Source of the DNA: Synergistaceae bacterium
GTDB lineage: Bacteria; Synergistota; Synergistia; Synergistales; Aminobacteriaceae
Direction: 5' to 3'
DNA: 64,000 nucleotides
NCBI GenBank assembly: GCA_017439345.1
Contig: JAFSJJ010000024.1
Location: forward strand, 1 to 64,000
Under the pieces are notes generated by a model that worked only from the letters and a program-made list of their open reading frames with translations, made no database searches and was not told where the DNA came from. Positions 1 through 64,000 of this stretch are shown in pieces. The position numbers and the translations under genes were made by a program. Positions within the stretch are counted from its first letter, which is position 1. Every line of letters starts with the position of its first letter.

Positions 1-139
1 CCTTATCCACGTTAATTAGTCTCAATGCGGAGCTTGCTGCTTAGGCTGTAAAGTTCTGAGTTCTGACCGTATGGCGGAGAGGAAGTCCGGACGATTAAGA
101 AATTCGGAAGCACGCGACTTTAGTCGTGTGAGGATTCAC
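1..139 (+). mobile_element. Probable IS200/IS605-family right end (3' end of a tnpB-type element)
   Basis: No open frame crosses this stretch. It ends in a strong hairpin at 111-130 (CACGCGAC, loop TTTA, GTCGTGTG), flanked by GAAG and AGGATTCAC. Hairpins of this layout, ending in a TTCAC-like cleavage tetranucleotide, are typical of the right ends of IS200/IS605 elements carrying tnpB, where the guide RNA scaffold also lies. Homology to the dehydrogenase starts exactly after TTCAC, at 140, as expected for an insertion junction. The transposase genes would lie to the left of the window. This identification rests on recalled motif layout, not on a search. Confidence 0.45.
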
Positions 140-949
140 GAGTTGACTAACCTGCCTCAAATCATCAGCGGAAATAATGAGCAGGCACTCAACAAGGCTG
201 AAGCGTTATTCACTAAGATAACTCATAAGGTAATAAAAGCAGGCAGTCTCGAAGAAGCTGAACTTGCAAAATTATACTGCAACACTTATCGTGATATAAA
301 TTTTGCTATAGGCAACGCATTTTGTATCGCAGCACAGACTTTCGGAATTGACGGAATTCAAGTTATCAAGCACGCTAACGAAGGCTACTCACGGGCAAAT
401 ATCGCTCTTCCGGGATTTGTAGCAGGACCCTGCCTCGAGAAGAACGCATATATTCTCGCTCATAATATGGCTGAATGTCCCAGCAAAAATTTTATTCTCA
501 GCGCAAGGGAAATAAGCAGCTCTCTTGAAGATTCTGTTGTCGAATGGGTAAAGCGCAAAGTTCAGGGCAGAGTCATAACTCTATCGGGAATGGCTTTCAA
601 GGGCAGACCTGAGACAAGCGACTTGAGGGGCTCATCATCTGTGAACATTGCACGGAGTCTTCATGCTCTGGGTTATGAGTTAAGACTTCATGATTTTGTT
701 GCTGATATTGACGAAATGAACGCCCTTAATCTCGGCCGAAGTTTTCGTGATATTCGGGAAGCCTGCGGAGGGACTCAAGCTGTGTTGATTCTCAATAATC
801 ACGAAAAGTATATAAACTTGACCCGCTCTGACATGGGAATTGGCGAAGATATTATATTGCTCGACTCGTGGCAGGTTTGCAGAAGGATAAATAACTCTTT
901 CACACTTGGAAATATGCTCTTATCAGGAGGTACAGCAACATGCGCATAA
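71..949 (+). pseudogene. Nucleotide-sugar (UDP-glucose/GDP-mannose type) dehydrogenase, N-terminally truncated remnant
   Basis: The family oxidises a UDP- or GDP-sugar to the uronic acid with NAD in two steps. Only the middle and C-terminal domains are here. From position 140 the protein reads like the family: ELTNLPQII, the AELAK..CNTYRDIN helix (Lys67, Asn71), the catalytic-cysteine segment GPCLEKNAY (Cys121), and the GMAFKGRPETSDLR motif that opens the UDP-binding domain. The N-terminal Rossmann NAD-binding domain (about 130-150 residues) is missing. The first 23 residues of the open frame come from the adjoining IS-like end. At 292 aa, against about 430 for the family, it is unlikely to be active. 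Its stop overlaps the next gene by 10 bp, so it belonged to this sugar operon. Confidence 0.7.
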
Positions 950-1929
950 TCGTAACAGGAGGAAGCGGCTTTATAGGCTGGCACTTGGCAAATTATTTAG
1001 CACGAAATAATCAAGACGAGATTACTATTATCGACAATCACGAACGCGGAGAAGCTGACTCTATGTTCCTTGAGTTAATTTCGCGTCCCAACGTTAAATT
1101 TATTAATCAGGATATGACTCAGAAAAATTTCTATAACGAACTTTCGGGCTATTATGACTGTGTCTATCATCTTGCAGCTATCAACGGCACTAAGAATTTC
1201 TATGAGCGTCCCTATGACGTAATGCGCGTTAATATTTTGTCGTTAATGAATATGCTTGAGTATTGCAATAAAGATAACTGCGGAGCATTTCTTTTCTCGA
1301 GTTCAAGTGAAGCCTACGCAGGGACAGTTGACTCAGAGCCTGACTCATATATCCCGACTAGAGAAAATATCCCGTTGAGCGTCAGTGATGTCATGAATCC
1401 CCGATGGTCTTACGGAGGCAGCAAGATTACAGGCGAATTATTGACTGTGAACTATTGCAGGACTCATAACGTGAACTTCAAGATAATACGCTATCACAAT
1501 ATTTACGGGATTAGAATGGGTTATGATCATGTCTTGCCGGAATTTTTCAGGAGGATTCTCCAGCGCGTTAATCCCTTTCCCATTTACGGAGGCCAAGAGA
1601 CCCGGGCATTTTGTAGCGTTGATGATGCAGTCAAAGCAACTGAAGCTGTTATGTTAAGTGCAAAGTGTAACAGCGAAATCGTTCACATAGGAAATTCTTC
1701 ACAGGAAATAAAGATTATTGACCTGTTAAGCCTCGTCCTTGACATAGCAGATTATCACCCTGAAATAAATATCGTGCCTGCCCCTGAAGGCTGCGTCGCC
1801 AGAAGATGCCCTGACACTGATAAATTATTCAGGTTAACAGGATTCAAAGCAGCAATTACACTTCAAGAGGCTTTACCCGAAATGTTTAACTGGTATGAAG
1901 CAAGATACAAGGAGCGTGAAAAATTATGA
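940..1929 (+). CDS. NAD-dependent epimerase/dehydratase (extended SDR), nucleotide-sugar type
   Basis: 329 aa extended short-chain dehydrogenase acting on a nucleotide sugar. The glycine motif TGGSGFIG (Gly7, Gly10, Gly13) binds NAD. The catalytic site is Ser120-123 (FSSSSEAY) with Tyr158 and Lys162 (YGGSK). The C-terminal half carries the substrate-binding region of UDP-glucose 4-epimerase and dTDP-glucose dehydratase relatives. Start ATG 940 has AGGAGG at 925-930 inside the preceding remnant. Its stop overlaps the fcl start by 4 bp (ATGA), so the two are co-translated. The exact substrate cannot be read from sequence; a 4-epimerase or a 3,5-epimerase acting next to GDP-fucose synthesis are both possible. 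Confidence 0.8.
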   Translation: MRIIVTGGSGFIGWHLANYLARNNQDEITIIDNHERGEADSMFLELISRPNVKFINQDMTQKNFYNELSGYYDCVYHLAAINGTKNFYERPYDVMRVNILSLMNMLEYCNKDNCGAFLFSSSSEAYAGTVDSEPDSYIPTRENIPLSVSDVMNPRWSYGGSKITGELLTVNYCRTHNVNFKIIRYHNIYGIRMGYDHVLPEFFRRILQRVNPFPIYGGQETRAFCSVDDAVKATEAVMLSAKCNSEIVHIGNSSQEIKIIDLLSLVLDIADYHPEINIVPAPEGCVARRCPDTDKLFRLTGFKAAITLQEALPEMFNWYEARYKEREKL

Positions 1930-2867
1930 TTAATAAAATGCATAAAGAAGCAAAAATTTACGTTGCAGGACATAACGGCATGGTAGGTTCTGCAATAGTC
2001 CGGGAGCTGAGAAAACAGGGCTATGAGAATATAATTACGCGTTCACATTCGGAGCTTGATTTGACTCGTCAGGACTCAGTCGAGAAATTTTTTGAGTCAG
2101 AACGTCCTGATTATGTCTTTCTCGCAGCGGCTAAAGTCGGAGGCATAGGGGCAAACTCTGCGGCACTAGCTGATTTCATGTACTTGAACATGATGATTGA
2201 GATGAACGTTATACACTCGGCATTTGAGAATAATTGCAGGAAACTTGAATTTTTAGGCTCATCGTGCATTTATCCCAGAATGTCGCCTCAACCCATCAAG
2301 GAAGAATATTTATTAACCGGCTCACTTGAGAAGACTAACGAAGCATACGCCCTCGCGAAGATTTCCGGGTTAAAGTACTGCGAATTTCTCAACAGACAGT
2401 ATAATACGGATTATATTTCAGTGATGCCCTGCAATTTATACGGAATAAATGATAATTATCATCCTGAACACAGTCACGTTTTACCCGCTTTGATACGAAG
2501 ATTTCACGAAGCAAAGATAAATAACTCAGAGTCAGTTACATGCTGGGGCGATGGCTCACCGTTGAGAGAGTTTCTCTATGTCGATGACTTGGCCGAACTG
2601 TGCGTATTTCTCATGAATAATTACTCAGGCAATGAAACAGTCAATGCAGGAAGCGGACGAGAGATAACTATTAAGGACTTAACGGGAATTATTGCAAATA
2701 TCATAGGCTACGAAGGCAAAATTTTATGGGACACTTCAAAGCCTAACGGGACTCCGCGTAAAGTTATGGACGTCAGCAAGGCTGAGTCTATGGGCTGGAG
2801 AGCTAAAACGAGTCTCAAGGACGGAATCAGACTCGCTTATAAAGACTTCTTGAGCAGATATAAATAA
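1926..2867 (+). CDS. fcl: GDP-L-fucose synthase
   Basis: Converts GDP-4-keto-6-deoxymannose to GDP-L-fucose with NADPH (3,5-epimerisation then reduction). The 313 aa length is normal. Visible motifs are GHNGMVG (15-21), AAAKVGGIGAN, GSSCIYP (111-117, catalytic Ser) and YALAK (Tyr141, Lys145), in family order. ATG 1926 overlaps the upstream SDR stop; Met5 is an alternative start. The partner gene gmd (GDP-mannose 4,6-dehydratase) is not in the window. A GT10-type fucosyltransferase at 46322-47488 is a plausible user of the product. A terminator follows at 2873-2901. Confidence 0.92.
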   Translation: MINKMHKEAKIYVAGHNGMVGSAIVRELRKQGYENIITRSHSELDLTRQDSVEKFFESERPDYVFLAAAKVGGIGANSAALADFMYLNMMIEMNVIHSAFENNCRKLEFLGSSCIYPRMSPQPIKEEYLLTGSLEKTNEAYALAKISGLKYCEFLNRQYNTDYISVMPCNLYGINDNYHPEHSHVLPALIRRFHEAKINNSESVTCWGDGSPLREFLYVDDLAELCVFLMNNYSGNETVNAGSGREITIKDLTGIIANIIGYEGKILWDTSKPNGTPRKVMDVSKAESMGWRAKTSLKDGIRLAYKDFLSRYK

Positions 2868-2872
2868 CGTTC

Positions 2873-2901
2873 GCCGGGCCGTAATTGACCCGGTTTATTT
2901 A
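2873..2901 (+). terminator. Rho-independent terminator after fcl
   Basis: Stem CCGGG (2874-2878) pairs with CCCGG (2889-2893), followed by TTTATTTATT. The T-run overlaps the 3' end of convergent queH. Confidence 0.6.
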
Positions 2902-3446
2902 TTCGTTATGTCTCTATGACTGAACACGCACCCGCAGTAATTCTGACGATAGAGGCCAAGTTCCTTTGAAACTCTTATTGAACGTAAGAAGCCGTTATTT
3001 TTGCGCCAGATTCTATTTTGCCACTTTAACCCGTAATGACTCGAAATTCTTTCACCAAGTGAATTAATTAATGTAACATTTTTATGAGGGCTTATAGTCA
3101 GAGTCGTGCAGAAATTTTCACAGCCAAGTTTATTAGCAATCAATGCCCCTGCCTCAAATTGAAGCATAAAGCATTTTTCACAGCGTCTGCCTCCTTCAGG
3201 TTCATGTTCAAGCCCTGAAATGTTCTCGAGCCACTCTTCAGGATTATATTTCATGATTTCGCATTTTATTCCAGTGTGATTAATTAACTTGTGAAGAGCC
3301 TCAAGCCTAAGATTATATTCGCTCAAAGGGTGAATGTTGCTGCCGTAAAAGAATCCCCTAACTTCCCAGCCTTCGGAAATCAAATCAGGCACAGGAATAG
3401 AACCGTCAGGAGCGCAGCATATATGAAGCAGCAATTTCTTGTTCAT
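2895..3446 (-). CDS. queH: Epoxyqueuosine reductase QueH
   Basis: Reduces epoxyqueuosine to queuosine in the tRNA wobble base, as the non-homologous replacement for QueG. The 183 aa match the QueH (former DUF208) family: HICCAPD with Cys10-Cys11 near the N-terminus, the EGGRRCEKC cysteine pair in the middle, and YCGCVFS at the C-terminus. These cysteines bind an iron-sulfur cluster and a second metal in the family. queD, another queuosine-pathway gene, is 10 kb away at 13380-13742. The gene converges on fcl. Confidence 0.9.
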   Translation of the reverse strand: MNKKLLLHICCAPDGSIPVPDLISEGWEVRGFFYGSNIHPLSEYNLRLEALHKLINHTGIKCEIMKYNPEEWLENISGLEHEPEGGRRCEKCFMLQFEAGALIANKLGCENFCTTLTISPHKNVTLINSLGERISSHYGLKWQNRIWRKNNGFLRSIRVSKELGLYRQNYCGCVFSHRDITNK

Positions 3447-3461
3447 GAAAAAATAAAATTA

Positions 3462-3872
3462 TTAATCAAGATTTATGAACGTGAATTTGAACCTGCACAA
3501 ATCTAAGCCCTTCTCGTTGACTATATCAGCATCGATATAATGAATCCTTCTGCCTGCCTTGAGAACTTTTGCCGTGCATATTAACTTCTGGGCATCACGT
3601 GAACCCCGCAGGTAATCAACATGTCCGCACACTGTAACGCCGACTCCTCCAGCGCTGATAAAAGCTACTCCTGCTGTATCGTCTGCCATTGTGAATAACA
3701 CTCCGCCGTATGGAATTCCGTATGGGTTGAAGTGTTCTTCTTCGAGTTCAAGTTCACTGACTGCGAGTCCGTCTTCTATCTTGATGATTCTGAATCCTGT
3801 CTTGCATTCTATATCGTCCTTGAGAATCTTTAATGCTTCGTTATTAACTTGATTAACTTGTATTTCAGACAT
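3462..3872 (-). CDS. PaaI-family hotdog thioesterase
   Basis: 136 aa single hotdog-fold domain. The segment HFNPYGIPYGGVLFTMADDTAG fits the PaaI-type acyl-CoA thioesterase signature (a GG turn followed by an acidic residue in the long helix). Such enzymes hydrolyse small or aromatic acyl-CoAs as tetramers; the substrate here is unknown. The gene lies 15 bp upstream of queH on the same strand and may share its transcript. ATG 3872 is supported by divergence from gdhA. Confidence 0.8.
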   Translation of the reverse strand: MSEIQVNQVNNEALKILKDDIECKTGFRIIKIEDGLAVSELELEEEHFNPYGIPYGGVLFTMADDTAGVAFISAGGVGVTVCGHVDYLRGSRDAQKLICTAKVLKAGRRIHYIDADIVNEKGLDLCRFKFTFINLD

Positions 3873-3926
3873 GAATTAACTAGCTCCCCGAAAGAATTTT
3901 TATAACATGAATTATACACGCTTAAT

Positions 3927-3955
3927 TTGACAAAATAAAAACTTGCTTGTAAAAT
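3927..3955 (+). promoter_or_regulatory. Sigma-70-type promoter of gdhA
   Basis: TTGACA (3927-3932), a 17-nt spacer and TAAAAT (3950-3955), about 70 bp before the gdhA start. It is one of the best promoter matches seen in the window and fits high expression of a catabolic enzyme. Confidence 0.75.
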
Positions 3956-4025
3956 TTGCAACCGTTTTGAACAAAAATAAAGTAGAAAAATTTTAAATTG
4001 TCTAAATATTTTGAAGGTGTTATTT

Positions 4026-5309
4026 ATGAGTGAAAGAAGAAAGTGCAACAACATTCTGCTTGATACTGCATTAAGAGATTTCTACGCTGCAGCAGATGAT
4101 ATGCATCTCGATGAAGGCTTAATCTCTATGCTCAGTTACCCCGAGCGCAGGCTTGATGTCTCTGTACCGGTCGAAATGGAAGACGGTTCTGTCAGAGTCT
4201 TTCACGGCCACAGAGTCCAGCACTCTACAGCGTTAGGGCCCTCGAAAGGCGGTATTCGTTACGCCCTTGATGTATCAGGTCAGGAATGTGAAGGACTTGC
4301 AATGTTGATGACGTGGAAATGTTCACTCGCAGGTATACCCTACGGCGGCGGCAAAGGCGGAATTTGCTGCGATCCCACAAGCATGACACGTAAAGAGAAA
4401 GAGAGAATGTCAAGGACTTTCGGAGCGAGAATTGCACCCATTATCGGACGATGGAGCGATGTCCCTGCACCTGATATGTACACAGGCGGCCAGGAAATGG
4501 TCTGGATCATGGACACGATCTGCAAGATGCTCGGACACTTTGAGCCTGCTATGTTAACCGGTAAACCCGTAGACTACTGGGGAGCTAGAGGACGTACTGA
4601 AGCTACAGGAAGAGGAGCAGCAACCTGCGGACTCGAGCTCATGAAGAAAAAAGGACTTGATCCGGAGAAAATGCGCGTATCAGTTCACGGTTTCGGTAAT
4701 GTCGGAAGCTACACGGCCAAGATTTTACGCGATGCAGGCTGTACAATCGTTGCAATAAGCGATACAACAGGAACGTATTATAATCCTAAGGGCATTAATA
4801 TAGATAAAGCATTCGAGTACGCTGAAGTTGAACCTGACAAGAGAGGCCGAAAACTTACAGGCTTTGAGAAGGAAGGCTGCGAGAAGCTCGGTGTTGATGA
4901 AGCGTTGTTCGTTGACTGTGATTTTCTGTTCCCCTGCGCAGTTCAGGCAGTAATTAATCAGGACACAGCTAATAAAGTCAAAGCAAAATATATTCTCGAA
5001 GGTGCAAACAGCCCTACTACTCCGGAAGGCGAAGAGATATTAAACGATGCAGGTGTTATCGTAGTCCCTGACTTCCTGGCAAATGCAGGCGGCGTTATAG
5101 GCTCATATTTCGAGTGGGCTCAGAACTTGCAGGGCTTCAGCTGGACTGAAGAGGAGTATAACAAGAGACTCGTTGACTTAATGACAGATAATTTCTGCAA
5201 GGTATGGGAGTACTCTCAGGAGCATAACAAGACTATGAGGCGTTCGGCATACATCGCAGCTATTAAGAGAGTCGCAGATATTCTCGCACTTCGCGGAGTC
5301 TATCTATAG
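4026..5309 (+). CDS. gdhA: Glutamate dehydrogenase (Glu/Leu/Phe/Val dehydrogenase family)
   Basis: Catalyses reversible oxidative deamination of glutamate to 2-oxoglutarate, central to amino-acid fermenters. Seen: the substrate segment GHRVQHSTALGPSKGGIRY, the catalytic-lysine loop PYGGGKGG, and the Rossmann motif VHGFGNVGS of the NAD(P)-binding domain. ATG 4026 (MSERRKC) is preferred over TTG 4011 because GAAGGTG at 4013-4019 is correctly spaced for it; this gives 427 aa, normal for the hexameric family. It has its own strong promoter and a terminator, so it is monocistronic. Cofactor preference (NAD or NADP) is not assigned. Confidence 0.92.
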   Translation: MSERRKCNNILLDTALRDFYAAADDMHLDEGLISMLSYPERRLDVSVPVEMEDGSVRVFHGHRVQHSTALGPSKGGIRYALDVSGQECEGLAMLMTWKCSLAGIPYGGGKGGICCDPTSMTRKEKERMSRTFGARIAPIIGRWSDVPAPDMYTGGQEMVWIMDTICKMLGHFEPAMLTGKPVDYWGARGRTEATGRGAATCGLELMKKKGLDPEKMRVSVHGFGNVGSYTAKILRDAGCTIVAISDTTGTYYNPKGINIDKAFEYAEVEPDKRGRKLTGFEKEGCEKLGVDEALFVDCDFLFPCAVQAVINQDTANKVKAKYILEGANSPTTPEGEEILNDAGVIVVPDFLANAGGVIGSYFEWAQNLQGFSWTEEEYNKRLVDLMTDNFCKVWEYSQEHNKTMRRSAYIAAIKRVADILALRGVYL

Positions 5310-5369
5310 GATAGGAATTAGGAATAAATAATAAATAAATTTCGAGCTTAGAATCAATAAATTCATGAG

Positions 5370-5406
5370 TGAGCATGTCTCGTTAAAGGGATATGCTCAT
5401 TTTTTA
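5370..5406 (+). terminator. Rho-independent terminator after gdhA
   Basis: A 10-bp stem, TGAGCATGTC (5370-5379) with GATATGCTCA (5390-5399) and one G-T wobble, is followed by six T. Confidence 0.85.
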
Positions 5407-5506
5407 TGCTTTATAACTGAAAATATTTTTTATCACACGTGATATACTTCATGTTTAACATATTTTTTAGAGTCAAAGTCTTAACACGAAAGAAGGTTTT
5501 CACGAA

Positions 5507-6583
5507 TTGAATGAATTTCCAGTTTTGCAGATCGGTAAATACAAGCCCCGTTATCCGTTAATTCAAGGCGGAATGGGAGTCGATATATCAGGCCCAAATT
5601 TAGCAGGACATGTTGCAGCACTCGGAGCAGTAGGCACAATCGCAAGCGTAGGACTTGCACACAACTCGCCTTTATTCGTCCCTGAGAAGCATAATTACTT
5701 TGAGGCAAATGAAATAGTCGTTCAGGAAGCAGTCAAGAAAGCAAAATCTATCGCAGGACCTGAAGGAATTATCGCAGTTAATTGCATGGTAGCACTTACA
5801 GATTATGACAGGCAGGTCAGAGCAGCAGCTCAAGGAGGAGCAGATATTATAATTTCAGGTGCAGGACTCCCCTTGAGACTTCCGGATTACACTAAAGATT
5901 TTCCTGATGTTGCACTTGTTCCCATTGTGTCGTCAGCTAAAGCAGCGAGCTTAATCACAAGGCACTGGGAGAAGAAATATAACAGGCTTCCTGATGCTTT
6001 CGTTGTTGAGGAACCTGCTACGGCCGGAGGACACTTAGGCGCAATGACTATCGAACAGGTTTATGACCCTGCGTTGAGACTCGAAAATGCTTTGCCCGAT
6101 GTCGTTAAATATGTTCATGATGAGATGAAGAGCGATATTCCCGTTATTGCTGCCGGAGGTATCTGGGACAGGAGCGATCTTGAAAGAGTCTTTGCACTGG
6201 GAGCTAAAGGCGTTCAAATGGGTACGAGGTTCGCATGTACTTTTGAAGGAGATGCTTCAGATAGATTCAAGCAGGCATATATAGACGCTAAAGAAGAAGA
6301 CGTTGTGTTGATTCACAGTCCCGCAGGCTTACCGGGAAGAGCTATTAAGAATCCATTTGTAGCTAAATATCTTGAAGGTCAGGTTGAAAGCAAGCCTTGT
6401 TTCGCAAATTGTCTGACTCACTGCAAATATAGAAAGACTAAAGAAACGTTCTGCATAGCCGCTGCCCTGGTTGATGCTCAAGTAGGAAACTGGGAGACAG
6501 GATTATTCTTCTGCGGAAGTAATGTCGTTAAAGCTCATAAAATCGAACACGTCAAAGATATTATTGCAGAATTATTCGAGTAG
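5507..6583 (+). CDS. Nitronate monooxygenase-like FMN TIM-barrel protein (2-nitropropane dioxygenase family)
   Basis: 358 aa flavoprotein of the NPD/FabK fold. Seen: PLIQGGMGVDIS at the N-terminus, AGGHLG (family catalytic His) in the middle, and the phosphate-binding AAGGIWD and GAKGVQMGTRF segments that hold FMN. A C-terminal cysteine group (CFANCLTHC then FCIAAAL) resembles clostridial homologues. Possible roles are nitronate detoxification or an enoyl-reductase-like step. Start is TTG 5507, since AGAAGG at 5491-5496 fits and the nearby ATG (5511) is out of frame. Its last 12 bp overlap convergent recX. Confidence 0.82.
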   Translation: MNEFPVLQIGKYKPRYPLIQGGMGVDISGPNLAGHVAALGAVGTIASVGLAHNSPLFVPEKHNYFEANEIVVQEAVKKAKSIAGPEGIIAVNCMVALTDYDRQVRAAAQGGADIIISGAGLPLRLPDYTKDFPDVALVPIVSSAKAASLITRHWEKKYNRLPDAFVVEEPATAGGHLGAMTIEQVYDPALRLENALPDVVKYVHDEMKSDIPVIAAGGIWDRSDLERVFALGAKGVQMGTRFACTFEGDASDRFKQAYIDAKEEDVVLIHSPAGLPGRAIKNPFVAKYLEGQVESKPCFANCLTHCKYRKTKETFCIAAALVDAQVGNWETGLFFCGSNVVKAHKIEHVKDIIAELFE

Positions 6584-6994
6584 TGCGTTATCTATTGCCC
6601 GATTCGTGAATCCCCTGCTTCGGAGTCGGGCAGCAATTTTTCTCTCATCAAGTCCGTAATCTCTCCAGTTATCAGCAAGTTCGCAGGCTCGTTTTGACTC
6701 TGAGTCTGACTCATCAAGCGCAGAGTTAATAATTTCGCGCGAGACACCTTTAGCTGAGAGTTCATAAGAAATTTTCGCGTTTCCCCAGTGCAGATGTCCT
6801 TGAATAAATAATATTGAGTAAATAAAATCGTCAAGCAAGCCTGTATCATTTGCTTCGTGAACTAATAAATTTATAATCTCGTCAGGAGCTTTAGAGCGTG
6901 CTAATATTTCCCGTGCCTGCTTAACCGTAAAAGGCTTTCTCATTAACAAGTTATAAAACTTTTCCCGTAATTCATTTAATTCGTCATTTGTCAT
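6572..6994 (-). CDS. recX: Regulatory protein RecX
   Basis: 140 aa, helical and charged, with tandem three-helix RecX repeats: RKPFTVKQAREILARSKA, then GLLDDFIYSILFIQ, then ELSAKGVSREIINSAL, and a final RLRSRGFTNRAIDNAL unit. RecX binds RecA filaments and limits recombination. The ATG overlaps the recG stop by 4 bp, so it is translationally coupled to recG rather than to recA, which is not in the window. Confidence 0.87.
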   Translation of the reverse strand: MTNDELNELREKFYNLLMRKPFTVKQAREILARSKAPDEIINLLVHEANDTGLLDDFIYSILFIQGHLHWGNAKISYELSAKGVSREIINSALDESDSESKRACELADNWRDYGLDERKIAARLRSRGFTNRAIDNALLE

Positions 6995-9078
6995 GATGTT
7001 ATTGCGAGTTCGAGACTCCCTGCTAACCTCCTGAATATTTCGTGCTTTAACAAAGGCTCTGAGTCAAGTTTCGGGTCTTGATTGATTAATGCCCTTGCTT
7101 CGTTTCTTGCTAATAATAATATTTTCTCATCACGGATTAAATCAGCGACTCTGAATTCATTAATGCCGTGCTGCCTAGTCCCGCAAATTTCTCCTGAGCC
7201 TCTTTGTCTCAAGTCATACTCTGAGAGTTCAAAGCCGTCCGAAGTCTTTTGCATTGCATTTAATCTCTCTTTGCCTTCAGGCGTTATATTCGCTTCCTCG
7301 AGTAACACGCACACCCCTTGAGCCTTCCCGCGTCCTACACGTCCCCTTAACTGGTGAAGCTGGGCAAGTCCGAAATTTCCTGCGTCCTGAATTACTATCA
7401 TGCTTGCATTTGAAACGTCAACACCGACTTCAATTATAACTGTAGAGACAAGAATATTAATTTTATTGTCAGTGAAGTCCTGCATTATTCTTGCTTTCAT
7501 GTCTGGAGTCATTCTGCCGTGAAGTGCATCAATTTTTACATCAGGAAGTATTTGCGTAAGTCTTTCATATGTCTGATACACTGAAGTTAAATCGCTGTCT
7601 TCATTCTCGTCGATTAACGGGCAGACCCAGTAAATCTGCTCATGTCTTGCTAGAACTCTTTCACGGATCATGTTTATTAGCACGTTAAAATTTTCATGAT
7701 TAAATATAATCGTCTGAATTGCTTTGCGTCCTGCCGGCAGTTCGTTAATTCTCGATGAGTCCAAATCGCCGTATAAAGATAATAATAACGTCCTTGGAAT
7801 TGGAGTCGCTGTCATTGCAAGTACGTGCGGTGAGCTGCCCTTAGAGATTAATTCACTCCTCTGCAAGACTCCGAACCTGTGCTGTTCATCGATTATGACG
7901 AGTGATAAATCATGAAAGTTTACGCTTTCTGAAAATATAGAGTGAGTCCCTATTACTATATTAATTTCGCCTGTTGAGATTTGATTTAAGATTTCGCGCC
8001 TCTCTTTAGCCCCTAGACTTCCTGACAAGAAGCCGGCTTTAAGGCCAAGTGAGTCAAGACTCTTTATTAACTTGTTATAGTGCTGCCACGCAAGAATTTC
8101 TGTAGGTGCCATCAGTGCAGATTGAGTCCCTGAGTCCGCTGCCGTGAGTAAAGCTGCAAACGCTGCCAGAGTCTTCCCTGAGCCTACATCGCCCTGCAAG
8201 ATTCTATTCATCGGCTTTTCGCGTGATAAGTCCTCGAGTATCTCATATATTGCTATTCTCTGAGAGTCAGTGAGCCTGAAGGGTAAATGATTCATGAACG
8301 CGTGAAAACTTTTTCCGGGCTTGAGAATCTTTGCGTGTAAATTCCCGCTGTCTCCTGAAAATTTCTGCCTGCGTAACAACATTCCTGTCTGAAGCAAAAA
8401 TAATTCTTCGAAAGCTAATCTATTTCTGGCACGTATAAAGCTGGTTCTATCTTTGGGATTATGAATATTGATTAAGGCTTCAAGGTTTGACATCATTCCG
8501 AAACGCTTTAATATTTTTTCGGGCAAGAATTCTTGTATGCACTGCCTTGAATAGTATTCGAGTAAGCTCTTTATAATGCTTCCCAAAAATTTTGAGCTTA
8601 TGTCAGCATTTGCAGGGTACACTGGGATTATTCGGCCGATTATAGAAGGTCTCTGCTCAGGTGATTTTATTATCTCTAATTCAGGATTTATAAACGAGTT
8701 CACACTATATTTATTCTCTACGTTCCCTGATAGTGCAAGAGTCATTTCTTCATGAAGATAATTTTTCTCACTGAACCAGACTGCCTGAGCCTTACCTGTG
8801 TCATCTTGAATTACTGCCTGAGTCAAATTCGGCTTAATCGTGAGCTGAGTAATTCTTGCTATGACGTTCTGAAGTTTTCCAGGTTCGATATTTCTTAACG
8901 TGTTAATAAATCTTCTGTCCTCGTAGCGTCTTGGTAACAAAAATAACAAATCCTCAAGCGTAAAGACTCCTAGTTTTGCGAGTGCTGCACTCCGCCTTGA
9001 GCCTATACCCCTGAGAATTTCTACAGGTGAACTTAATCTTATAGCTTCATATTTATTTTTATGGCTCCGGAGTCTCAT
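6991..9078 (-). CDS. recG: ATP-dependent DNA helicase RecG
   Basis: 695 aa fork-reversal helicase. An N-terminal wedge/OB domain (LSSPVEILRGIG, LPRRYEDRR) precedes superfamily 2 motifs: RILQGDVGSGKT (Walker A), MAPTEILAWQHY (Ia), DEQHRFG (II, DEQH), AMTATPIPRT (III), STVIIEVGVDV (V) and QLRGRVGRG (VI). The C-terminal RecG wedge-associated region is complete. The start overlaps the divIVA 3' end by 20 bp with no obvious ribosome site, so translational coupling is likely; no better in-frame start was seen. Confidence 0.95.
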   Translation of the reverse strand: MRLRSHKNKYEAIRLSSPVEILRGIGSRRSAALAKLGVFTLEDLLFLLPRRYEDRRFINTLRNIEPGKLQNVIARITQLTIKPNLTQAVIQDDTGKAQAVWFSEKNYLHEEMTLALSGNVENKYSVNSFINPELEIIKSPEQRPSIIGRIIPVYPANADISSKFLGSIIKSLLEYYSRQCIQEFLPEKILKRFGMMSNLEALINIHNPKDRTSFIRARNRLAFEELFLLQTGMLLRRQKFSGDSGNLHAKILKPGKSFHAFMNHLPFRLTDSQRIAIYEILEDLSREKPMNRILQGDVGSGKTLAAFAALLTAADSGTQSALMAPTEILAWQHYNKLIKSLDSLGLKAGFLSGSLGAKERREILNQISTGEINIVIGTHSIFSESVNFHDLSLVIIDEQHRFGVLQRSELISKGSSPHVLAMTATPIPRTLLLSLYGDLDSSRINELPAGRKAIQTIIFNHENFNVLINMIRERVLARHEQIYWVCPLIDENEDSDLTSVYQTYERLTQILPDVKIDALHGRMTPDMKARIMQDFTDNKINILVSTVIIEVGVDVSNASMIVIQDAGNFGLAQLHQLRGRVGRGKAQGVCVLLEEANITPEGKERLNAMQKTSDGFELSEYDLRQRGSGEICGTRQHGINEFRVADLIRDEKILLLARNEARALINQDPKLDSEPLLKHEIFRRLAGSLELAITS

Positions 9079-9961
9079 TCATTGTAATTGAATTTGTCTC
9101 TAAAACTTGAGTCTGAGCTTGAGCTTGAGATTCAGATTCAGATCTTGATTCAGGTGATTCAGACATAGAAAATACTGATGCAGGCATATAATCATCGAGA
9201 TTAATATTTTCGCGGCCGTGATTATGATTCTCGCTGCTGTTATTTTCGCCTGTCTCGGAGTCTATTTCCTGCTGGGACTTGTCTAATATCTTTACGAAGT
9301 CAGATACAAGAGCTGCTGTACTCTTGATAAATTGCTTTTTCTGGCTTCTCAGGTGTCTAATCTGTTCTTCATACTGGGCGGCCTGCTGTTCAGCGTCTGA
9401 TATTAACTTTCTTGCTTCGGATCTTGCCTGAGCGATTATGTCATCAGCTCTGTCTTCAGCGTCTTTGCGGATTGAGTCAAGTTCCTGCTCGATACTGGCC
9501 CGGCTCTGTTCGGCTTTAGCGCGTCTGTCTTGGGAGGCTTGAATAATATCATCAGCGTTATTCTTGGCCTTCATGATTATCTCACTGGCTTTGCGTTCGG
9601 CTTCGTTAATTTTATCCTGATATCTGCTTTCGGCTTCGGCTAATTTTTTATCAGCTTCGGCTTGAGCGTCAAGAATAATTTTCTCAGTGTCATTCTTGGC
9701 CTTGTCCTCCATGTCCTGAGCTGCTTTACGGGCTAGAATCAATGCGTCTTTTATAGCGTCATTCATAGCTTCCTGCTTCTTGACGTAATCTTCAAGTTCT
9801 TGAATCCTTGCTTCTTTCTCGTCAAGCTGAAGTGTATATGCTTCAAGATCATCTGCAACTTGATTCAGGAAATCCTCAACTTCAGGCACAGAATAACCGC
9901 CGAATCTTACTTTCTTGAATTCCTTGACTTCAACATCTTTTGCTGTAAGTAAATCGCTCAT
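9059..9961 (-). CDS. divIVA: DivIVA-family cell-division/polarity protein
   Basis: 300 aa. The N-terminal lipid-binding domain reads LTAKDVEVKEFKKVRFGGYSVPEVEDFLNQVADD, the DivIVA hallmark, and is followed by a long Lys/Glu/Ala coiled coil (about residues 35-210). The last 70 residues are low complexity, with Ser/Glu and Gln/Ala runs (SRSESESQAQAQTQ), longer than in most homologues. DivIVA marks curved membrane at septa and poles and recruits partners. Its start overlaps the sepF stop (ATGA), which ties it to the division cluster. Confidence 0.92.
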   Translation of the reverse strand: MSDLLTAKDVEVKEFKKVRFGGYSVPEVEDFLNQVADDLEAYTLQLDEKEARIQELEDYVKKQEAMNDAIKDALILARKAAQDMEDKAKNDTEKIILDAQAEADKKLAEAESRYQDKINEAERKASEIIMKAKNNADDIIQASQDRRAKAEQSRASIEQELDSIRKDAEDRADDIIAQARSEARKLISDAEQQAAQYEEQIRHLRSQKKQFIKSTAALVSDFVKILDKSQQEIDSETGENNSSENHNHGRENINLDDYMPASVFSMSESPESRSESESQAQAQTQVLETNSITMNETPEP

Positions 9962-10395
9962 TCGTCTTCATTCTCCTCGATGATTGGCCATACTTCAAAC
10001 ATATCTGCTCTTGGTGTAACAAGATATTGCGTATTAGAAACAGGAATTAAAGTCCCGTTGCGTGCAAAGGCTACTCCGCCCATGAATGTTATGAAATCTT
10101 TTCCGCCTGCCTGTTCATATTGGATCTGAGTCATGTCGTGAAGGTCTATTAATATCATTGCACCGTTGTTGAATGCTTCACGTAATTTGCGTTTCTCGTT
10201 ATCTGAAGCTATGCCGTTGAATAATATTAATTTCCCGTTATTTGCTGACGAGCCGCCTGAAGGATTGCCTGAACGCTGCTGGCTGCCTTCTCTTCGTGAT
10301 CGTGATGGCTTTCTGCGTTCTTCCTGTGTATATTCTTCACCCTCGTCATAATCGTCGTCTTCACCGTCAAACCCAAAGAATTTCATCAGGTTCAA
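9958..10395 (-). CDS. sepF: Cell division protein SepF
   Basis: FtsZ-binding membrane anchor. The N-terminal amphipathic helix (MNLMKFFGF) precedes an acidic/Arg/Ser/Gly-rich linker, then the SepF core KLILFNGIASDNEKRKLREAF with FITFMGGVAFARNGT. The open frame runs to 10437, but AGGAGG at 10405-10410 lies 9 nt before TTG 10395, and the membrane helix starts there. ATG 10386 is an alternative with poor spacing. The result is 145 aa, normal for SepF. The gene sits between yggS and divIVA, as in many Gram-positives and Synergistota. Confidence 0.9.
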   Translation of the reverse strand: MNLMKFFGFDGEDDDYDEGEEYTQEERRKPSRSRREGSQQRSGNPSGGSSANNGKLILFNGIASDNEKRKLREAFNNGAMILIDLHDMTQIQYEQAGGKDFITFMGGVAFARNGTLIPVSNTQYLVTPRADMFEVWPIIEENEDE

Positions 10396-10414
10396 GGATA
10401 ACCGCCTCCTAAAT

Positions 10415-11116
10415 TTATTTATAGACTCTCGGCCCAAATAATAAGCTGCCTATTCTGACCATTGTACTGCCTTCAAGTATTGCGAGTTCAAAATCGCTGC
10501 TCATTCCCATTGACAAAACCGGAAGCTCAAGACCTGTAATTTCCCGTGCATGTTCTGCGAGTTCCCGTAATTCTGCAAAAGCTCTTCTGACTGCATATTT
10601 ATCTTCTGTCAGAGGCCCTACTGTCATGAAGCCTTCAAGCCCTAAATTTTCAAGTTCTATTACATTATCAACCAGTTCATTAAAATTTTGGCGGGATATT
10701 CCGGACTTAGACTCTTCGCCTGATGTATTTATTTCTATTAAGACTTTAACTTTTTTATTCATTTCACCTGCGATTCTATTAAGCCTGTTAGCGAGTTCAA
10801 TTGAGTCCAGAGAGTCAATATAGTCAAATATTTCGAGTGCCTTGCGGGCCTTGTTAGCCTGAAGATGACCGATTAAACGCCATGGGATTCGCTTCTCACC
10901 GAATGAAGCATTTTTGCTCTCTGCTTCCTGAACGCGATTCTCTCCGAAATAGTCTATATGCATAAATTTTTCTGCCTCGTGCATTTCGTCTACATTACGG
11001 GTCTTGCTTACTGCTGTGAAAAATATTTTCTCTAAGTCAGACCTGCCTGCTTTGTCTCGTGCGTTATTTATTCTCGTGAAAATTTCTTCTGCTGCGTTAA
11101 TAATATTATTATTCAT
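10415..11116 (-). CDS. yggS: YggS-family pyridoxal phosphate homeostasis protein
   Basis: 233 aa alanine-racemase-fold single-domain protein (YggS/YlmE/PROSC). The PLP lysine is Lys38 in FFTAVSKTRN. GENRVQEAESK, WRLIGHLQANKAR and the C-terminal LSMGMSSDFELAI with STMVRIGSLLFG follow in family order. It binds PLP without known catalytic turnover and keeps vitamin B6 balanced. It is next to sepF, the usual ylmE-sepF arrangement. Confidence 0.93.
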   Translation of the reverse strand: MNNNIINAAEEIFTRINNARDKAGRSDLEKIFFTAVSKTRNVDEMHEAEKFMHIDYFGENRVQEAESKNASFGEKRIPWRLIGHLQANKARKALEIFDYIDSLDSIELANRLNRIAGEMNKKVKVLIEINTSGEESKSGISRQNFNELVDNVIELENLGLEGFMTVGPLTEDKYAVRRAFAELRELAEHAREITGLELPVLSMGMSSDFELAILEGSTMVRIGSLLFGPRVYK

Positions 11117-11123
11117 GAATAAA

Positions 11124-12086
11124 TCACCATATCCTTACGTTATCAGTCTTGAAATTAAAATTATGATTAATGCTGTCCGCGTTGAGAATTAATTTGCTGC
11201 CAGGTTCTACGCCCTTCTCGATAAAGTAATTTTTATCATCAGCCGGGAAGCCTTCTATAACTTGAAGTTCTGGACTGTTGCCTTTGACTACGAAGACCAT
11301 ATTTTTGCCTTCACGGGTAATTACTGCTGTATCAGGAACCATGACTCCCTGCTGAATACCGCTTATGACAGCTGCGAAAAATTTCCGGCTCCTCAGTGCT
11401 TCAGGTGGAAAGAAAGGCAGACGCAGATACACTTTTAATTTCTGACCTTGAGACTTTACGGCTACAACTTCAGCTTTTCTTTCTTTGCCTTCGAATTCAG
11501 TTTTGATATGCAAATATTTATTATCTTTATTGCCCAGAATTCTCACAAGTGACGGAGTAGCATCAAGATACGCGATACATCTTAAGATCTGAGGCTGAGG
11601 GATCAATTTTCCTATTGGGTCGCCCCGCTTTAACTGCGTACCGTTCTCGATTAATTCTGCATCGTGAAATTCAGGGAACGGAGCGAAATCCGGCCATAAA
11701 CGAGAATAAACCCAGTTCCCTTCTTGGCCGTCTAATCCCGGGTAAAAATACGCTGGATAAGGGGCAAGAATTGCTGAACCGTCAATAGCTGCAAGTGCCT
11801 CACCTTTTGAGACCATATGAGGTCTTGGAGAAGGGTAATTCAACAAACCGCTTTTATTTGCGTAGACAAGCTGCTCATCCCATAACAATATGCCTTCAAG
11901 GGGCTGTTCTTCCGCGTAACTTACTGAAGCTGCCTCAATAAATTGCGGGTGTGAAAGTTTATAGTTCTCGTACCAGACTCTATAAAGCCTGTAGCCCATG
12001 ATAAATATTATTACAAGGACAGCATAATATATTAATCTCTGAATTAACTTTATTAATGCCCTGATTTTCTTTTGCTGTCGAGTCAT
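11124..12086 (-). CDS. HlyD-like membrane-anchored adaptor protein
   Basis: 320 aa. One membrane helix near the N-terminus (about residues 15-32) is followed by an extracytoplasmic body with a lipoyl/barrel-sandwich-like start (VYANKSGLLNY, VSKGEALAAIDGS) and a C-terminal MacA-like beta domain (VPDTAVITREGKNMVFVVKG). HlyD-family proteins bridge inner-membrane transporters to the envelope, but no transporter is adjacent. In Firmicutes this slot next to sepF/ylmE holds ylmG-type genes, so a division or envelope role is possible. It ends 7 bp before yggS in the same operon. Confidence 0.72.
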   Translation of the reverse strand: MTRQQKKIRALIKLIQRLIYYAVLVIIFIMGYRLYRVWYENYKLSHPQFIEAASVSYAEEQPLEGILLWDEQLVYANKSGLLNYPSPRPHMVSKGEALAAIDGSAILAPYPAYFYPGLDGQEGNWVYSRLWPDFAPFPEFHDAELIENGTQLKRGDPIGKLIPQPQILRCIAYLDATPSLVRILGNKDNKYLHIKTEFEGKERKAEVVAVKSQGQKLKVYLRLPFFPPEALRSRKFFAAVISGIQQGVMVPDTAVITREGKNMVFVVKGNSPELQVIEGFPADDKNYFIEKGVEPGSKLILNADSINHNFNFKTDNVRIW

Positions 12087-12087
12087 T

Positions 12088-12861
12088 TTATTTACTGCGC
12101 TCTATTTCTGCAAAGGCATCATGATTGTGAATGCTCTCTAAGCTCGTAACGTTGATCTTGTACCAGAGAATACGCTTCTCGTTATCAAGACTCAAGGCAA
12201 GTTCTCTCAGGACATCTTCGACAAATCTGGGATTCTGATATGCATGTTCAGTGATATATTTCTCGTCCTCGCGCTTCAATAACGTGAACAACGGGGCTGA
12301 GGCTGAACTCTCTATGACTGCAATTAACTCCTCGAACCATACCAGGCCCGAACACCTGACTTTTAACGAGACCAAGGCGCGCTGATTGTGAGCTCCAAAT
12401 TCCGAAATTTCTTTAGAACACGGACATAAAGTCTGGACATTGAGATTAATGCCTATTATTAAATCAAAGTTTTTATTATCCTGATGAACTGCTTCAAGCT
12501 CTACATCACATTTTGAGAAGCTCTCGATTCCTGATACAGGAGCTTTCTTTCTGAAGTAATAGGGGAACTCGAACTTAACATGTCCTTCTGATGAGTTTAA
12601 TTTTTCGCATAATCTCTTAGTAAAGACATCAAGATTTGCAGGAGATACACGCCCGCCGAACTCTTCAAGGGTCTCAATAAATCTGCTCATGTGGGTCCCC
12701 CTGAACTCTCGAGGCAACATTACGCTCATTGAGATATTTGCTATAGTGTTCTGAATTTTATTATCTTTATCGAGCAATATAACAGGATAGCTGACACCCT
12801 TAACGCCGACTCTGTCAATCTGGATATTTCGCGAATCTTTTTCTTTCTGAACGTCACGCAT
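12088..12861 (-). CDS. folE2: GTP cyclohydrolase FolE2 (type IB)
   Basis: Converts GTP to 7,8-dihydroneopterin triphosphate, the first step of folate and queuosine precursor synthesis, using a variable divalent metal. Key segments are DRVGVKGVSYPV near the N-terminus and TLCPCSKEISEFGAHNQR, holding the catalytic cysteine. Met at 12861 (MRDVQKEKDSRN) matches the family start and has GGAG upstream; the longer frame from 12894 overlaps the DUF2442 gene and is less likely. It is encoded in one operon with queD, which uses the same product. Confidence 0.93.
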   Translation of the reverse strand: MRDVQKEKDSRNIQIDRVGVKGVSYPVILLDKDNKIQNTIANISMSVMLPREFRGTHMSRFIETLEEFGGRVSPANLDVFTKRLCEKLNSSEGHVKFEFPYYFRKKAPVSGIESFSKCDVELEAVHQDNKNFDLIIGINLNVQTLCPCSKEISEFGAHNQRALVSLKVRCSGLVWFEELIAVIESSASAPLFTLLKREDEKYITEHAYQNPRFVEDVLRELALSLDNEKRILWYKINVTSLESIHNHDAFAEIERSK

Positions 12862-12868
12862 AAATTTA

Positions 12869-13114
12869 TTATTCTCCATTGTAATATAATTCATTGCAGT
12901 CTAAATCTAATTCATCATTCCATATAATGCCGTAGCCTCCCGAGTCAACCTGCACAGCTTCAAATAAGCCATGAACATAATCAAGCATTTGAAACACAGG
13001 AATTTTCTGCATTAAAGGCTTGACATCGTATTTCTTTATTGAGCCGTCGTAAAACTCAGCAAGCAGAATTTTATCAGGAAGAGGCGTTATATTCTTTACT
13101 CTGTGAAATATCAT
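12869..13114 (-). CDS. DUF2442 domain protein
   Basis: 81 aa small protein (MIFHRVKNITPLPDKILLAEFYDG..., ending ELDLDCNELYYNG) of the DUF2442 type. These are often encoded beside DUF4160 genes, as here (10 bp after the DUF4160 stop). The pair behaves like a toxin-antitoxin-type accessory unit in many genomes, but no biochemical role is established. It interrupts the folE2-queD pterin operon. Confidence 0.75.
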   Translation of the reverse strand: MIFHRVKNITPLPDKILLAEFYDGSIKKYDVKPLMQKIPVFQMLDYVHGLFEAVQVDSGGYGIIWNDELDLDCNELYYNGE

Positions 13115-13124
13115 GATGACAAAT

Positions 13125-13379
13125 TTATTTCAGCGGAGGCAGCTTGCGTATATTCTGATTATTCCACATTTCAAGCAATTCTTTCTGGTGAAGTTCTGCC
13201 CACTCTCTAACAAGCTCTACTGCACGGGGCGGCAGGTCTCCTTCAAGCATAGAGAGTGTATTAATATCGAATTCCCCGGTGTACTCCCCGTAAAGTGCAT
13301 GAAAGTGCGGAGGATTATGCTCTTTGGCTGCAAAGAACATTTTGATTATTAACCCGTAAAATCTGGCAATCTCAGGCAA
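13125..13379 (-). CDS. DUF4160 domain protein
   Basis: 84 aa. The family core is visible: MPEIARFYGLIIKMFFAAKEHNPPHFHALYGEY, with the conserved NPPHFH histidines, and a C-terminal helix REWAELHQKELLEMWN. It partners the downstream DUF2442 gene; together they resemble a two-gene toxin-antitoxin-like cassette. The start directly abuts the queD stop (13380), suggesting co-transcription. Confidence 0.78.
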   Translation of the reverse strand: MPEIARFYGLIIKMFFAAKEHNPPHFHALYGEYTGEFDINTLSMLEGDLPPRAVELVREWAELHQKELLEMWNNQNIRKLPPLK

Positions 13380-13742
13380 TTATAAATCACTCCTTCTTAA
13401 TATTACGCAGCTCGTATCGGTCTCCCAAACGTGAATTTCATAAAGACTGCAATTACTGCGCACTAAATCATTATTAAGTTCGTTCCATATCCACAGGGCA
13501 ATATTCTCCGCGCTGGGCTGTGAGATTATCTCGTTGATATAAACATGATCAAGACGTGAGATAACCTTTGCTTTGACTATGTCCCTAAGTTCACAGAAAT
13601 CTATAATCATGCCTTCTGAATCAGGAACGCCTTCAATGACAACACGCAATTTATAAGTATGTCCGTGAAGTTTTTCGCATTTACCGTGATAGTGTATTAA
13701 ATTATGGGCAGCGTCAAACTTGAAATCTTTGCTTAATAACAT
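13380..13742 (-). CDS. queD: 6-carboxy-5,6,7,8-tetrahydropterin synthase QueD
   Basis: Makes 6-carboxytetrahydropterin from dihydroneopterin triphosphate in queuosine synthesis. The zinc histidines are in FDAAHNL and KLHGHTYKL, with the catalytic Cys just before (GKCEKLHGH). The C-terminal Glu motif is VWETDTS. Start ATG 13742 (MLLSKDFKFDAAH) is chosen because GGAGG lies 8 nt upstream inside the end of the lpxL-like gene; the frame also opens at 13757. 120 aa is the normal size. It is encoded with folE2; queH lies at 2895. Confidence 0.92.
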   Translation of the reverse strand: MLLSKDFKFDAAHNLIHYHGKCEKLHGHTYKLRVVIEGVPDSEGMIIDFCELRDIVKAKVISRLDHVYINEIISQPSAENIALWIWNELNNDLVRSNCSLYEIHVWETDTSCVILRRSDL

Positions 13743-13744
13743 AT

Positions 13745-14605
13745 TTAACTCCTCCATCTGTTATGAAGCCAGAACCAGAGTTCAGGCCTTGACTTTATGA
13801 ATCTTTCAAGAGATTTATTGCAGGCATCAACAGCGAGTCTTAATCTCTGCTCGTGATTATTATTATCAGGAATTATCACCGGTTCAAAGAATTCTGCTTC
13901 GTGTTCAAACGGCTTTATTCTGTAACAGCAGGCAGGTATCACAGGGACTCCGGCAAGCATAGCCATAACAGCAGGGCCGGGCATGTTAGTAGCTTGATGA
14001 CCCATGAAAGGCACTGTCATTTTTCCTGTTCCTGATACATCGTTCAATGCTGCAACGAAAGCTCCCGACTTCAATAAATGAGCCAGCTTCATAACGGAAA
14101 TATCTTTATTAATCATTGTCATTCCTGCGCGTTCACGAGTCAATTTCACATAATCGCTTAAGTCTTTATCATGCATGTCTTGAAACAACACATAGAATTC
14201 ACGATTATGACTCTGCAAGTATTGAGCCGTCCAGCTGCCTAATAATTCCCAGTTCCCAAAGTGAGCCGTGAGAAATACAGCACCTTTCTTGCTCTCAAAG
14301 ACTCTTGTTACGTTTTCGAGTCCGTGAACTTTCTTAACCCACTTCAAAGCCTGTGATTTATCTCTCTGTAACGCAAGGGCTTCCGTTAATGTCCATGAGA
14401 TTCCATCATAAACTTTATTGCGCAGATTCATTCGCCACTGTTCAGAACTTTCCGGATAAACGAGCCTTAAATTATCATCGATTCTTTTAGCACGCGGCTT
14501 GATTAACTTCAAGAGTCCTGAGAAAAACTTTGCTGTGATTCTGCCTCGAATGCCTGTATCTGCCAGAGCCTCGAAGAACTTTATTGCGTAGACTGCTGCC
14601 TTCAT
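13745..14605 (-). CDS. Lipid A biosynthesis (KDO)2-lipid IVA acyltransferase-like (LpxL/HtrB family)
   Basis: 286 aa lysophospholipid/lipid A acyltransferase. The catalytic HX4E motif is HFGNWE (in FLTAHFGNWELLGSW); GAFVAALNDVSG and PFMGHQATNMPGPAVMAMLAGVPVIPACC follow as in LpxL relatives. It adds a secondary acyl chain to lipid A at the inner membrane, so the cell should have an LPS-type outer membrane. The ATG overlaps the upstream glycosyltransferase stop by 4 bp, forming a small envelope cluster. Confidence 0.85.
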   Translation of the reverse strand: MKAAVYAIKFFEALADTGIRGRITAKFFSGLLKLIKPRAKRIDDNLRLVYPESSEQWRMNLRNKVYDGISWTLTEALALQRDKSQALKWVKKVHGLENVTRVFESKKGAVFLTAHFGNWELLGSWTAQYLQSHNREFYVLFQDMHDKDLSDYVKLTRERAGMTMINKDISVMKLAHLLKSGAFVAALNDVSGTGKMTVPFMGHQATNMPGPAVMAMLAGVPVIPACCYRIKPFEHEAEFFEPVIIPDNNNHEQRLRLAVDACNKSLERFIKSRPELWFWLHNRWRS

Positions 14606-15372
14606 TGAGCAAGAACTCTCTTATAGACGCTTATCAACGACTCTGCGCACTTATCATGTGAACGTCTTGTCTTCAGGAAATGACGCGCTGACATTGCCAT
14701 ATGCCTGCCCTTTTCACCCAAGCCGAACTTGATTACCCTGCTCATGTCTGAATTATCATCAAGCATGAAATATCCGTCAGGGCCTAATATCTCATCAAGA
14801 TAACCTGATTTCTGAGATGCAACAGCTACTCCCCTCATTGTTAATATTCCTGCTCTCATTGCTTCACGGGGGCCGGATTCAGAAGCTATATATATTCCGC
14901 TTAGGGCTTCAGGTCTCAAGACTTTGTGCGATATATCTATGACTTCATAATCACCTTCAGGCAAGTCAACTTTTCCCCTGACGAAAACGGCTTTATTAAC
15001 GTCTTCAGTTCGAGAAGCTAAAGAGTCAAACACAGGATAAATAACGCCTTGTCCTGTCAATGCGCCCTCGTTAAATAATCTCGTAGGAAAGCCTGCCCAT
15101 TTAGTGCTGTCAAGTAAAGTGTGAACAGTCCTTGAATGAAGCCTTACTATCTTCCACCAGAAAGGAGCATGTCCGAACAAGTGCCATATGCTTTTAGGGG
15201 CAAAGATATTTTTCATGCGTTCAAAGCCTGCCTGATAGCTCGAATCTTTTGCGCTGATTATGTTTATCTCTATGTCCTTAGCGTGACTCCTGAATGAAGC
15301 TGCCATGTCCCTTATGATCTGGTCGAATACAGGATTAACGGACTTTGCTATATACCAGTTAAAAGAGTACAT
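14602..15372 (-). CDS. Glycosyltransferase-like protein (GT-B, group 1 type)
   Basis: 256 aa. The C-terminal part has the GT4-like donor-binding layout: a strand-loop (SGIYIASESGPREAMRAGILTMRGVAVA), then SQKSGYLDEILGPDGYF. The N-terminal part is short and lacks a clear acceptor domain, so it is smaller than a standard GT4 enzyme (about 350-400 aa). It sits just upstream of the lpxL-like gene, so an LPS-core role is likely. No strong ribosome site was seen; the start follows the tyrS stop by 9 bp. Confidence 0.6.
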   Translation of the reverse strand: MYSFNWYIAKSVNPVFDQIIRDMAASFRSHAKDIEINIISAKDSSYQAGFERMKNIFAPKSIWHLFGHAPFWWKIVRLHSRTVHTLLDSTKWAGFPTRLFNEGALTGQGVIYPVFDSLASRTEDVNKAVFVRGKVDLPEGDYEVIDISHKVLRPEALSGIYIASESGPREAMRAGILTMRGVAVASQKSGYLDEILGPDGYFMLDDNSDMSRVIKFGLGEKGRHMAMSARHFLKTRRSHDKCAESLISVYKRVLAQ

Positions 15373-15381
15373 GATAAATAA

Positions 15382-16659
15382 TTAAGCGAACTCGGCCATA
15401 TTAAATTTCTTGCGGCCAATTCTGACAAATAAATATTTCCCGTTTATAAGCGAGTCTTGACTCAGAGTTGCTTTCTCGTCTGTGATTTTATTTCCGTTAA
15501 TAGAGACTCCGCCCTGACGAATTGCGCGCTTAGCTTCACCGTTTGACTCACATGCTCCGGACGATGAGATTATATTTACGACACTGACGGGGAATTCAAC
15601 GCCTTCAAGTTTCTTGTAGGGAACTTCCTGCTTTAATATTCCGCAAGTAACTTCGCTGACTTCAGAGAAATTCATTGACGGGTTAAATAATATCTCGCTG
15701 ACATTGACAACACTGTTTGCAGTTTCTTCACCGTGAACTGTTCGTGTTACTTCAAATGCTAATCTCTTCTGGGCGGCTCTATTCTCAGGCTTCGAGTCAT
15801 GCTGAGTCATTAACTGCGCAATCTCATCAAGGCTCATGAAAGTATAGAGCTTCAATAATTTTTCTACGTCCCTGTCATCCGTATTGAACCAGAACTGATA
15901 GAATTTATAAGGACTCGTTTTATTCGCGTCGAGCCACACTGCTCCTGCCTCAGTCTTGCCGAACTTAGTCCCCGATGATGTTAATAACAAAGGCTGAGTT
16001 AATCCGAAAACTTCTGCTCCTGAAGTGCGCCTGATATAATCCGAACCTGCTAATAAATTCCCCTGCTGGTCATTGCCTCCCATTTGAAGCCTGCAATTGT
16101 AGTGTTCATTCAAATATTTGAAGTCCATAGCCTGAAGCAATACATATGAAAACTCGGTGTAAGATATTCCCTTCTCCGGGTCTTCAAGCCTTGACCTGAT
16201 ATATTCACGTGCAATCAAGTTATTAATCGAGAAAAATTTTCCGACATCGTGAAGGACTTCCAAGAAAGTTATCTTGCTCAGCCAGTCATAATTATTGAGT
16301 AATAACGCAGAATTTTCTCCGCAGTCAAAGTTCAAGAATTTCTGTAACTGTGCTTTCACTCCTTCTATATTATGCATAACTGCTTCAAGTGTGATTAAGT
16401 TTCGTTCCTTGCTCTTGCCTGAAGGGTCGCCTATGAGTCCTGTTCCTCCTCCTGCGAGTGCTATGGGTCTGTGTCCGAGTCTCTGAAGCCATCCCAAAGC
16501 CATCAACGGGATCAAGTGTCCGACGTGAAGACTGTCTGCTGTCGGGTCAAAGCCTACGTAAGCCGTTATCATCTCTTCTGACATGACCTGAGATAATCTC
16601 TCTTCATTGGTGCACCATTCAAAGTAGCCGCGCTGTTTCAGTGTCTCAAATGCATTCAA
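15382..16659 (-). CDS. tyrS: Tyrosyl-tRNA synthetase
   Basis: Class I synthetase charging tRNA-Tyr. HVGH (45-48) is the HIGH motif, KFGKTEAG the KMSKS-like loop, GGNDQQGN and YDWLSKITF bind tyrosine, and a C-terminal S4 RNA-binding domain follows (KRAIRQGGVSINGNKITDE). The open frame extends to 16755 but its first 32 residues are hydrophobic non-homologous sequence. TTG 16659 (LNAFETLKQRG) follows AAGGAGAG and gives 425 aa, normal for the family. It is divergent from slt. Confidence 0.93.
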   Translation of the reverse strand: MNAFETLKQRGYFEWCTNEERLSQVMSEEMITAYVGFDPTADSLHVGHLIPLMALGWLQRLGHRPIALAGGGTGLIGDPSGKSKERNLITLEAVMHNIEGVKAQLQKFLNFDCGENSALLLNNYDWLSKITFLEVLHDVGKFFSINNLIAREYIRSRLEDPEKGISYTEFSYVLLQAMDFKYLNEHYNCRLQMGGNDQQGNLLAGSDYIRRTSGAEVFGLTQPLLLTSSGTKFGKTEAGAVWLDANKTSPYKFYQFWFNTDDRDVEKLLKLYTFMSLDEIAQLMTQHDSKPENRAAQKRLAFEVTRTVHGEETANSVVNVSEILFNPSMNFSEVSEVTCGILKQEVPYKKLEGVEFPVSVVNIISSSGACESNGEAKRAIRQGGVSINGNKITDEKATLSQDSLINGKYLFVRIGRKKFNMAEFA

Positions 16660-16748
16660 GATAAATAATACTCTCCTTACAATATAAATTATGTGTTTGG
16701 CGAGTATTATATAATATTCAAAATTTTTAAGGAGTTTATAAATTTCAC

Positions 16749-18692
16749 ATGGCAAAAAAAATTTTCACGTCGTTACTCATAATAATAATTTCATCGACAA
16801 CTTCATTCGCAGAAAGTTTGCAGGAGCTTTTCTGGCAGCACTCATGGCAGGGACTCGAGGCAGCATTCAACTCACAGCGTAAACACTCAGAGCAGGACTA
16901 TTCACTCATGGCAAACGCATATCGCTTTCAGGGCAAATGGTCAGAGTGTGCAAATATTCTTGAGTTACACGCTAAGAACTTTCCGGCCTCGATAAGACCA
17001 TATGCAGAGATGACTTTATTATTAGCTTACGAGAACTTACGCGATACACAAAAGGCTTTGACTCTATCAGAAAATTTATTCAGGAATGCTCCCGAAGACC
17101 TGAAGTATTATGCAGCACTGTCGCAATATAGATTATATGAAGGCATGAATGACTCTCGCAACGAACTCAACGCCTTAAACAGAATGCTCAATCATGCAGC
17201 TACAGACGATCAGAAAATATATACTCTTTCAAAACTAGTGAAGGCTCAAGGCAACATGAACATCAATGCTCATGCCCTAAGATTACTCGAACTACAGCCA
17301 AGCAATAAACAAGCCGCAGAAGTCTTAGCTCGGGGCAGGAAACCTGATAACGATACACGTGTTGCACTCGGGGTGTATTATCACTCAGCAGGAAATAATA
17401 AATCAGCACTCGAAATCTTACGCAATGCAACAGGACGAAAAGCTATTTACTATAAGGCATGGGCGAACTCGAAACTCAAGAACAATAACGAAGCTCTTAA
17501 CTTATGGGGACATCTCGCAATATCAGGCAATTCGTACTCTGCAAGTTCTGTAACTCGAATAGCGAACTTAGCAAAAGATAAAGGCATGAAAGAGAGCTGT
17601 ATCGGAGTCCTTCAACGAATAGCACGCGACAGAAGGGGCAATGTTCAGGCAAGGGCATTACAGGCACTAATTAACTTAACTGATAAAGATAGCAGGAAAG
17701 CATACGAGTCAAAATTATTAAAGTCATTCCCTAACTCTAATTACTCATTCAATCTCTTATGGTCAAAGGCATGGGAGAGCCTCAACTCAGGAAACGCTGC
17801 CGAAGCTGTGAAATTATTTCGTCAGGCAGATGCACCGGGAATAACTTACTACAAGAGAGCAAGACTCTTATATTGGCTTGCATATGCTCAGGGACGCTCG
17901 GGACTCAGACGGGACTCAGAGAATACACTTGCACTGCTCAGGCGCAAATATCCTCTTTCGATTTACGGAATAATCACAAAAGCTCCGATTAAAATTATTG
18001 ACGGCATGAACCCTAATTTGAATCTACAGCCTTCAGAACTCGAGAACTGGGGCTACATCTATCACGCGTATTTGAAGTTATCGACTCCCAAAGCTAAAAC
18101 ACGGGAATTATACAGGGCGTTAATGCTTTCACGATGGCTTGGCCTTGAAGAGAGCTACTCAGAAGCAAAGAGAATCGAAAACTTGATGACTTCAAACACT
18201 AATTTATACAGGGCAGACCTCGAGGCGTTATATCCAAGACCATTTAAGAATCTCGTTGACGATGCAGGCAGACGCTACGGAGTCGAGACTAATTTTATAT
18301 GGGCTATCATGCGTCAGGAGAGTGCATTCAAAGCGACTGCAAGAAGCTGGGTAGGTGCAGCGGGACTCATGCAGTTAATGCCGGCTACAGCAAGAGAAGA
18401 GTCAAAACGTGCCGGACTCTCTCACTATGACTTGAATAACCCTAGTGATAATATCATGCTCGGGACTTCACATTTAAGCTGGCTGGGTAAGAACTTCAAC
18501 CGCAAAGAATACATCATGGCAGCATACAACGCAGGTTCAGGAAATGCTAGAAAGTGGCTCAAGACTGTAGGCCCTAATGCAGACCTGGCACGCTGGATTG
18601 AAGCTGTAAAATTCACGGAGACTAACGGCTACGTTCAAAGAGTCAGCGCAAATCTTGAAATCTACAGAATGTTATATAAAAATGCGAGATAA
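16749..18692 (+). CDS. slt: Soluble lytic murein transglycosylase (Slt70-like)
   Basis: Periplasmic enzyme cleaving peptidoglycan to anhydro-muropeptides. A signal peptide (about residues 1-22, ending SFAE) is followed by some 450 residues of TPR-like helical superhelix and a C-terminal SLT domain with catalytic Glu524 (IMRQESAF), AAGLMQLMPATA and AYNAGSGNA. 647 aa matches Slt70 of E. coli. The end overlaps the tilS start by 11 bp. Confidence 0.92.
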   Translation: MAKKIFTSLLIIIISSTTSFAESLQELFWQHSWQGLEAAFNSQRKHSEQDYSLMANAYRFQGKWSECANILELHAKNFPASIRPYAEMTLLLAYENLRDTQKALTLSENLFRNAPEDLKYYAALSQYRLYEGMNDSRNELNALNRMLNHAATDDQKIYTLSKLVKAQGNMNINAHALRLLELQPSNKQAAEVLARGRKPDNDTRVALGVYYHSAGNNKSALEILRNATGRKAIYYKAWANSKLKNNNEALNLWGHLAISGNSYSASSVTRIANLAKDKGMKESCIGVLQRIARDRRGNVQARALQALINLTDKDSRKAYESKLLKSFPNSNYSFNLLWSKAWESLNSGNAAEAVKLFRQADAPGITYYKRARLLYWLAYAQGRSGLRRDSENTLALLRRKYPLSIYGIITKAPIKIIDGMNPNLNLQPSELENWGYIYHAYLKLSTPKAKTRELYRALMLSRWLGLEESYSEAKRIENLMTSNTNLYRADLEALYPRPFKNLVDDAGRRYGVETNFIWAIMRQESAFKATARSWVGAAGLMQLMPATAREESKRAGLSHYDLNNPSDNIMLGTSHLSWLGKNFNRKEYIMAAYNAGSGNARKWLKTVGPNADLARWIEAVKFTETNGYVQRVSANLEIYRMLYKNAR

Positions 18693-19731
18693 TATACCCT
18701 ACGAATATTCAGATTATGTGCTTGAGAAATATTTTCACGATACAGGAACAAGTCAAGGCTGGCTTCCGGAAAATAATAAATCAGTCGGAGTCGCTGTCTC
18801 AGGAGGAGGAGACTCGATAGCTTTATTATGGCTGTGCAGTAAGTTCTATCACGGCAGGATATTCGCTCTTCACGTCAATCACGGAATCAGAGGCCAAGAG
18901 TCTGACTCAGATATGAACTTCACGAAAGATTTTGCGGACTCTCTTAACGTTGAATTCATTGCGAAATCTTCAAGCGTCCCATGTGAACGAGTCAAAGGCG
19001 AGTCACTGGAGTCAGCAGCAAGACGAATCAGACAGCGTGATGTTTGCAGTATGGCTCGTGAACTCAATCTTGACTCAATATTTCTTGGCCATAATAGAGA
19101 CGACTTAGCAGAGACAGTGTTATTTAACATTCTGAGAGGCACGGGCATTAGGGGCAGCGTAGGCATAACAGAGAGCAGCGAACTTGACGGAGTGAAATTC
19201 TATCGTCCGTTACTTGGATTAAGGCGCAAATTCTTACGTGATATATTATCAGTCAGGGGCTTGACGTGGCGCGAGGACTCTTCTAACAATGATGACTCTT
19301 ACACGCGAAATTATTTACGGCTGCAATTACTGCCATTAATCGAGAGCAAAATTAACTCTTCAGCTATAGAACACCTTGCAAATTTCGGAGTTGATATGCG
19401 CAGAGTCAGAGAACTTGAGGACTCAAAGAGTCAGGAATTATTTGACTCATGCATTGATGATAAATTCTCAGGTCTTGTATTCAACCGCAAGAAGCTCCGT
19501 GAACTCAATGAAGATGATATAACGCTCATAATTCGGGAAGCAGGCAGGAGACTCAAATTAAAGACTCTATCGCGCTCAAGGTGCCTTGAACTCGCAAAAT
19601 TGATCATTAGGCCTCAAAGTTTTATCTTTCAATGGGTTCAAGGAGTCAGCATAATATCACGTCAGGGCAAAATATTTTTCGATGACAAACGAGGAGAAAT
19701 AAATAATAATGATTCAGAAAGTCTTGAATGA
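18682..19731 (+). CDS. tilS: tRNA(Ile)-lysidine synthetase
   Basis: Modifies C34 of the CAU-anticodon tRNA-Ile to lysidine so it reads AUA; essential in bacteria. The PP-loop ATP motif SGGGDS spans residues 40-45; LHVNHGIRGQESDSD, AARRIR, GHNRDDLAETV and the RPLLGLRR segment follow. ATG 18682 (MRDNIPYEY) is preferred to the upstream extension at 18655, which lies deep in slt. Its 3' end overlaps the next gene by 23 bp. Confidence 0.92.
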   Translation: MRDNIPYEYSDYVLEKYFHDTGTSQGWLPENNKSVGVAVSGGGDSIALLWLCSKFYHGRIFALHVNHGIRGQESDSDMNFTKDFADSLNVEFIAKSSSVPCERVKGESLESAARRIRQRDVCSMARELNLDSIFLGHNRDDLAETVLFNILRGTGIRGSVGITESSELDGVKFYRPLLGLRRKFLRDILSVRGLTWREDSSNNDDSYTRNYLRLQLLPLIESKINSSAIEHLANFGVDMRRVRELEDSKSQELFDSCIDDKFSGLVFNRKKLRELNEDDITLIIREAGRRLKLKTLSRSRCLELAKLIIRPQSFIFQWVQGVSIISRQGKIFFDDKRGEINNNDSESLE

Positions 19732-22195
19732 ATTAATAGACATCAAACGCATTTTACAGCACAGAAATCAAGAATTAATCTTGCAGGAGAAATTAAACGA
19801 TTTGGACGCTCAGCGCAGCGACTGGGAGAAGAAAGCAGCGTTATTCGTCCCATCACAGCAGAGACTCGAGAAGGGAGGGCGGACTCTTGAACTCGGCGAA
19901 GACTACGAGGCTATCAAAGAGTTACGAACTGCACGGGAACGCGACAAGCTCAGACAGTCATCACTCAGGGAAGAGGCGGCAATTGCACGGACAGAACTTC
20001 AGAACGCAGGAGAAGCACTGACTCTAATCGAGATCGAACACAGGGACAAACTCGCAGAACAAACTAAACTTGCTAACACAGTCCGGAGGGTCAAAGCACT
20101 TGATGAGCAGATTATTGACCGTCAGGAAGCAGCAATAACGGCTAAATCAGAATTTGAAGAGTCAGAAAAGAAACTGCGTGAATGTTCGGCCAAAGTTGAG
20201 ACATCGAGACTTGCACTTGAGAGGCTTGAACTTGCACTAAGGGAAGCACGTAAATTCTTGCAGATTCATGCAGTTGACGAGAAGTTACAGGCAGGACTTC
20301 CTGGAATTCAGAAATGCTTTAACATGTACTCTCAAGCTGAAGACAAGAGAATTGCACTCAAAAATTCTTGGGAGACTTCCATTTCAAGACGGCAGCAGGC
20401 TCAAAAGGTCATGAACGACAGAGGAGCCCTATTCAGTGACGTAATGGATAGATTCGCAGTTATCGATAAGAACTACGCACGGGCTAAGGCATTCTATGAA
20501 AGCACCCTCAAGGGCAGAACTATTCAGGAGTGGCAGGACATTTGCGAACGTAATATAACGAAACTCGCAGAACTTGAAGAGTTATATAAAAAATTTCAGG
20601 AGTTAAAGACTCTTGAAGACAAGCTCAAAAGTTTTCAGGACATGAGACTCAGAATGCAGCAGGAAACCCGAAGCCTTAACATCAAAGACGTAGAACAGTC
20701 TGGACGCATTAACGAACTTCAAGACGAGGTCAGCAAACTTGAACGCAGAGTCGCTTTACTCAGACGAATCGAGGACCTTGACGCAGTGAGAGAACTCTTG
20801 CAGGATAATACACCGTGCCCGTTATGCGGTTCAATGACTCACCCTTATACTTCCGGAGCAATAGTACCTGACCCTGAAGAAATGCATAATCAGTTACTCG
20901 AAGCGCAGGCAAATCTTGATGAGCTGAAAAATGAACTCTCAGCAAGACAGGCCAAGACAGGCAAATTAAACGATGAGATTACATCAATCAGCCACGATGA
21001 GATAGATTTACGGCGCGACGTTAACGAACTCAATGCCCAGATTTCAGCAAAGGTCTCACGAATGGGACTCAAGCTCAGTTCAGGTATATCACCATTTGAG
21101 GAACTCGACAGGGAACGCCAGAGGACTCGGGACTCATTGCAATTAGCGAGAAATGCTGCGGACACCGCTGAAGCTGCATTAAGGGACATGAACGCCGCAC
21201 GTGATGAACTCGAGAAAATCACTCAGACTAGAGAGGAAATAACGAGATTTCATCAAGAAGCAATTTTCTCACATCAGAACGATAAATCAGAAGAAGAGCA
21301 TCTTGCTAACGACGTAAAGACTCAAGAAGAGATAGTGAACAGCCTCAAGCGCGAATTATTATCTCAAATTATACCGTTTGGATATAAGGCAATTCCCGAC
21401 AAGAACCCCGGCGAAATTCTTGAAGCACTTTCACGAAGATTAACAGAATGGCAGGAAGGCAGCATTAAACGTGATCAGCTTGAACGCGAAGTTTCTGTTG
21501 CCCAGACCAGATATACAGGACTCAAGAAGGAACGGGAGTCACTCAGAATTAAACGTGATGAACTTGCAAGCCGTCTCAAGGGAGTAGAGTCAGAACGCGA
21601 CAGCGTCCAGCAGCAGAGAATAATATTATTTGCGTCAAGAAATCCGGATGATGAACAGGATAGAATCGCTCAAGATGTCGAAGCCTTACGAAAGCAGCTC
21701 AATGAACGCAGAGATATTAAACAGGAGAAGGCAGCCAAACTCGACAGACTCATGACAGCAATTCACTCACTCGAAACTCAAATGGCAAGGGGACGCGAGG
21801 AAATGCAGAGGCATGAATTGAACTTCGGCAAGAAATTATTAGCGTTAGGCTTCAAGAACGAGGACGACTTTGCAGCAGCGTGCTTGACCAGTGACGAGCG
21901 CAGGGACTTGCAGAACAGATTGCGGGAATTGACTCAGCGCGACTTAGATATTAAATCCGAACGTGAAAATACTAGAGCCAAATTAATCGAACTTCAGGGC
22001 GAGGGCGTTAATTTTGATCCTGATGATATAGCTTCAAGGCTTGAACACGTCAAAGACTCAATGAGTGAATTATATTCTCAGCTCAAATCAGAGAATGACG
22101 AGGCAAATTTAGCTCTCTATGATGATAAAATAAATAAAACTCTTGTTCCTGAGATTCGGCAGCTTGCATTGAAGTGCGGAGTTGGTGTAATATGA
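19709..22195 (+). CDS. SbcC/Rad50-like zinc-hook coiled-coil protein lacking ATPase heads
   Basis: 828 aa, almost entirely coiled coil. Residues 50-80 (ALFVPSQQRLEKGGRTLELGEDYEAIKELR) align with the part of SbcC just after its N-terminal head. CPLCGSMTHPY (Cys370, Cys373) is a standard SbcC zinc hook, flanked by about 370 residues before and 455 after. There is no Walker A at the N-terminus and no ABC signature or Walker B at the C-terminus, which ends ALKCGVGVI. The ATG has GAGGAG upstream and overlaps tilS; no fragments of a head were found next to it and no sbcD is present. It may tether DNA or partner with another head; function unknown. Confidence 0.75.
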   Translation: MIQKVLNELIDIKRILQHRNQELILQEKLNDLDAQRSDWEKKAALFVPSQQRLEKGGRTLELGEDYEAIKELRTARERDKLRQSSLREEAAIARTELQNAGEALTLIEIEHRDKLAEQTKLANTVRRVKALDEQIIDRQEAAITAKSEFEESEKKLRECSAKVETSRLALERLELALREARKFLQIHAVDEKLQAGLPGIQKCFNMYSQAEDKRIALKNSWETSISRRQQAQKVMNDRGALFSDVMDRFAVIDKNYARAKAFYESTLKGRTIQEWQDICERNITKLAELEELYKKFQELKTLEDKLKSFQDMRLRMQQETRSLNIKDVEQSGRINELQDEVSKLERRVALLRRIEDLDAVRELLQDNTPCPLCGSMTHPYTSGAIVPDPEEMHNQLLEAQANLDELKNELSARQAKTGKLNDEITSISHDEIDLRRDVNELNAQISAKVSRMGLKLSSGISPFEELDRERQRTRDSLQLARNAADTAEAALRDMNAARDELEKITQTREEITRFHQEAIFSHQNDKSEEEHLANDVKTQEEIVNSLKRELLSQIIPFGYKAIPDKNPGEILEALSRRLTEWQEGSIKRDQLEREVSVAQTRYTGLKKERESLRIKRDELASRLKGVESERDSVQQQRIILFASRNPDDEQDRIAQDVEALRKQLNERRDIKQEKAAKLDRLMTAIHSLETQMARGREEMQRHELNFGKKLLALGFKNEDDFAAACLTSDERRDLQNRLRELTQRDLDIKSERENTRAKLIELQGEGVNFDPDDIASRLEHVKDSMSELYSQLKSENDEANLALYDDKINKTLVPEIRQLALKCGVGVI

Positions 22196-22230
22196 TACGT
22201 AACAAACTTTTCATGACGTTCACAAAGACT

Positions 22231-22256
22231 CAAGTTACTAATACAATTACTAATAC
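22231..22256. repeat. Intergenic repeat, copy A (paired TTACTAATAC)
   Basis: These 26 bases are identical to 52359-52384. Each contains two TTACTAATAC copies 12 bp apart. Copy A lies about 50 bp before the GNAT start, copy B about 130 bp before asd. Both downstream genes also share the 11-nt GGAGTGAATCA at their ribosome sites (22293, 52501). It looks like a regulator site or a mobile intergenic module. Confidence 0.6.
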
Positions 22257-22304
22257 AAACATACGCTCTAAACATGCATATAAACTTAACAGGGAGTGAA
22301 TCAA

Positions 22305-23072
22305 TTGCGCAGTAAATTATTAATGTGGAACGAGTTAAAATTTTTCATCGAGAGCCTTAAATCATTATCAGTGAGTCAATCTTTGACTCTTGGCCGTGAT
22401 GAGTGCTTCTGTGTGTCGACTAACTGCAGCTGGGAGAGCTGGGTCTGTTATCCTGACTCGATCAATAATGCTCAGGAGATACGAAATGCAGTAGACTTCT
22501 TCAAGGCACGTGATATTTCGTTCATGTGGCCGCTCTATGATGATAATGACTCGAAACTTCTCGAACAGTCAGGACTCGTCTACGCAGGAAAGCTCGAAGC
22601 TATGACCCTTGAACCTGACAAAGCAGTTACTAATAAGGCAAATCCTGATGTCATAATCAAGCCTGTAACTAATCACGAACTCGCAGGACAATGGGCAGAG
22701 ACTGCGTGGTCGGCTTTCAGTTCATTCGGTGAGGAGAACGAGGAGACTTCAGCGAATTATTACGCCATGTTTGATGCTTTCTTGAGTCACGAAAATTTTT
22801 CGCTGTATCTTGCATATCTTGATGACAAACCGGCAGGGACATTCATTATTACTCACGAGAAGGCTTTAACAGGAGTATATTACTTTGCAACTCTTCACGA
22901 GTTCAGACGCAGGGGAGTCGCAGCTTCAATGATGCGCGAGATTTGCAGGTTGTCTGACGGGAAAACAATAGCTCTTCAGGCAACACCTATGGGATTTAAT
23001 TTCTATAAGGGTTTCGGATTTGAAGACTTATTTGCTATAAAAGTTTACTCGACCGAGCCGGATATATTTTAA
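22305..23072 (+). CDS. GNAT-family N-acetyltransferase
   Basis: 256 aa. The acetyl-CoA-binding region is visible near the C-terminus: YYFATLHEFRRRGVAASMMREI (motif A, R/Q-x-x-G-x-A variant) and FYKGFGFEDLF (motif B). The N-terminal half is poorly conserved, possibly a degenerate second GNAT fold. The TTG at 22305 is 8 nt after AGGGAG; GTG 22296 would overlap that site and is less likely. The substrate is unknown. It carries the TTACTAATAC repeat in its leader and ends at a bidirectional hairpin. Confidence 0.8.
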   Translation: MRSKLLMWNELKFFIESLKSLSVSQSLTLGRDECFCVSTNCSWESWVCYPDSINNAQEIRNAVDFFKARDISFMWPLYDDNDSKLLEQSGLVYAGKLEAMTLEPDKAVTNKANPDVIIKPVTNHELAGQWAETAWSAFSSFGEENEETSANYYAMFDAFLSHENFSLYLAYLDDKPAGTFIITHEKALTGVYYFATLHEFRRRGVAASMMREICRLSDGKTIALQATPMGFNFYKGFGFEDLFAIKVYSTEPDIF

Positions 23073-23077
23073 TAAAT

Positions 23078-23112
23078 AACCCCTGCCGTTGAGTCATGAC
23101 AGGGGATAATTT
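23078..23112. terminator. Bidirectional terminator between the GNAT and nhaC genes
   Basis: CCCCTGCC (23080-23087) and GACAGGGG (23098-23105) form an 8-bp stem with one wobble, with TAATTTTCTTT after it and an A/T-rich stretch before it. Confidence 0.6.
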
Positions 23113-23119
23113 TCTTTAC

Positions 23120-24706
23120 TTATTCAGGGATTGCACCTTCAGGAATAAATATATTCTCGCTAGAGTCTTCCTTGTCATCTTTCCAGACAACAGCGAGTCC
23201 CAATGCTGTCAACGCAAGAGCAACTAACGGGTTAAGCCAGTTCATGAAGCAGTAGGGCAGGTAATCAAGAGTCGCAACTCCTAACACTGAGCTGACATAA
23301 ACTCCGCAGGTATTCCAGGGAACTAAAACGCTCGTCATTGTTCCTGAGTCTTCAAGAGAACGCGACAACATAACAGGATGTAATTTCTTTCCGTTAGACC
23401 ATGTGCGCTCATCAAATGCACGCTTGAACATTCGCCCAGGAACTATAATAGATAAATACTGCTCGCTTAAGAATACATTAGCCATAAAAGCAGAAGCTAA
23501 GACAGAAGCAATCATTCCAGTTACTGACTTAACATGACGCATTAACGCATCAAGAATTACGTCAAGGAATCCGCAGACTTCCATAATTCCGCCGAGTGAT
23601 AACGCTACAACGATTAAGCACACTGTCTCAAGCATTGAAGTCATTCCGCCACGAGTAAATAATTGAGTGAGCAATCCTCCGACTTTAGCGAATACATCAG
23701 AACTTACGCTCAGAGCCGGTGACCCTGCCGTGAATGCCTGACCGAAAGACGCTGTTATGGCACTCATAGCTTCAGGTGTTGCTGCCTCAGAAAATGCTCC
23801 CAAATGCTGAGGAACGTATCCTGAGAATAATACGGTCATTGCCTCGCCTGCTGTTGAGCCTCTGACGAGTGATAATACGAGACTTCCTGCGATACCTGCG
23901 ACTATTCCGGGAATTGCTGGAATCTTCAATGCTGCCATGACAAGAATTATCATCGGGGGGATAAATGCCCATAACGAGATATTGAATTCTGCCCTCATCA
24001 TACTTTGAATTAATGCTATTCTGCCGCCGTCTGAACCTTGAGCAGAATCTCCCATCATGAAAGCAATTATTGCTGTGATTAACAAAGTCGGTACTGTAGT
24101 CCACATCATGGCCCTTACATGCTCGAATAATTCGCTTCCAGACACAGCCGGAGCAAGGTTCGTAGTATCTGACAACGGGGAAATCTTATCACCGAAGTAT
24201 GCGCCGCTAATCACAAAACCTGCTGTTATCGGCAATGGAAGGCCAAGACCTGCGCTGATGCCTATGAGTGCGACTCCTACTGTTGAACTTGTCGTCCAGC
24301 AGCACCCAGTAGCAAGAGCAACAACTACACTGATTATTAACGTAGCTAAATAAAAATATCGTGGAGTCATGACTTCAAGACCGTAATAAATCATCGTAGC
24401 TACGACTCCGCTTTGAATCCATGAGCCTACAAGACAACCTACGAGAATTAATATAACTATTGCTTGAATCGATACTTGAATAGCTCCTGCCATACCGTTT
24501 TCGAGTTCTTTCCATGAACGTTTGAGATATAACGCCCCTACAAGAGCAGCAAATATAGTAGCGAATAATAACGGAACTTGAGCAGGAAGACCTAAACCGA
24601 AATGAGAGCCTGACTCTAACTCGATGTCAACGACTCCGAAAGTAACTATGAGCGCGCTAATACAAAGCACAAAAATCGAAAGTAAAAGACCTGGACGACG
24701 ACACAA
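23120..24706 (-). CDS. nhaC: Na+/H+ antiporter, NhaC family
   Basis: 528 aa with about 11-13 membrane segments. The family stretch SAYFGDKISPLSDTTNLAP is present (here ISGAYFGDKISPLSDT), with GCCWTTSSTVGVALIG before it and FLSEQYLSIIVPGRMF plus a C-terminal PWNTCGVY motif after it. It exchanges Na+ for H+ across the inner membrane; some relatives exchange malate/lactate. Start TTG 24706 has AAAGGAAG 9 nt upstream. The N-terminal MCRRPGLLLS leads straight into helix 1. Confidence 0.9.
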   Translation of the reverse strand: MCRRPGLLLSIFVLCISALIVTFGVVDIELESGSHFGLGLPAQVPLLFATIFAALVGALYLKRSWKELENGMAGAIQVSIQAIVILILVGCLVGSWIQSGVVATMIYYGLEVMTPRYFYLATLIISVVVALATGCCWTTSSTVGVALIGISAGLGLPLPITAGFVISGAYFGDKISPLSDTTNLAPAVSGSELFEHVRAMMWTTVPTLLITAIIAFMMGDSAQGSDGGRIALIQSMMRAEFNISLWAFIPPMIILVMAALKIPAIPGIVAGIAGSLVLSLVRGSTAGEAMTVLFSGYVPQHLGAFSEAATPEAMSAITASFGQAFTAGSPALSVSSDVFAKVGGLLTQLFTRGGMTSMLETVCLIVVALSLGGIMEVCGFLDVILDALMRHVKSVTGMIASVLASAFMANVFLSEQYLSIIVPGRMFKRAFDERTWSNGKKLHPVMLSRSLEDSGTMTSVLVPWNTCGVYVSSVLGVATLDYLPYCFMNWLNPLVALALTALGLAVVWKDDKEDSSENIFIPEGAIPE

Positions 24707-24810
24707 TGAAACATTCTTCCTTTCACTAATAAAATATTAAAGCATCATGATGTGATAAAAACGCGCAAATTTTATAGCATTCTCACTAAATTGCAAGGAG
24801 AAATTTTCAG

Positions 24811-24851
24811 AATCAAAAACTGCCTGCCAAGATTTATTTCTCAGCAGACAG
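24811..24851 (-). terminator. Terminator of the small secreted-protein gene
   Basis: On the minus strand CTGTCTGC (24850-24843) pairs with GCAGGCAG (24827-24820) and is followed by TTTTTGATT. Confidence 0.7.
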
Positions 24852-24890
24852 CCTTCAACTTCATGATTAAAAAGAATCAAAAATGTCAAT

Positions 24891-25103
24891 TCAATAAAGA
24901 AGATTAAAGTACTCTAAGAAAATCATAAAATTGACAACATAACGCCTGAGATTTACTAATGTTTCGCCCAATTTGTCGCCTTCAACGTAATTGCCGTACG
25001 GTGTGCAGATTACAGCTGGGAGTGTACCGGCAGAACAAACCTGAGCTGACATAGCTGCAAACATAACGCATAGAACAAGTATTGCTGCAAATCTTTTTTT
25101 CAT
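24891..25103 (-). CDS. Small secreted protein of unknown function
   Basis: 70 aa. A clear signal peptide (MKKRFAAILVLCVMFAAMSAQVCSA, cut after Ala-x-Ala-like CSA) leaves a mature peptide of about 45 residues: GTLPAVICTPYGNYVEGDK then an aromatic/hydrophobic tail (NFMIFLEYFNLLY). The open frame reaches 25145, but AAGGAGG upstream fixes ATG 25103. One Cys remains after processing. No family recognised. It lies between the CGGC gene and nhaC and has its own terminator. Confidence 0.65.
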   Translation of the reverse strand: MKKRFAAILVLCVMFAAMSAQVCSAGTLPAVICTPYGNYVEGDKLGETLVNLRRYVVNFMIFLEYFNLLY

Positions 25104-25151
25104 GGCTGAAATTACCTCCTTAAAAATTATATAAATTATACACAAGAAAAC

Positions 25152-25553
25152 TTACTCCCAGTTTTTATAAATCCCTGCGTCCCGTTTAGCCTGAGCCTTC
25201 TTTGAGACATGAGTCCCGAGTACTATATTATTGAAGCCTTTGCGAGCTAATAAAGCCTTCATTCTGTTCATGAAAGGACAAGGAAGTCTATGCGAGTTGT
25301 CAGAACAAATGCACGTTGCGAAGTGAATAATAACGTCATCTTTGCTTAAGCCTGCCTTGCGTAATCTCATGCCCAAGTTTTCAAGTTTGGGAGTCAATAA
25401 ATTCCCGCAGCACCCTCCGCAGGTCAGAGTCATATAGCGCGTATCGTCTGGGTAATCTGTGAACTTGCCGAGTCTCTCATAAAAATCATTCATGCACAGG
25501 AAGCCCGAACATCTTTTAACGACATCTTCACATTGAATAATAACGACAAGCAT
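25152..25553 (-). CDS. CGGC domain protein
   Basis: 133 aa. Cysteine motifs typical of the CGGC family are present: IIQCEDVVKRCSGFLC near the start, LTCGGCCGNLL in the middle, and FATCICSDNSH. The family is thought to bind metal or an iron-sulfur cluster in anaerobes; its role is unproven. ATG 25553 is preferred because AGGAG lies 9 nt upstream, over GTG 25562. It is divergent from hppA. Confidence 0.82.
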   Translation of the reverse strand: MLVVIIQCEDVVKRCSGFLCMNDFYERLGKFTDYPDDTRYMTLTCGGCCGNLLTPKLENLGMRLRKAGLSKDDVIIHFATCICSDNSHRLPCPFMNRMKALLARKGFNNIVLGTHVSKKAQAKRDAGIYKNWE

Positions 25554-25640
25554 TAGAATCACTCTCCTGATTCAAATTTTAATAATTCATAATTTTCACG
25601 TGAACTGCATAAAATTTCAATGCAAAATTATAATTTAGGC

Positions 25641-25646
25641 TATAAT
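25641..25646 (+). promoter_or_regulatory. Possible -10 box of hppA
   Basis: TATAAT at 25641-25646, about 50 bp before the hppA start, in an AT-rich leader. No convincing -35 was found at the usual distance. Confidence 0.35.
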
Positions 25647-25696
25647 TTATAAATTCATATTTTCCTTAACGATAAAAAGGGAGGTAAATTTTTTAT

Positions 25697-27904
25697 ATGT
25701 GGCTTTTCTTAGTATTCATAACTCTGGTATTCGGAGTCTTGGCCGGGTTATATGCCTGGACGGTCTACCAGAAACTTTCAGAGAGTCCTGTTGACAATCC
25801 CCGAGTCGCTGAACTCTCAGATATTATTCACAAGGGTGCAATGGCATTCTTGAAGCGCGAATATACTTGGCTTGCTCCGTTCGTCGGAGTCGTTGCAATA
25901 TTGCTTGTCTCAGCACTTGGACTCGGTGCAGCATTTGCGTTTGCTCTTGGTGCATTATGTTCGGCTACGGCAGGTTATATCGGAATGTACGTAGCGACTC
26001 AGGCTAACGGCAGGACTACTTACGCGGCGGCGGCAGCTATCCCGGCAGCTCCTGAAGCTCAGACTCCAGTTAAGAAAGCAGTTGTTCTTGAGAAAGCGTC
26101 TGATTTTGATTCTGAATCTGAATCAGAAGCAGCACCTGTTGTAACAGAAGCTCCGGCTCCCGAATCAAAATCACTCTTGAGCGCAGCAGGTAACGCCCTC
26201 GAAGTTGCATTCAGCGGCGGCAGCATTGTCGGAATGGTCGTAGTAGGACTCGGCTTAATCGGTCTTGCAATCGCGTATTTATTCTTGAACGATGTTACGG
26301 CTTTAACAGCTTTCGGAATGGGTGCAAGTTCAATCGCATTATTTGCCCGTGTCGGAGGAGGCATTTACACTAAGGCAGCAGATGTCGGAGCAGACCTTGT
26401 AGGCAAAGTAGAAGCAGGAATCCCTGAAGACGACCCCAGAAACCCGGCAGTCATTGCAGATAACGTAGGCGACAACGTAGGCGATATTGCAGGAATGGGC
26501 GCGGACTTGTTCGAGTCTTACGTTAATTCAATTCTTGCAGCTATGGCAATCGGTGCAGTATATTCATTCACAAAGGACGGTTCAGCATTAGGACTCTGGG
26601 GAATAGGCTTCCCGTTGTTCCTGGCAGCATGGGGCGTGTTCTCGTCAATCATAGGCTGTATGATGATCTCCCGTAAAGCTCCTTTTGCTGACAACGTTAT
26701 AGCTCTTGCCCGTAAACTTCCCGGAATGGAAGGCGTTATCAAGCGCATAGTTGACGGCGACGCAGCATTTGCCCTCAGAACAGGCACGTTTGTAGCAGGC
26801 GGTCTCATGATAGCAGGAACGTTTATATTAAGTATTCTATTCTTCTTCTCGAACTCAATAAGCGTCTTCTTGTCAGTTACATCAGGAGTCATTGCAGGAA
26901 TCATAATCGGCATAGTAACGGAAATTTACACTTCAGGCGATTATAGATTCGTTAAAGGCGTTGCAGAATCTTCAAACACGGGAACAGCTACGGTCATTCT
27001 TTCAGGTCTCTCACTCGGAATGATGTCGGTCGGGATTCCTGTATTGTTAATCTGTCTTGCAACGTTAATCAGCTACTATCTTGCAGGAATGTTCGGAGTC
27101 GCTGTCAGTGCAGTAGGAATGCTTTCAATAACGGGAATTTCTCTCAGCGTTGACGCATACGGCCCAATAGCAGACAATGCAGGCGGTATAGCAGAGATGA
27201 GCGAGCTTCCTGCAGAAGTCAGAAAGATTACAGATCACCTTGACGCAATCGGAAACACTACGGCAGCAATGGGCAAGGGCTTAGCAATCGGTTCAGCAGC
27301 ATTGACGGCACTGGCTTTATTCGTAGCATATGCTCAGGCGGCCAAGATTGACAAGATCGATATTATGAATCCCTATGTTATCGTAGGCTTGCTAATCGGA
27401 GGAATGCTTCCCTTCATATTCTGTTCGCTCTCGATTGACGCAGTGAGCAAGGCAGCAGGAGCAATGATCGAAGAAGTCCGCAGACAGTTCCATAACATAC
27501 CCGGCATCATGGAAGGCACAGGCAAACCCGAATATGAACGCTGTGTAGAGATTTCGACTCATGCAGCATTGACTCAAATGATAGTTCCCGGAGTAATGGC
27601 AATTCTTGTACCTGTTCTTGTAGGCTTTATTCTTGGCAAAGAGGCTCTTGGCGGACTGTTGGGAGGCTCAATCGTAACAGGAGTCATGATGGCGTTATTC
27701 ATGGCGAACTCCGGCGGAGCTTGGGACAATGCAAAGAAGTACATTGAAGAAGGACATTTCGGCGGTAAAGGCTCAGCTAATCACGCGGCGGCAGTTGTAG
27801 GCGATACAGTCGGCGACCCATTCAAGGATACAGCAGGCCCTGCACTGAATATCTTAATCAAGTTAATGACAGTTGTAGCGTTAGTGCTTGCTCCGTTGTT
27901 CTAG
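25697..27904 (+). CDS. hppA: Membrane-bound K+-stimulated ion-pumping pyrophosphatase
   Basis: 735 aa with about 16 membrane helices. It hydrolyses pyrophosphate and pumps H+ and/or Na+. The PPi-binding signature is present ([22 protein letters not shown], then DNVGDNVGD), as are the C-terminal [13 protein letters not shown] and [24 protein letters not shown] has Ala where K+-independent enzymes have Lys, so a K+-dependent type is expected. Unusual is a loop of about 45 residues between early helices (about residues 115-160), rich in Ala/Pro/Glu/Ser, including DFDSESESE. The ribosome site is GGGAGG. Confidence 0.95.
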
Positions 27905-27932
27905 TTAATAATTTAATCGGGGAAAAAATTTT

Positions 27933-27961
27933 TGGGAGACGTTATATGCCTCCCATTTTTA
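27933..27961 (+). terminator. Terminator of hppA
   Basis: TGGGAG (27933-27938) and CTCCCA (27950-27955) form a stem, followed by TTTTTA. Confidence 0.75.
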
Positions 27962-27980
27962 TTGTCCTGTATATGTGAAC

Positions 27981-28106
27981 TGCAAGTGTCATTTATACCC
28001 CCGAAAACTCCCATTAAGGGACTTTTCCCTACCCTCTTGCTGCGTAGACTGTTAAATGCAAGTGTCATTTACCCCCACCCGCCCACCCAGCCTACTGCGT
28101 AGACTG
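27981..28106. repeat. Duplicated intergenic module (two interleaved direct repeats)
   Basis: TGCAAGTGTCATTTA occurs at 27981-27995 and 28057-28071; CTGCGTAGACTG occurs at 28040-28051 and 28095-28106, each followed by a few bases and AAATG. The two elements alternate, with C-rich runs between them. No open frame covers the stretch. Its function is not known. Confidence 0.6.
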
Positions 28107-28127
28107 GGTAAATGAGTAGAAGATTCG

Positions 28128-28850
28128 TTATTTAGAGTTCTTGACTGCTTCGTTTCTGTCTCTGAGTGCGCGTTCTGCTCTGGTACATGCATTTAATATC
28201 TCTCTCATGTCGTGTTCAGGCTTTGAGGCGATACTCTCAAGATCCTTTAATGCGTCATCTAATGCCCTCTCGATTCGTCCTGATGCCGGAGTAGGGTCTG
28301 AGTATCTTAATTTCTCTGACAAGTTCACGAGTGCTGACAAATCGCTCTGACTCAATCCTGCTGCTTTCAAGTCATCGACGATATAACCGACTCTGTTAGC
28401 CATGAAAGTAAGTTCCTGCCTGCCCTCCGACTGCTGTTTTCTGTCTGCTCCGTGCTGCTTTAACTTGAACATGTTGATTAACATCATCGGCACGAAGAAT
28501 ATTACAAGCCCTGCAATATGAATTAACGAGTACTTCAAGACACTGAAATTAACAAAGGCATTAACGACAGAGATAATAATTACAAACACGAAATAAATTC
28601 CTGCTAATATCACCTGAGTCATACCTACAGGAACATCACGCCCTTCATGTGAACGCATAGCAATCCCTGAGAACATGAGAGTTTCATAGAGAAGAGCGAA
28701 TATCAAGAAACCTGCTGAGATCCAAAACGTTACGCCTCTCTGCTCAGGAGTAGTCAGGAAGTAAATAAACACAGCTGCTGCCAGACCGAATAATAAATTA
28801 ATTAAGAATATGTTGAAGACTTGTCGGATCTTGTTAAAGAACTTTCCCAT
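28128..28850 (-). CDS. Membrane protein of unknown function with cytoplasmic helical tail
   Basis: 240 aa. Four membrane helices lie in the first 130 residues (INLLFGLAAAVFIYFL, WISAGFLIFALLYE, VILAGIYFVFVIII, LVIFFVPMMLINMF), then a soluble alpha-helical tail of 110 residues (SQSDLSALVNLSEKLRY...). It is 25 bp downstream of the SPFH gene and probably its membrane partner, as in the SPFH/PspA-like envelope-stress operons of Bacillus, but no direct homologue is recognised. Confidence 0.6.
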   Translation of the reverse strand: MGKFFNKIRQVFNIFLINLLFGLAAAVFIYFLTTPEQRGVTFWISAGFLIFALLYETLMFSGIAMRSHEGRDVPVGMTQVILAGIYFVFVIIISVVNAFVNFSVLKYSLIHIAGLVIFFVPMMLINMFKLKQHGADRKQQSEGRQELTFMANRVGYIVDDLKAAGLSQSDLSALVNLSEKLRYSDPTPASGRIERALDDALKDLESIASKPEHDMREILNACTRAERALRDRNEAVKNSK

Positions 28851-28875
28851 TAATGCACATCACCTTTCGAGTAAA

Positions 28876-29973
28876 TTATATTTGCTGCCCGCACTTGGGA
28901 CAGAAATTAGCTCCAGGAATTAACTCTGCCCCGCACTTAGAACAAGTGAGTCTTTGTCCGCAGTACATGCAGAACATCGCACCGAGTACTACAGGTTTCC
29001 CGCACTTGGGACACACTGAGCTTTGATTTTGAGTCTGATTCTGATTCTGAGTCTGTGCTTGACTCTGAGTATTAATATTTTGATTCAATTGAGCTGCCAT
29101 TTGACCGATTGCACTGCCAAAGCCTAAACCTGCTCCGACTCCTGCTCCCATTCCGGCAAGAGACCCTGAGCCCTCGTTCTGAGCTGCTGACTCTAACACG
29201 TCAAACGTTCTTTTCTGCTGATAGTTATAGCCCATAACGTTCATCGTAGCGCGGTCTGCCATTGCTGATTTGAGCTTCTTTATGCCCTCGTCGTCATCGA
29301 TAACGTTCACCGAACCGAAATAGAAATTCAGAGGCTCAATCCCGAAATTCTCGAACACAGGACGTAATTTTTCGACAGCTTCATTTGACATGTCCTCGAG
29401 ATACGCATTAATCTCAAATATAGTAATATGCTTCTGAGCTATGTACGTTGCTATCATGTCGCCCATCTTGCTTAAGATTAAGCCCTTGAAGTAAGTCTCA
29501 ATGTCATTGCGGGTGAGACTCGTTTTATTGCCTGCGAGCTTGATTACGAACTGCCTGCTCTCGTTGATTCTGATTCCGAATTGACCATAAGCACGAACAT
29601 AAATAGGAATCTGATACTCAGGATCCCTTAATAATAACGGAGTCTGAGTTCCCCACTTAATATCGAGCAAATTAACTTTGTTGACGAACCATACACCGGC
29701 TTTGTATGCGCTCTCGCCTCCAGTGGGAATGTTGATTAATCTTCTCAATAACGGAATATTATCAGTCGAAAGGGTATGCCTCCCGGGTCCGAATAAGTCT
29801 AATGCCTGGCCGTCCCTGAATAAAATTGCTTCCTGAGACTCATACACGATTAATTGAGTCCAGTTGCCAAGCTCATCACTCTTTGAAGGGTTCTTGCGGT
29901 CGACATAACGCCATGCTAACACGTCATTAGAGTTTAAGTTCTCGTCCCATTGAACGATTTGAATTATTGCCAT
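28876..29973 (-). CDS. SPFH/Band 7-like protein with C-terminal double zinc ribbon (YdjI-like)
   Basis: 365 aa. The N-terminal SPFH-type domain (about 1-240: AIIQIVQWDEN, YESQEAILFRDGQALDLFGPGRHTL, YGSVNVID-like SPFH strand) resembles Bacillus YdjI. A Gly/Ala/Gln/Asn-rich linker follows (QSQAQTQNQNQTQNQ), and then two zinc ribbons, CPKCGKPV..MFCMYCG and CSKCGAEL..NFCPKCG. Such proteins scaffold membrane microdomains and recruit PspA-type proteins. It is the first large gene of a probable operon with the downstream four-helix membrane protein. Confidence 0.8.
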   Translation of the reverse strand: MAIIQIVQWDENLNSNDVLAWRYVDRKNPSKSDELGNWTQLIVYESQEAILFRDGQALDLFGPGRHTLSTDNIPLLRRLINIPTGGESAYKAGVWFVNKVNLLDIKWGTQTPLLLRDPEYQIPIYVRAYGQFGIRINESRQFVIKLAGNKTSLTRNDIETYFKGLILSKMGDMIATYIAQKHITIFEINAYLEDMSNEAVEKLRPVFENFGIEPLNFYFGSVNVIDDDEGIKKLKSAMADRATMNVMGYNYQQKRTFDVLESAAQNEGSGSLAGMGAGVGAGLGFGSAIGQMAAQLNQNINTQSQAQTQNQNQTQNQSSVCPKCGKPVVLGAMFCMYCGQRLTCSKCGAELIPGANFCPKCGQQI

Positions 29974-30151
29974 GATTTCATCACCTTTTATATAATTTAA
30001 TTTATGACAGCGATCCCTAAAGAATCAGCTATACTTCAGATTGTGTCAGCTGATAAGTTGCTGATTTTCTCAATCAAGGACAGCGGAAGGTTCATCGCTA
30101 ACATATCTTTTGCAACGCGTTTCTGCTCATGATTTAGCCCGCAGCTAATAA

Positions 30152-30613
30152 TCACTTAAACAAATTTTGCAGCAGTATATCCCATACTCCGTTGAATTTT
30201 AGAATCAAGTAGCCTATAAAGACAAACAGGAACGATGCAGCCAGACTCTGCGATACTCCGTACCACCATGAAGGATTAACACTCTTTGCAAGTTCTTTGT
30301 ATGTTTCTATATACTCCTGATTGAGACGCTGTTTCTCTTTGTCTATTTCCTCTTTGTACGAAGCATTGAGAAATTCACGCGATAAACTATCTGCTTGAGC
30401 CATATAAAGCTCCAAAGTATAATTTGTCTGATCTCTGATGAATTCATCAATCACTTCATCGGGTATACGATCCGTGCCTAATTCCGCCTGTTTACGCATT
30501 ATAAATTCACGTTTGCGCTGTTTATAAATCGAGTAAGCAACCTGACCAAGAAAATCATGATCGCTTGACACAAGACGTTCATATATTCCTGAGTGTCTAA
30601 TTTTTTGAGTCAT
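30152..30613 (-). CDS. Tail-anchored protein of unknown function
   Basis: 153 aa. A charged, helical cytoplasmic body (QRKREFIMRKQAEL, DEVIDEFIRDQ, EEIDKEKQRLNQEY) ends in one membrane helix (SLAASFLFVFIGYLILKF) and a short tail. ATG 30613 (MTQKIRHSGIY) has GGTGGTGAAAAG just upstream and overlaps the preceding 60-aa gene; the longer frame from 30652 lies in that gene. No family recognised. The layout suggests an inner-membrane-anchored adaptor. Confidence 0.6.
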   Translation of the reverse strand: MTQKIRHSGIYERLVSSDHDFLGQVAYSIYKQRKREFIMRKQAELGTDRIPDEVIDEFIRDQTNYTLELYMAQADSLSREFLNASYKEEIDKEKQRLNQEYIETYKELAKSVNPSWWYGVSQSLAASFLFVFIGYLILKFNGVWDILLQNLFK

Positions 30614-30779
30614 GCTTTTCACCACCACCGAAGACTCTAATATGAGCCTCACTCCATGCCCTTGATATGTCTTCTCGTGAGAATCTGTCGCTTATACTGC
30701 AATCTGACTTGATCCCCAGTTTCATTTTCAAGCCCGCGCTTCTTACTGTGCTGAGACTGAAACCGTTATTATCCTGCAT
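30597..30779 (-). CDS. Small protein of unknown function
   Basis: 60 aa basic protein (MQDNNGFSLSTVRSAGLKMKLG..., ending GGEKHDSKN). ATG 30779 has AGGTG 7 nt upstream, and its 3' end overlaps the start of the tail-anchored protein by 17 bp, which supports a two-gene operon. No family or motif recognised; it could still be a chance frame. Confidence 0.4.
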   Translation of the reverse strand: MQDNNGFSLSTVRSAGLKMKLGIKSDCSISDRFSREDISRAWSEAHIRVFGGGEKHDSKN

Positions 30780-30842
30780 GTTCTACACCTGCTCTCTGAC
30801 TTAAATAAATATAAATAAAAATTTTCACACATTATACAACGA

Positions 30843-30889
30843 TAAAAAAAATGCCCCGTCCGATAAATAAATCAAATCAAACAGGGCAA
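30843..30889 (-). terminator. Terminator downstream of the pilin array
   Basis: On the minus strand GCCCTG (30887-30882) pairs with CGGGGC (30858-30853), with wobble pairs extending the stem, then ATTTTTTTT. The CCCCGTCCGA arm is shared with the terminator at 32744-32777. Confidence 0.65.
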
Positions 30890-30921
30890 TAAATATATTT
30901 CATAAAGACTGAATCTGAATC

Positions 30922-31477
30922 TTACTGCACAAGCATAAATACATACATTCCTCCGTGTATTGAGCTGCCGTCAGTTTTAGTATGTCCGGTTTCGCAGTCA
31001 TAGGGAGCAGAATCCGTTTCTCTGGTAGCTAACAGCCCGACTGACTTAGCACGTCCCGCAAGTTTTCTCCTTACAGCATTTGCCTCTGTACCCGTTTACG
31101 ACTGCTTTATTGCCGTCACCTACATTGCACTCTACGAACCATGTACCTGCATTATAACCGGCAATTAATTTATAGCTGTCTTTATTCGGAATGTCCTTAC
31201 CGTTGAGATAAACGAGCACTTTATCTACATCAATTGTAAATTCTTGTTCCCCTGAAGGCGGCGTATATGTCATGTAAGTATCAACATTATCCGCAAAGTA
31301 CGCAAGAGCAGCTGTTTTCAAGTTGCGCATGTCAGCAATTATCTTAGTCGCCTTTGCAGTCGATACAGCCTCCGAACTTGAGAGCATCATCATAGCCGAA
31401 AGAATGCCGATTACAACAATAACGATTAACAATTCAACGAGCGTAAATCCCTTATGTCTTGAAGCAAATTTCCTCAT
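30922..31477 (-). pseudogene. Type IV pilin-like gene 1, frameshifted near its 3' third
   Basis: Starts MRKFASRHKGFTLVELLIVIVVIGILSAMMMLSSSEAVS, a type III signal peptide cut at Gly-Phe with Glu at +5. As read, it runs out of the family after DGNKAVVNG into a Cys/Lys-rich tail (YRGKCCKEKTCGTC) and stops at 31046. In the next frame from 31092 the family resumes (TEANAVRRKLAGRAKSVGLL... ending FMLVQ, stop 30922-30924). One extra base near GGG at 31091-31093 or the neighbouring AAA explains it. Restored, it would be about 185 aa like its neighbours. Sequencing error and true slippage cannot be told apart here. Confidence 0.75.
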
Positions 31478-31552
31478 GATTACAGCTGTACAACTCCTCA
31501 GGAAATAAATTTAACGAAATATTATACTTCTAGACAAATTTTACTGCAAGAT

Positions 31553-32145
31553 TTACTGAACGAGCATAAAAATATAATCCCCGTTCGTGTACGCGCTTTT
31601 ATTCTGTGAAGGTGCGTATCTGTCAGCCAAGAGTCCCACAGATTTAGCTCGTCCTGCAAGTTTTTTCTTGACTGCCTTACATTCGCTGTTGTTAGCATTA
31701 TCATAAAGAGGAGTAGCACTGCCGCCGCTCTTACCAGATATGGAGCATTCTACATAAAACGCTACATCATTGTTAACAACATTACTGGTTATGATCTTGT
31801 AACAGTTCTTGTTGGGAAAATCTTTACCGTTAAGATACGTCATTATTATATCCCATTCGTTCTTGTCTTTATTACTTGAATCTTTACCGGAACTAATTTC
31901 ATATCGTGCACCGCCCTTAGTCATGTACTCATCAAAATTATCTGCAAAGTATGCAAGGGCCGCCGTCTTCAGGTTGCGCAAATCCGATATAATAGCAGTC
32001 GCCTTAGCAGAAGATACGGCCTCAGAACTTGATAACATCATCATTGCGCTCAAGATACCAATTACGACAATGACAATCAGCAATTCAAGACAATCAGCAA
32101 TTCAACCAGAGTGAAGCCTTTACGCTTTGAAACAAATTTTTTCAT
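31553..32145 (-). pseudogene. Type IV pilin-like gene 2, frameshifted by a 17-bp tandem duplication
   Basis: ATG 32145 begins MKKFVSKRKGFTLVELLIV, then a second copy of 17 bp shifts the frame and ends the product after 22 residues (LNC stop). Downstream the open frame 31553-32083 continues the family without damage (LIVIVVIGILSAMMMLSS, LKTAALAYFADN, KKLAGRAKSVGLL, FMLVQ). Removing one copy restores a full pilin of about 190 aa. The intact 3' part argues for a very recent or reversible event. A ribosome site (AAAAGGAG) precedes the start. Confidence 0.8.
32072..32105. repeat. Perfect 17-bp tandem duplication in pilin gene 2
   Basis: GACAATCAGCAATTCAA occurs twice without spacing (32072-32088, 32089-32105). 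On the coding strand each copy covers the codons for the ELLIV core of the pilin helix. 17 is not a multiple of three, so two copies put the gene out of frame and one copy in frame. Confidence 0.95.
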
Positions 32146-32191
32146 AAATGTAATAATATCTCCTTTTCATTTTGATATTATAAATTATAAA

Positions 32192-32719
32192 TTACTGCAC
32201 AAGCATAAGAATATAATCATACTTCCCGTCATATGGTGCAGGATTATTCCTCTCTTTTAGAAGACCGGCCGACTTAGCACGTCCTGCAAGCTTCTTTTTT
32301 ACAGCAAGACACTCACTGCTGTTTTCATTACTATAAAGCGGTATACTATTGCTTGTTCCTGATATACTTATCTCTACAAACCATGCATCTTTTTTATCTG
32401 AAGGTATGAGTTTATAGGCTTTCTTATTCGGAATATCCTTGCCGTTAAGATACTGAAGAATATCATCTATTGGTATTGCGCCGGCATCGCTTTTGTCTTT
32501 AGGTGCAGAAGTCATCCACTCATCAGCATGATCCGCAAAATACGCAAGAGCAGCAGTCTTAAGACTCCGTAAGTCCGAGACAATAGCAGTAGCCTTGGCA
32601 GAAGAGACAGCCTCCGAACTCGATAACATCATCATAGCCGAGAGAATTCCAATTACAACAATAACAATTAACAACTCAACGAGCGTGAAACCTTTACGAT
32701 TTGAAGCAAACTTTCTCAT
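32192..32719 (-). CDS. Type IV pilin-like protein 3
   Basis: 175 aa. Leader MRKFASNRKG, then FTLVELLIVIVVIGILSAMMMLSSSEAVSSAKATA (cleavage before Phe, Glu+5), SDLRSLKTAALAYFADHADEW, a central domain ending LNGKDIPNKKAYKL, a CLAVKKKLAGRAKSAGLL helix and the terminal YILMLVQ shared by the paralogues. ATG 32719 has AAGGAGA 9 nt upstream; 32728 would sit on that site. Terminal shared blocks with a variable centre suggest related pilus subunits with different exposed faces. Confidence 0.88.
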   Translation of the reverse strand: MRKFASNRKGFTLVELLIVIVVIGILSAMMMLSSSEAVSSAKATAIVSDLRSLKTAALAYFADHADEWMTSAPKDKSDAGAIPIDDILQYLNGKDIPNKKAYKLIPSDKKDAWFVEISISGTSNSIPLYSNENSSECLAVKKKLAGRAKSAGLLKERNNPAPYDGKYDYILMLVQ

Positions 32720-32743
32720 AAGAAACATCTCCTTTACTATATT

Positions 32744-32777
32744 TAAAAAAATACCCCGTCCGAAGCTCAGACAGGGT
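32744..32777 (-). terminator. Terminator of pilin gene 4
   Basis: On the minus strand ACCCTGTCTGA and TTCGGACGGGGT (32777-32753) form a stem of about 10 bp, followed by ATTTTTTT. It lies between pilin genes 4 and 3, so these are separate transcription units. Confidence 0.8.
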
Positions 32778-32801
32778 GTGATTTCAAGATTTTAGTGATG
32801 G

Positions 32802-33344
32802 TTACTGCACGAGCATATAAATAGTGTCTGGATTGCTTCCGGTGCCATCAAACGACTTTGTCTCCACACCAAAGTTGTACCTGCCGGCCAAAAGTCCAAC
32901 AGATTTAGCGCGTCCTATAAGTTTTTTCTTGACTGATTCCGCCTCAGAACCTGTTAAGAGAGGGTTATTGTTACCGCCAACATTACACACTACATACCAT
33001 GAACTGCCATCATCGCTGGCTTGGAGTTTGTAGCTTTTTTTATTAGGGAAATCTTTACCATTGAGGTAGTTCATGATTTCGTCCCATACTCCATTATCAC
33101 CCTCAATTTTTTGACCCTTATCTGCTTTCTTGGTTATATAATCATCAGGATGATCGGCGAAATACGCCAGAGCAGCAGTCTTTATGTTACGCATATCCGA
33201 TACAATCGCCGTAGCCTTCGCAGAAGAGACAGCCTCAGAACTCGAGAGCATCATCATTGCTGAGAGAATACCGATTACTACGATAACGATTAACAGCTCA
33301 ACAAGGGTGAAGCCTTTACTCTTTTGAGTGATACGTTCTTTCAT
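32802..33344 (-). CDS. Type IV pilin-like protein 4
   Basis: 180 aa with leader MKERITQKSKG and helix FTLVELLIVIVVIGILSAMMMLSSSEAVSS. The centre differs from its neighbours (DDYITKKADKGQKIEGDNGVWDEIM), while LNGKDFPNKKSYKL, SVKKKLIGRAKSVGLL and IYMLVQ are shared. ATG 33344 is preceded by AAGGAGG. A strong terminator follows at 32744-32777. Confidence 0.9.
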   Translation of the reverse strand: MKERITQKSKGFTLVELLIVIVVIGILSAMMMLSSSEAVSSAKATAIVSDMRNIKTAALAYFADHPDDYITKKADKGQKIEGDNGVWDEIMNYLNGKDFPNKKSYKLQASDDGSSWYVVCNVGGNNNPLLTGSEAESVKKKLIGRAKSVGLLAGRYNFGVETKSFDGTGSNPDTIYMLVQ

Positions 33345-33392
33345 GTGAGTGAACCTCCTTCTTGTTTTACAGTTTTACAATTAAACATCTAT

Positions 33393-33872
33393 CTAACGAA
33401 CATACATAAAAACCGTATCTCCACCTGCATAAACTCTCGTGTCGCTTGTAGTAGGAACTTTAGCTTCTTTTAAAAGCCCCGTAGAAGCAGCGCGTCCAAC
33501 CAACTTGGTCTTGATTTTATCCACGTTAGTCCCACTGATTGTATATTTTACGAACCAACCGTTATTAGATATATCAAGAGCATACCCATCGAGCTTATCA
33601 TCCTTAACTTCCTTACCACTGGTTAAATACGGCTTGATAAGATCCATAGTAGGAGTTGCAGTAGTATCAGCAGTATCGATATGGTCAGTATAATACGCCA
33701 AAACAGCAGTCTTAATATTGCGCAGGTCAGCCACGATCGTAGTAGCCCTTGCCGACGACACAGCCTCCGAGCTCGACAACATCATCATTGCTGAAAGAAT
33801 TCCGATGACGACGATAACAATTAACAACTCAACAAGAGTAAACCCCTTACGCTTAGAATCAAACTTTTTCAT
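33393..33872 (-). CDS. Type IV pilin-like protein 5
   Basis: 159 aa. MKKFDSKRKG leader and the same helix (FTLVELLIVIVVIGILSAMM); the centre is shorter and Thr-rich (DTADTTATPTMDLIKPYLTSG), and the end is VFMYVR rather than FMLVQ. ATG 33872 is set by AAAGGAGA upstream; the frame opens earlier at 33914. Its 5' region holds an 11-base G/C tract (33964-33974), 92-102 bp before the start, which could alter promoter function as it changes length. Confidence 0.88.
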   Translation of the reverse strand: MKKFDSKRKGFTLVELLIVIVVIGILSAMMMLSSSEAVSSARATTIVADLRNIKTAVLAYYTDHIDTADTTATPTMDLIKPYLTSGKEVKDDKLDGYALDISNNGWFVKYTISGTNVDKIKTKLVGRAASTGLLKEAKVPTTSDTRVYAGGDTVFMYVR

Positions 33873-33963
33873 AAAAGATCTCTCCTTTACATAACATAAA
33901 AATATTAAATTCATAAAACTTGTGATTTCGATCCCGCCGGTGTTTACGTATTTCTACGCAAAT

Positions 33964-33974
33964 GGGGGGGGGGG
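33964..33974. repeat. Homopolymer tract of 11 G, upstream of pilin gene 5
   Basis: Eleven G in a row (C on the pilin strand) in an otherwise AT-rich intergenic region between pilin genes 5 and 6. Tracts this long slip during replication and typically act as on/off or graded switches. Confidence 0.9.
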
Positions 33975-34091
33975 TAAAATACGCGATACACAAGGATCAC
34001 TGCTAATACCTCTTGCCTCATGTATGACGTGAATTATATCACAGTTTTTATTTTCGTCTATAGAATCAAAAAGTTTAGCCTGTTAATTAAT

Positions 34092-34559
34092 TTAGCGTAT
34101 TTTCATGTATACAACGTATGAGCTGCCGTTATACACTGACTCATCATCTCGTCTGGCAAGAAGTCCTGCTGTTACGGCGCGTTCTGCAACCTTTCTGGCA
34201 ACTGGTCTCTTCTCGAGGCTGCTGAGATTAGCGAATTCATATTTAACGAACCATTCATCATTATTATTTGATTCAATGCTGAAGTTTTCGGCGAGGGCAT
34301 CAAAATTTGAATCAGAAGTCAAATAACTTCTTATGTCATTAAGATTTGGCGTGTTATTAGGCTTAACGTTTCTGTCATAAATCATAGCTGCTGTCCTGAT
34401 GTGCTGCATGTCGATAACGATAGAAGCTGCTCTTGAAGTCATTATAATATTTATGCCTGAGAAAGCCATATATACACTGATAGCACCTACGACAACGATA
34501 ATAATTAGTATCTCCATAAAAGTAAAAGCCTTGTAACGCGAAAAAATTTTTGCATTCAT
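34092..34559 (-). CDS. Divergent type IV pilin-like protein 6
   Basis: 155 aa. MNAKIFSRYKA leader, then FTFMEILIIIVVVGAISVYMAFSG. Residue -1 is Ala, not Gly, at the predicted prepilin peptidase site; Glu+5 is kept. The MQHIRTAAMIYDRN and ERAVTAGLLARR helices and the end YVVYMKIR show it is a distant member of the array. ATG 34559 has AAAGGA 9 nt upstream. It is the first pilin after pilC, separated from it by a terminator, and could be a minor pilin. Confidence 0.82.
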   Translation of the reverse strand: MNAKIFSRYKAFTFMEILIIIVVVGAISVYMAFSGINIIMTSRAASIVIDMQHIRTAAMIYDRNVKPNNTPNLNDIRSYLTSDSNFDALAENFSIESNNNDEWFVKYEFANLSSLEKRPVARKVAERAVTAGLLARRDDESVYNGSSYVVYMKIR

Positions 34560-34594
34560 GATAATAATTCCTTTCAATAATAAAGTTTCAGGTC

Positions 34595-34634
34595 AAAATA
34601 AAACCCCCTTGCTGCAAATTTTACAACGAGAGGG
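34595..34634 (-). terminator. Terminator of the pilB-pilT-pilC operon
   Basis: On the minus strand CCCTCTCGTTG (34634-34624) pairs imperfectly with CAGCAAGGGGG (34614-34604), then TTTTATTTT. Confidence 0.65.
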
Positions 34635-34676
34635 CTTTATTATTAATGCGTAATATTCTACACTTTTATGATAAAT

Positions 34677-35927
34677 TTACGATAATTGAACGATTGCAGA
34701 AGTTATCGGTGCAAAAATTGCTATTGCAATGACTGCGATAATTCCTCCGACAAAGACTATCATGAAAGGCTCAAGCAGTGATACAGTTGCTTTTATCTGT
34801 TCGTCAAGCTCCTGATCGTACCATGTTGCGACACGTTCAAGCATTTGGTCAAGGTGTCCTGTTTCCTCGCCGATTCTCATCATCTGAGATACAAGAACGG
34901 GAAATATCTTAGCCTGCCTTGCCGAATCACCTAATGACATTCCCCTGATTGCGTTGCGTCTTAAGTTCTCGAAGCCATCCTGAACAACGATATTGCCTGC
35001 CGTGCCTTCTGACATTTCGAGACTCCGGACGACCGTAACGCCTGCTGACACAAGAGAAGCAAAAGTTCTTGCCGAGCGCGCCATAGCTGCCTTGAACAAT
35101 AAATCTTTCAGGACTGGAATCTTGAGCTCTACTTTGTCAACGTATCGTTTTGTAGCCTTGTTAGACATCAGGAATCTCAATAACAGAATCAAGCCTATAA
35201 CGATTATTGCTATTATGTGCCAGTGAGCTTGAAACCATTCACCTGCCGCAAACATCATTAACGTTACTTGAGGAAGATCGATACTCAACGACGCGAAGAC
35301 TTCCTGAAACTTTGGAACTAAGAACATAAAGAATAACACCAGAATCAACACTGCAAAGAGCATTATGAACGCAGGATAAAATAACGCACTGCGAATCTTG
35401 CTTCGTAACTGCTGCTGCTTCTCAAGTAAAGTAGCTCCTTGTTCAAGAGAATAATCAAGCATACCGCCTTCTTCTCCGGCCTGGACTAGAGAGACTAATA
35501 ATTGATTGAATGCCGGGTGCTGAGCCATTGCCTGACTGAGAGTAACTCCCCTGTCGAGTCTGTTCTTGATGTCGGTTAATATTTTCTTGAGAGCCTTGTT
35601 GCTTTCCTGACTCGTTATAACATCAAGCGATGTAGCCAATGATAAGCCTGCACCTTCCATTGTAGCGAGCTGCCTGAAGAAGATCATTAAAGTTTTCAGC
35701 GAAACTTTTTTAGAAGTCGGAAGTAAGTCGCCCAAGTCCATTTGAAGCAGAGATTTCGCGCCTTTGGATTTTCCAGAAGATACTTTAGCCCCGCTCTGTG
35801 AACTGATGCTTATTACCATCATACCTTTGCCCTTGAGCTGGTCAAGAGCATGTTTTTGGGTATCACCTTCAATGAGTCCTTCAACAATTTCGCCGTCTTG
35901 AGTTCTTGCTCTGTATTTATAGTTCAT
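34677..35927 (-). CDS. pilC: Type IV pilus inner-membrane platform protein PilC
   Basis: 416 aa GspF/PilC family. Two homologous T2SF domains, each with GxS/T-LSQAM-type helices (MEGAGLSLATSLDVI...GVTLSQAM and LVSAGVTVVRSLEM...GMSLGDSAR), and three membrane helices. The C-terminal EPFMIVFVGGIIAVIAIAIFAPI is the family ending. It anchors the PilB and PilT motors to the pilus base. An N-terminal fragment (YKYRARTQDGEIVEGLIEGDT) is as in PilC. It lies 11 bp downstream of pilT. Confidence 0.93.
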   Translation of the reverse strand: MNYKYRARTQDGEIVEGLIEGDTQKHALDQLKGKGMMVISISSQSGAKVSSGKSKGAKSLLQMDLGDLLPTSKKVSLKTLMIFFRQLATMEGAGLSLATSLDVITSQESNKALKKILTDIKNRLDRGVTLSQAMAQHPAFNQLLVSLVQAGEEGGMLDYSLEQGATLLEKQQQLRSKIRSALFYPAFIMLFAVLILVLFFMFLVPKFQEVFASLSIDLPQVTLMMFAAGEWFQAHWHIIAIIVIGLILLLRFLMSNKATKRYVDKVELKIPVLKDLLFKAAMARSARTFASLVSAGVTVVRSLEMSEGTAGNIVVQDGFENLRRNAIRGMSLGDSARQAKIFPVLVSQMMRIGEETGHLDQMLERVATWYDQELDEQIKATVSLLEPFMIVFVGGIIAVIAIAIFAPITSAIVQLS

Positions 35928-35937
35928 GATTTAATTC

Positions 35938-37014
35938 TTAATTCATCATTAATAATCTATCAATTTCGGGCTGGTCATAAGCATAGCTCTTGGCCGTTGC
36001 CTTGCTGATTGAGCCGTTCCTGTAGAGCCTGACTAAGTCCTGCTCCATAGTGTGCATTCCTGTACTCATTCCAGTAAGCATTGAGTTTCGCAAACTTGCT
36101 GTCTTGCCTTCACGAATATTGCTTCTGACTGCTGGAGTCGACAATAACACTTCAGTAGCGCAATATCTGCCCTTAATATTTGCTGCCGGTAATAACTGCT
36201 GAGAACATATGCCTATTAACGTGTATGCGAGCTGCAATCTAATCTGATTCTGCTGATGAGGGGGGAATACGTCAACGATTCGTTCAATTGACTGTGAAGC
36301 GTCCTGAGTGTGAAGAGTCCCAAGCACTAAATGTCCTGTTTCTGCTGCCGTAACTGCTGCTGATATTGTCTCTAAGTCTCTCATTTCGCCGATGAGTATA
36401 ACGTCAGGGTCCTGCCTCAAAACGTGCCTGATACCTGAAGCAAAATTTTCTGTGTCTGAGCCGACTTCTCTTTGGTGAATTACTGCCATTGCCGGTGTAT
36501 GAACGTATTCAATAGGGTCTTCAATCGTAACGATATGACATTTTCTGGTATGATTAATTTCACTGACTAGAGCTGCAAGAGTCGAGCTTTTACCGTGTCC
36601 CGTAGGTCCTGTAGTGAGAAATAAGCCCCTGTGCTTTCCTGATATTGTCTTGAGGGTCTCAGGTAAACCCAGCTCATCAAGTGATCTTATTATCGAAGGG
36701 ATTAGCCTGAATGTCAGCGATACCCCCTGCATTTCCCGATAAAGGCTGCCTCTGAATCTCTGGGTCTCATACGTGAACGCAAAATCTAAATCTCCGGTTC
36801 GAGTGAATCTCTCAAGCTGAGACTGAGTCAATATTTCAGATATGAACTTCTCTAAATCTTCGCGTGAAAATTTATCGAACTCTTCAATATAATCTAATTC
36901 ACCGTGAACCCTTAGAGCCGGAAAATTCCCTGAGCTTAAATGAATATCGCTTGCTCCGTCTTCAATTGCCTTCTTGATTAAGTTTTCGAGTCTTTCATTA
37001 TTAAAGTGTTGCAC
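35938..37014 (-). CDS. pilT: Twitching motility ATPase PilT
   Basis: Retraction motor of type IV pili, hexameric. ASDIHLSSG and the PAS-like N-domain are followed by Walker A (TTGPTGHGKSST), the Asp box (IEDPIEYVH), Walker B (DVILIGEMRD) and the His box (GHLVLGTLHT). GTG 37014 is chosen over the frame opening at 37068 because GGAGG lies 9 nt upstream; this gives 358 aa, normal for PilT. The GTG overlaps the pilB 3' end by 14 bp. Possession of PilT implies retractile pili. Confidence 0.93.
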   Translation of the reverse strand: MQHFNNERLENLIKKAIEDGASDIHLSSGNFPALRVHGELDYIEEFDKFSREDLEKFISEILTQSQLERFTRTGDLDFAFTYETQRFRGSLYREMQGVSLTFRLIPSIIRSLDELGLPETLKTISGKHRGLFLTTGPTGHGKSSTLAALVSEINHTRKCHIVTIEDPIEYVHTPAMAVIHQREVGSDTENFASGIRHVLRQDPDVILIGEMRDLETISAAVTAAETGHLVLGTLHTQDASQSIERIVDVFPPHQQNQIRLQLAYTLIGICSQQLLPAANIKGRYCATEVLLSTPAVRSNIREGKTASLRNSMLTGMSTGMHTMEQDLVRLYRNGSISKATAKSYAYDQPEIDRLLMMN

Positions 37015-38689
37015 TTGTAACTTCCTCCAATGATGTATAGCCTGCAAGAGCTGCGTTGATTCCTGCACGGCGTAAAGTTTTCATGCCTTTCTTGATTGCT
37101 GTTTCGCGAATATCAATAACGTTTTCGTTCTTGATGATCATCTCGCGCAATTCGTCATCAACAACCATGATTTCATAGATTCCCCGTCTGCCTTTGTATC
37201 CATGCCTGCAGTGAGGACAGCCTACAGGTTTATAAACATGGGTCTTGGCCGGTATGTCGAGCTGTTCGCAAGTATGGTCGTCAAGCTCGTATTCTTCTTT
37301 GCAGTAGGGACATAAGCACCTCACGAGTCTTTGAGCCATGATTCCCGATAACGAGGCAGATAACAAGAACGAAGGTATTCCCATATCCATAATTCGTGAA
37401 ATTGCGCTGGGGGCATCATTAGTATGCAGAGTCGATAACACAAAATGCCCGGTTAGTGCTGATCTTATAGCTATTTGTGCGGTGTCAGCGTCTCGAATCT
37501 CTCCTATCATGATTTTGTCAGGGTCTTGACGCAGAATAGAACGCAATGCAGTTTCAAACGTTAAGCCTGCTCTCTCGTTGACGTGAACTTGATTTATTCC
37601 GGGTATCAGGAATTCAACAGGATCTTCAACGGTGATTATATTAATATCCGGTCTGCTGATTTTCTTTAACATTGAGTACAAAGTTGTAGATTTCCCCGAA
37701 CCTGTAGGACCTGTAGCTAGCATTATCCCCCAAGGCATTTCGCAGAACTTCTCGACTATTTTTATATCATCATTGTCAAAGCCAAGTTCATTGAGCTCAA
37801 CAAATGAGTGATCCCTGTCAAGAATTCTCATGACTATTTTCTCTCCGCTCATCGTAGGCAGAGAACTTACACGCAAATCAATATGTCTGTTGTCTATAAT
37901 CGTTAATATTCTGCCGTCCTGAGGCTTTCTCTTCTCTGCTATGTCCATACCGCTTATGATCTTAAGGCGCGATACTATCGAAGGGTGAAGGGTTATAGGG
38001 TACTCAAACGAGGCGTACAAAGATCCGTCGACTCTGTATCTGACTCGAGACATTTTTTCATAGGCTTCAACGTGAATATCAGAAGCATTTTCGCGGACTG
38101 CCTGAGAGATCAAATCATTCACGAGATCGATTAACGGTGCGTCATCCGGGTTAGCCGATGCATTTATAGTGCCAAGTGAAGTATATACGTCCTCTGTGTC
38201 GTCAGTATCTATCAGAGCTCCGGCCAAGTTCGTCTGGAAGTCGTAAATTCGCGATAGATTCCTCTTGATGTCGTCAGCCCCTGAGACAGCAATATGAAGA
38301 TCATAGCCAGTAAGCTGCCTCATTTCGTCTTGAGTCAATAAATCCAAAGGGTCAGCCATAGTTAATAACAGCGCGCCTTCTTCGTCAATGCTCAAGGGGA
38401 TTAGAGATAATCTTTCGGCTATGTTCTTGGGAATCAGCTTTATTGCTTCCGGTGATGCCTGATACCTGTCAAGCTGGATAAACGGGAGCTCAAGCTGGAC
38501 TGCAAGGGCTTCTGCAACTTGAGTAGAGTTCAAGACTTCAAGCTCTATGAGGATCTCACCGAGTCTCTTGTCTGAAGTCTCCTGAAATTTCAAAGCCTCT
38601 TGTAATTGAGCTTCAGTGATTAAGTTATACGATAAAAGAATTTCGCCTATCTTGACGTGTTCAAGAGAAAAAACGTTTTCATTATCCAT
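37001..38689 (-). CDS. pilB: Type IV pilus assembly ATPase PilB
   Basis: 562 aa GspE/PilB extension motor. The N-terminal MshEN domain (KIGEILLSYNLITEAQLQEAL...GEILIEL) is followed by Walker A (ATGPTGSGKSTT), Asp box (VEDPVEFLIPG), Walker B (DKIMIGEIRD), His box (GHFVLSTLHTND), and the tetracysteine zinc motif CPYC...CPHC. It starts the pilBTC operon, divergent from hisS. No pilMNOPQ or prepilin peptidase gene is in the window. Confidence 0.93.
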   Translation of the reverse strand: MDNENVFSLEHVKIGEILLSYNLITEAQLQEALKFQETSDKRLGEILIELEVLNSTQVAEALAVQLELPFIQLDRYQASPEAIKLIPKNIAERLSLIPLSIDEEGALLLTMADPLDLLTQDEMRQLTGYDLHIAVSGADDIKRNLSRIYDFQTNLAGALIDTDDTEDVYTSLGTINASANPDDAPLIDLVNDLISQAVRENASDIHVEAYEKMSRVRYRVDGSLYASFEYPITLHPSIVSRLKIISGMDIAEKRKPQDGRILTIIDNRHIDLRVSSLPTMSGEKIVMRILDRDHSFVELNELGFDNDDIKIVEKFCEMPWGIMLATGPTGSGKSTTLYSMLKKISRPDINIITVEDPVEFLIPGINQVHVNERAGLTFETALRSILRQDPDKIMIGEIRDADTAQIAIRSALTGHFVLSTLHTNDAPSAISRIMDMGIPSFLLSASLSGIMAQRLVRCLCPYCKEEYELDDHTCEQLDIPAKTHVYKPVGCPHCRHGYKGRRGIYEIMVVDDELREMIIKNENVIDIRETAIKKGMKTLRRAGINAALAGYTSLEEVTSATL

Positions 38690-38755
38690 AATTTTATTTA
38701 TCCGTCCTGATTTATAATATTTAAATTTATTATTAGTATCGGAGTGATTTGCGCA

Positions 38756-40015
38756 ATGTCTATTATATCAGCACCGCGAGGCACAAGAGATATTTTACCC
38801 TCAGAAAGCTGGAAGTGGAGCTATATTATCAATCAGGCAGCATTAACTATGAAAGACTTCGGATTCAGTGAGATTCACCTGCCCATATTTGAACACACTG
38901 AATTATTCTCACGTGGAGTCGGCGAGACTACTGACATCGTAGAGAAAGAAATGTACACCTTCAACGACAGAGGCGGCAGGAGCATTACGTTAAGACCAGA
39001 AGCTACAGCAGGAGTCATGAGGGCAGCTATCGAGAACAATTTATGCGCTCAGGGTTCAAGTGCCAGGCTGTGGAACTGGGGGCCTATGTTCAGGCATGAG
39101 AGACCTCAAAAGGGACGTTATCGCCAATTCTACCAGATTGACGCTGAGTGTCTGGGAATCGCAAACGCATCTGCTGATGTTGATATTATTTCGCTTTCAA
39201 TCGAGTTATTCAGGAGGCTGGGACTCAGAAATCTTGAAGTCGTAATTAATTCAGTAGGCTGTGAGAAGTGCAGGCCGGTATACCGCAAGAAGCTCATAGA
39301 GTATTTCACTGCTCATAAAGACTCATTGTGCGAGACGTGTTTAGCAAGACTTGACAGAAATCCATTAAGAATCCTTGACTGCAAGAACGAATCATGCGGA
39401 CGTGTTGCAGATAACGCCCCGGATATTTATGACTCTTTATGCGATGAGTGCCGTGAACATTTTGCTCAGGTTCGCTTAGGACTCGAAAGATTGAACTTTG
39501 CCTACAAGATTAATAAACGACTCGTCAGGGGACTCGATTACTACACAAAGACAGCTTACGAGATTTTATCAGGGGACTTAGGCTCACAAAATGCAGTTGC
39601 AGGCGGAGGACGTTACGACAATTTAGCGAGTGCTATATCAAGCTCAAAGATTCCCGGCGTAGGCTTTGCTTGCGGACTTGATAGAGTCATGCTCGTCATG
39701 GAAGAACAGGGCTGCTCATTCGGAGAGAGTCCAAGAGTCAGCGTGTATGCTGTTGCAATGGATGAGGCTTCACGGGGAAATATTCAGACTCTGGCTTATG
39801 AACTCAGGAAAAATAATATATCGTGTGAATATGACTTGACAGGCACCAAGAGTTTCAAGGCTCAAATGAAGGCTTCAGGCTCTTGCAGGTTCGCATGTAT
39901 AATCGGATCTGAAGAACGCGAAAATAATCTCGTAGCGATTAAAGATTTGAATAATTCTACTCAGGAAAGCATAGCACTTAGTGAGGCAGTAAATTATCTC
40001 AAAACAAGATTATAA
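38756..40015 (+). CDS. hisS: Histidyl-tRNA synthetase
   Basis: Class II synthetase. PRGTRDILP at the N-terminus, motif 2 (MFRHERPQKGRYRQFYQID), the histidine-specific segments LVRGLDYYTKTAYEI and GGGRYDNL, motif 3 GVGFACGLDRVM, and a C-terminal anticodon-binding domain. ATG 38756 (MSIISAPRG) has GGAG 11 nt upstream; GTG 38744 would sit on that site. 419 aa is normal. Confidence 0.94.
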   Translation: MSIISAPRGTRDILPSESWKWSYIINQAALTMKDFGFSEIHLPIFEHTELFSRGVGETTDIVEKEMYTFNDRGGRSITLRPEATAGVMRAAIENNLCAQGSSARLWNWGPMFRHERPQKGRYRQFYQIDAECLGIANASADVDIISLSIELFRRLGLRNLEVVINSVGCEKCRPVYRKKLIEYFTAHKDSLCETCLARLDRNPLRILDCKNESCGRVADNAPDIYDSLCDECREHFAQVRLGLERLNFAYKINKRLVRGLDYYTKTAYEILSGDLGSQNAVAGGGRYDNLASAISSSKIPGVGFACGLDRVMLVMEEQGCSFGESPRVSVYAVAMDEASRGNIQTLAYELRKNNISCEYDLTGTKSFKAQMKASGSCRFACIIGSEERENNLVAIKDLNNSTQESIALSEAVNYLKTRL

Positions 40016-40021
40016 TCAATA

Positions 40022-40051
40022 TCCCCCGGCCCTGAATGCTAGACTGGGGGA
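40022..40051. terminator. Hairpin between hisS and the convergent glycosyltransferase gene
   Basis: CCCCC (40023-40027) and GGGGG (40046-40050) with partial pairing inside; no good T-run on either side, so a weak terminator at best. Confidence 0.35.
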
Positions 40052-40056
40052 AAATA

Positions 40057-40995
40057 TTAATACTCGTAAGACTCAAGAATATGCTGCAATATGCTTGAAG
40101 ACGGTATATCCTTCTTATGGTACGTCAATTTGTGAAAATCGCTGATACTTGCAAAGTACTTCATCTTGTCGTCAGAGTAATCCTGATACATAGAGAACTG
40201 CATCTCGTGAGGCATCCTGTTAGATACAAAAGGAACGTGAGCCCAAATGTCATTATATGCCTCTGCTGCCATCTTGAAGAACATGTGAAATATAAAATAA
40301 TGCATTAAGTGATTATGATCTTTCCAGTAAGCAAATAATAAATCCCGAGTCAATTTTATAATCGGATGATGAGAGTCTGCAACTATGAACCAGTTTGAAG
40401 CAAGGCTTGAGAAATGATTCTCACGAAATACAAATAAAGGCATGTGCATAATGCTCTCGTATCTTCTGCCCGTGCAGTACACTGTAGAGTCTATCCATGT
40501 TCCGCCGTGTTCATAAAGCAGCTGAAGCCTTATTAAGTCGCTGTAGTGGGTGTGTGAAATGATTCCGCGTTCGTGTTTGTCTTCGATGTAGTCAGGAAGT
40601 GTTATATATTGTGAGAGATTATCTTTATCCAGTGTTATAATTTCCCTGTCAGAGTGCCAGTGCCTTAATGACTCAAGACAGACTTTGCAAACTTCCGGAG
40701 CTTCGTCAACGCCTTGAAGCCATAATCTCCATATTATTGCTTTATGCCCCCCCCCAACGTACGTAAATTTACTTGACTGATTTGATCTTGCCTCAGACTT
40801 TATGAACGAACGATACTTCTTAGACAGATAAAAATATTTTATGTTGCGTATAATATTCGTGCGCTTCTCAAATTTGTAAAAGCATCGTCTTGAATAATAT
40901 TTTATGTTGTTGAGTATCCTTATGAAGATTTCTATTAACTTCCCGCGAATGATTAAGTCCGTCAGCTTTGAAATTTTTCGCTTCAATGCATTCAT
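40057..40995 (-). CDS. Capsular-polysaccharide-type glycosyltransferase (DXD/TcdA-TcdB-like fold) with internal homopolymer
   Basis: 312 aa GT-A protein. IIWRLWLQGVDEAPEVCKVCLESLRHW opens the sugar-nucleotide domain; ISHTHYSDLIRLQLLYEHGGTWIDSTVYCTG holds the metal-binding D-x-T/D motif of the Caps_synth group; the C-terminal helices are typical of those enzymes. Codons for YVGGGHKAI contain nine G in a row (40747-40755), so a one-base slip would truncate the protein. As sequenced it is in frame (on). The substrate is unknown; it probably acts on surface glycan. Confidence 0.75.
   Translation of the reverse strand: MNALKRKISKLTDLIIRGKLIEIFIRILNNIKYYSRRCFYKFEKRTNIIRNIKYFYLSKKYRSFIKSEARSNQSSKFTYVGGGHKAIIWRLWLQGVDEAPEVCKVCLESLRHWHSDREIITLDKDNLSQYITLPDYIEDKHERGIISHTHYSDLIRLQLLYEHGGTWIDSTVYCTGRRYESIMHMPLFVFRENHFSSLASNWFIVADSHHPIIKLTRDLLFAYWKDHNHLMHYFIFHMFFKMAAEAYNDIWAHVPFVSNRMPHEMQFSMYQDYSDDKMKYFASISDFHKLTYHKKDIPSSSILQHILESYEY
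40747..40755. repeat. Homopolymer of 9 C inside a glycosyltransferase gene
   Basis: Nine C on the plus strand (G on the coding strand) encode the GGG of YVGGGHKAI. Length changes other than multiples of three would frameshift the gene. Confidence 0.9.
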
Positions 40996-41032
40996 GAAAA
41001 TTTTTTCTCCCTTCTGAGATTTAAATATAACT

Positions 41033-41080
41033 ATAATAAAAGTCCTCCTAACATGAATTAATTTTACTGCAAGGAGGACT
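41033..41080 (-). terminator. Terminator after speE
   Basis: A perfect 9-bp stem, AGTCCTCCT (41041-41049) with AGGAGGACT (41072-41080), followed on the minus strand by TTTTATTAT. Confidence 0.75.
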
Positions 41081-41088
41081 GAATTTTA

Positions 41089-41949
41089 TTACTCTCTTAT
41101 CATGTCTTCAAGAAACGGCGGCAGGTCAAAAGCATTCTTGTGAATCTGACTCGTGTAATATCTCGTGTCATTAACGCTTCTCACAGGCTGTGAAGGGTCG
41201 CTGCTATGTGAATTAGCTGCTATTCCGTAAGTCCACATTCCTGAAGGATAGGTCGGCACTACTCCCCAGTATAATTTCACTAACGGGAAAACTCTTCGCA
41301 TCTCATTAACTGCCTGAGTCATCAAGTCCGTATCTGTGAACGGCGACTCTGTCAATTCGCTCATCATTGCGTCAGGGTTCATGACTCGTTTAACGTCCTG
41401 ATAAAAACTTGACTGGAACAAACCGGCTGCAAAGTCTACAGGGTCAGTGCTGTCGATTATTATTACATCATAACGCTCTGAAGTCTCACGGATATATTTT
41501 AATGCGTCAATGCACTTAACATCAGCCCTTGAGTCACTGAATGATGAACTGGCAAACGGTAAATATTTCTTGCTGCACTCTATAACGCGTTCGTCAATGT
41601 CGATTAACGTACACTTTTTAACGCACTCATGCTTTAACACTTCCCGCATTATTGCACCGTCTCCGCCCCCTATGATTAAGACTCTTTCAGGATTCTTGTG
41701 AGCACACAGTGGAATATGAGCCATCATTTCAGAATATGTGAACTCGTCGCGTTCCGTTAATTGATATGCCCCGTCAAGCATTAAGACTCTGCCGTATTCG
41801 TAAGTGTCTGCGATTAATAATTCTTGATACTGCGTTTTCTCTGAGTGAATATATTCTTTGACTCTCATTGAAAGCCTTAGATTGTCAGAGCTGTACTCAG
41901 TCAGCCATATATCATTAGTGCGCTTCGGCCGTGTTACATAATCGCTCAT
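41089..41949 (-). CDS. speE: Spermidine synthase (polyamine aminopropyltransferase)
   Basis: Transfers aminopropyl from decarboxylated SAM to putrescine. 286 aa, with EFTYSEMMAHIPLCAH, GGGDGAIMREVLKH (SAM-binding motif) and IIDSTDPVDFAAGLF (catalytic Asp region) in order. The ATG overlaps the flavodiiron gene stop by 4 bp (ATGA). No speD or adenosylmethionine decarboxylase gene is adjacent. The C-terminal WTYGIAANSH and the final helix are as in SpeE. Confidence 0.92.
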   Translation of the reverse strand: MSDYVTRPKRTNDIWLTEYSSDNLRLSMRVKEYIHSEKTQYQELLIADTYEYGRVLMLDGAYQLTERDEFTYSEMMAHIPLCAHKNPERVLIIGGGDGAIMREVLKHECVKKCTLIDIDERVIECSKKYLPFASSSFSDSRADVKCIDALKYIRETSERYDVIIIDSTDPVDFAAGLFQSSFYQDVKRVMNPDAMMSELTESPFTDTDLMTQAVNEMRRVFPLVKLYWGVVPTYPSGMWTYGIAANSHSSDPSQPVRSVNDTRYYTSQIHKNAFDLPPFLEDMIRE

Positions 41950-43136
41950 GCCATAGCCTCACCTAAGTTCATTCCTAACTCAAAGCATTTGTTCAAGTCT
42001 TCTTGAGTCGGTGAAGTATATACTTCGACTTCAGGATTGATTAAAGCAAGTTTGCTCTTCTCCGCGTAATCGTGCAGTGCTGTCAACACGCCTTTACTCC
42101 ATGAATAACTGCCTGCTATACCCAAGAATTTATTTTTCGGCATACGATTCAATAATTTTGAGCATAGAGCTTCCATCGGGGGGAATAACTGGGTGTTATA
42201 CGTACAAGCTAACAGGGCAAGTGATCTGAATTTCCAAATGTCGCGCAATATGATTGAAGTATCTGCTCTTGAGACGTCATATAATCTTACGTCTTTAATA
42301 TTAGCTCCGGATAGACCTGCACACACTGCTTCAGCCATGTGTCTTGTATTTCCGTACATTGAGCCGTAAACTACAACTGCTCCGTTATCTGCGTCATGTC
42401 TGCTCCATTTGTCATAGAGATTAATTACCTGCTTAACGTCATGCCTGAATAACGTCCCGTGTGAAGGGAATATATTATTTATTTCGAGTGCGCCTAATTT
42501 CTTTAACGCAACTTGAACTATATTAGAATACTTTGCTACGATACATGCATAATATCTTAACATTTCGTCTTCCCAGCGCGAATTAACTTTTTCGTCATCG
42601 AATATGCCTCCTTCATGAGCTCCGAAGCCTCCGAACGAGTCATTAGAGAACAACACTCCTGTTGAAGCGTCAAAAGTTACCATACTTTCAGGCCAGTGCA
42701 GCATTGGAACAGTAAAGAACTTCAATATATGACCGCCGAGATCCAAAGTGTCGCCGTCTTTCACCGTGATAATATCTTCCTCGATACCGTGATAGCCTTT
42801 CAGCATGGGGACTGTCTTAGCGTTGCCGATAAATTTTAAACTTGGCCACTTAGTTTTAAGCTGAGAGATTAAGCCTGCGTGATCGGGTTCCATGTGATTG
42901 ACGACAAGATAATTTAATGCCTTCCCGTCAAGTGCCTGAACGAGTTTATTAATATATTCATCTAAGAACGGGCCTTTGACTGTATCAATTGCTGCTGCTG
43001 CGTTAAGACCTGTTACGACATAAGCGTTGTATGCAACTCCCTGAGGCAGAGTCCAGAGTGATTCAAATAAATCCGTCTCATAGTCATTGACTCCAACCCA
43101 GAAAGTATCTTTATTGGCTTGAATTGGTTTGTACAT
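41946..43136 (-). CDS. fprA: Flavodiiron protein (FprA-type)
   Basis: 396 aa. An N-terminal metallo-beta-lactamase-like domain carries the diiron ligands (NHMEPDHAGLI, LHWPESM, FGGFGAHEGG, and a late His in PSHGTLFRHD). The C-terminal flavodoxin domain has VYGSMYGNTRHMAEAV for FMN. It reduces O2 to water and/or NO to N2O, protecting anaerobes. It is translationally coupled to speE. The start is MYKPIQANKDTFWVG. Confidence 0.93.
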   Translation of the reverse strand: MYKPIQANKDTFWVGVNDYETDLFESLWTLPQGVAYNAYVVTGLNAAAAIDTVKGPFLDEYINKLVQALDGKALNYLVVNHMEPDHAGLISQLKTKWPSLKFIGNAKTVPMLKGYHGIEEDIITVKDGDTLDLGGHILKFFTVPMLHWPESMVTFDASTGVLFSNDSFGGFGAHEGGIFDDEKVNSRWEDEMLRYYACIVAKYSNIVQVALKKLGALEINNIFPSHGTLFRHDVKQVINLYDKWSRHDADNGAVVVYGSMYGNTRHMAEAVCAGLSGANIKDVRLYDVSRADTSIILRDIWKFRSLALLACTYNTQLFPPMEALCSKLLNRMPKNKFLGIAGSYSWSKGVLTALHDYAEKSKLALINPEVEVYTSPTQEDLNKCFELGMNLGEAMA

Positions 43137-43163
43137 GAAAAATTTTTCCTCCTGATTAATAAT

Positions 43164-43817
43164 CTATAAAATTTTATCGCACTTTTCGTTTAACACACAC
43201 TTTTTGCATTCGGGATTTCTTGAATGGCAGATTTTCCTTCCGTGAGCAATGATATTAACATGCCCTCCCAGACATCTTGACGGAGGAACGATACTCTCAA
43301 ACATTCGCGAAATTTCTTCCGGTGATAATTTCTTATCTGCAATGCCGAATCTTTTAGCAACGCGTTCTACATGGGTATCAACGGGGAATGCAGGGAGCTT
43401 GAAATCAAACAACATGACACATGCAACGGTCTTAGCACCTACACCGGGTAAGGCACGCAGATATTTTCGCATGTAATCAGGTTCGTAATCCGCAAGTTTC
43501 TTTATAGAGTACTCGTGAAAGTCATGATTAATTATATTCAATATATCTATTATTCGCTTTGATTTCGTGTTAGCTAGTCCTGCGGGTCTGATTAAATTTT
43601 CTAGTTCACGCGCTCCGGCTTCGATAACCTGCTCCCAGTCAGGATAAACTGCTTTGAGTCTGGTGAAGGCTGAGTCCCTGTTCTTGTCGTTAGTATTCTG
43701 AGATAAGACAGTTAATATCAATCCGTCTAAAGGCTCATCGTGGCCAAGTTCCGGGGATTCAGCTTCGTTGTGGTAAATTTTTTCGAGTTCATCAAGCAGA
43801 TAGAATATTTTTTGCAA
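43164..43817 (-). CDS. nth: Endonuclease III
   Basis: DNA glycosylase/AP lyase for oxidised pyrimidines. The helix-hairpin-helix LRALPGVGAKTVACVML carries the catalytic Lys, FPVDTHVERVAKR carries the catalytic Asp, and C-x6-C-x2-C-x5-C (CHSRNPECKKCVLNEKC) binds the 4Fe-4S cluster. 217 aa is normal. It ends 28 bp before the fprA start and follows the Lon-type protease gene closely. Confidence 0.94.
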   Translation of the reverse strand: MQKIFYLLDELEKIYHNEAESPELGHDEPLDGLILTVLSQNTNDKNRDSAFTRLKAVYPDWEQVIEAGARELENLIRPAGLANTKSKRIIDILNIINHDFHEYSIKKLADYEPDYMRKYLRALPGVGAKTVACVMLFDFKLPAFPVDTHVERVAKRFGIADKKLSPEEISRMFESIVPPSRCLGGHVNIIAHGRKICHSRNPECKKCVLNEKCDKIL

Positions 43818-43819
43818 GT

Positions 43820-46291
43820 TTACTGCTCCTGAGACTCGTTATTATTTGCATTGACTTTCTTAACGCGTTTCTTTCTGGTATCGCGGCCGAATTTCTTTTC
43901 AAGTCTAATGCTGTCAGATAACATTTTGCGCAGTTTTGCTTTGACCATTCCATGAACAGTATTTTCTGAGTATGAACCGTTCTTTTTCTGGCGGCCTGCT
44001 TTGACTCCTGTTAATAATTCTATGCCTTCGTCAATAGTTTTCACTGCCCAGACTGCAAATTTATTCTCACGGACAGCGTTAATTACTTCAGAGTTCAGCA
44101 TTAAATGTCTCACGTTTGCTTCAGGTATCATAACGCCTTGAGTTCCCGTTAAGCCTGTGAGCTTGCAGTACTCGTAAAAGCCTTCGATCTTCTCATTGAC
44201 TCCGCCTATAGCCTGAACGTTCCCGAACTGGTCAACCGAACCTGTAACCGCTATATCCTGCCTGAGAGCTAACCCCGACAAAGCCGAGATAATGCAATAT
44301 AATTCAGTAGAACTTGCGCTGTCGCCTTCGATTCCTGAGTAATTCTGCTCGAACGTAATATGAGCACTTAAACTTAACGGCATATCCTGAGCATATTTAC
44401 GGCCAAGATAACTTGACAGAATCATCAAGCCTTTATTATGAATCGGCCCTGTCATTCGGACTTCACGCTCAATATTAACGACTCCCTCTTGACCCATGAA
44501 GACATTAGCAGTAATTCTTGAAGGGTGTCCAAATCTGTAATCGTTTAAATCAATGACGCTCAAGCCGTTAATCTGACCGACTTTAGAACCTGTTGTGTCA
44601 AGATTAATAATGCCATCTCCGAACGCACGAATTAATTTATCATGATAGAGTCCTGATCTGTAATTCTTATGCTCGATAGCTTTAATAACATTCTCGCGGG
44701 TTACTATATTTTTACCTGCGATATTTGCCCATGCGTCAGACTCTAATAACAATTCGCGCAGCCTTCCGACATCGACAGCTAATAAATTCTGATCTTCTGC
44801 TTCACGTGCAGACCATTCAATAATTTCTGAGAGTGCATTTGCGTCAAACGGCTTTAATTTCTCACGGGTGATTATTTCAGCTATGAATTTTGCCATACGT
44901 CTTTCACTTGCAGCATTTCGTGGCATGTCGACATCAAAACTTGCCTTAATCTTGAAAATTTTTGCGAACTCAGCGTCATAATACTGCAGCAGCTCATAAA
45001 TATACGGAGTTCCTGTCATGATGATTTTAACGCTCATTTTGATTGGTGCAGGTCTCAACGATGCAACGGGCAAAGCTCCATACTGCTCGCCAAGATTCTC
45101 TATTGAGGCTTCACCGGTTCTGAATATGCGTTTTATAGCTTCCCATGACATGAAGTTCATCAAGACTTTTTCAGCGTCAAGGACTAGAAAACCTCCGTTA
45201 GCTTTGTGAAAAGCTCCGGGCAGAATTCTTCTAAAGTCAGTATATAAATAACCTTGATGGCTCTCATATTCGACTCGTCCTGAAAGATTATAATATGTCG
45301 GATTCGTCTCCCAGATAACCGGCGCGCCCTTTGAAGGATCATTGCTGACGAACAAATTAGCCTGATAGCGTGTGAAGTCGACTTCTGCGTTATCTTCTCT
45401 GGCTGCTGTAACGAACGCCCCGAAGTTCTCGATAACGTCATCGGCGAGCTTGCTGAACCAGTTCAACAACGGCTCATTGTCATTATATTTCTCGCGCAGT
45501 TCATTCAATGAAGGTGTTATAGCAGTTCTGCAAATTTCGGCTTCGAGCTTGCTTAATGTCTCCTTGAGAGCTTTTTCCATGTCTCGAATCTCTCTCATTC
45601 CTGCAAGGGTTCTCTGCGATATTCTTTCACTAACTGCCTGAAATTTTTTCTGCTTCTTGTCATCGAGTGCTTCATATTCTTCGGGCTTCATCTCGCGGAT
45701 TATCTTTTTGCCCTCTTCGTCCTTGTCTTCAACTAACGGCAAATTAATAAACCCTTGAGGAGTCCTCTTCAACGAGAATTTATCTTTTGCGGCGCGGGCT
45801 TTTAACTTATCCATTATGGCTCCGGCTTTCTCCTGGAATGCTTTGATATGTGATGCTTTTGCGTCCTCGTATTGCGATTGCTCAAATGCTTTGCTTATGG
45901 CTGCTTTCAAGTCCTTTAAGAGTTCATCAAGATCATCTGCTAACTTTTTGCCTTGACCAGCTTTGACAAAAATAGCGAGGGGTTCACCGGGCTTGTCGAA
46001 ATTATATAAATACAGCCAGTCATCAGGAGCGGGCAAATTCTGGGCTTTGGCACGTAATCTTTCAAGAGCGTAACTAGTTCTGCCGCTTCCGGGCTGACCT
46101 ACGAGAAATATATTATATCCTGTGCCGTTCACTGCGAGACCGAATTCCATTGACTCGACTGCACGTTCTTGGCCGGGTAGTCCTTCAGGCTTTCGGGAGC
46201 GGGTTAATTTTATGTCGTCAGTGCTATTTATATTCCAGCTGTCTGAAGGCTTTATTTTGCGTAACTTTTCTGGTTCAAGTTTATTATTCAC
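43820..46291 (-). CDS. Lon-family ATP-dependent protease (LonB/YcbZ-like)
   Basis: 823 aa. Walker A GQPGSGRT at 65-72, a central region with a long coiled insertion (about 90-280), Walker B/sensor segments (GGFLVLDAEKVL, MSVKIIMTGTPYIY), and a C-terminal Lon protease domain with catalytic Ser658 (EGDSASSTEL) and Lys701 (VNEKIEGF). It lacks the Lon N-terminal substrate domain and matches the AAA_32-Lon_C architecture. It is a soluble or peripheral quality-control protease. The C-terminal tail is Lys/Arg-rich. The gene lies 2 bp upstream of nth. Confidence 0.9.
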   Translation of the reverse strand: MNNKLEPEKLRKIKPSDSWNINSTDDIKLTRSRKPEGLPGQERAVESMEFGLAVNGTGYNIFLVGQPGSGRTSYALERLRAKAQNLPAPDDWLYLYNFDKPGEPLAIFVKAGQGKKLADDLDELLKDLKAAISKAFEQSQYEDAKASHIKAFQEKAGAIMDKLKARAAKDKFSLKRTPQGFINLPLVEDKDEEGKKIIREMKPEEYEALDDKKQKKFQAVSERISQRTLAGMREIRDMEKALKETLSKLEAEICRTAITPSLNELREKYNDNEPLLNWFSKLADDVIENFGAFVTAAREDNAEVDFTRYQANLFVSNDPSKGAPVIWETNPTYYNLSGRVEYESHQGYLYTDFRRILPGAFHKANGGFLVLDAEKVLMNFMSWEAIKRIFRTGEASIENLGEQYGALPVASLRPAPIKMSVKIIMTGTPYIYELLQYYDAEFAKIFKIKASFDVDMPRNAASERRMAKFIAEIITREKLKPFDANALSEIIEWSAREAEDQNLLAVDVGRLRELLLESDAWANIAGKNIVTRENVIKAIEHKNYRSGLYHDKLIRAFGDGIINLDTTGSKVGQINGLSVIDLNDYRFGHPSRITANVFMGQEGVVNIEREVRMTGPIHNKGLMILSSYLGRKYAQDMPLSLSAHITFEQNYSGIEGDSASSTELYCIISALSGLALRQDIAVTGSVDQFGNVQAIGGVNEKIEGFYEYCKLTGLTGTQGVMIPEANVRHLMLNSEVINAVRENKFAVWAVKTIDEGIELLTGVKAGRQKKNGSYSENTVHGMVKAKLRKMLSDSIRLEKKFGRDTRKKRVKKVNANNNESQEQ

Positions 46292-46321
46292 TATAAGATT
46301 TTATCTCCTTGTAATAAATCA

Positions 46322-47488
46322 TTAATCATCTCTAAAGAAATCATTTATATCCGTCAGTTTCAATTTCGGCTTACGATCAAGAGACGGGAATACTTTTATT
46401 AATCTGCGCTGTATCCTGTCTATAATCAAGCTGGGGTGCTTAACGAGTCCCATGATCCTGCTTGACAGGGTTCTAGGCTCGGGAAGTCCCCTCCAAAAGC
46501 ATACTTCGTATATGCCTGGCCAAAAGCCTTTTGGGTGTCTCTTTGCCTTCTCAAGGGGCTGGGTAAATATATTCGTCATGAACTCTTCATAGCTCCTGCG
46601 TTCCAGTTCTGCTGCCCTTCTCTGCTCCTCTGTCTGCCAGGGCTGACTTACCATGTATGACCATAAGTCGTCGTCCTCGTCGATTTCACGAATGCGCTTT
46701 ATAATCTCGTCAAAACTTGAGTAATCATGACAATTAATAAACGCTTCAGGATTATATTCTTGAGCTACTACAGGATTACCCCAGTAAATCGGCACAGTAT
46801 GAGCTGAGAAACTCGTTAATAATTTTTCAGATGTATAGCCGTAATATCTTGCATTCTCGCAGGCAATCGAAAATTTATAATGACTCTTTAATTCTGCGCT
46901 GAAATTCATTGCATCGGGACTAAGCCTTAATCCCCCCCCCCCGTTTCGCGTGATTAACGTATTGACATTATTCAAGTGAGGGCCAAGAGATTCTACGCGC
47001 TTATATTCACTAACTGCATGAAATAACTTATCTCTATAAGGGTGTGCTTTGCCGTTCGAGTACAGAAAATTGCAGAAACGCTTCTTACTGGTAATTAAAG
47101 ATTTTGCAGCATTGAATGTTAAGTCATTTATCCCGTCCGGAGTCCCGTAACTCGGAACAAAATAATATAGTCTGCGTGCAAATCTGTCCATAAAAGCAAA
47201 ATCATAATTGGGAGTAATTGCGTAATCAAATATATTAAAATCAGGCAAAATAGCTTCTCCGGTCAAAAAAATTCTGATACTGTCAGGGTTATTACTCACA
47301 AGCTCAAGAAACTTTTGTGCATACCAGGCTTCTGCATAAATTTTATCGCTCGCTATTATGTAATCAGGCTTCACATCGTCCCAGACAAAATTTTTTGCAA
47401 ATTCTAAATCACTAACTCTCAGCCACTTTATAGCCTTCTCAAGATTATTTATTCCGGGATACAGGGCATAAATCTTTTTAACGGACAT
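46322..47488 (-). CDS. GT10-like alpha-fucosyltransferase with internal homopolymer
   Basis: 388 aa. The C-terminal donor site is typical of GT10 fucosyltransferases: FSIACENARYYGYTSEKLLTSFSAHTVPIYWGNP, then YNPEAFINCHDY. An N-terminal acceptor region and a basic amphipathic tail (RRLIKVFPSLDRKPKLK) are also present. Eleven G in a row (46932-46942) encode the Gly run of ITRNGGGGLRLS, so slippage would switch it off; in this sequence it is in frame. GDP-fucose could come from fcl at 1926. The product is probably a fucosylated surface glycan, perhaps phase-variable as in Helicobacter. Confidence 0.85.
   Translation of the reverse strand: MSVKKIYALYPGINNLEKAIKWLRVSDLEFAKNFVWDDVKPDYIIASDKIYAEAWYAQKFLELVSNNPDSIRIFLTGEAILPDFNIFDYAITPNYDFAFMDRFARRLYYFVPSYGTPDGINDLTFNAAKSLITSKKRFCNFLYSNGKAHPYRDKLFHAVSEYKRVESLGPHLNNVNTLITRNGGGGLRLSPDAMNFSAELKSHYKFSIACENARYYGYTSEKLLTSFSAHTVPIYWGNPVVAQEYNPEAFINCHDYSSFDEIIKRIREIDEDDDLWSYMVSQPWQTEEQRRAAELERRSYEEFMTNIFTQPLEKAKRHPKGFWPGIYEVCFWRGLPEPRTLSSRIMGLVKHPSLIIDRIQRRLIKVFPSLDRKPKLKLTDINDFFRDD
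46932..46942. repeat. Homopolymer of 11 C inside the GT10-like gene
   Basis: Eleven C on the plus strand (G in the coding sense) within codons for NGGGGL; the longest in-gene tract of the window. Confidence 0.92.
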
Positions 47489-47516
47489 GAATTAACTTAA
47501 CCTCCTAAATTAATTA

Positions 47517-48398
47517 TTACTCACTCAAGCACTTATGCGCCGCCAACGCCTCGATTATCGCCCTGTCGTCATTCTCTAATAATATCCTGCTCATCTTCTC
47601 GTACTCGTCCCAGCCCCCCAGAGCATCAAGGACATCAAGCATGTAATCACGCTCCCGGCCGTCAAAGCGGTTCGATAACAAGCCGAATAAAATCACGCCT
47701 CGGGTAAAGAAATCACGGAAATCATCAGAAATTGAGAGAATATCATAATATATCACTGCGAAATTGAATGCATAATACACTTCAGGCGACTCGTTATCGC
47801 CGGGTTCAGGGTTGTAACCGAGCATATAGAACGGAATCTCAGGAGATAATATCAGCGCGTCCCAGAACATTCGAGAGCAAATCTTTCTGTCATGAGAAAT
47901 CATAAATGCTGCAATCAATCTCGAATATGCCCACACCGGAGTGTGTTCTGAATCATCCTGCATTGTCTCTGTTAATATCCTCTGCCACTCGTGACGCTCG
48001 ATTAACAGCCTGTAATATAATCTCTTAGTGCCTCCGTCCTCTTCAAGCTCATTGTAAATTTTTTCAGGAGCTTCAAGAATCTTCATGCACGCATTCAACG
48101 CCTCGTCATACTTTCCAATTGAGTATAACGTGTACTCAAGACGCTTATATATTAACAGTTCTAACATTTGGGCTTCGTCAGGGTCAGAGATATTCTTGAC
48201 GCTCTTCAATGCATGTTCAAGAATCTTAACGCGCTTTGACTCCTGATTCGTATTATCAGCCTTCAGGATTAACGCTTCTGTTTGATCCGGGTTAAGCTCT
48301 AATATCTGCTCGACTATGGCAAGAGTACGGGCTTCACTCTCGGAATTCATTGCCATTATTAACAGCTGTTCTATTCGTGATTGATTATTATTTTTCAT
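47517..48398 (-). CDS. TPR-like repeat protein of unknown function
   Basis: 293 aa, all-helical. Repeats of TPR type are seen in the first half (ARTLAIVEQILELNPDQTEALILKA; RLEYTLYSIGKYDEALNACMKILEAPE). The C-terminal half is rich in aromatic and acidic residues (SPEVYYAFNFAVIYYDILS). No signal peptide. It sits between the lipoprotein gene and the fucosyltransferase, 7 bp after the former, and may serve glycan or envelope assembly. Confidence 0.55.
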   Translation of the reverse strand: MKNNNQSRIEQLLIMAMNSESEARTLAIVEQILELNPDQTEALILKADNTNQESKRVKILEHALKSVKNISDPDEAQMLELLIYKRLEYTLYSIGKYDEALNACMKILEAPEKIYNELEEDGGTKRLYYRLLIERHEWQRILTETMQDDSEHTPVWAYSRLIAAFMISHDRKICSRMFWDALILSPEIPFYMLGYNPEPGDNESPEVYYAFNFAVIYYDILSISDDFRDFFTRGVILFGLLSNRFDGRERDYMLDVLDALGGWDEYEKMSRILLENDDRAIIEALAAHKCLSE

Positions 48399-48404
48399 GC
48401 TGAC

Positions 48405-49175
48405 TTAATCCACATCCCATTGACCGCGGCTTTTATTATTGCCGTTATTATTATCAGGAGTATTATTGCTCCCTCCGCCTGAGTTATCACTCAATGAAGT
48501 TACATTACTGCCTCCGTCTCCTCCGTCAGACTGGTAATTGCGCAGCTTTCGTAATATCACCCGTCCTGCCCAGATGTAACCCCATTGACGAGCCAAATTC
48601 GCAGCCTCTAAAGGTTCGTCATAGAAGATAACACGATTCTTGCGTAACTCATCGATTATTAAGCCCTTCCATCTTAACAGCATCTGCCACACATATTCAC
48701 CTGAGTTAGGCTCTAATCGTATCCAGCGGTCGCCAAGCCAGACTCTGAGCACAGGACTTGAAGTATGCCACGCTATTATAGTATTCATGCCGTCATCGTA
48801 AAGCCATCCCATTCTGTTAATTCTTGCTTCACGAATCTTCATGTATTCAGGAGTATGCAGGAATGCTTCATATAACGGAACTGCTGCAACACGCAATAAA
48901 CCGGGCACACTTGAAGGAATCACAGAACCTACAAGAATATTAGTAGGTCTTATAGCTCCATCATAATTTAACTGGCCGTAGACCCAGCGATTCTCTGCAA
49001 CCTGAGCCACTGGGAAGCCGTCAAATGTTGCGTACCATCCTGCGGGAAGATTCACAGGCCTGAATATCTCGAAATTCATTGCATAAGCTCTCTGGTAAGC
49101 CTGCATAACGGGACTTGAACACGCCTGAGAACATGCACATAAAATTATTATTAACGCTGCTATATATTTTCTCAT
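48405..49175 (-). CDS. Secreted protein or lipoprotein of unknown function
   Basis: 256 aa. Signal MRKYIAALIIILCAC, with a lipobox-like LCAC, so lipidation at Cys15 is possible. The body has Trp-rich strands (GWYATFDGFPVAQVAENRWVYG; VLRVWLGDRWIRLEPNSG). The C-terminal 45 residues are Gly/Asn/Ser low complexity (GGDGGSN, NNTPDNNNGNN). No family recognised. It shares an operon with the TPR protein. Confidence 0.6.
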   Translation of the reverse strand: MRKYIAALIIILCACSQACSSPVMQAYQRAYAMNFEIFRPVNLPAGWYATFDGFPVAQVAENRWVYGQLNYDGAIRPTNILVGSVIPSSVPGLLRVAAVPLYEAFLHTPEYMKIREARINRMGWLYDDGMNTIIAWHTSSPVLRVWLGDRWIRLEPNSGEYVWQMLLRWKGLIIDELRKNRVIFYDEPLEAANLARQWGYIWAGRVILRKLRNYQSDGGDGGSNVTSLSDNSGGGSNNTPDNNNGNNKSRGQWDVD

Positions 49176-49224
49176 GTAATAAATTCTCTCTGCTCCGTAT
49201 AATTTTCATGTATTATAGCGCAAA

Positions 49225-49860
49225 TTATTTATTTTCAAGCTCCTTTGCCTTGTCGAGTAAATGCTTTAACCTTCTTGCCGTCGGTGGATGTGAATTAAAT
49301 CCGTTGGGACTCGTGATGATTTTATTATCCGCAAATGCCTTCATTGCTCTATATAATCCGTATGGTGAATAACCTGCCTTGACTGATAACGCTACACCGT
49401 AATCATCAGCTTCAACTTCCTGACCTCGAGAGAAGCCGCTCTCTGCTAAGTTCGCTCCGACTTGGCCTGCTAAACGTGCTGCCGTGCCTGCATTGCCTTT
49501 GACCATTCCCAGCAAGCCGCCTAACACTGCCCAGCCTACACCCCTGCCGACCCGCCTGTTATAGTGTCCCAGTCTTACGTGTCCTATTTCGTGGCCTAAG
49601 ACTCCTGCAATCTGTTCTTCAGTGTCAAGAATGCGCATTAAGCCTCGTGTTACATGGACGCTGTAATTATTCTGAGATTTATATTTGACCCATGCATTCG
49701 GTGATTTCTCGTTCTCAAAATTTATCTTAACCGTAGGGAAATTGTCGGCCTCTGAAATTCTCTTCCATGCTGAGATTACAGTTCGTTCGCTTATTTTAGC
49801 ATGTGAACAAGAACTTAATATCAACGCAAAGATTACACTCAATAAAAATTTTCTTGTCAT
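49225..49860 (-). CDS. M48-family zinc metallopeptidase, lipoprotein
   Basis: 211 aa. A signal with lipobox LSSC (Cys18) is followed by the M48 catalytic core: GVLGHEIGHVRLGHY (zinc His90, His94, Glu91) and QEVEADDYG (Glu149, third ligand). Small lipoproteins of this BepA/LoiP-like group degrade misfolded outer-membrane or periplasmic proteins. ATG 49860 (MTRKFLL) follows GGAGG; the frame extends upstream to 49914 without support. Confidence 0.88.
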   Translation of the reverse strand: MTRKFLLSVIFALILSSCSHAKISERTVISAWKRISEADNFPTVKINFENEKSPNAWVKYKSQNNYSVHVTRGLMRILDTEEQIAGVLGHEIGHVRLGHYNRRVGRGVGWAVLGGLLGMVKGNAGTAARLAGQVGANLAESGFSRGQEVEADDYGVALSVKAGYSPYGLYRAMKAFADNKIITSPNGFNSHPPTARRLKHLLDKAKELENK

Positions 49861-49951
49861 GAATAATTCACCTCCATAAAAAATTTTACCGCCGTCATGA
49901 TTCTGCCTCAACAAAACTCACGACGACGGCAACAAGTCAATTAATTATATT

Positions 49952-52237
49952 TTACAGGGGAGTTACTCCCAAAACGATACAAGCAACGATTGATAAAATA
50001 CTGATTCCCCAGATCCACGGCAGTGAGTACTTGATGTGTTCGCCTACATCGATCTCAAGAAGTCCGAGTCCTAAATATGCGGCAGGGCTCAACGGTGAAA
50101 TCATGACTCCTACGTTCTCAGCTACGAGCAATACGCACGCTACATCCTGAGGATTGACTCCGAACTGTGAAGCTATACCGACAACTACAGGCAGTAACCC
50201 GAAATAGAAGCTGTCTGTACCCAAGCACATAATCAACGGAACTGCGAAACATGCGACTATAAAATGAGTATATCTCCCTAAGTCAGGCGGAATTACAGTA
50301 ACGACTGCGGAGGCCATTGCGTTTAACATTCCTGTTCCTGATAAGACTCCGGTGAAGATACCTGCTGCAAAGAGTGTTACGACCATTGACATTGCTGCAA
50401 CACCGTAATTCTTGAGCTTTGCATTCTGTTCTTTGAGAGTCTTAATATTAAGAGGCAGTGAAATCGCAAGGGCTATCATGAAGACATATGCAGGATTGAA
50501 GCTGCCGAACATTAACGCGGCGACAACTGCGACAACGAGAACGAAATTATAAATCTGGAGCCACTGAGGCAGAGTCGATTTCTTCTCTTCAGCTTGAGCA
50601 ACTTCTCCTTCATCTGCTGTAAGTCCAAGTTTCTTAATGCGTCTCTTCTGAATTCCGCTGAGCAGGAATGCTACTACGAACGTGATTACAAGCATTGCAC
50701 CCTGAACAGGTAATAATCTATGCCATAAAATATTCGGGTCTGTCTCTAATACAGTCGCGGCTCTGATTGTAGGGCCTCCCCACGGGCAGACGTTCATGAC
50801 TCCGATAGCAACGCAGATTAAGAGCATTAGTGAACGATTATCCATTTTTAATTTCTTGAACATAGGAAGCATTGCAGTAATCGTTATTATGAAAGTCGTA
50901 GCTCCTGAACCGTCAAGGTGTCCGATGATGCCTACAGCTGCCGTTGCTAACATTACAAGTGTTACGTTAGTGCCTGCCTTCTTGATTAAGAAGTTGACTA
51001 TAGGGTCAAATACTCCCTGCTCGCTCATCAACGAGAAGAACGAAATCGAGAACACGAAAAGCGATACAGTCGAGACCATCTTAGAAATTCCTGACGCTGC
51101 GAATTTATTAACGGCTAACGGGTCAAAGCCTGCGATGAGAGCTGCAATAGTCGGAAGCAATATAAATGCAATAGGAGGAATAACTATTTTGCGGATTAAG
51201 CATATAATCAGGATTAAGACCATTACGAAGCCTATTATTGCAAGTTTGGGACTTGGAGCTGCTGCCGGTTTCTTTGTTTTAGAATCTTTTGCAGGCTTCA
51301 ACATGTTCGTAAAAGTCTTGTATTCGTCATTAAGAATCTTGCTGTACTCTGCACCCTTTGCAAAGCCCGGTCTCTCATCATATCCTCCCTGCTGCAAGAA
51401 ATCTTTCCAGCCCTGCGAGTCTGCAACTTTCCCGATTAATGCTTCAAGTGCATCAATGGCTTCCTGGGGAGTTCCCTTTTTAGCAAAAATTCCACGTTCA
51501 GATCCTAAAAACGCGTTGATGCCTAAATCTTTTGCACACTCTATATGAGGATAACGATTCATGCGTTTTTCAGCAAGGATTAATAACGGGATAATCTCTC
51601 CGGCTTCGATTTGAGGTGTTATTTCCTGAGTTCCTGTTACCATCAAGTCAATCTGACCTTCGATTAATGCCTTTGTCATGCCTCCTCCTGTCGGATAAGA
51701 GACTTCAAGTATATTAAGCCCTTCTGTAGCTTGCTGGAACGATAAGCCGTCAACTCCGATTCTTGTGAGCATTCCGATACTTATACTAAATGGATGAGCT
51801 TTCACATAATCGCGTAATTCAGTGAATGTGTTATAGCCCCGCTCCTCCATAGCTTTTCGTGAAGTAGCTATAACGTCAATTGCATGAACGAGTCTAGCGA
51901 CAGGAACAAATTCATCAAGCATTTTGAATTTCATCTCGCCCAAGATGTCCTGAATTAATAAACTCTGAGTGCCGAGCATAAATGTATAACCGTCGGCAGG
52001 CTGTTCGCGGGTATAAGCTGCGCCGTTACTGCCATTGCCTCCAGTTACGTTTATGATATTGACTCCGAGCCCTTCTTCTTTGAGACCTGCTGCAAGTGCC
52101 CTGAGTGTCAGGTCTGCTCCGCCGCCTTCTCCCCACGGACACACGATAGTGATCGGCTTTGTGAAGGTGAAGTCAGCTGCTAAAACGGGACTCACGCAAA
52201 GGACTGCGATTAACAATGCGTAAAGAAACTTTTTCAC
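49952..52237 (-). CDS. TctC-type binding protein fused to a CitMHS-type transporter
   Basis: 761 aa from GTG 52237 (AGGAGG 9 nt upstream; the frame opens at 52297). Residues 1-20 are a signal peptide ending VLA. Residues 21-312 are a Bug/TctC periplasmic binding domain (CPWGEGGGADLTLRALA, ARLVHAIDVIATS, GVDGLSFQQA). A Lys/Pro/Ala linker (314-331) leads to a polytopic CitMHS-like domain of about 12 helices (332-761: GHLDGSGATTFIITITAMLP, GVMNVCPWGGPTIRAATVL, GTDSFYFGLLP, AENVGVMISPLSPA). CitMHS carriers import metal-citrate with H+ and normally lack a binding protein; TctC normally works with TctAB. Likely substrate: a tricarboxylate, but unproven. Confidence 0.88.
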   Translation of the reverse strand: MKKFLYALLIAVLCVSPVLAADFTFTKPITIVCPWGEGGGADLTLRALAAGLKEEGLGVNIINVTGGNGSNGAAYTREQPADGYTFMLGTQSLLIQDILGEMKFKMLDEFVPVARLVHAIDVIATSRKAMEERGYNTFTELRDYVKAHPFSISIGMLTRIGVDGLSFQQATEGLNILEVSYPTGGGMTKALIEGQIDLMVTGTQEITPQIEAGEIIPLLILAEKRMNRYPHIECAKDLGINAFLGSERGIFAKKGTPQEAIDALEALIGKVADSQGWKDFLQQGGYDERPGFAKGAEYSKILNDEYKTFTNMLKPAKDSKTKKPAAAPSPKLAIIGFVMVLILIICLIRKIVIPPIAFILLPTIAALIAGFDPLAVNKFAASGISKMVSTVSLFVFSISFFSLMSEQGVFDPIVNFLIKKAGTNVTLVMLATAAVGIIGHLDGSGATTFIITITAMLPMFKKLKMDNRSLMLLICVAIGVMNVCPWGGPTIRAATVLETDPNILWHRLLPVQGAMLVITFVVAFLLSGIQKRRIKKLGLTADEGEVAQAEEKKSTLPQWLQIYNFVLVVAVVAALMFGSFNPAYVFMIALAISLPLNIKTLKEQNAKLKNYGVAAMSMVVTLFAAGIFTGVLSGTGMLNAMASAVVTVIPPDLGRYTHFIVACFAVPLIMCLGTDSFYFGLLPVVVGIASQFGVNPQDVACVLLVAENVGVMISPLSPAAYLGLGLLEIDVGEHIKYSLPWIWGISILSIVACIVLGVTPL

Positions 52238-52297
52238 GTGCAATAACCTCCTGTGATTATAAAAAATTTTATGGATGAGAATATTATAGCGAATCAA

Positions 52298-52515
52298 TGC
52301 ATGTTATACTATTAAAAACTTTTCGAGCTTCACAAAACTTCTTTCACGAGTTAATAATCAAGTTACTAATACAATTACTAATACGAATATCACTCTTAAA
52401 GCAATATCACAGCTTGATTAAATGCTTTACTCTTTCACGATAACTTTTCAGAATGCACGGCGTGTTATACTATTCAGCAAATTTTTGCGGTTTAACAAAA
52501 GGAGTGAATCACTTC
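52298..52515 (+). promoter_or_regulatory. Leader of asd with repeated TGTTATACTATT and the paired TTACTAATAC element
   Basis: TGTTATACTATT occurs at 52302-52313 and 52463-52474; both read as extended -10 boxes (TG-N-TATACT). Between them lies the paired TTACTAATAC repeat (52359-52384) shared with 22231-22256. The ribosome site is AAAGGAG at about 52498-52504. No -35 of quality was seen. This suggests two promoters with an intervening regulatory site. Confidence 0.4.
52359..52384. repeat. Intergenic repeat, copy B (paired TTACTAATAC)
   Basis: Identical over 26 bases to 22231-22256; both hold two TTACTAATAC copies at a 12-bp period. The similarity extends weakly a further 15-20 bases downstream. 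Confidence 0.6.
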
Positions 52516-53604
52516 ATGCAAAAGAAATTACGCGTCGGAGTTCTAGGCGCAACAGGTATGGTAGGACAGCGTTTTATTCAGATACTTCATAATCATCCGT
52601 GGTTCGATATTCAAGTCATTGCAGCTTCACCAAACAGCAAGGGCAAGACTTATGAGCAAGCTATGCAGGGACGCTGGCTTCTCGATGAGCCTATTCCTGA
52701 CAACGTTAAGAACATGACTCTTGATGATGTCAACGATGTGAAAGCAATTTCAGGACGAGTCGATTTCGTCTTCAGCGCAGTGAACATGACTAAGGACGAA
52801 ATTAAAGCAATCGAAGAGCAATACGCAAAGAGCGAGACTCCTGTTGTGTCAAATAACTCTGCTCACAGATGGACTCCTGATGTTCCGATGATAATTCCTG
52901 AAATTAATTCAGAACATGCAAAAGTCATCGAGTTCCAGAGAAAGAGGCTTCACACTTCACGGGGCTTCATAGCAGTCAAGCCAAATTGCTCTATTCAGTC
53001 ATATGCTCCGGCATTTGCTGCCTGGTCAGAGTTTGAACCCTACGAAGCAATAGTAACGACTTATCAGGCAATCTCAGGGGCAGGCAAGAACTTTTCAACA
53101 TGGCCTGAAATGGTCGGCAACGTAATCCCCTTCATATCAGGTGAAGAGGAGAAGAGCGAACGTGAACCCCTGCGAATATTCGGCAAACTCGAGGGCGGAG
53201 AGATCGTCCCGGCAGGTGAACCAAAAATCAGCGCGCAGTGTATCAGAATCCCTGTTTTATATGGACATACGGCAGCAGCGTTTGTAAAATTCAGGAAGGC
53301 TCCCGGCAGCAAAGAAATCTTGATCGAAAAATTAAATTCTTTCACGAGTGTTGCTCAGGAACTCAAATTACCGACAGCTCCGAGTCAATTTATCAAGTAC
53401 ATGACCGAAGATAATCGCCCTCAAGTAGCTCTTGACGTTAATTATGAAAACGGTATGGGAGTAACAATAGGCAGGCTCAGACCTGATAATATTTATGACT
53501 GGAAGTTCGTAGGCTTGTCCCATAATACACTAAGAGGCGCTGCAGGCGGTGCAGTTGAATGCGCTGAATTATTAACGGCACTAAAATACATCGAGGCAAA
53601 GTAA
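52516..53604 (+). CDS. asd: Aspartate-semialdehyde dehydrogenase
   Basis: Reduces aspartyl phosphate to the semialdehyde, the branch point to lysine/diaminopimelate and threonine/methionine. 362 aa of the archaeal/fungal-type subclass: VGVLGATGMVGQRF (NADP-binding), SNNSAHRW, and the active-site Cys in KPNCSIQS, with GAGKNFSTWPEMVGNVIPFI and the catalytic-His region RIPVLYGHTAA. ATG 52516 (MQKKLRVGV) follows AAGGAG; the frame extends to 52453. Followed 3 bp later by hom. Confidence 0.93.
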   Translation: MQKKLRVGVLGATGMVGQRFIQILHNHPWFDIQVIAASPNSKGKTYEQAMQGRWLLDEPIPDNVKNMTLDDVNDVKAISGRVDFVFSAVNMTKDEIKAIEEQYAKSETPVVSNNSAHRWTPDVPMIIPEINSEHAKVIEFQRKRLHTSRGFIAVKPNCSIQSYAPAFAAWSEFEPYEAIVTTYQAISGAGKNFSTWPEMVGNVIPFISGEEEKSEREPLRIFGKLEGGEIVPAGEPKISAQCIRIPVLYGHTAAAFVKFRKAPGSKEILIEKLNSFTSVAQELKLPTAPSQFIKYMTEDNRPQVALDVNYENGMGVTIGRLRPDNIYDWKFVGLSHNTLRGAAGGAVECAELLTALKYIEAK

Positions 53605-53607
53605 ATC

Positions 53608-54624
53608 ATGATAAATATAGCAATCTTAGGATTAGGCACAGTCGGAGGCGGAGTAGCTGAAGTCATCGAGAAGAATCAATCAGAGATTAAGCGCGTTCTC
53701 GGTGATAATATTCACGTGAAATATATTCTTGATATTCGAGATCTGCCCGGTGTAGTTCGTGATATTAATATCATCGTCAATGATCCTGATATTAAAGTCA
53801 TCTGCGAGACTATGGGAGGCAAGGAACCTGCTTACACTTACACTCATTTGGCACTTGAACACGGTATCAGCGTCTGCACGTCAAATAAAGAACTCGTTGA
53901 TGCTCACGGTGTCGAACTCAGCAGGATAGCGCGCGAACACAATTGCAGCTACTTATTCGAAGCCAGCGTCGGCGGAGGTATTCCCATAATAAGGCCTCTG
54001 CGTGAAAGTGTTGCTCATGAGAAGATTACGAGAATAGCAGGAATATTAAACGGAACATGCAATTATATTCTCACTAACATGAAATCAGGCAAGAGCTTTG
54101 ACGAAGCATTGAAAGAAGCTCAGGAGAAAGGCTTTGCAGAACGAAACCCTGCGGCTGACGTTGAAGGCCATGATACGGCACGAAAAATCGCTATACTTGC
54201 ATCACTCGTAACGGGTAAGAAATTCTCATATGAACAAGTTCACTGCGAGGGCATTACGAATATTACTCAGCAGGATATCATCGACGCTCAAGCACATAAC
54301 ATGTCAATCAAGTTACTAGGCGTTTATCAGGACGGTTATATTCTCACAGCTCCGTTTTTAATTCCTGCTTCGAGTCCATTATACGGAGTCAATGATGTCT
54401 TCAACGGGATTATGGTAACAGGGACTCAAGTCGATAATCTCATGTTCTACGGACGGGGCGCAGGCAAGTTACCTACAGCAAGTGCAGTAGTCAGCGATGT
54501 AATTCAGTGCGCAAAGAATATCAACACTAACATTAACAACAACTTTGCAGATTTACAGCCTGTCTCGGACTTGGTCAAAGTCCCGGAAGTTCCTGAAGGT
54601 CAAAAATTTAGAATTCTGGTATAA
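53608..54624 (+). CDS. hom: Homoserine dehydrogenase, without ACT domain
   Basis: Reduces aspartate semialdehyde to homoserine. 338 aa: Rossmann ILGLGTVGGGV, TSNKELV, FEASVGGGIPIIRPL, GILNGTCNYILTNM and the catalytic ADVEGHDTARKIAILA are intact. The usual C-terminal ACT domain (about 80 residues) is absent, so threonine feedback through ACT is not expected. It shares an operon with asd. Confidence 0.93.
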   Translation: MINIAILGLGTVGGGVAEVIEKNQSEIKRVLGDNIHVKYILDIRDLPGVVRDINIIVNDPDIKVICETMGGKEPAYTYTHLALEHGISVCTSNKELVDAHGVELSRIAREHNCSYLFEASVGGGIPIIRPLRESVAHEKITRIAGILNGTCNYILTNMKSGKSFDEALKEAQEKGFAERNPAADVEGHDTARKIAILASLVTGKKFSYEQVHCEGITNITQQDIIDAQAHNMSIKLLGVYQDGYILTAPFLIPASSPLYGVNDVFNGIMVTGTQVDNLMFYGRGAGKLPTASAVVSDVIQCAKNINTNINNNFADLQPVSDLVKVPEVPEGQKFRILV

Positions 54625-54657
54625 AAAAATTCCCCCTAACGCAATGAGTCAGGGGGA
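54623..54657. terminator. Bidirectional terminator between hom and the Synergist-CTERM gene
   Basis: CCCCCT (54632-54637) pairs with AGGGGG (54651-54656). The minus side has AATTTTTTTAT, a strong T-run for the convergent gene. Confidence 0.7.
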
Positions 54658-54672
54658 GTTCTATTCATATTC

Positions 54673-57372
54673 TTAAGCTCTCTTCACGAAGCATACACAG
54701 CACGCAAGCAATAACCCTAATCCAAATGAGTTACAGCCTCCGCCGCCTCCTCCAGAGCCTCCTGTTGTAGTATTTCCCGTGTTATCAGGTGAAGTAGTAG
54801 TGTTATTATCTTCTAAATCAGGGTCAGGGTTCTCGCCAGTCGCAGCAATATAAAATTTCAGGTGCCATCCGTCGCCCTCAGTGCCGTCACCGATTATGAT
54901 ATAGGGTACATCATCATCTTTGAAAGTTGCTACATATGCAGTCTTGTCTTGATTGATGCTCTTTCCGTCAGCGAGTATAGCAATGAAATCAAGATATAAA
55001 TCATCGCTGGCCGTGAAAGCGTTAATGCAGTCCACAGCAGAAATATTTTCAGCGTCATAGCCTCTCAGAGTCGTATTATTAATCGCAGCAAATAAATTCG
55101 TGTCCATCTCCCGCGCAGAGTCAGACCTGACCCAAACAGCTCCGTATTTAGCAAAGACGTTAAAGACAGCCTGAGAATTAGCAGCCTCTTCAAGTTCGTC
55201 CCAGTGAGAATTAATTAACGAGTTCTGACGCGATATAATGAACCTGAACGACACAGGCAGCAGAGCAATTTTTGTCGGAGCAGCTTCTTCTTCCTCTTCA
55301 GTATTATTATTATCTGTAGTCTCGTCATCTGAAGCAGCAGTCTTGATATTTATCTTGGCCGTAAGTCCTTCAATAGGATCTACATCGAAAGTGAATGCGT
55401 CAATAGCTGAACTGTTAATATATGTCTCTGAGTGGGCAGCGTTAGATACATCACTGTAATTAATCATGACTGGAGTCTTGCCGATTAAGTTCTTGAGTTC
55501 GTTCTCAGTGTTATTATTATTCTGAATCTTGTCAACGAATTCCATCTGGAACGTCTGAAGCCTCACACTTCCCCCGGTAAGAGAGCGTGTTACAGAAGGG
55601 TTAGCCGTCATTCCTGCGATTCTCTGATAGTTCAGTCTTAAATTTTTAGGGTTAGTCGATGAGTACTCATATAATCTAAATGACTCGCTGGTGTCATTGC
55701 TGGTGTCAAGGGTGCTGTATCCTTCGCCTACGTTATTCTTGTACACAGTAACGAGTCCCGGAGCTATCTGGCTGTGAGCATCGAGCCTGAAATATGCCGG
55801 CAGGGTCCCATACAAGTCCGGAGTCAAATCATACTTCCAGTAATCCGGGATAATACTTACATAACCGTTTCTATTAGGATTCGACTGCGAGCCTATTTGA
55901 TCATATCTATATAACTCGTAGCGTGTTCCTGTTCGATTCGTTATGCGTGTCTCAAGAGTATAAACCGGTGCCGAGCTGTTATACGGTGTCATCATGAAGA
56001 ACCTGCCTATGTCCTGAGTCATATCGCTTTGAGCGTCCCAGTCAAATTTAATGCGCTTTACGACATCAGAGCCGTTTTTAATCAGCATATCGAACTTCAA
56101 AGGGTTGTCTTCTGCATTCCCGTTAGAGACTTTTGCAACGACTACAGGAATTGGACTCGCCTCACGAAATGCGCTGTAACCGGTGGCCAAGTCCGCACGC
56201 TGTTTGAAAGCAATATAGCCCAGGGTGCTGCCGTAATCAGTATCGCCCTTTATGCTGATATTTGCCGTTAGATATGCACCGGGATTTATAACCTGATTTC
56301 TTGGCGTAAAGTTTATATCTACTGTGTAATCATCGTTATTAAGTGTAAAGTCAATCTCTTCATAAATGCTTCTTATCTTGCACAAATAGCGTATATTAGT
56401 GCTTGAGTTATTCTCGCCGTATTCAATCGTGTAGACTATGCTGCCTGCTGAGTTATAAACTATATCATCTGCGAAGGTGTAAGCAATATTTCCTGATGAG
56501 TTATAGACTGCATCGCCTGATACTGTGTAAATAGTGCTGCCGTCAGTGTCGTTGATTAAAGTCTTGTCTCCTGAGGCCGTCATGTTATATCTAAGCGGAT
56601 AAGTTATCTTGCCGTTAGTATTAGTTCGAGCAAAGACTTCATTTGTAGATGTGTTTATGACATATTCGACAGGTTCATTGATAGAAGCATACTGATAATT
56701 TGAGTCGTAATCTTCCCACCAGTGAGATCGGGTCGTCCTGTTGTTATAAGAGTTCGTAACGATTCCCCAGCCGAACCAGAACGGAAAATGACGGGCGTAG
56801 GCATTTGCGAAATTGACATTGAAGACAGCCTCTTGACCTTCAGGAATGACGAGACAGAGACTCTCTAAAGGGTCAGGGTAAACGTCATAATAATTGGTGT
56901 TGATAATGCCCCTGTTAAGCCATGTGTCATAGGGTTCAGGCTCTGACGCAAGGACATAATTAAAGCCGTCAACAATATCACCAAGGACAGTTAAACTTAT
57001 GTCAGGGATTTCGCCGCCCATAGTTCTCAAATAGGGAAATGTTACAGTGAAATCATCATCATCGTCGTCATAATAGAGCGCGTAATAAAAATAGTGAAAG
57101 TAATTCTCGTAGACAGTCGCGAACCATTGAGGGCCAGCAATCTCGTTAGGGTTAGTCGTTCGAGTTCCCGTGATGTCTCTTAACTGGTAAAAGAAGCCTA
57201 GTTCAGAATTATTGCCGTAAAGATTATAGATAGCTGCCCAGTCCGTATCATCGTCATCGTTATAGATCGGGTAAAAGTGATATGGATCATAGTTATTCGG
57301 CAGTGAAGCAGCATGAACGCAGCCCGACAGCACGAACGTAAATAAAATTAACGCAAAAAATTTCTTGAGCAT
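54673..57372 (-). CDS. Large secreted protein with Synergist-CTERM-type sorting tail
   Basis: 899 aa. Signal peptide with lipobox VLSGC at the N-terminus (cut also possible after VHA). The body is rich in Asp, Tyr and Asn: an acidic start (YNDDDDTDW), beta-rich repeats (SGNIAYTFADDIVYNSAGSIVYT), and no known catalytic motif. The C-terminus is low complexity (NNTTTSPDNTGNTTTGGSGGGGGG), then CNSFGLGLLLACCVCFVKRA: Gly-run, Cys, hydrophobic helix, Lys-Arg end, as in the Synergist-CTERM domain described for Synergistota. It probably sits on the cell surface, anchored through that tail. Confidence 0.85.
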   Translation of the reverse strand: MLKKFFALILFTFVLSGCVHAASLPNNYDPYHFYPIYNDDDDTDWAAIYNLYGNNSELGFFYQLRDITGTRTTNPNEIAGPQWFATVYENYFHYFYYALYYDDDDDDFTVTFPYLRTMGGEIPDISLTVLGDIVDGFNYVLASEPEPYDTWLNRGIINTNYYDVYPDPLESLCLVIPEGQEAVFNVNFANAYARHFPFWFGWGIVTNSYNNRTTRSHWWEDYDSNYQYASINEPVEYVINTSTNEVFARTNTNGKITYPLRYNMTASGDKTLINDTDGSTIYTVSGDAVYNSSGNIAYTFADDIVYNSAGSIVYTIEYGENNSSTNIRYLCKIRSIYEEIDFTLNNDDYTVDINFTPRNQVINPGAYLTANISIKGDTDYGSTLGYIAFKQRADLATGYSAFREASPIPVVVAKVSNGNAEDNPLKFDMLIKNGSDVVKRIKFDWDAQSDMTQDIGRFFMMTPYNSSAPVYTLETRITNRTGTRYELYRYDQIGSQSNPNRNGYVSIIPDYWKYDLTPDLYGTLPAYFRLDAHSQIAPGLVTVYKNNVGEGYSTLDTSNDTSESFRLYEYSSTNPKNLRLNYQRIAGMTANPSVTRSLTGGSVRLQTFQMEFVDKIQNNNNTENELKNLIGKTPVMINYSDVSNAAHSETYINSSAIDAFTFDVDPIEGLTAKINIKTAASDDETTDNNNTEEEEEAAPTKIALLPVSFRFIISRQNSLINSHWDELEEAANSQAVFNVFAKYGAVWVRSDSAREMDTNLFAAINNTTLRGYDAENISAVDCINAFTASDDLYLDFIAILADGKSINQDKTAYVATFKDDDVPYIIIGDGTEGDGWHLKFYIAATGENPDPDLEDNNTTTSPDNTGNTTTGGSGGGGGGCNSFGLGLLLACCVCFVKRA

Positions 57373-57409
57373 GAAATCATCTCCAGATTATAAAATTATA
57401 AATTATAAA

Positions 57410-58126
57410 TTAATTAGGAATGCCTATATAACTCACTGCAATATCGCCGCCGAATTCCGGAGCAATGTCAAGAGCCTTCTTCATTCTGTGAAATGTTACT
57501 GTCTTAGTAGCTCTTACAGCCGCCCCGAGTTCCTGACCTGTATCGCAGTCCAATCCTGAAGGAATATCGACAGAAACTATATGAGTTGCCAGTTTGTTAA
57601 TTGACTCGATTATTCGTTTATATATGCCTTCAACAGGACGATTTAAGCCTGTGCCGAGTAAAGCATCTATGCATGTCTCGCAGCCTTTAAGCGCGCTCTC
57701 GAATTCAGAATAATTATCGTCATTAATCGTGTTTAACACTTCAGGAGCTAACTTGCTCATTATCTTCAAGTTAATCTGAAAGTCCGGGCTGCCCTTCTTA
57801 ATATCGCCTGCAATGTAAACTCTAACGTCCTTGCCCATGATGCATAAGTGTCTTGCGATTGCGAGTCCGTCTCCCCCGTTGCTTCCAGGAGCACACACCA
57901 CAGCGAACACGGCGTAATCATGAACTTCACGGATTACAGCGAGTGCAGCGTTTTCCATTAATAATATGCTTGGAATTCCGAAAGTTTCAATTGCGCGTTT
58001 GTCCATGTCTCTGGCTTCTTGTCTTGTTACTGCTTCAGGTGAGTAGACATCGTGATAAATAACTTCTCTGTGAAATTCTTCCGGGTCATAAAAGTTTTCA
58101 AGTTCGCTTTCAAATTCAGGCGGCAA
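57410..58126 (-). CDS. nnrE: NAD(P)H-hydrate epimerase (YjeF N-terminal domain)
   Basis: Epimerises damaged NAD(P)HX. 238 aa: SPEAVTRQEARDMDKRAIETFGIPSILLMENAA, the nucleotide-binding VCAPGSNGGDGLAIARHL, and VSVDIPSGLDCDTGQELG are all family blocks. It lacks the C-terminal dehydratase (NnrD) domain normally fused in bacteria; no separate nnrD is in view. Start TTG 58126 has AAGGAG 9 nt upstream. Confidence 0.9.
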   Translation of the reverse strand: MPPEFESELENFYDPEEFHREVIYHDVYSPEAVTRQEARDMDKRAIETFGIPSILLMENAALAVIREVHDYAVFAVVCAPGSNGGDGLAIARHLCIMGKDVRVYIAGDIKKGSPDFQINLKIMSKLAPEVLNTINDDNYSEFESALKGCETCIDALLGTGLNRPVEGIYKRIIESINKLATHIVSVDIPSGLDCDTGQELGAAVRATKTVTFHRMKKALDIAPEFGGDIAVSYIGIPN

Positions 58127-58222
58127 AATATTTCTCTCCTTGTGTAAAATTTTTAAAATAAAATTTGTGAGATATTATATTACATGTTGCGTAAATAAAA
58201 TTTTTGTGCTAAATTTCACTTC

Positions 58223-58720
58223 ATGTCAAATAAAACTGTGAAAAGCAATAAGAATATCAAGACCGTAGCATTGAACCGCAAGGCACGTCATGATTATTTT
58301 ATTCTCGATAACTTCGAGTGCGGGATAGTCTTAACAGGCACAGAAATAAAGAGCGTCCGTGCTGGTAACTTGAACCTGAAGGACTCGTATGCTTCAATCG
58401 AAAATGGCGAGCTATGGTTGTTCGGAGTGCATATATCGCCCTACGACAAGGGGAGCTACTATAATCACGAACCTGAACGCGACCGCAAATTATTAATGCA
58501 TAAGCATGAATTAATCAGGTTACGGAGCAAGATGCGTGAGAAGGGATTAACTCTTGTGCCGTTGAGCATATATATCAAAGAAGGCAGGCGGGCTAAAGTT
58601 GAACTTGGTCTAGCGAAAGGACGTACTTCACACGATAAGCGGGACATGATAGCCGAGAGGGATGCGAAGAGAAATATTGCTAAAGCAGTGCGTCAAAATA
58701 TCCGAAATAGTGATTACTAA
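58223..58720 (+). CDS. smpB: SsrA-binding protein SmpB
   Basis: Partner of tmRNA in ribosome rescue. 165 aa: NRKARHDYFILDNFECGIVLTGTEIKSVRAGNLNLKDSYA, YDKGSYYNHEPERDRKLLMHK and the Lys/Arg-rich tail (KRDMIAERDAKRNIAKAVRQ) that enters the mRNA channel. It lies 32 bp upstream of ssrA, the common smpB-ssrA order. Confidence 0.95.
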   Translation: MSNKTVKSNKNIKTVALNRKARHDYFILDNFECGIVLTGTEIKSVRAGNLNLKDSYASIENGELWLFGVHISPYDKGSYYNHEPERDRKLLMHKHELIRLRSKMREKGLTLVPLSIYIKEGRRAKVELGLAKGRTSHDKRDMIAERDAKRNIAKAVRQNIRNSDY

Positions 58721-58751
58721 TTAATCAGCTTCGATTCATAACTCACTTCAC

Positions 58752-59108
58752 GGGGGCGACAGGTTTCGACGGCGTGAGGAGGGTCTGAAGGAGCAGGCCG
58801 GGGGAAGTCTGTAGCAACCCGTAAAACTATCGGACGAAAAAATAAAAGTCGAAGATAATTTCGCATTAGCGGCTTAGTTTAAGCTGCTCGCCGAAGGATG
58901 GACAATGCTGACGGTTCGCCGGAGGTGTCATGAAAGTCAGCTCCCCACCATGTACAGAGCCGGGCATGGTGATAGACCCGTAAAGCTCTTGGAAAGTCAA
59001 AGGGTGTCTTTGACCTGAGACGGACGACAATGAATAAAGACTAAGCCTGTAGCAGCCATCACGATTGGCCCATGTCGGACGGGAGTTCGATTCTCCCCGC
59101 CTCCACCA
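58752..59108 (+). ncRNA. ssrA: tmRNA
   Basis: The 5' end GGGGGCGACAGGTTTCGACGG and the 3' end GTTCGATTCTCCCCGCCTCCACCA pair as acceptor and T arm (GGGGGCG with CGCCTCC); CCA is encoded at 59106-59108. The tag frame at 58833-58877 reads DEKIKVEDNFALAA and stops with TAG; the exact resume codon is one or two positions before this. A pseudoknot-rich spacer fills 58880-59040. 357 nt is normal. Confidence 0.95.
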
Positions 59109-59124
59109 TAAAATAAATTTTTAA

Positions 59125-59511
59125 TCTCTCACTAATTACATTAACCCATTCATAAAGCTACTTTATCAGGCAGCAGACGCACTCAAGGAAGCAATCAGCT
59201 CAGCAGTTTATTCTTGCGAAGATTACGCTGAAATTTCTGAAGACCTCGACACAGCTGAGAACATGCAGGAAACTTTCTCTAACTATGTTGATGAAGACTT
59301 CCGCCAAATCGTAGAAGACTTCGGCTTCAGCTCTAAACTTAAGGCACTCAAAGACAAATGCGCTGAAATATTAGCCGACAGAATTTATGACGCTGTTGAA
59401 AGTGCTTTATCTGTCGCAAGAACAGCACTAATCGATGACTTGGCAGAAATTGAGCAGGACTTATTTGACACCATCGACAACGACACTCAGGCAACAGGAA
59501 CAGAAAATTAA
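59125..59511 (+). pseudogene. 5'-truncated gene remnant next to ssrA, acidic helical protein
   Basis: An open frame runs from a stop at 59122 to 59511 and reads SLTNYINPFIKLLYQAADALKEAISSAV... EDLDTAENMQETFSNYVDEDFRQIVEDFG... DNDTQATGTEN. It has protein-like codon use but no start codon with a ribosome site before Met at 59263 (82 aa from there). The missing 5' end directly at the tmRNA 3' end fits an integration or deletion scar. No family recognised. A terminator follows. Confidence 0.55.
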
Positions 59512-59530
59512 TTAATCCATCACTCTTTAA

Positions 59531-59556
59531 GGGGAGCTTTACGGCTCTCCTTTTTT
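59531..59556 (+). terminator. Rho-independent terminator
   Basis: GGGGAGC (59531-59537) with GCTCTCC (59544-59550), loop TTTACG, then six T. Confidence 0.85.
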
Positions 59557-60130
59557 ATGTCTTGCATTCAGACAAATATTTTTTCATAGTCTGCAAAAGC
59601 TCTCGATTTCGCCGCCAGTATGTCGAATATGAAAGTCCTCCCTCTCTCATCACACCGTTCACACTGTATTTTTCAAAATATCTCAGACGCAGTATTAAAT
59701 CCATTTGAGAAATTCTACAGGTAGTTTTATACCTTAGCTCTTCTAAAAGTCGCTCTACGGGGCTTATACGAAGGGCTATTTTTTTGATTTTCTTCTCTAG
59801 TGTGAGTTTTCGGGCTGTTACTGTCGCCACAGAATCGGAAATTGAATTCACTGCATGAGCCTCGTAGCTCTGAGCGTGCATTGAGCTGAGTAATTCTATT
59901 TCACTCTTAAGGGCTTCGATTAAGGCTAAATTTGAAATATCAGCAGAGTATCTTGACTCGCAGTCATGTTTGACACAATCATAAAACATTCTCATTCCGG
60001 CGTTTAATTCATTTATGGGATGACCTCTCATTGAGCCGCTTGTATCGAGGCAAAGTGTAATAGGAAGCTGTGAATATGCACCGGTCTTGTTAATGCTTGA
60101 AGTTTTTTTGAAAATATTTCGTCTTGACAT
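59555..60130 (-). CDS. Chimeric protein: truncated vWA/MIDAS start joined to a helical C-terminal half
   Basis: 191 aa. Residues 21-55 (LPITLCLDTSGSMRGHPINELNAGMRMFYD) are the first strand and MIDAS loop (DTSGSM) of a TerY-like von Willebrand A domain. The rest of the vWA (about 130 residues) is absent. From residue 60 the protein is helical and basic (SEIELLSSMHAQ; KLTLEKKIKKIALR; ERLLEELRYKTTCRISQMDLILRLRYF), ending in a helix-turn-helix-like SYSTYWRRNRELLQTMKKYL as in DUF1492/phage-type late regulators. It looks like two genes joined by deletion. Confidence 0.5.
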   Translation of the reverse strand: MSRRNIFKKTSSINKTGAYSQLPITLCLDTSGSMRGHPINELNAGMRMFYDCVKHDCESRYSADISNLALIEALKSEIELLSSMHAQSYEAHAVNSISDSVATVTARKLTLEKKIKKIALRISPVERLLEELRYKTTCRISQMDLILRLRYFEKYSVNGVMREGGLSYSTYWRRNRELLQTMKKYLSECKT

Positions 60131-60150
60131 GATAATTTTCCTCCGTTCGA

Positions 60151-60483
60151 TTAATCAAAAATAGAATCCCAAATGCCTTTAACAACTGAACCTACTGCTA
60201 CGGCCGCTCCGACTCCAATAGCTGCCGGAATCCAGACGGCGGCACTTATTGACGCTAAAACTGTAGCTGCTGATTTCGTCAGAGAGGCTGCTTTACCTGA
60301 GAAAATATTCGCCGGGTTGACGTTGTGAGCGTCCCTGACCAGAACTTCATGGACAATGCCTTTGAGATTGGGATTACGTCCTGCCCTTGCCACAGCTTCA
60401 AGACCGACTTTGCCCTCATAAGCAGAACGAGCCGCCGCTGTCATAGTTCCTGCGTTATTGTGATTTCTTTTCTCTGTCAACAT
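60151..60483 (-). CDS. Protein of unknown function with C-terminal hydrophobic glycine-rich segment
   Basis: 110 aa. N-terminal basic start (MLTEKRNHNNAGTMTAAARSAYEGKVGLEAVARAGRNPNLKGIVHEVLVRDAHNVNPANIFSGK); the KGIVHEVL.RD...NPAN block resembles one seen in mobile-element proteins of unknown function. The C-terminus (VLASISAAVWIPAAIGVGAAVAVGSVV) is one or two membrane segments. The ribosome site is CGGAGATG. It lies immediately upstream of the vWA chimera. No function assigned. Confidence 0.5.
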   Translation of the reverse strand: MLTEKRNHNNAGTMTAAARSAYEGKVGLEAVARAGRNPNLKGIVHEVLVRDAHNVNPANIFSGKAASLTKSAATVLASISAAVWIPAAIGVGAAVAVGSVVKGIWDSIFD

Positions 60484-60643
60484 CTCCGTTTATAAATTTT
60501 TAAATTGTGTGGAGCTCCTGTTTCTGTTGTCTGAACGATTTTGCTTCATTGCTTCGTTCGATGATGGAAATTTTACAGGAAGGGAAGGACATAAAACGAC
60601 CGGTAATGAATCAATTTTTGAAATTTTTGGATTGGAGTAGAAA

Positions 60644-60680
60644 GTTTCAATCCCTCATAGGAACATTTCGTAACCCTCAA
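60644..60680 (-). CRISPR. Single CRISPR repeat next to the RT-cas1-cas2 operon
   Basis: Read on the minus strand, a stretch of about 36 nt ends in TATGAGGGATTGAAAC, the classical 3' repeat end (ATTGAAAC handle) of type I/III arrays; the plus strand starts GTTTCAATCCCTCATAGG. No second copy was found in the window, so the length cannot be set by comparison. It sits 280 bp after cas2, exactly where a leader-proximal repeat is expected, so this may be an empty or collapsed array. Confidence 0.7.
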
Positions 60681-60961
60681 CACCCCTTGCAATTACTATG
60701 TCGCGAATTTTAACATACTTGCATGAATTACTCAAATAAACGGTAACCCAAACTTATAAGATGCTGCTATCACTACAAAACACATTTTTTCAAGTTTCCG
60801 CACATGAATCGAAAAACGCAATTTTTTACACCTCTTTTTTGGGATTGGTCAAAGACGCAAAAAATTATCTTCGTGAATTATTGCATTAAAAGATTTTACG
60901 AATTTGACTATTTACCGCACATAATAGTCTGATAATTTAGAGTATTCACTAAATGCGAGCG
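60681..60961 (-). promoter_or_regulatory. Candidate CRISPR leader between cas2 and the repeat
   Basis: About 280 bp without a gene, AT-rich, with homopolymer A/T runs (TTTTTTGGGA, AAAAAATT), ending directly at the repeat. This matches the size and composition of CRISPR leaders. No conserved leader motif could be confirmed. Confidence 0.45.
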
Positions 60962-61231
60962 TCAAATTATCCCCAAATCATTAATAACTTCACTGTTCAA
61001 GCCTAAGCATGTTCTATCTTGATAGTGTTTCTTAGACCAAACATAAAATAATATACTGTCCTCGCTCTCGTTGATAATTGCTCCGAGTTCGTTTTTCAGA
61101 GCTGTCAAGCGTCCCTGTGTGATTTCGCCTTCAAAGACGCTGTTTTGAACCCTCTGCAAGTAACGCCGTGAAGTCTTCAGAACCTTTGCTACACGCCTTG
61201 AATTTACGTCATAGACCATGATGACAAACAT
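60962..61231 (-). CDS. cas2: CRISPR-associated endonuclease Cas2
   Basis: 89 aa ferredoxin-fold subunit of the Cas1-Cas2 integrase. MFVIMVYDVNSRRVAKVLKTSRRYLQRVQNSVFEGEIT is the family start (Asp8 after strand 1). It lies 29 bp after cas1 in the same operon. AGGAGG is the ribosome site. The stop is followed by the leader-like region and repeat. Confidence 0.93.
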   Translation of the reverse strand: MFVIMVYDVNSRRVAKVLKTSRRYLQRVQNSVFEGEITQGRLTALKNELGAIINESEDSILFYVWSKKHYQDRTCLGLNSEVINDLGII

Positions 61232-61259
61232 TTTGAAATTCGCCTCCTAATAACATAAC

Positions 61260-62264
61260 TTACCAATCAAAGATAAACGGTTTATAGGGAATGCCCTCGA
61301 TGATAAATTTTTGAATGTTCAGAGCTTCAGAACGAATAACTCGCCGCCAGCCCATTTTTTGACCCGTTGCAGGATATGTGATTGTATTGCGCAAAGATTT
61401 TTCCCAAGCTTCAGTTATAATTTTGCGTGCATCATGAGAAGCGTATATACCTCCGTCCCTGCCTGGTTCAAAGTCAGAGGGCGTTAACATGCGTTTGTTG
61501 ATCAGTGAGAAAATTAAACGGTCAACTAAAATCGGCTTGAATATTTCTGAAATGTCAAGGTTAAGGCTTATCCTTCTATCAGACGGCGAATGAAGGAAAC
61601 TTATTCTAGGGTCAAGATATGTATGGTAAATTTGAGTCAGAGTCCCTGCGTAACACATTGAGTTAATGAAACTTATTAAAGCGTTCATAATGTTGTTCGG
61701 AGGTCTGTGTACTCGTTTTATGATCTTGAAATTTGCATCTGAGATTATTTTGTCAAAAAATTCGTAGTACTTGTTTCTTGCAGAACCTTCAATGCCCATG
61801 AGAGAATTTATATCACACGTGTTCGGAGCCTGAGACATACAAAAATTCAGGTATTCTGTGATGTCCTGAGAGTTAATGTGCTTGTGTCGTCTTTGATAGT
61901 AATTGATAAGCCCTATCATATTTTTTATAGCACCGGTTACGAACATTGAAGCCAGTTCATGACGTTTGCGTTCATCAAGGCAGAAAGCAGCCTGAGCCAG
62001 AAATACTTGGCCTGAGTTTTTGCTTTCGGGCGGGTAATAAGTCCCTGCGTAAGAGCCGTAATAATCAAAGAAGTGAATGACGATTCCCTTTTCGGTCAAG
62101 AGTTCCAAGAGGCTTTTGTTGATCTCTACGTTGCCCATGACGAAAATTTCCTCGACAGCTTCAATTGGAATATATTGAATGTCTTGATTCTTAATGCTTA
62201 TTATAAGCGTGTTATCCTTTCGCTTAAGGGCAGCAGAACTGAAAATATATAAAGTTTTTCTCAT
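61260..62264 (-). CDS. cas1: CRISPR-associated endonuclease Cas1
   Basis: 334 aa integrase. The metal-binding triad is intact: Glu159 (MGIEGSARN), His225 (ISFLHSPSDRR), Glu240 (LDISEIFKP). The N-terminal beta domain (TLYIFSSAALKRKDNTLIIS; GNVEINKSLLELL) is complete. It is of the branch seen with type I-B/III systems. It is encoded 34 bp after the reverse transcriptase. Confidence 0.95.
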   Translation of the reverse strand: MRKTLYIFSSAALKRKDNTLIISIKNQDIQYIPIEAVEEIFVMGNVEINKSLLELLTEKGIVIHFFDYYGSYAGTYYPPESKNSGQVFLAQAAFCLDERKRHELASMFVTGAIKNMIGLINYYQRRHKHINSQDITEYLNFCMSQAPNTCDINSLMGIEGSARNKYYEFFDKIISDANFKIIKRVHRPPNNIMNALISFINSMCYAGTLTQIYHTYLDPRISFLHSPSDRRISLNLDISEIFKPILVDRLIFSLINKRMLTPSDFEPGRDGGIYASHDARKIITEAWEKSLRNTITYPATGQKMGWRRVIRSEALNIQKFIIEGIPYKPFIFDW

Positions 62265-62298
62265 AATAAAGAATGCTCCTCAAAAAGTTTTGTTAAAG

Positions 62299-63366
62299 TT
62301 AAATTTGTGTGAATTGCTTTGTACGCAGCCTGCTTAAGAAATCTTGAGTCTTTTGCGAGAAGCTCAGCCATTGACTGCAATCATGTAAAAAGCTGTCTAA
62401 GTCCGCTAATCTGTAGTGAGTAATCCAAGCCGTAAAATATTGTTGAAGTTTTTCTGTCTCGTGATGTTTAGCTAGTGAAATGGCTCTTTCTTTGAATTTG
62501 CTGATGGATTCAGGGTGAATTTTGATCTTGTAGCCTTCAGGTGTCAGAAAAAATCCGTAGCCAAGAAATTTTATATTTTCAGCGTGAGAGATAAAAGTTT
62601 TCTCAGCATTGATTCTTAACGACAAACATTTTTCTATGTAGGGAGTAATGTGTTTCAGGGCATTGCGTGCTGAAGCTTCGTTCCTGCAGAAAATAATCAT
62701 GTCATCAGCGTAACGCACAAAAATTTCGCTCCTTCTGGTTAATTCGTTATCAAGTTCATTAAGCATAATATTAGCAAGTAGAGGTGAAAGTGGCCCGTCC
62801 TGAGGAAGTCCTGCGTTAGTGTGAATGCGCCTGCCATTGTCAATGACATCTGAATTAATGTAAGCATTTATTAATTTCAAGACTCGTTTATCATGAATAT
62901 CACGTATTAAAATCTGCAAAAGTTTTTCACGGCAGACAGAGTCAAAAAATTTTTCGAGATCCAAATCAACAGCCCACTCATAGCCATTATTAAGATGTTG
63001 CAATGACTTTTTTACGGCATCTTCAATACTGCGTTCTGGTCTGAATCCGAAGCTGTGTTCAGAAAAAATCTTTTCGTAAATCGGTGTTAAAACTTGGACT
63101 ATTGCACGTTGAATAAATCTGTCTATTGCTGTAGGTATGCCGAGAGTCCTGAACTTGCCGGAGGATTTAGGAATTTTCACTGCTCTGACAGGCTGAGGAG
63201 TATAATTTCCCGTTAATATTGTTTTCCTGAGTTCTTCGCCGTTGCGTTCAAGGAATTGCATAAGTTTATCTGCGGTCATGCCGTCAACGCCGTAAGAACC
63301 TTTGTTTTGAGCGACTTTAGCATAAGCTGTGTTGAGATTTTCCGGTGATAAAATTTTCTCCAGCAT
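62299..63366 (-). CDS. Reverse transcriptase of group II intron type, CRISPR-associated
   Basis: 355 aa. RT blocks in order: NKGSYGVDGMT, SGKFRTLGIPTAIDRFIQRAI, SFGFRPERSIEDAV, DLDLEKFFDSV (motif A, 134-144), GLPQDGPLSPLLANI (motif B), RYADD at 218-222 (catalytic aspartates) and a thumb region (FFLTPEGYKIKIHPES). The end is short, with no HNH endonuclease domain. No group II intron RNA domains fit around it: only 34 bp separate it from cas1. Standalone RTs upstream of cas1 act in spacer capture from RNA in characterised type III systems. AGGAGG precedes the start. Confidence 0.9.
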   Translation of the reverse strand: MLEKILSPENLNTAYAKVAQNKGSYGVDGMTADKLMQFLERNGEELRKTILTGNYTPQPVRAVKIPKSSGKFRTLGIPTAIDRFIQRAIVQVLTPIYEKIFSEHSFGFRPERSIEDAVKKSLQHLNNGYEWAVDLDLEKFFDSVCREKLLQILIRDIHDKRVLKLINAYINSDVIDNGRRIHTNAGLPQDGPLSPLLANIMLNELDNELTRRSEIFVRYADDMIIFCRNEASARNALKHITPYIEKCLSLRINAEKTFISHAENIKFLGYGFFLTPEGYKIKIHPESISKFKERAISLAKHHETEKLQQYFTAWITHYRLADLDSFLHDCSQWLSFSQKTQDFLSRLRTKQFTQI

Positions 63367-63785
63367 TGATATAAATTCCTCCTGTTATGATTATGGAACT
63401 TTAGTAGGCTTTAACGAGATTCACGAGCGTAAATAGACCTGCTTGTTATTCCTGAGAAATATTTTTGAGACATGAAGATTATAGTAGTGTAAACGGACAT
63501 TAAGTGACTGGAAAAAGATATTTCAACAGAGACAAGGTGTGTAGTAATATACACGACTAACGCAATTGAGTCTTTGAATGTTTCAGTTCAGTAAATTGCT
63601 AGATATAATATTTTATAAAACTCTGCAGGAAAGTCTTCATTTTTCATCACAACCTAGCGCGCTGCTTGTAGACTGTATATTAAGTTTAGCAGTGCAATTT
63701 TTCATTGCCTTATGTTACGCTTGTAATATATTATATACAATATACTATTAAAAATAAATTAATAAACAGTAGGTGAGAATACAAA
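63367..63785. other. Gene-free stretch between divergent RT and unknown genes
   Basis: 419 bp without a supported gene. It is AT-rich and carries a near-palindrome of about 18 bp just before 63750 (TGTAATATATTATATACA). Promoters for the RT operon (minus) and for the partial gene at 63786 (plus) must lie here. No repeats or RNA genes were seen. Confidence 0.5.
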
Positions 63786-64000
63786 ATGCTTCCTTTAGGA
63801 CCATTGGTATTGATCGGACTTGCGAAGGCTTTTCCTTTTGTTGCACGAATGGCAGGAGATTTCTTAAAAACACCAGAGGGTAAGACTGCCCTAAAGCTGG
63901 GAGGTACAATGCTAAAGGATAAAGGTGTGACCGAACATATCACAAAATCTGTGAAAGATGCTATTGATGATATGGGAGAGGGTCATTATATAAATGATGG
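63786..64000 (+). CDS. Protein of unknown function, partial (runs off the window)
   Basis: At least 71 aa: MLPLGPLVLIGLAKAFPFVARMAGDFLKTPEGKTALKLGG..., then THITKSVKDAIDDMGEGHYINDG-like sequence to the edge. The N-terminus is hydrophobic and could be a membrane helix or signal. AGGTGAG at 63771-63777 is well spaced. Codon use (CTA, GGA, TTA) looks less like the core genes. No family recognised. Confidence 0.55.
   Translation, partial: MLPLGPLVLIGLAKAFPFVARMAGDFLKTPEGKTALKLGGTMLKDKGVTEHITKSVKDAIDDMGEGHYIND

Follow-up and report, generated by a model that had tools for sequence, protein, structure and literature searches.

A single gene in the 64,000-nucleotide stretch of Synergistaceae DNA that was analysed (the window) joins a TctC-type substrate-binding protein (SBP) to a full-length CitMHS carrier, and we consider it likely that the product is a single-chain, binding-protein-dependent secondary transporter, in which citrate or a close tricarboxylate would be handed from the tethered receptor to the ion-coupled carrier. 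The gene lies on the minus strand in one uninterrupted open frame (49952-52297). The earliest TTG of this frame would give a protein of 781 amino acids; we adopted the GTG at 52237 as the likely start (761 amino acids), because an AGGAGG Shine-Dalgarno motif, read from the sequence (52247..52252, minus strand), stands 9 nt ahead of it and a typical signal peptide begins there. The gene so defined covers 49952..52237, with its stop codon at 49952-49954. In order, and all on the minus strand, it encodes a Sec-type signal peptide without a lipobox, recognized by inspection (residues 1-21, MKKFLYALLIAVLCVSPVLAA, 52175..52237; hydrophobic stretch 4-22), a TctC-type substrate-binding domain supported by Pfam, AF2 and Foldseek (residues about 22-313, 51299..52174), an 18-residue linker rich in Lys, Ala and Pro and predicted to be periplasmic (residues 314-331, KPAKDSKTKKPAAAPSPK, 51245..51298), and the CitMHS carrier domain (residues 332-761, 49955..51244), delimited by TIGR00784, PF03600 and hydropathy. 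A sequence-only reading of this DNA had proposed a single 761-amino-acid chain joining TctC and CitMHS through a linker, and the open frame together with the Pfam and NCBIfam matches confirms it. Elsewhere in the window, positions 54673-57372 encode a protein of 899 amino acids, predicted to be exported, in which some stretches are rich in Asp and others in Asn/Thr/Gly and whose hydrophobic C-terminus contains Cys.

The same reading had raised the prospect of a sequencing or assembly fusion, with split genes in relatives. Our search covered 188 genomes of the phylum Synergistota belonging to 63 genera. The rumen Synergistaceae genus to which the window belongs is represented by 43 genomes, and 32 of them carry the joined gene, 30 in full length and 2 truncated by a contig end. 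Restricted to the 30 genus genomes with a completeness of 90% or more and a contamination of no more than 5%, the count is 25; this genome search did not find the gene in the other 62 genera. The whole fusion recurs in other genomes at 72-94% identity, in independent assemblies from goat, sheep, red deer and reindeer, and the named records that bear it are Synergistaceae, some of them labelled Fretibacterium. One genome (G017) carries two full-length copies on separate contigs (G017:C101:14341-16650 and G017:C17:6772-9081). The flanks are often kept as well, with asd and hom divergent upstream and a gene for an M48 peptidase downstream: asd precedes the fusion in 11 of the 28 loci compared, and the peptidase follows it in many. 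In the window, the Pfam-assigned neighbours are asd (aspartate-semialdehyde dehydrogenase, 52453..53604, plus strand), which is outside the system, and the M48 peptidase (49225..49869, minus strand), which is context only. The free-standing relatives of each half are separate genes in other lineages and not split copies of the fusion. An artefactual joining of two genes is thus ruled out, its probability being negligible given that separate studies recovered the joined gene in 32 genomes of the genus, often between the same neighbouring genes. Furthermore, both halves are under strong purifying selection, with nearest-pair dN/dS values of about 0.04-0.14 in the receptor and in the carrier. Outside the genus, a TctC match inside a 676-amino-acid open frame in two order-level genomes (G049 and G057) was attributed to long spurious frames in high-G+C DNA and set aside. 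Scans of viral contigs found no relative, and none of the 488 records of a plasmid collection that match the window protein covers 80% of it in one place.

The receptor half is a TctC/Bug substrate-binding protein, by its match to PF03401 (TctC, residues 47-310, 69 bits for a cut-off of 27) and by its fold: the AF2 model has a pLDDT mostly between 70 and 90, and Foldseek aligned it to solved TctC/Bug structures with TM values of 0.75-0.85 (normalised by target). The nearest SBP relatives (53-58% identity) are the TctC proteins of TctCBA operons, many of which adjoin citrate lyase genes; the closest of all, at 57-58% identity, comes from a canonical TctCBA operon, which in sister genomes directly adjoins citrate lyase genes, and the best match within the same genome, at 57% identity, is likewise a TctC from a canonical operon with the order TctC-TctB-TctA. 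The gene order is TctC-TctB-TctA-CitD in G036 and TctC-TctB-TctA-CitE-CitF in G125, and at least 11 genomes of the genus (G005, G010, G013, G022, G024, G028, G031, G032, G033, G095 and G098) have such a TctC and citF on one contig and one strand, about 8 kb apart or less. The ligand-loop motifs of the receptor are largely common to a TctC of this citrate-lyase-linked type. Two TctC paralogues that adjoin TctC or citrate lyase genes (L040 3612-4805 and L042 3402-4577) have an added His/Asn/Ser-rich N-terminal segment, in which the signal peptide seems to be duplicated and the beginning of the mature domain to recur in broken form.

The membrane half belongs to CitMHS (TC 2.A.11), since it matches the curated model TIGR00784 (citMHS) over its full length (residues 333-759, profile positions 2-427 of 431) with 269.1 bits for a cut-off of 259.7, and PF03600 (CitMHS) at residues 351-707 with 82 bits for a cut-off of 31.9. 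That it might instead belong to TctA, as the sequence-only reading had also considered, does not hold: TctA is absent from the Pfam hits, and hhalign, comparing the profile of CitMHS relatives with an alignment of seven TctA proteins, returned a probability of 0.2%. Pfam models of DctM, the NhaC-type Na_H_antiporter and DcuC also match above their cut-offs. The TRAP DctM profile, a weaker match than CitMHS, covers the carrier from end to end (positions 2-408 of 413), and hhalign to DctM gave an E-value of 3e-4 over 295 columns with a probability of only 38%. By these profile comparisons the carrier is thus detectably related to DctM, itself a carrier that operates with an SBP, and to further families assigned to the ion transporter superfamily, whose two-repeat elevator fold it may share. 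Structure prediction, one of the checks suggested beforehand, succeeded for the receptor and not for the carrier: with the full chain the receptor was modelled well and the carrier poorly, and a carrier-only run was worse (pLDDT 41; 41-45 for the carrier over both runs), probably because the alignment contained only near-identical congeners. The closest relative of the carrier (56% identical) is a free-standing CitMHS of 447 amino acids from another family (G166). Maximum-likelihood analysis groups all carriers of the fusions in one clade, to which the G166 protein is sister (support 100/98); in the receptor tree the branching among fusion receptors is not settled, so that it is mainly the carrier tree that speaks for a single origin of the fusion.

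The junction between the halves is clean, the natural C-terminus of TctC meeting the natural N-terminus of CitMHS. Among the 31 sequences measured, the linker has 15-21 residues with 5-6 Lys/Arg, and its region has low pLDDT in the AF2 model. In nine free-standing CitMHS proteins the segment ahead of the first helix is devoid of Lys/Arg, and in nearly all of them Lys/Arg follows directly after this helix; by the positive-inside rule, this charge pattern suggests that the CitMHS N-terminus faces the periplasm (first membrane helix predicted N-out), where an exported receptor could be attached without an extra membrane helix. From the sequence we infer the following cycle, in which the topology, the hand-over, the coupling ion, the elevator movement and the choice of citrate as substrate are all predicted. 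The chain would be exported and its signal peptide cleaved, leaving the receptor in the periplasm, tied by the 18-residue linker to the periplasm-facing N-terminus of the carrier. The receptor would have a high affinity for citrate, perhaps in complex with a metal, or for a close tricarboxylate; on binding it would close, dock on its own carrier and release the ligand into it. Import of the ligand by the carrier would be coupled to protons or another cation and would probably proceed by an elevator movement, like that of related carriers. The receptor would thereby lift the affinity above that of a bare CitMHS, which would be useful for a scarce substrate.

An SBP and a predicted ion-coupled carrier in one chain, conserved in the genus, form the architecture of the SBP-dependent secondary transporter class. 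The main rival explanation is that the CitMHS half transports on its own and that the tethered TctC only concentrates the ligand close to the membrane or changes the affinity, with no obligate hand-over. The CitMHS family transports citrate, and its characterised members work alone, with a Km of 35-63 uM for CitM (PMC7419537); the free-standing CitMHS genes, including the 56%-identical closest relative, have no adjoining SBP gene. The low dN/dS shows that the receptor matters, yet it cannot separate assistance from obligate hand-over; all in all, we regard such an accessory role as rather unlikely. Much less credible still is a carrier half serving mainly as an anchor or gate, with a receptor that works for a TctAB encoded elsewhere or acts as a sensor regulating the carrier. 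The genome does hold at least five TctCBA operons, one of them with the TctC that is 57% identical to this receptor. However, of the two halves the carrier is the better conserved (mean column identity 90%, vs 81% for the whole protein) and retains the invariant CitMHS positions in the alignment, no signalling domain is present, and the pairing of SBP and carrier is specific in TRAP systems (PMC5812351).

The coupling of receptor and carrier also has independent support, from a two-gene pair. A genus member that is 89% complete and in which no fusion was found (G003) has a CitMHS gene followed 15 nt downstream by a TctC gene (locus L037, G003:C246, 5503-7806), so that the order is inverted relative to the fusion domains, and neither a TctA nor a TctB gene lies beside the pair. 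Its CitMHS is 40% identical to the fusion carrier and groups away from the fusions in the carrier tree, so receptor and carrier have apparently been united twice; this independent pair supports their functional coupling. Another pair was found on a Roseomonas mucosa plasmid (NZ_CP025064.1; L110 4654-7296), where a TctC gene lies 363 bp upstream of a CitMHS (citrate:proton symporter) gene, adjoins genes for a CoA-transferase and an HMG-CoA lyase, and has no TctAB within 4.5 kb. As several TctC genes are present on the same replicon, this pair says little about coupling, and a plasmid search with this TctC followed by its neighbouring CitMHS as one query found the adjacency only in that same record.

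Regarding the substrate, the citrate assignment draws on the host as well as on the domains. The genome contains citDEF, at a distance of about 26 kb from its own TctCBA operon, and citF occurs in 31 of the 32 fusion-bearing genomes vs 7 of the 11 others (one-sided Fisher about 0.011, hand count), a co-occurrence that is suggestive only, because both genes go missing in incomplete genomes. The host has at least five TctCBA systems with receptors of their own (L099, L102, L103, L104 and L036, with TctC placed after TctA in L104), so a further citrate importer would be partly redundant. It is possible, rather than probable, that the system works as described on a substrate other than citrate, a related di- or tricarboxylate such as citramalate, tricarballylate or isocitrate. 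No citrate gene lies beside the fusion, its neighbours being asd, hom and the M48 peptidase gene; TctC proteins have broad specificities (PMC5812351); and several CitMHS relatives adjoin CoA-transferase and lyase genes. At two loci (L038 4047-6583 and L052 4060-6967), free-standing CitMHS genes adjoin CaiB-like CoA-transferase genes, named from their sequence, which hints at non-citrate substrates for part of the CitMHS family. On the other hand, the operons of the closest receptors adjoin citrate lyase genes in many genomes, and the carrier scores above the cut-off of the citMHS (citrate:proton symporter) model.

In comparison with known systems, the fusion shares its receptor family with TctCBA (TTT, TC 2.A.80), but it lacks both TctA and TctB: profile comparison shows no relation between the carrier and TctA, and no TctAB lies beside the gene, which places it outside TTT. 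Known CitMHS citrate-metal:proton symporters (TC 2.A.11; CitM and CitH of Bacillus subtilis), to which the membrane half belongs, are free-standing and SBP-independent, and the fusion carrier departs from them by its added SBP. With TRAP systems (DctPQM, SiaPQM) it has in common the predicted SBP-dependent secondary transport and the detectable homology between DctM and the carrier; it differs by an SBP of another family that is covalently tied. It does not belong to TRAP, its SBP being a TctC and its best carrier family CitMHS, with no DctQ-like small subunit or domain in the 761 amino acids. Covalent tethering of the receptor by a linker is also found in GlnPQ, an ABC importer with a fused SBP; such importers are ATP-driven and their membrane part is unrelated to the fusion carrier. 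The nearest parallel is TAXI-GltS, where an SBP is encoded beside GltS or fused to its N-terminus, the fusions coming mostly from one lineage, Lachnospiraceae (Jaques et al. 2025, PMC12344293). In both cases an N-terminal SBP is joined to a secondary carrier that belongs neither to TRAP nor to TTT, and in TAXI-GltS the SBP may also be encoded by a neighbouring gene; the carrier there is a predicted elevator (PMC12344293), as we propose for the fusion carrier. TAXI-GltS combines a TAXI-type TRAP receptor with GltS (ESS family), whereas the present protein combines a TctC-type SBP with CitMHS, and neither of the TAXI-GltS families is among its Pfam and NCBIfam hits. The TAXI-GltS fusions are found in Gram-positive Lachnospiraceae, the TctC-CitMHS fusion in Synergistota, which have an outer membrane. 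The fusion is thus of the same kind as TAXI-GltS, with both parts swapped for other families. The sequence-only reading had called it a type of transporter not known to be described; the literature searched contains no report of TctC-CitMHS, which appears undescribed, although an SBP fused to a carrier outside TRAP and TTT has been known since TAXI-GltS (PMC12344293).

Before 2025, TRAP and TTT were the only secondary transporters known to use a soluble receptor. In the proposal of the TAXI-GltS authors, it is something about the elevator mechanism that makes receptor use possible, and further novel classes would let this be tested (PMC12344293). TctC-CitMHS offers such a test case, with another receptor family and another carrier family, and for which the non-fused relatives of each half and the independent unfused pair of the same genus are at hand for comparison. 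Receptor and carrier being one chain in a 1:1 ratio, the protein should also lend itself well to structural work on the docked state of receptor and carrier. The fusion probably serves to pass a scarce organic acid straight from receptor to carrier. If this is true, it would mean, together with TAXI-GltS, that elevator carriers have gained receptors repeatedly.
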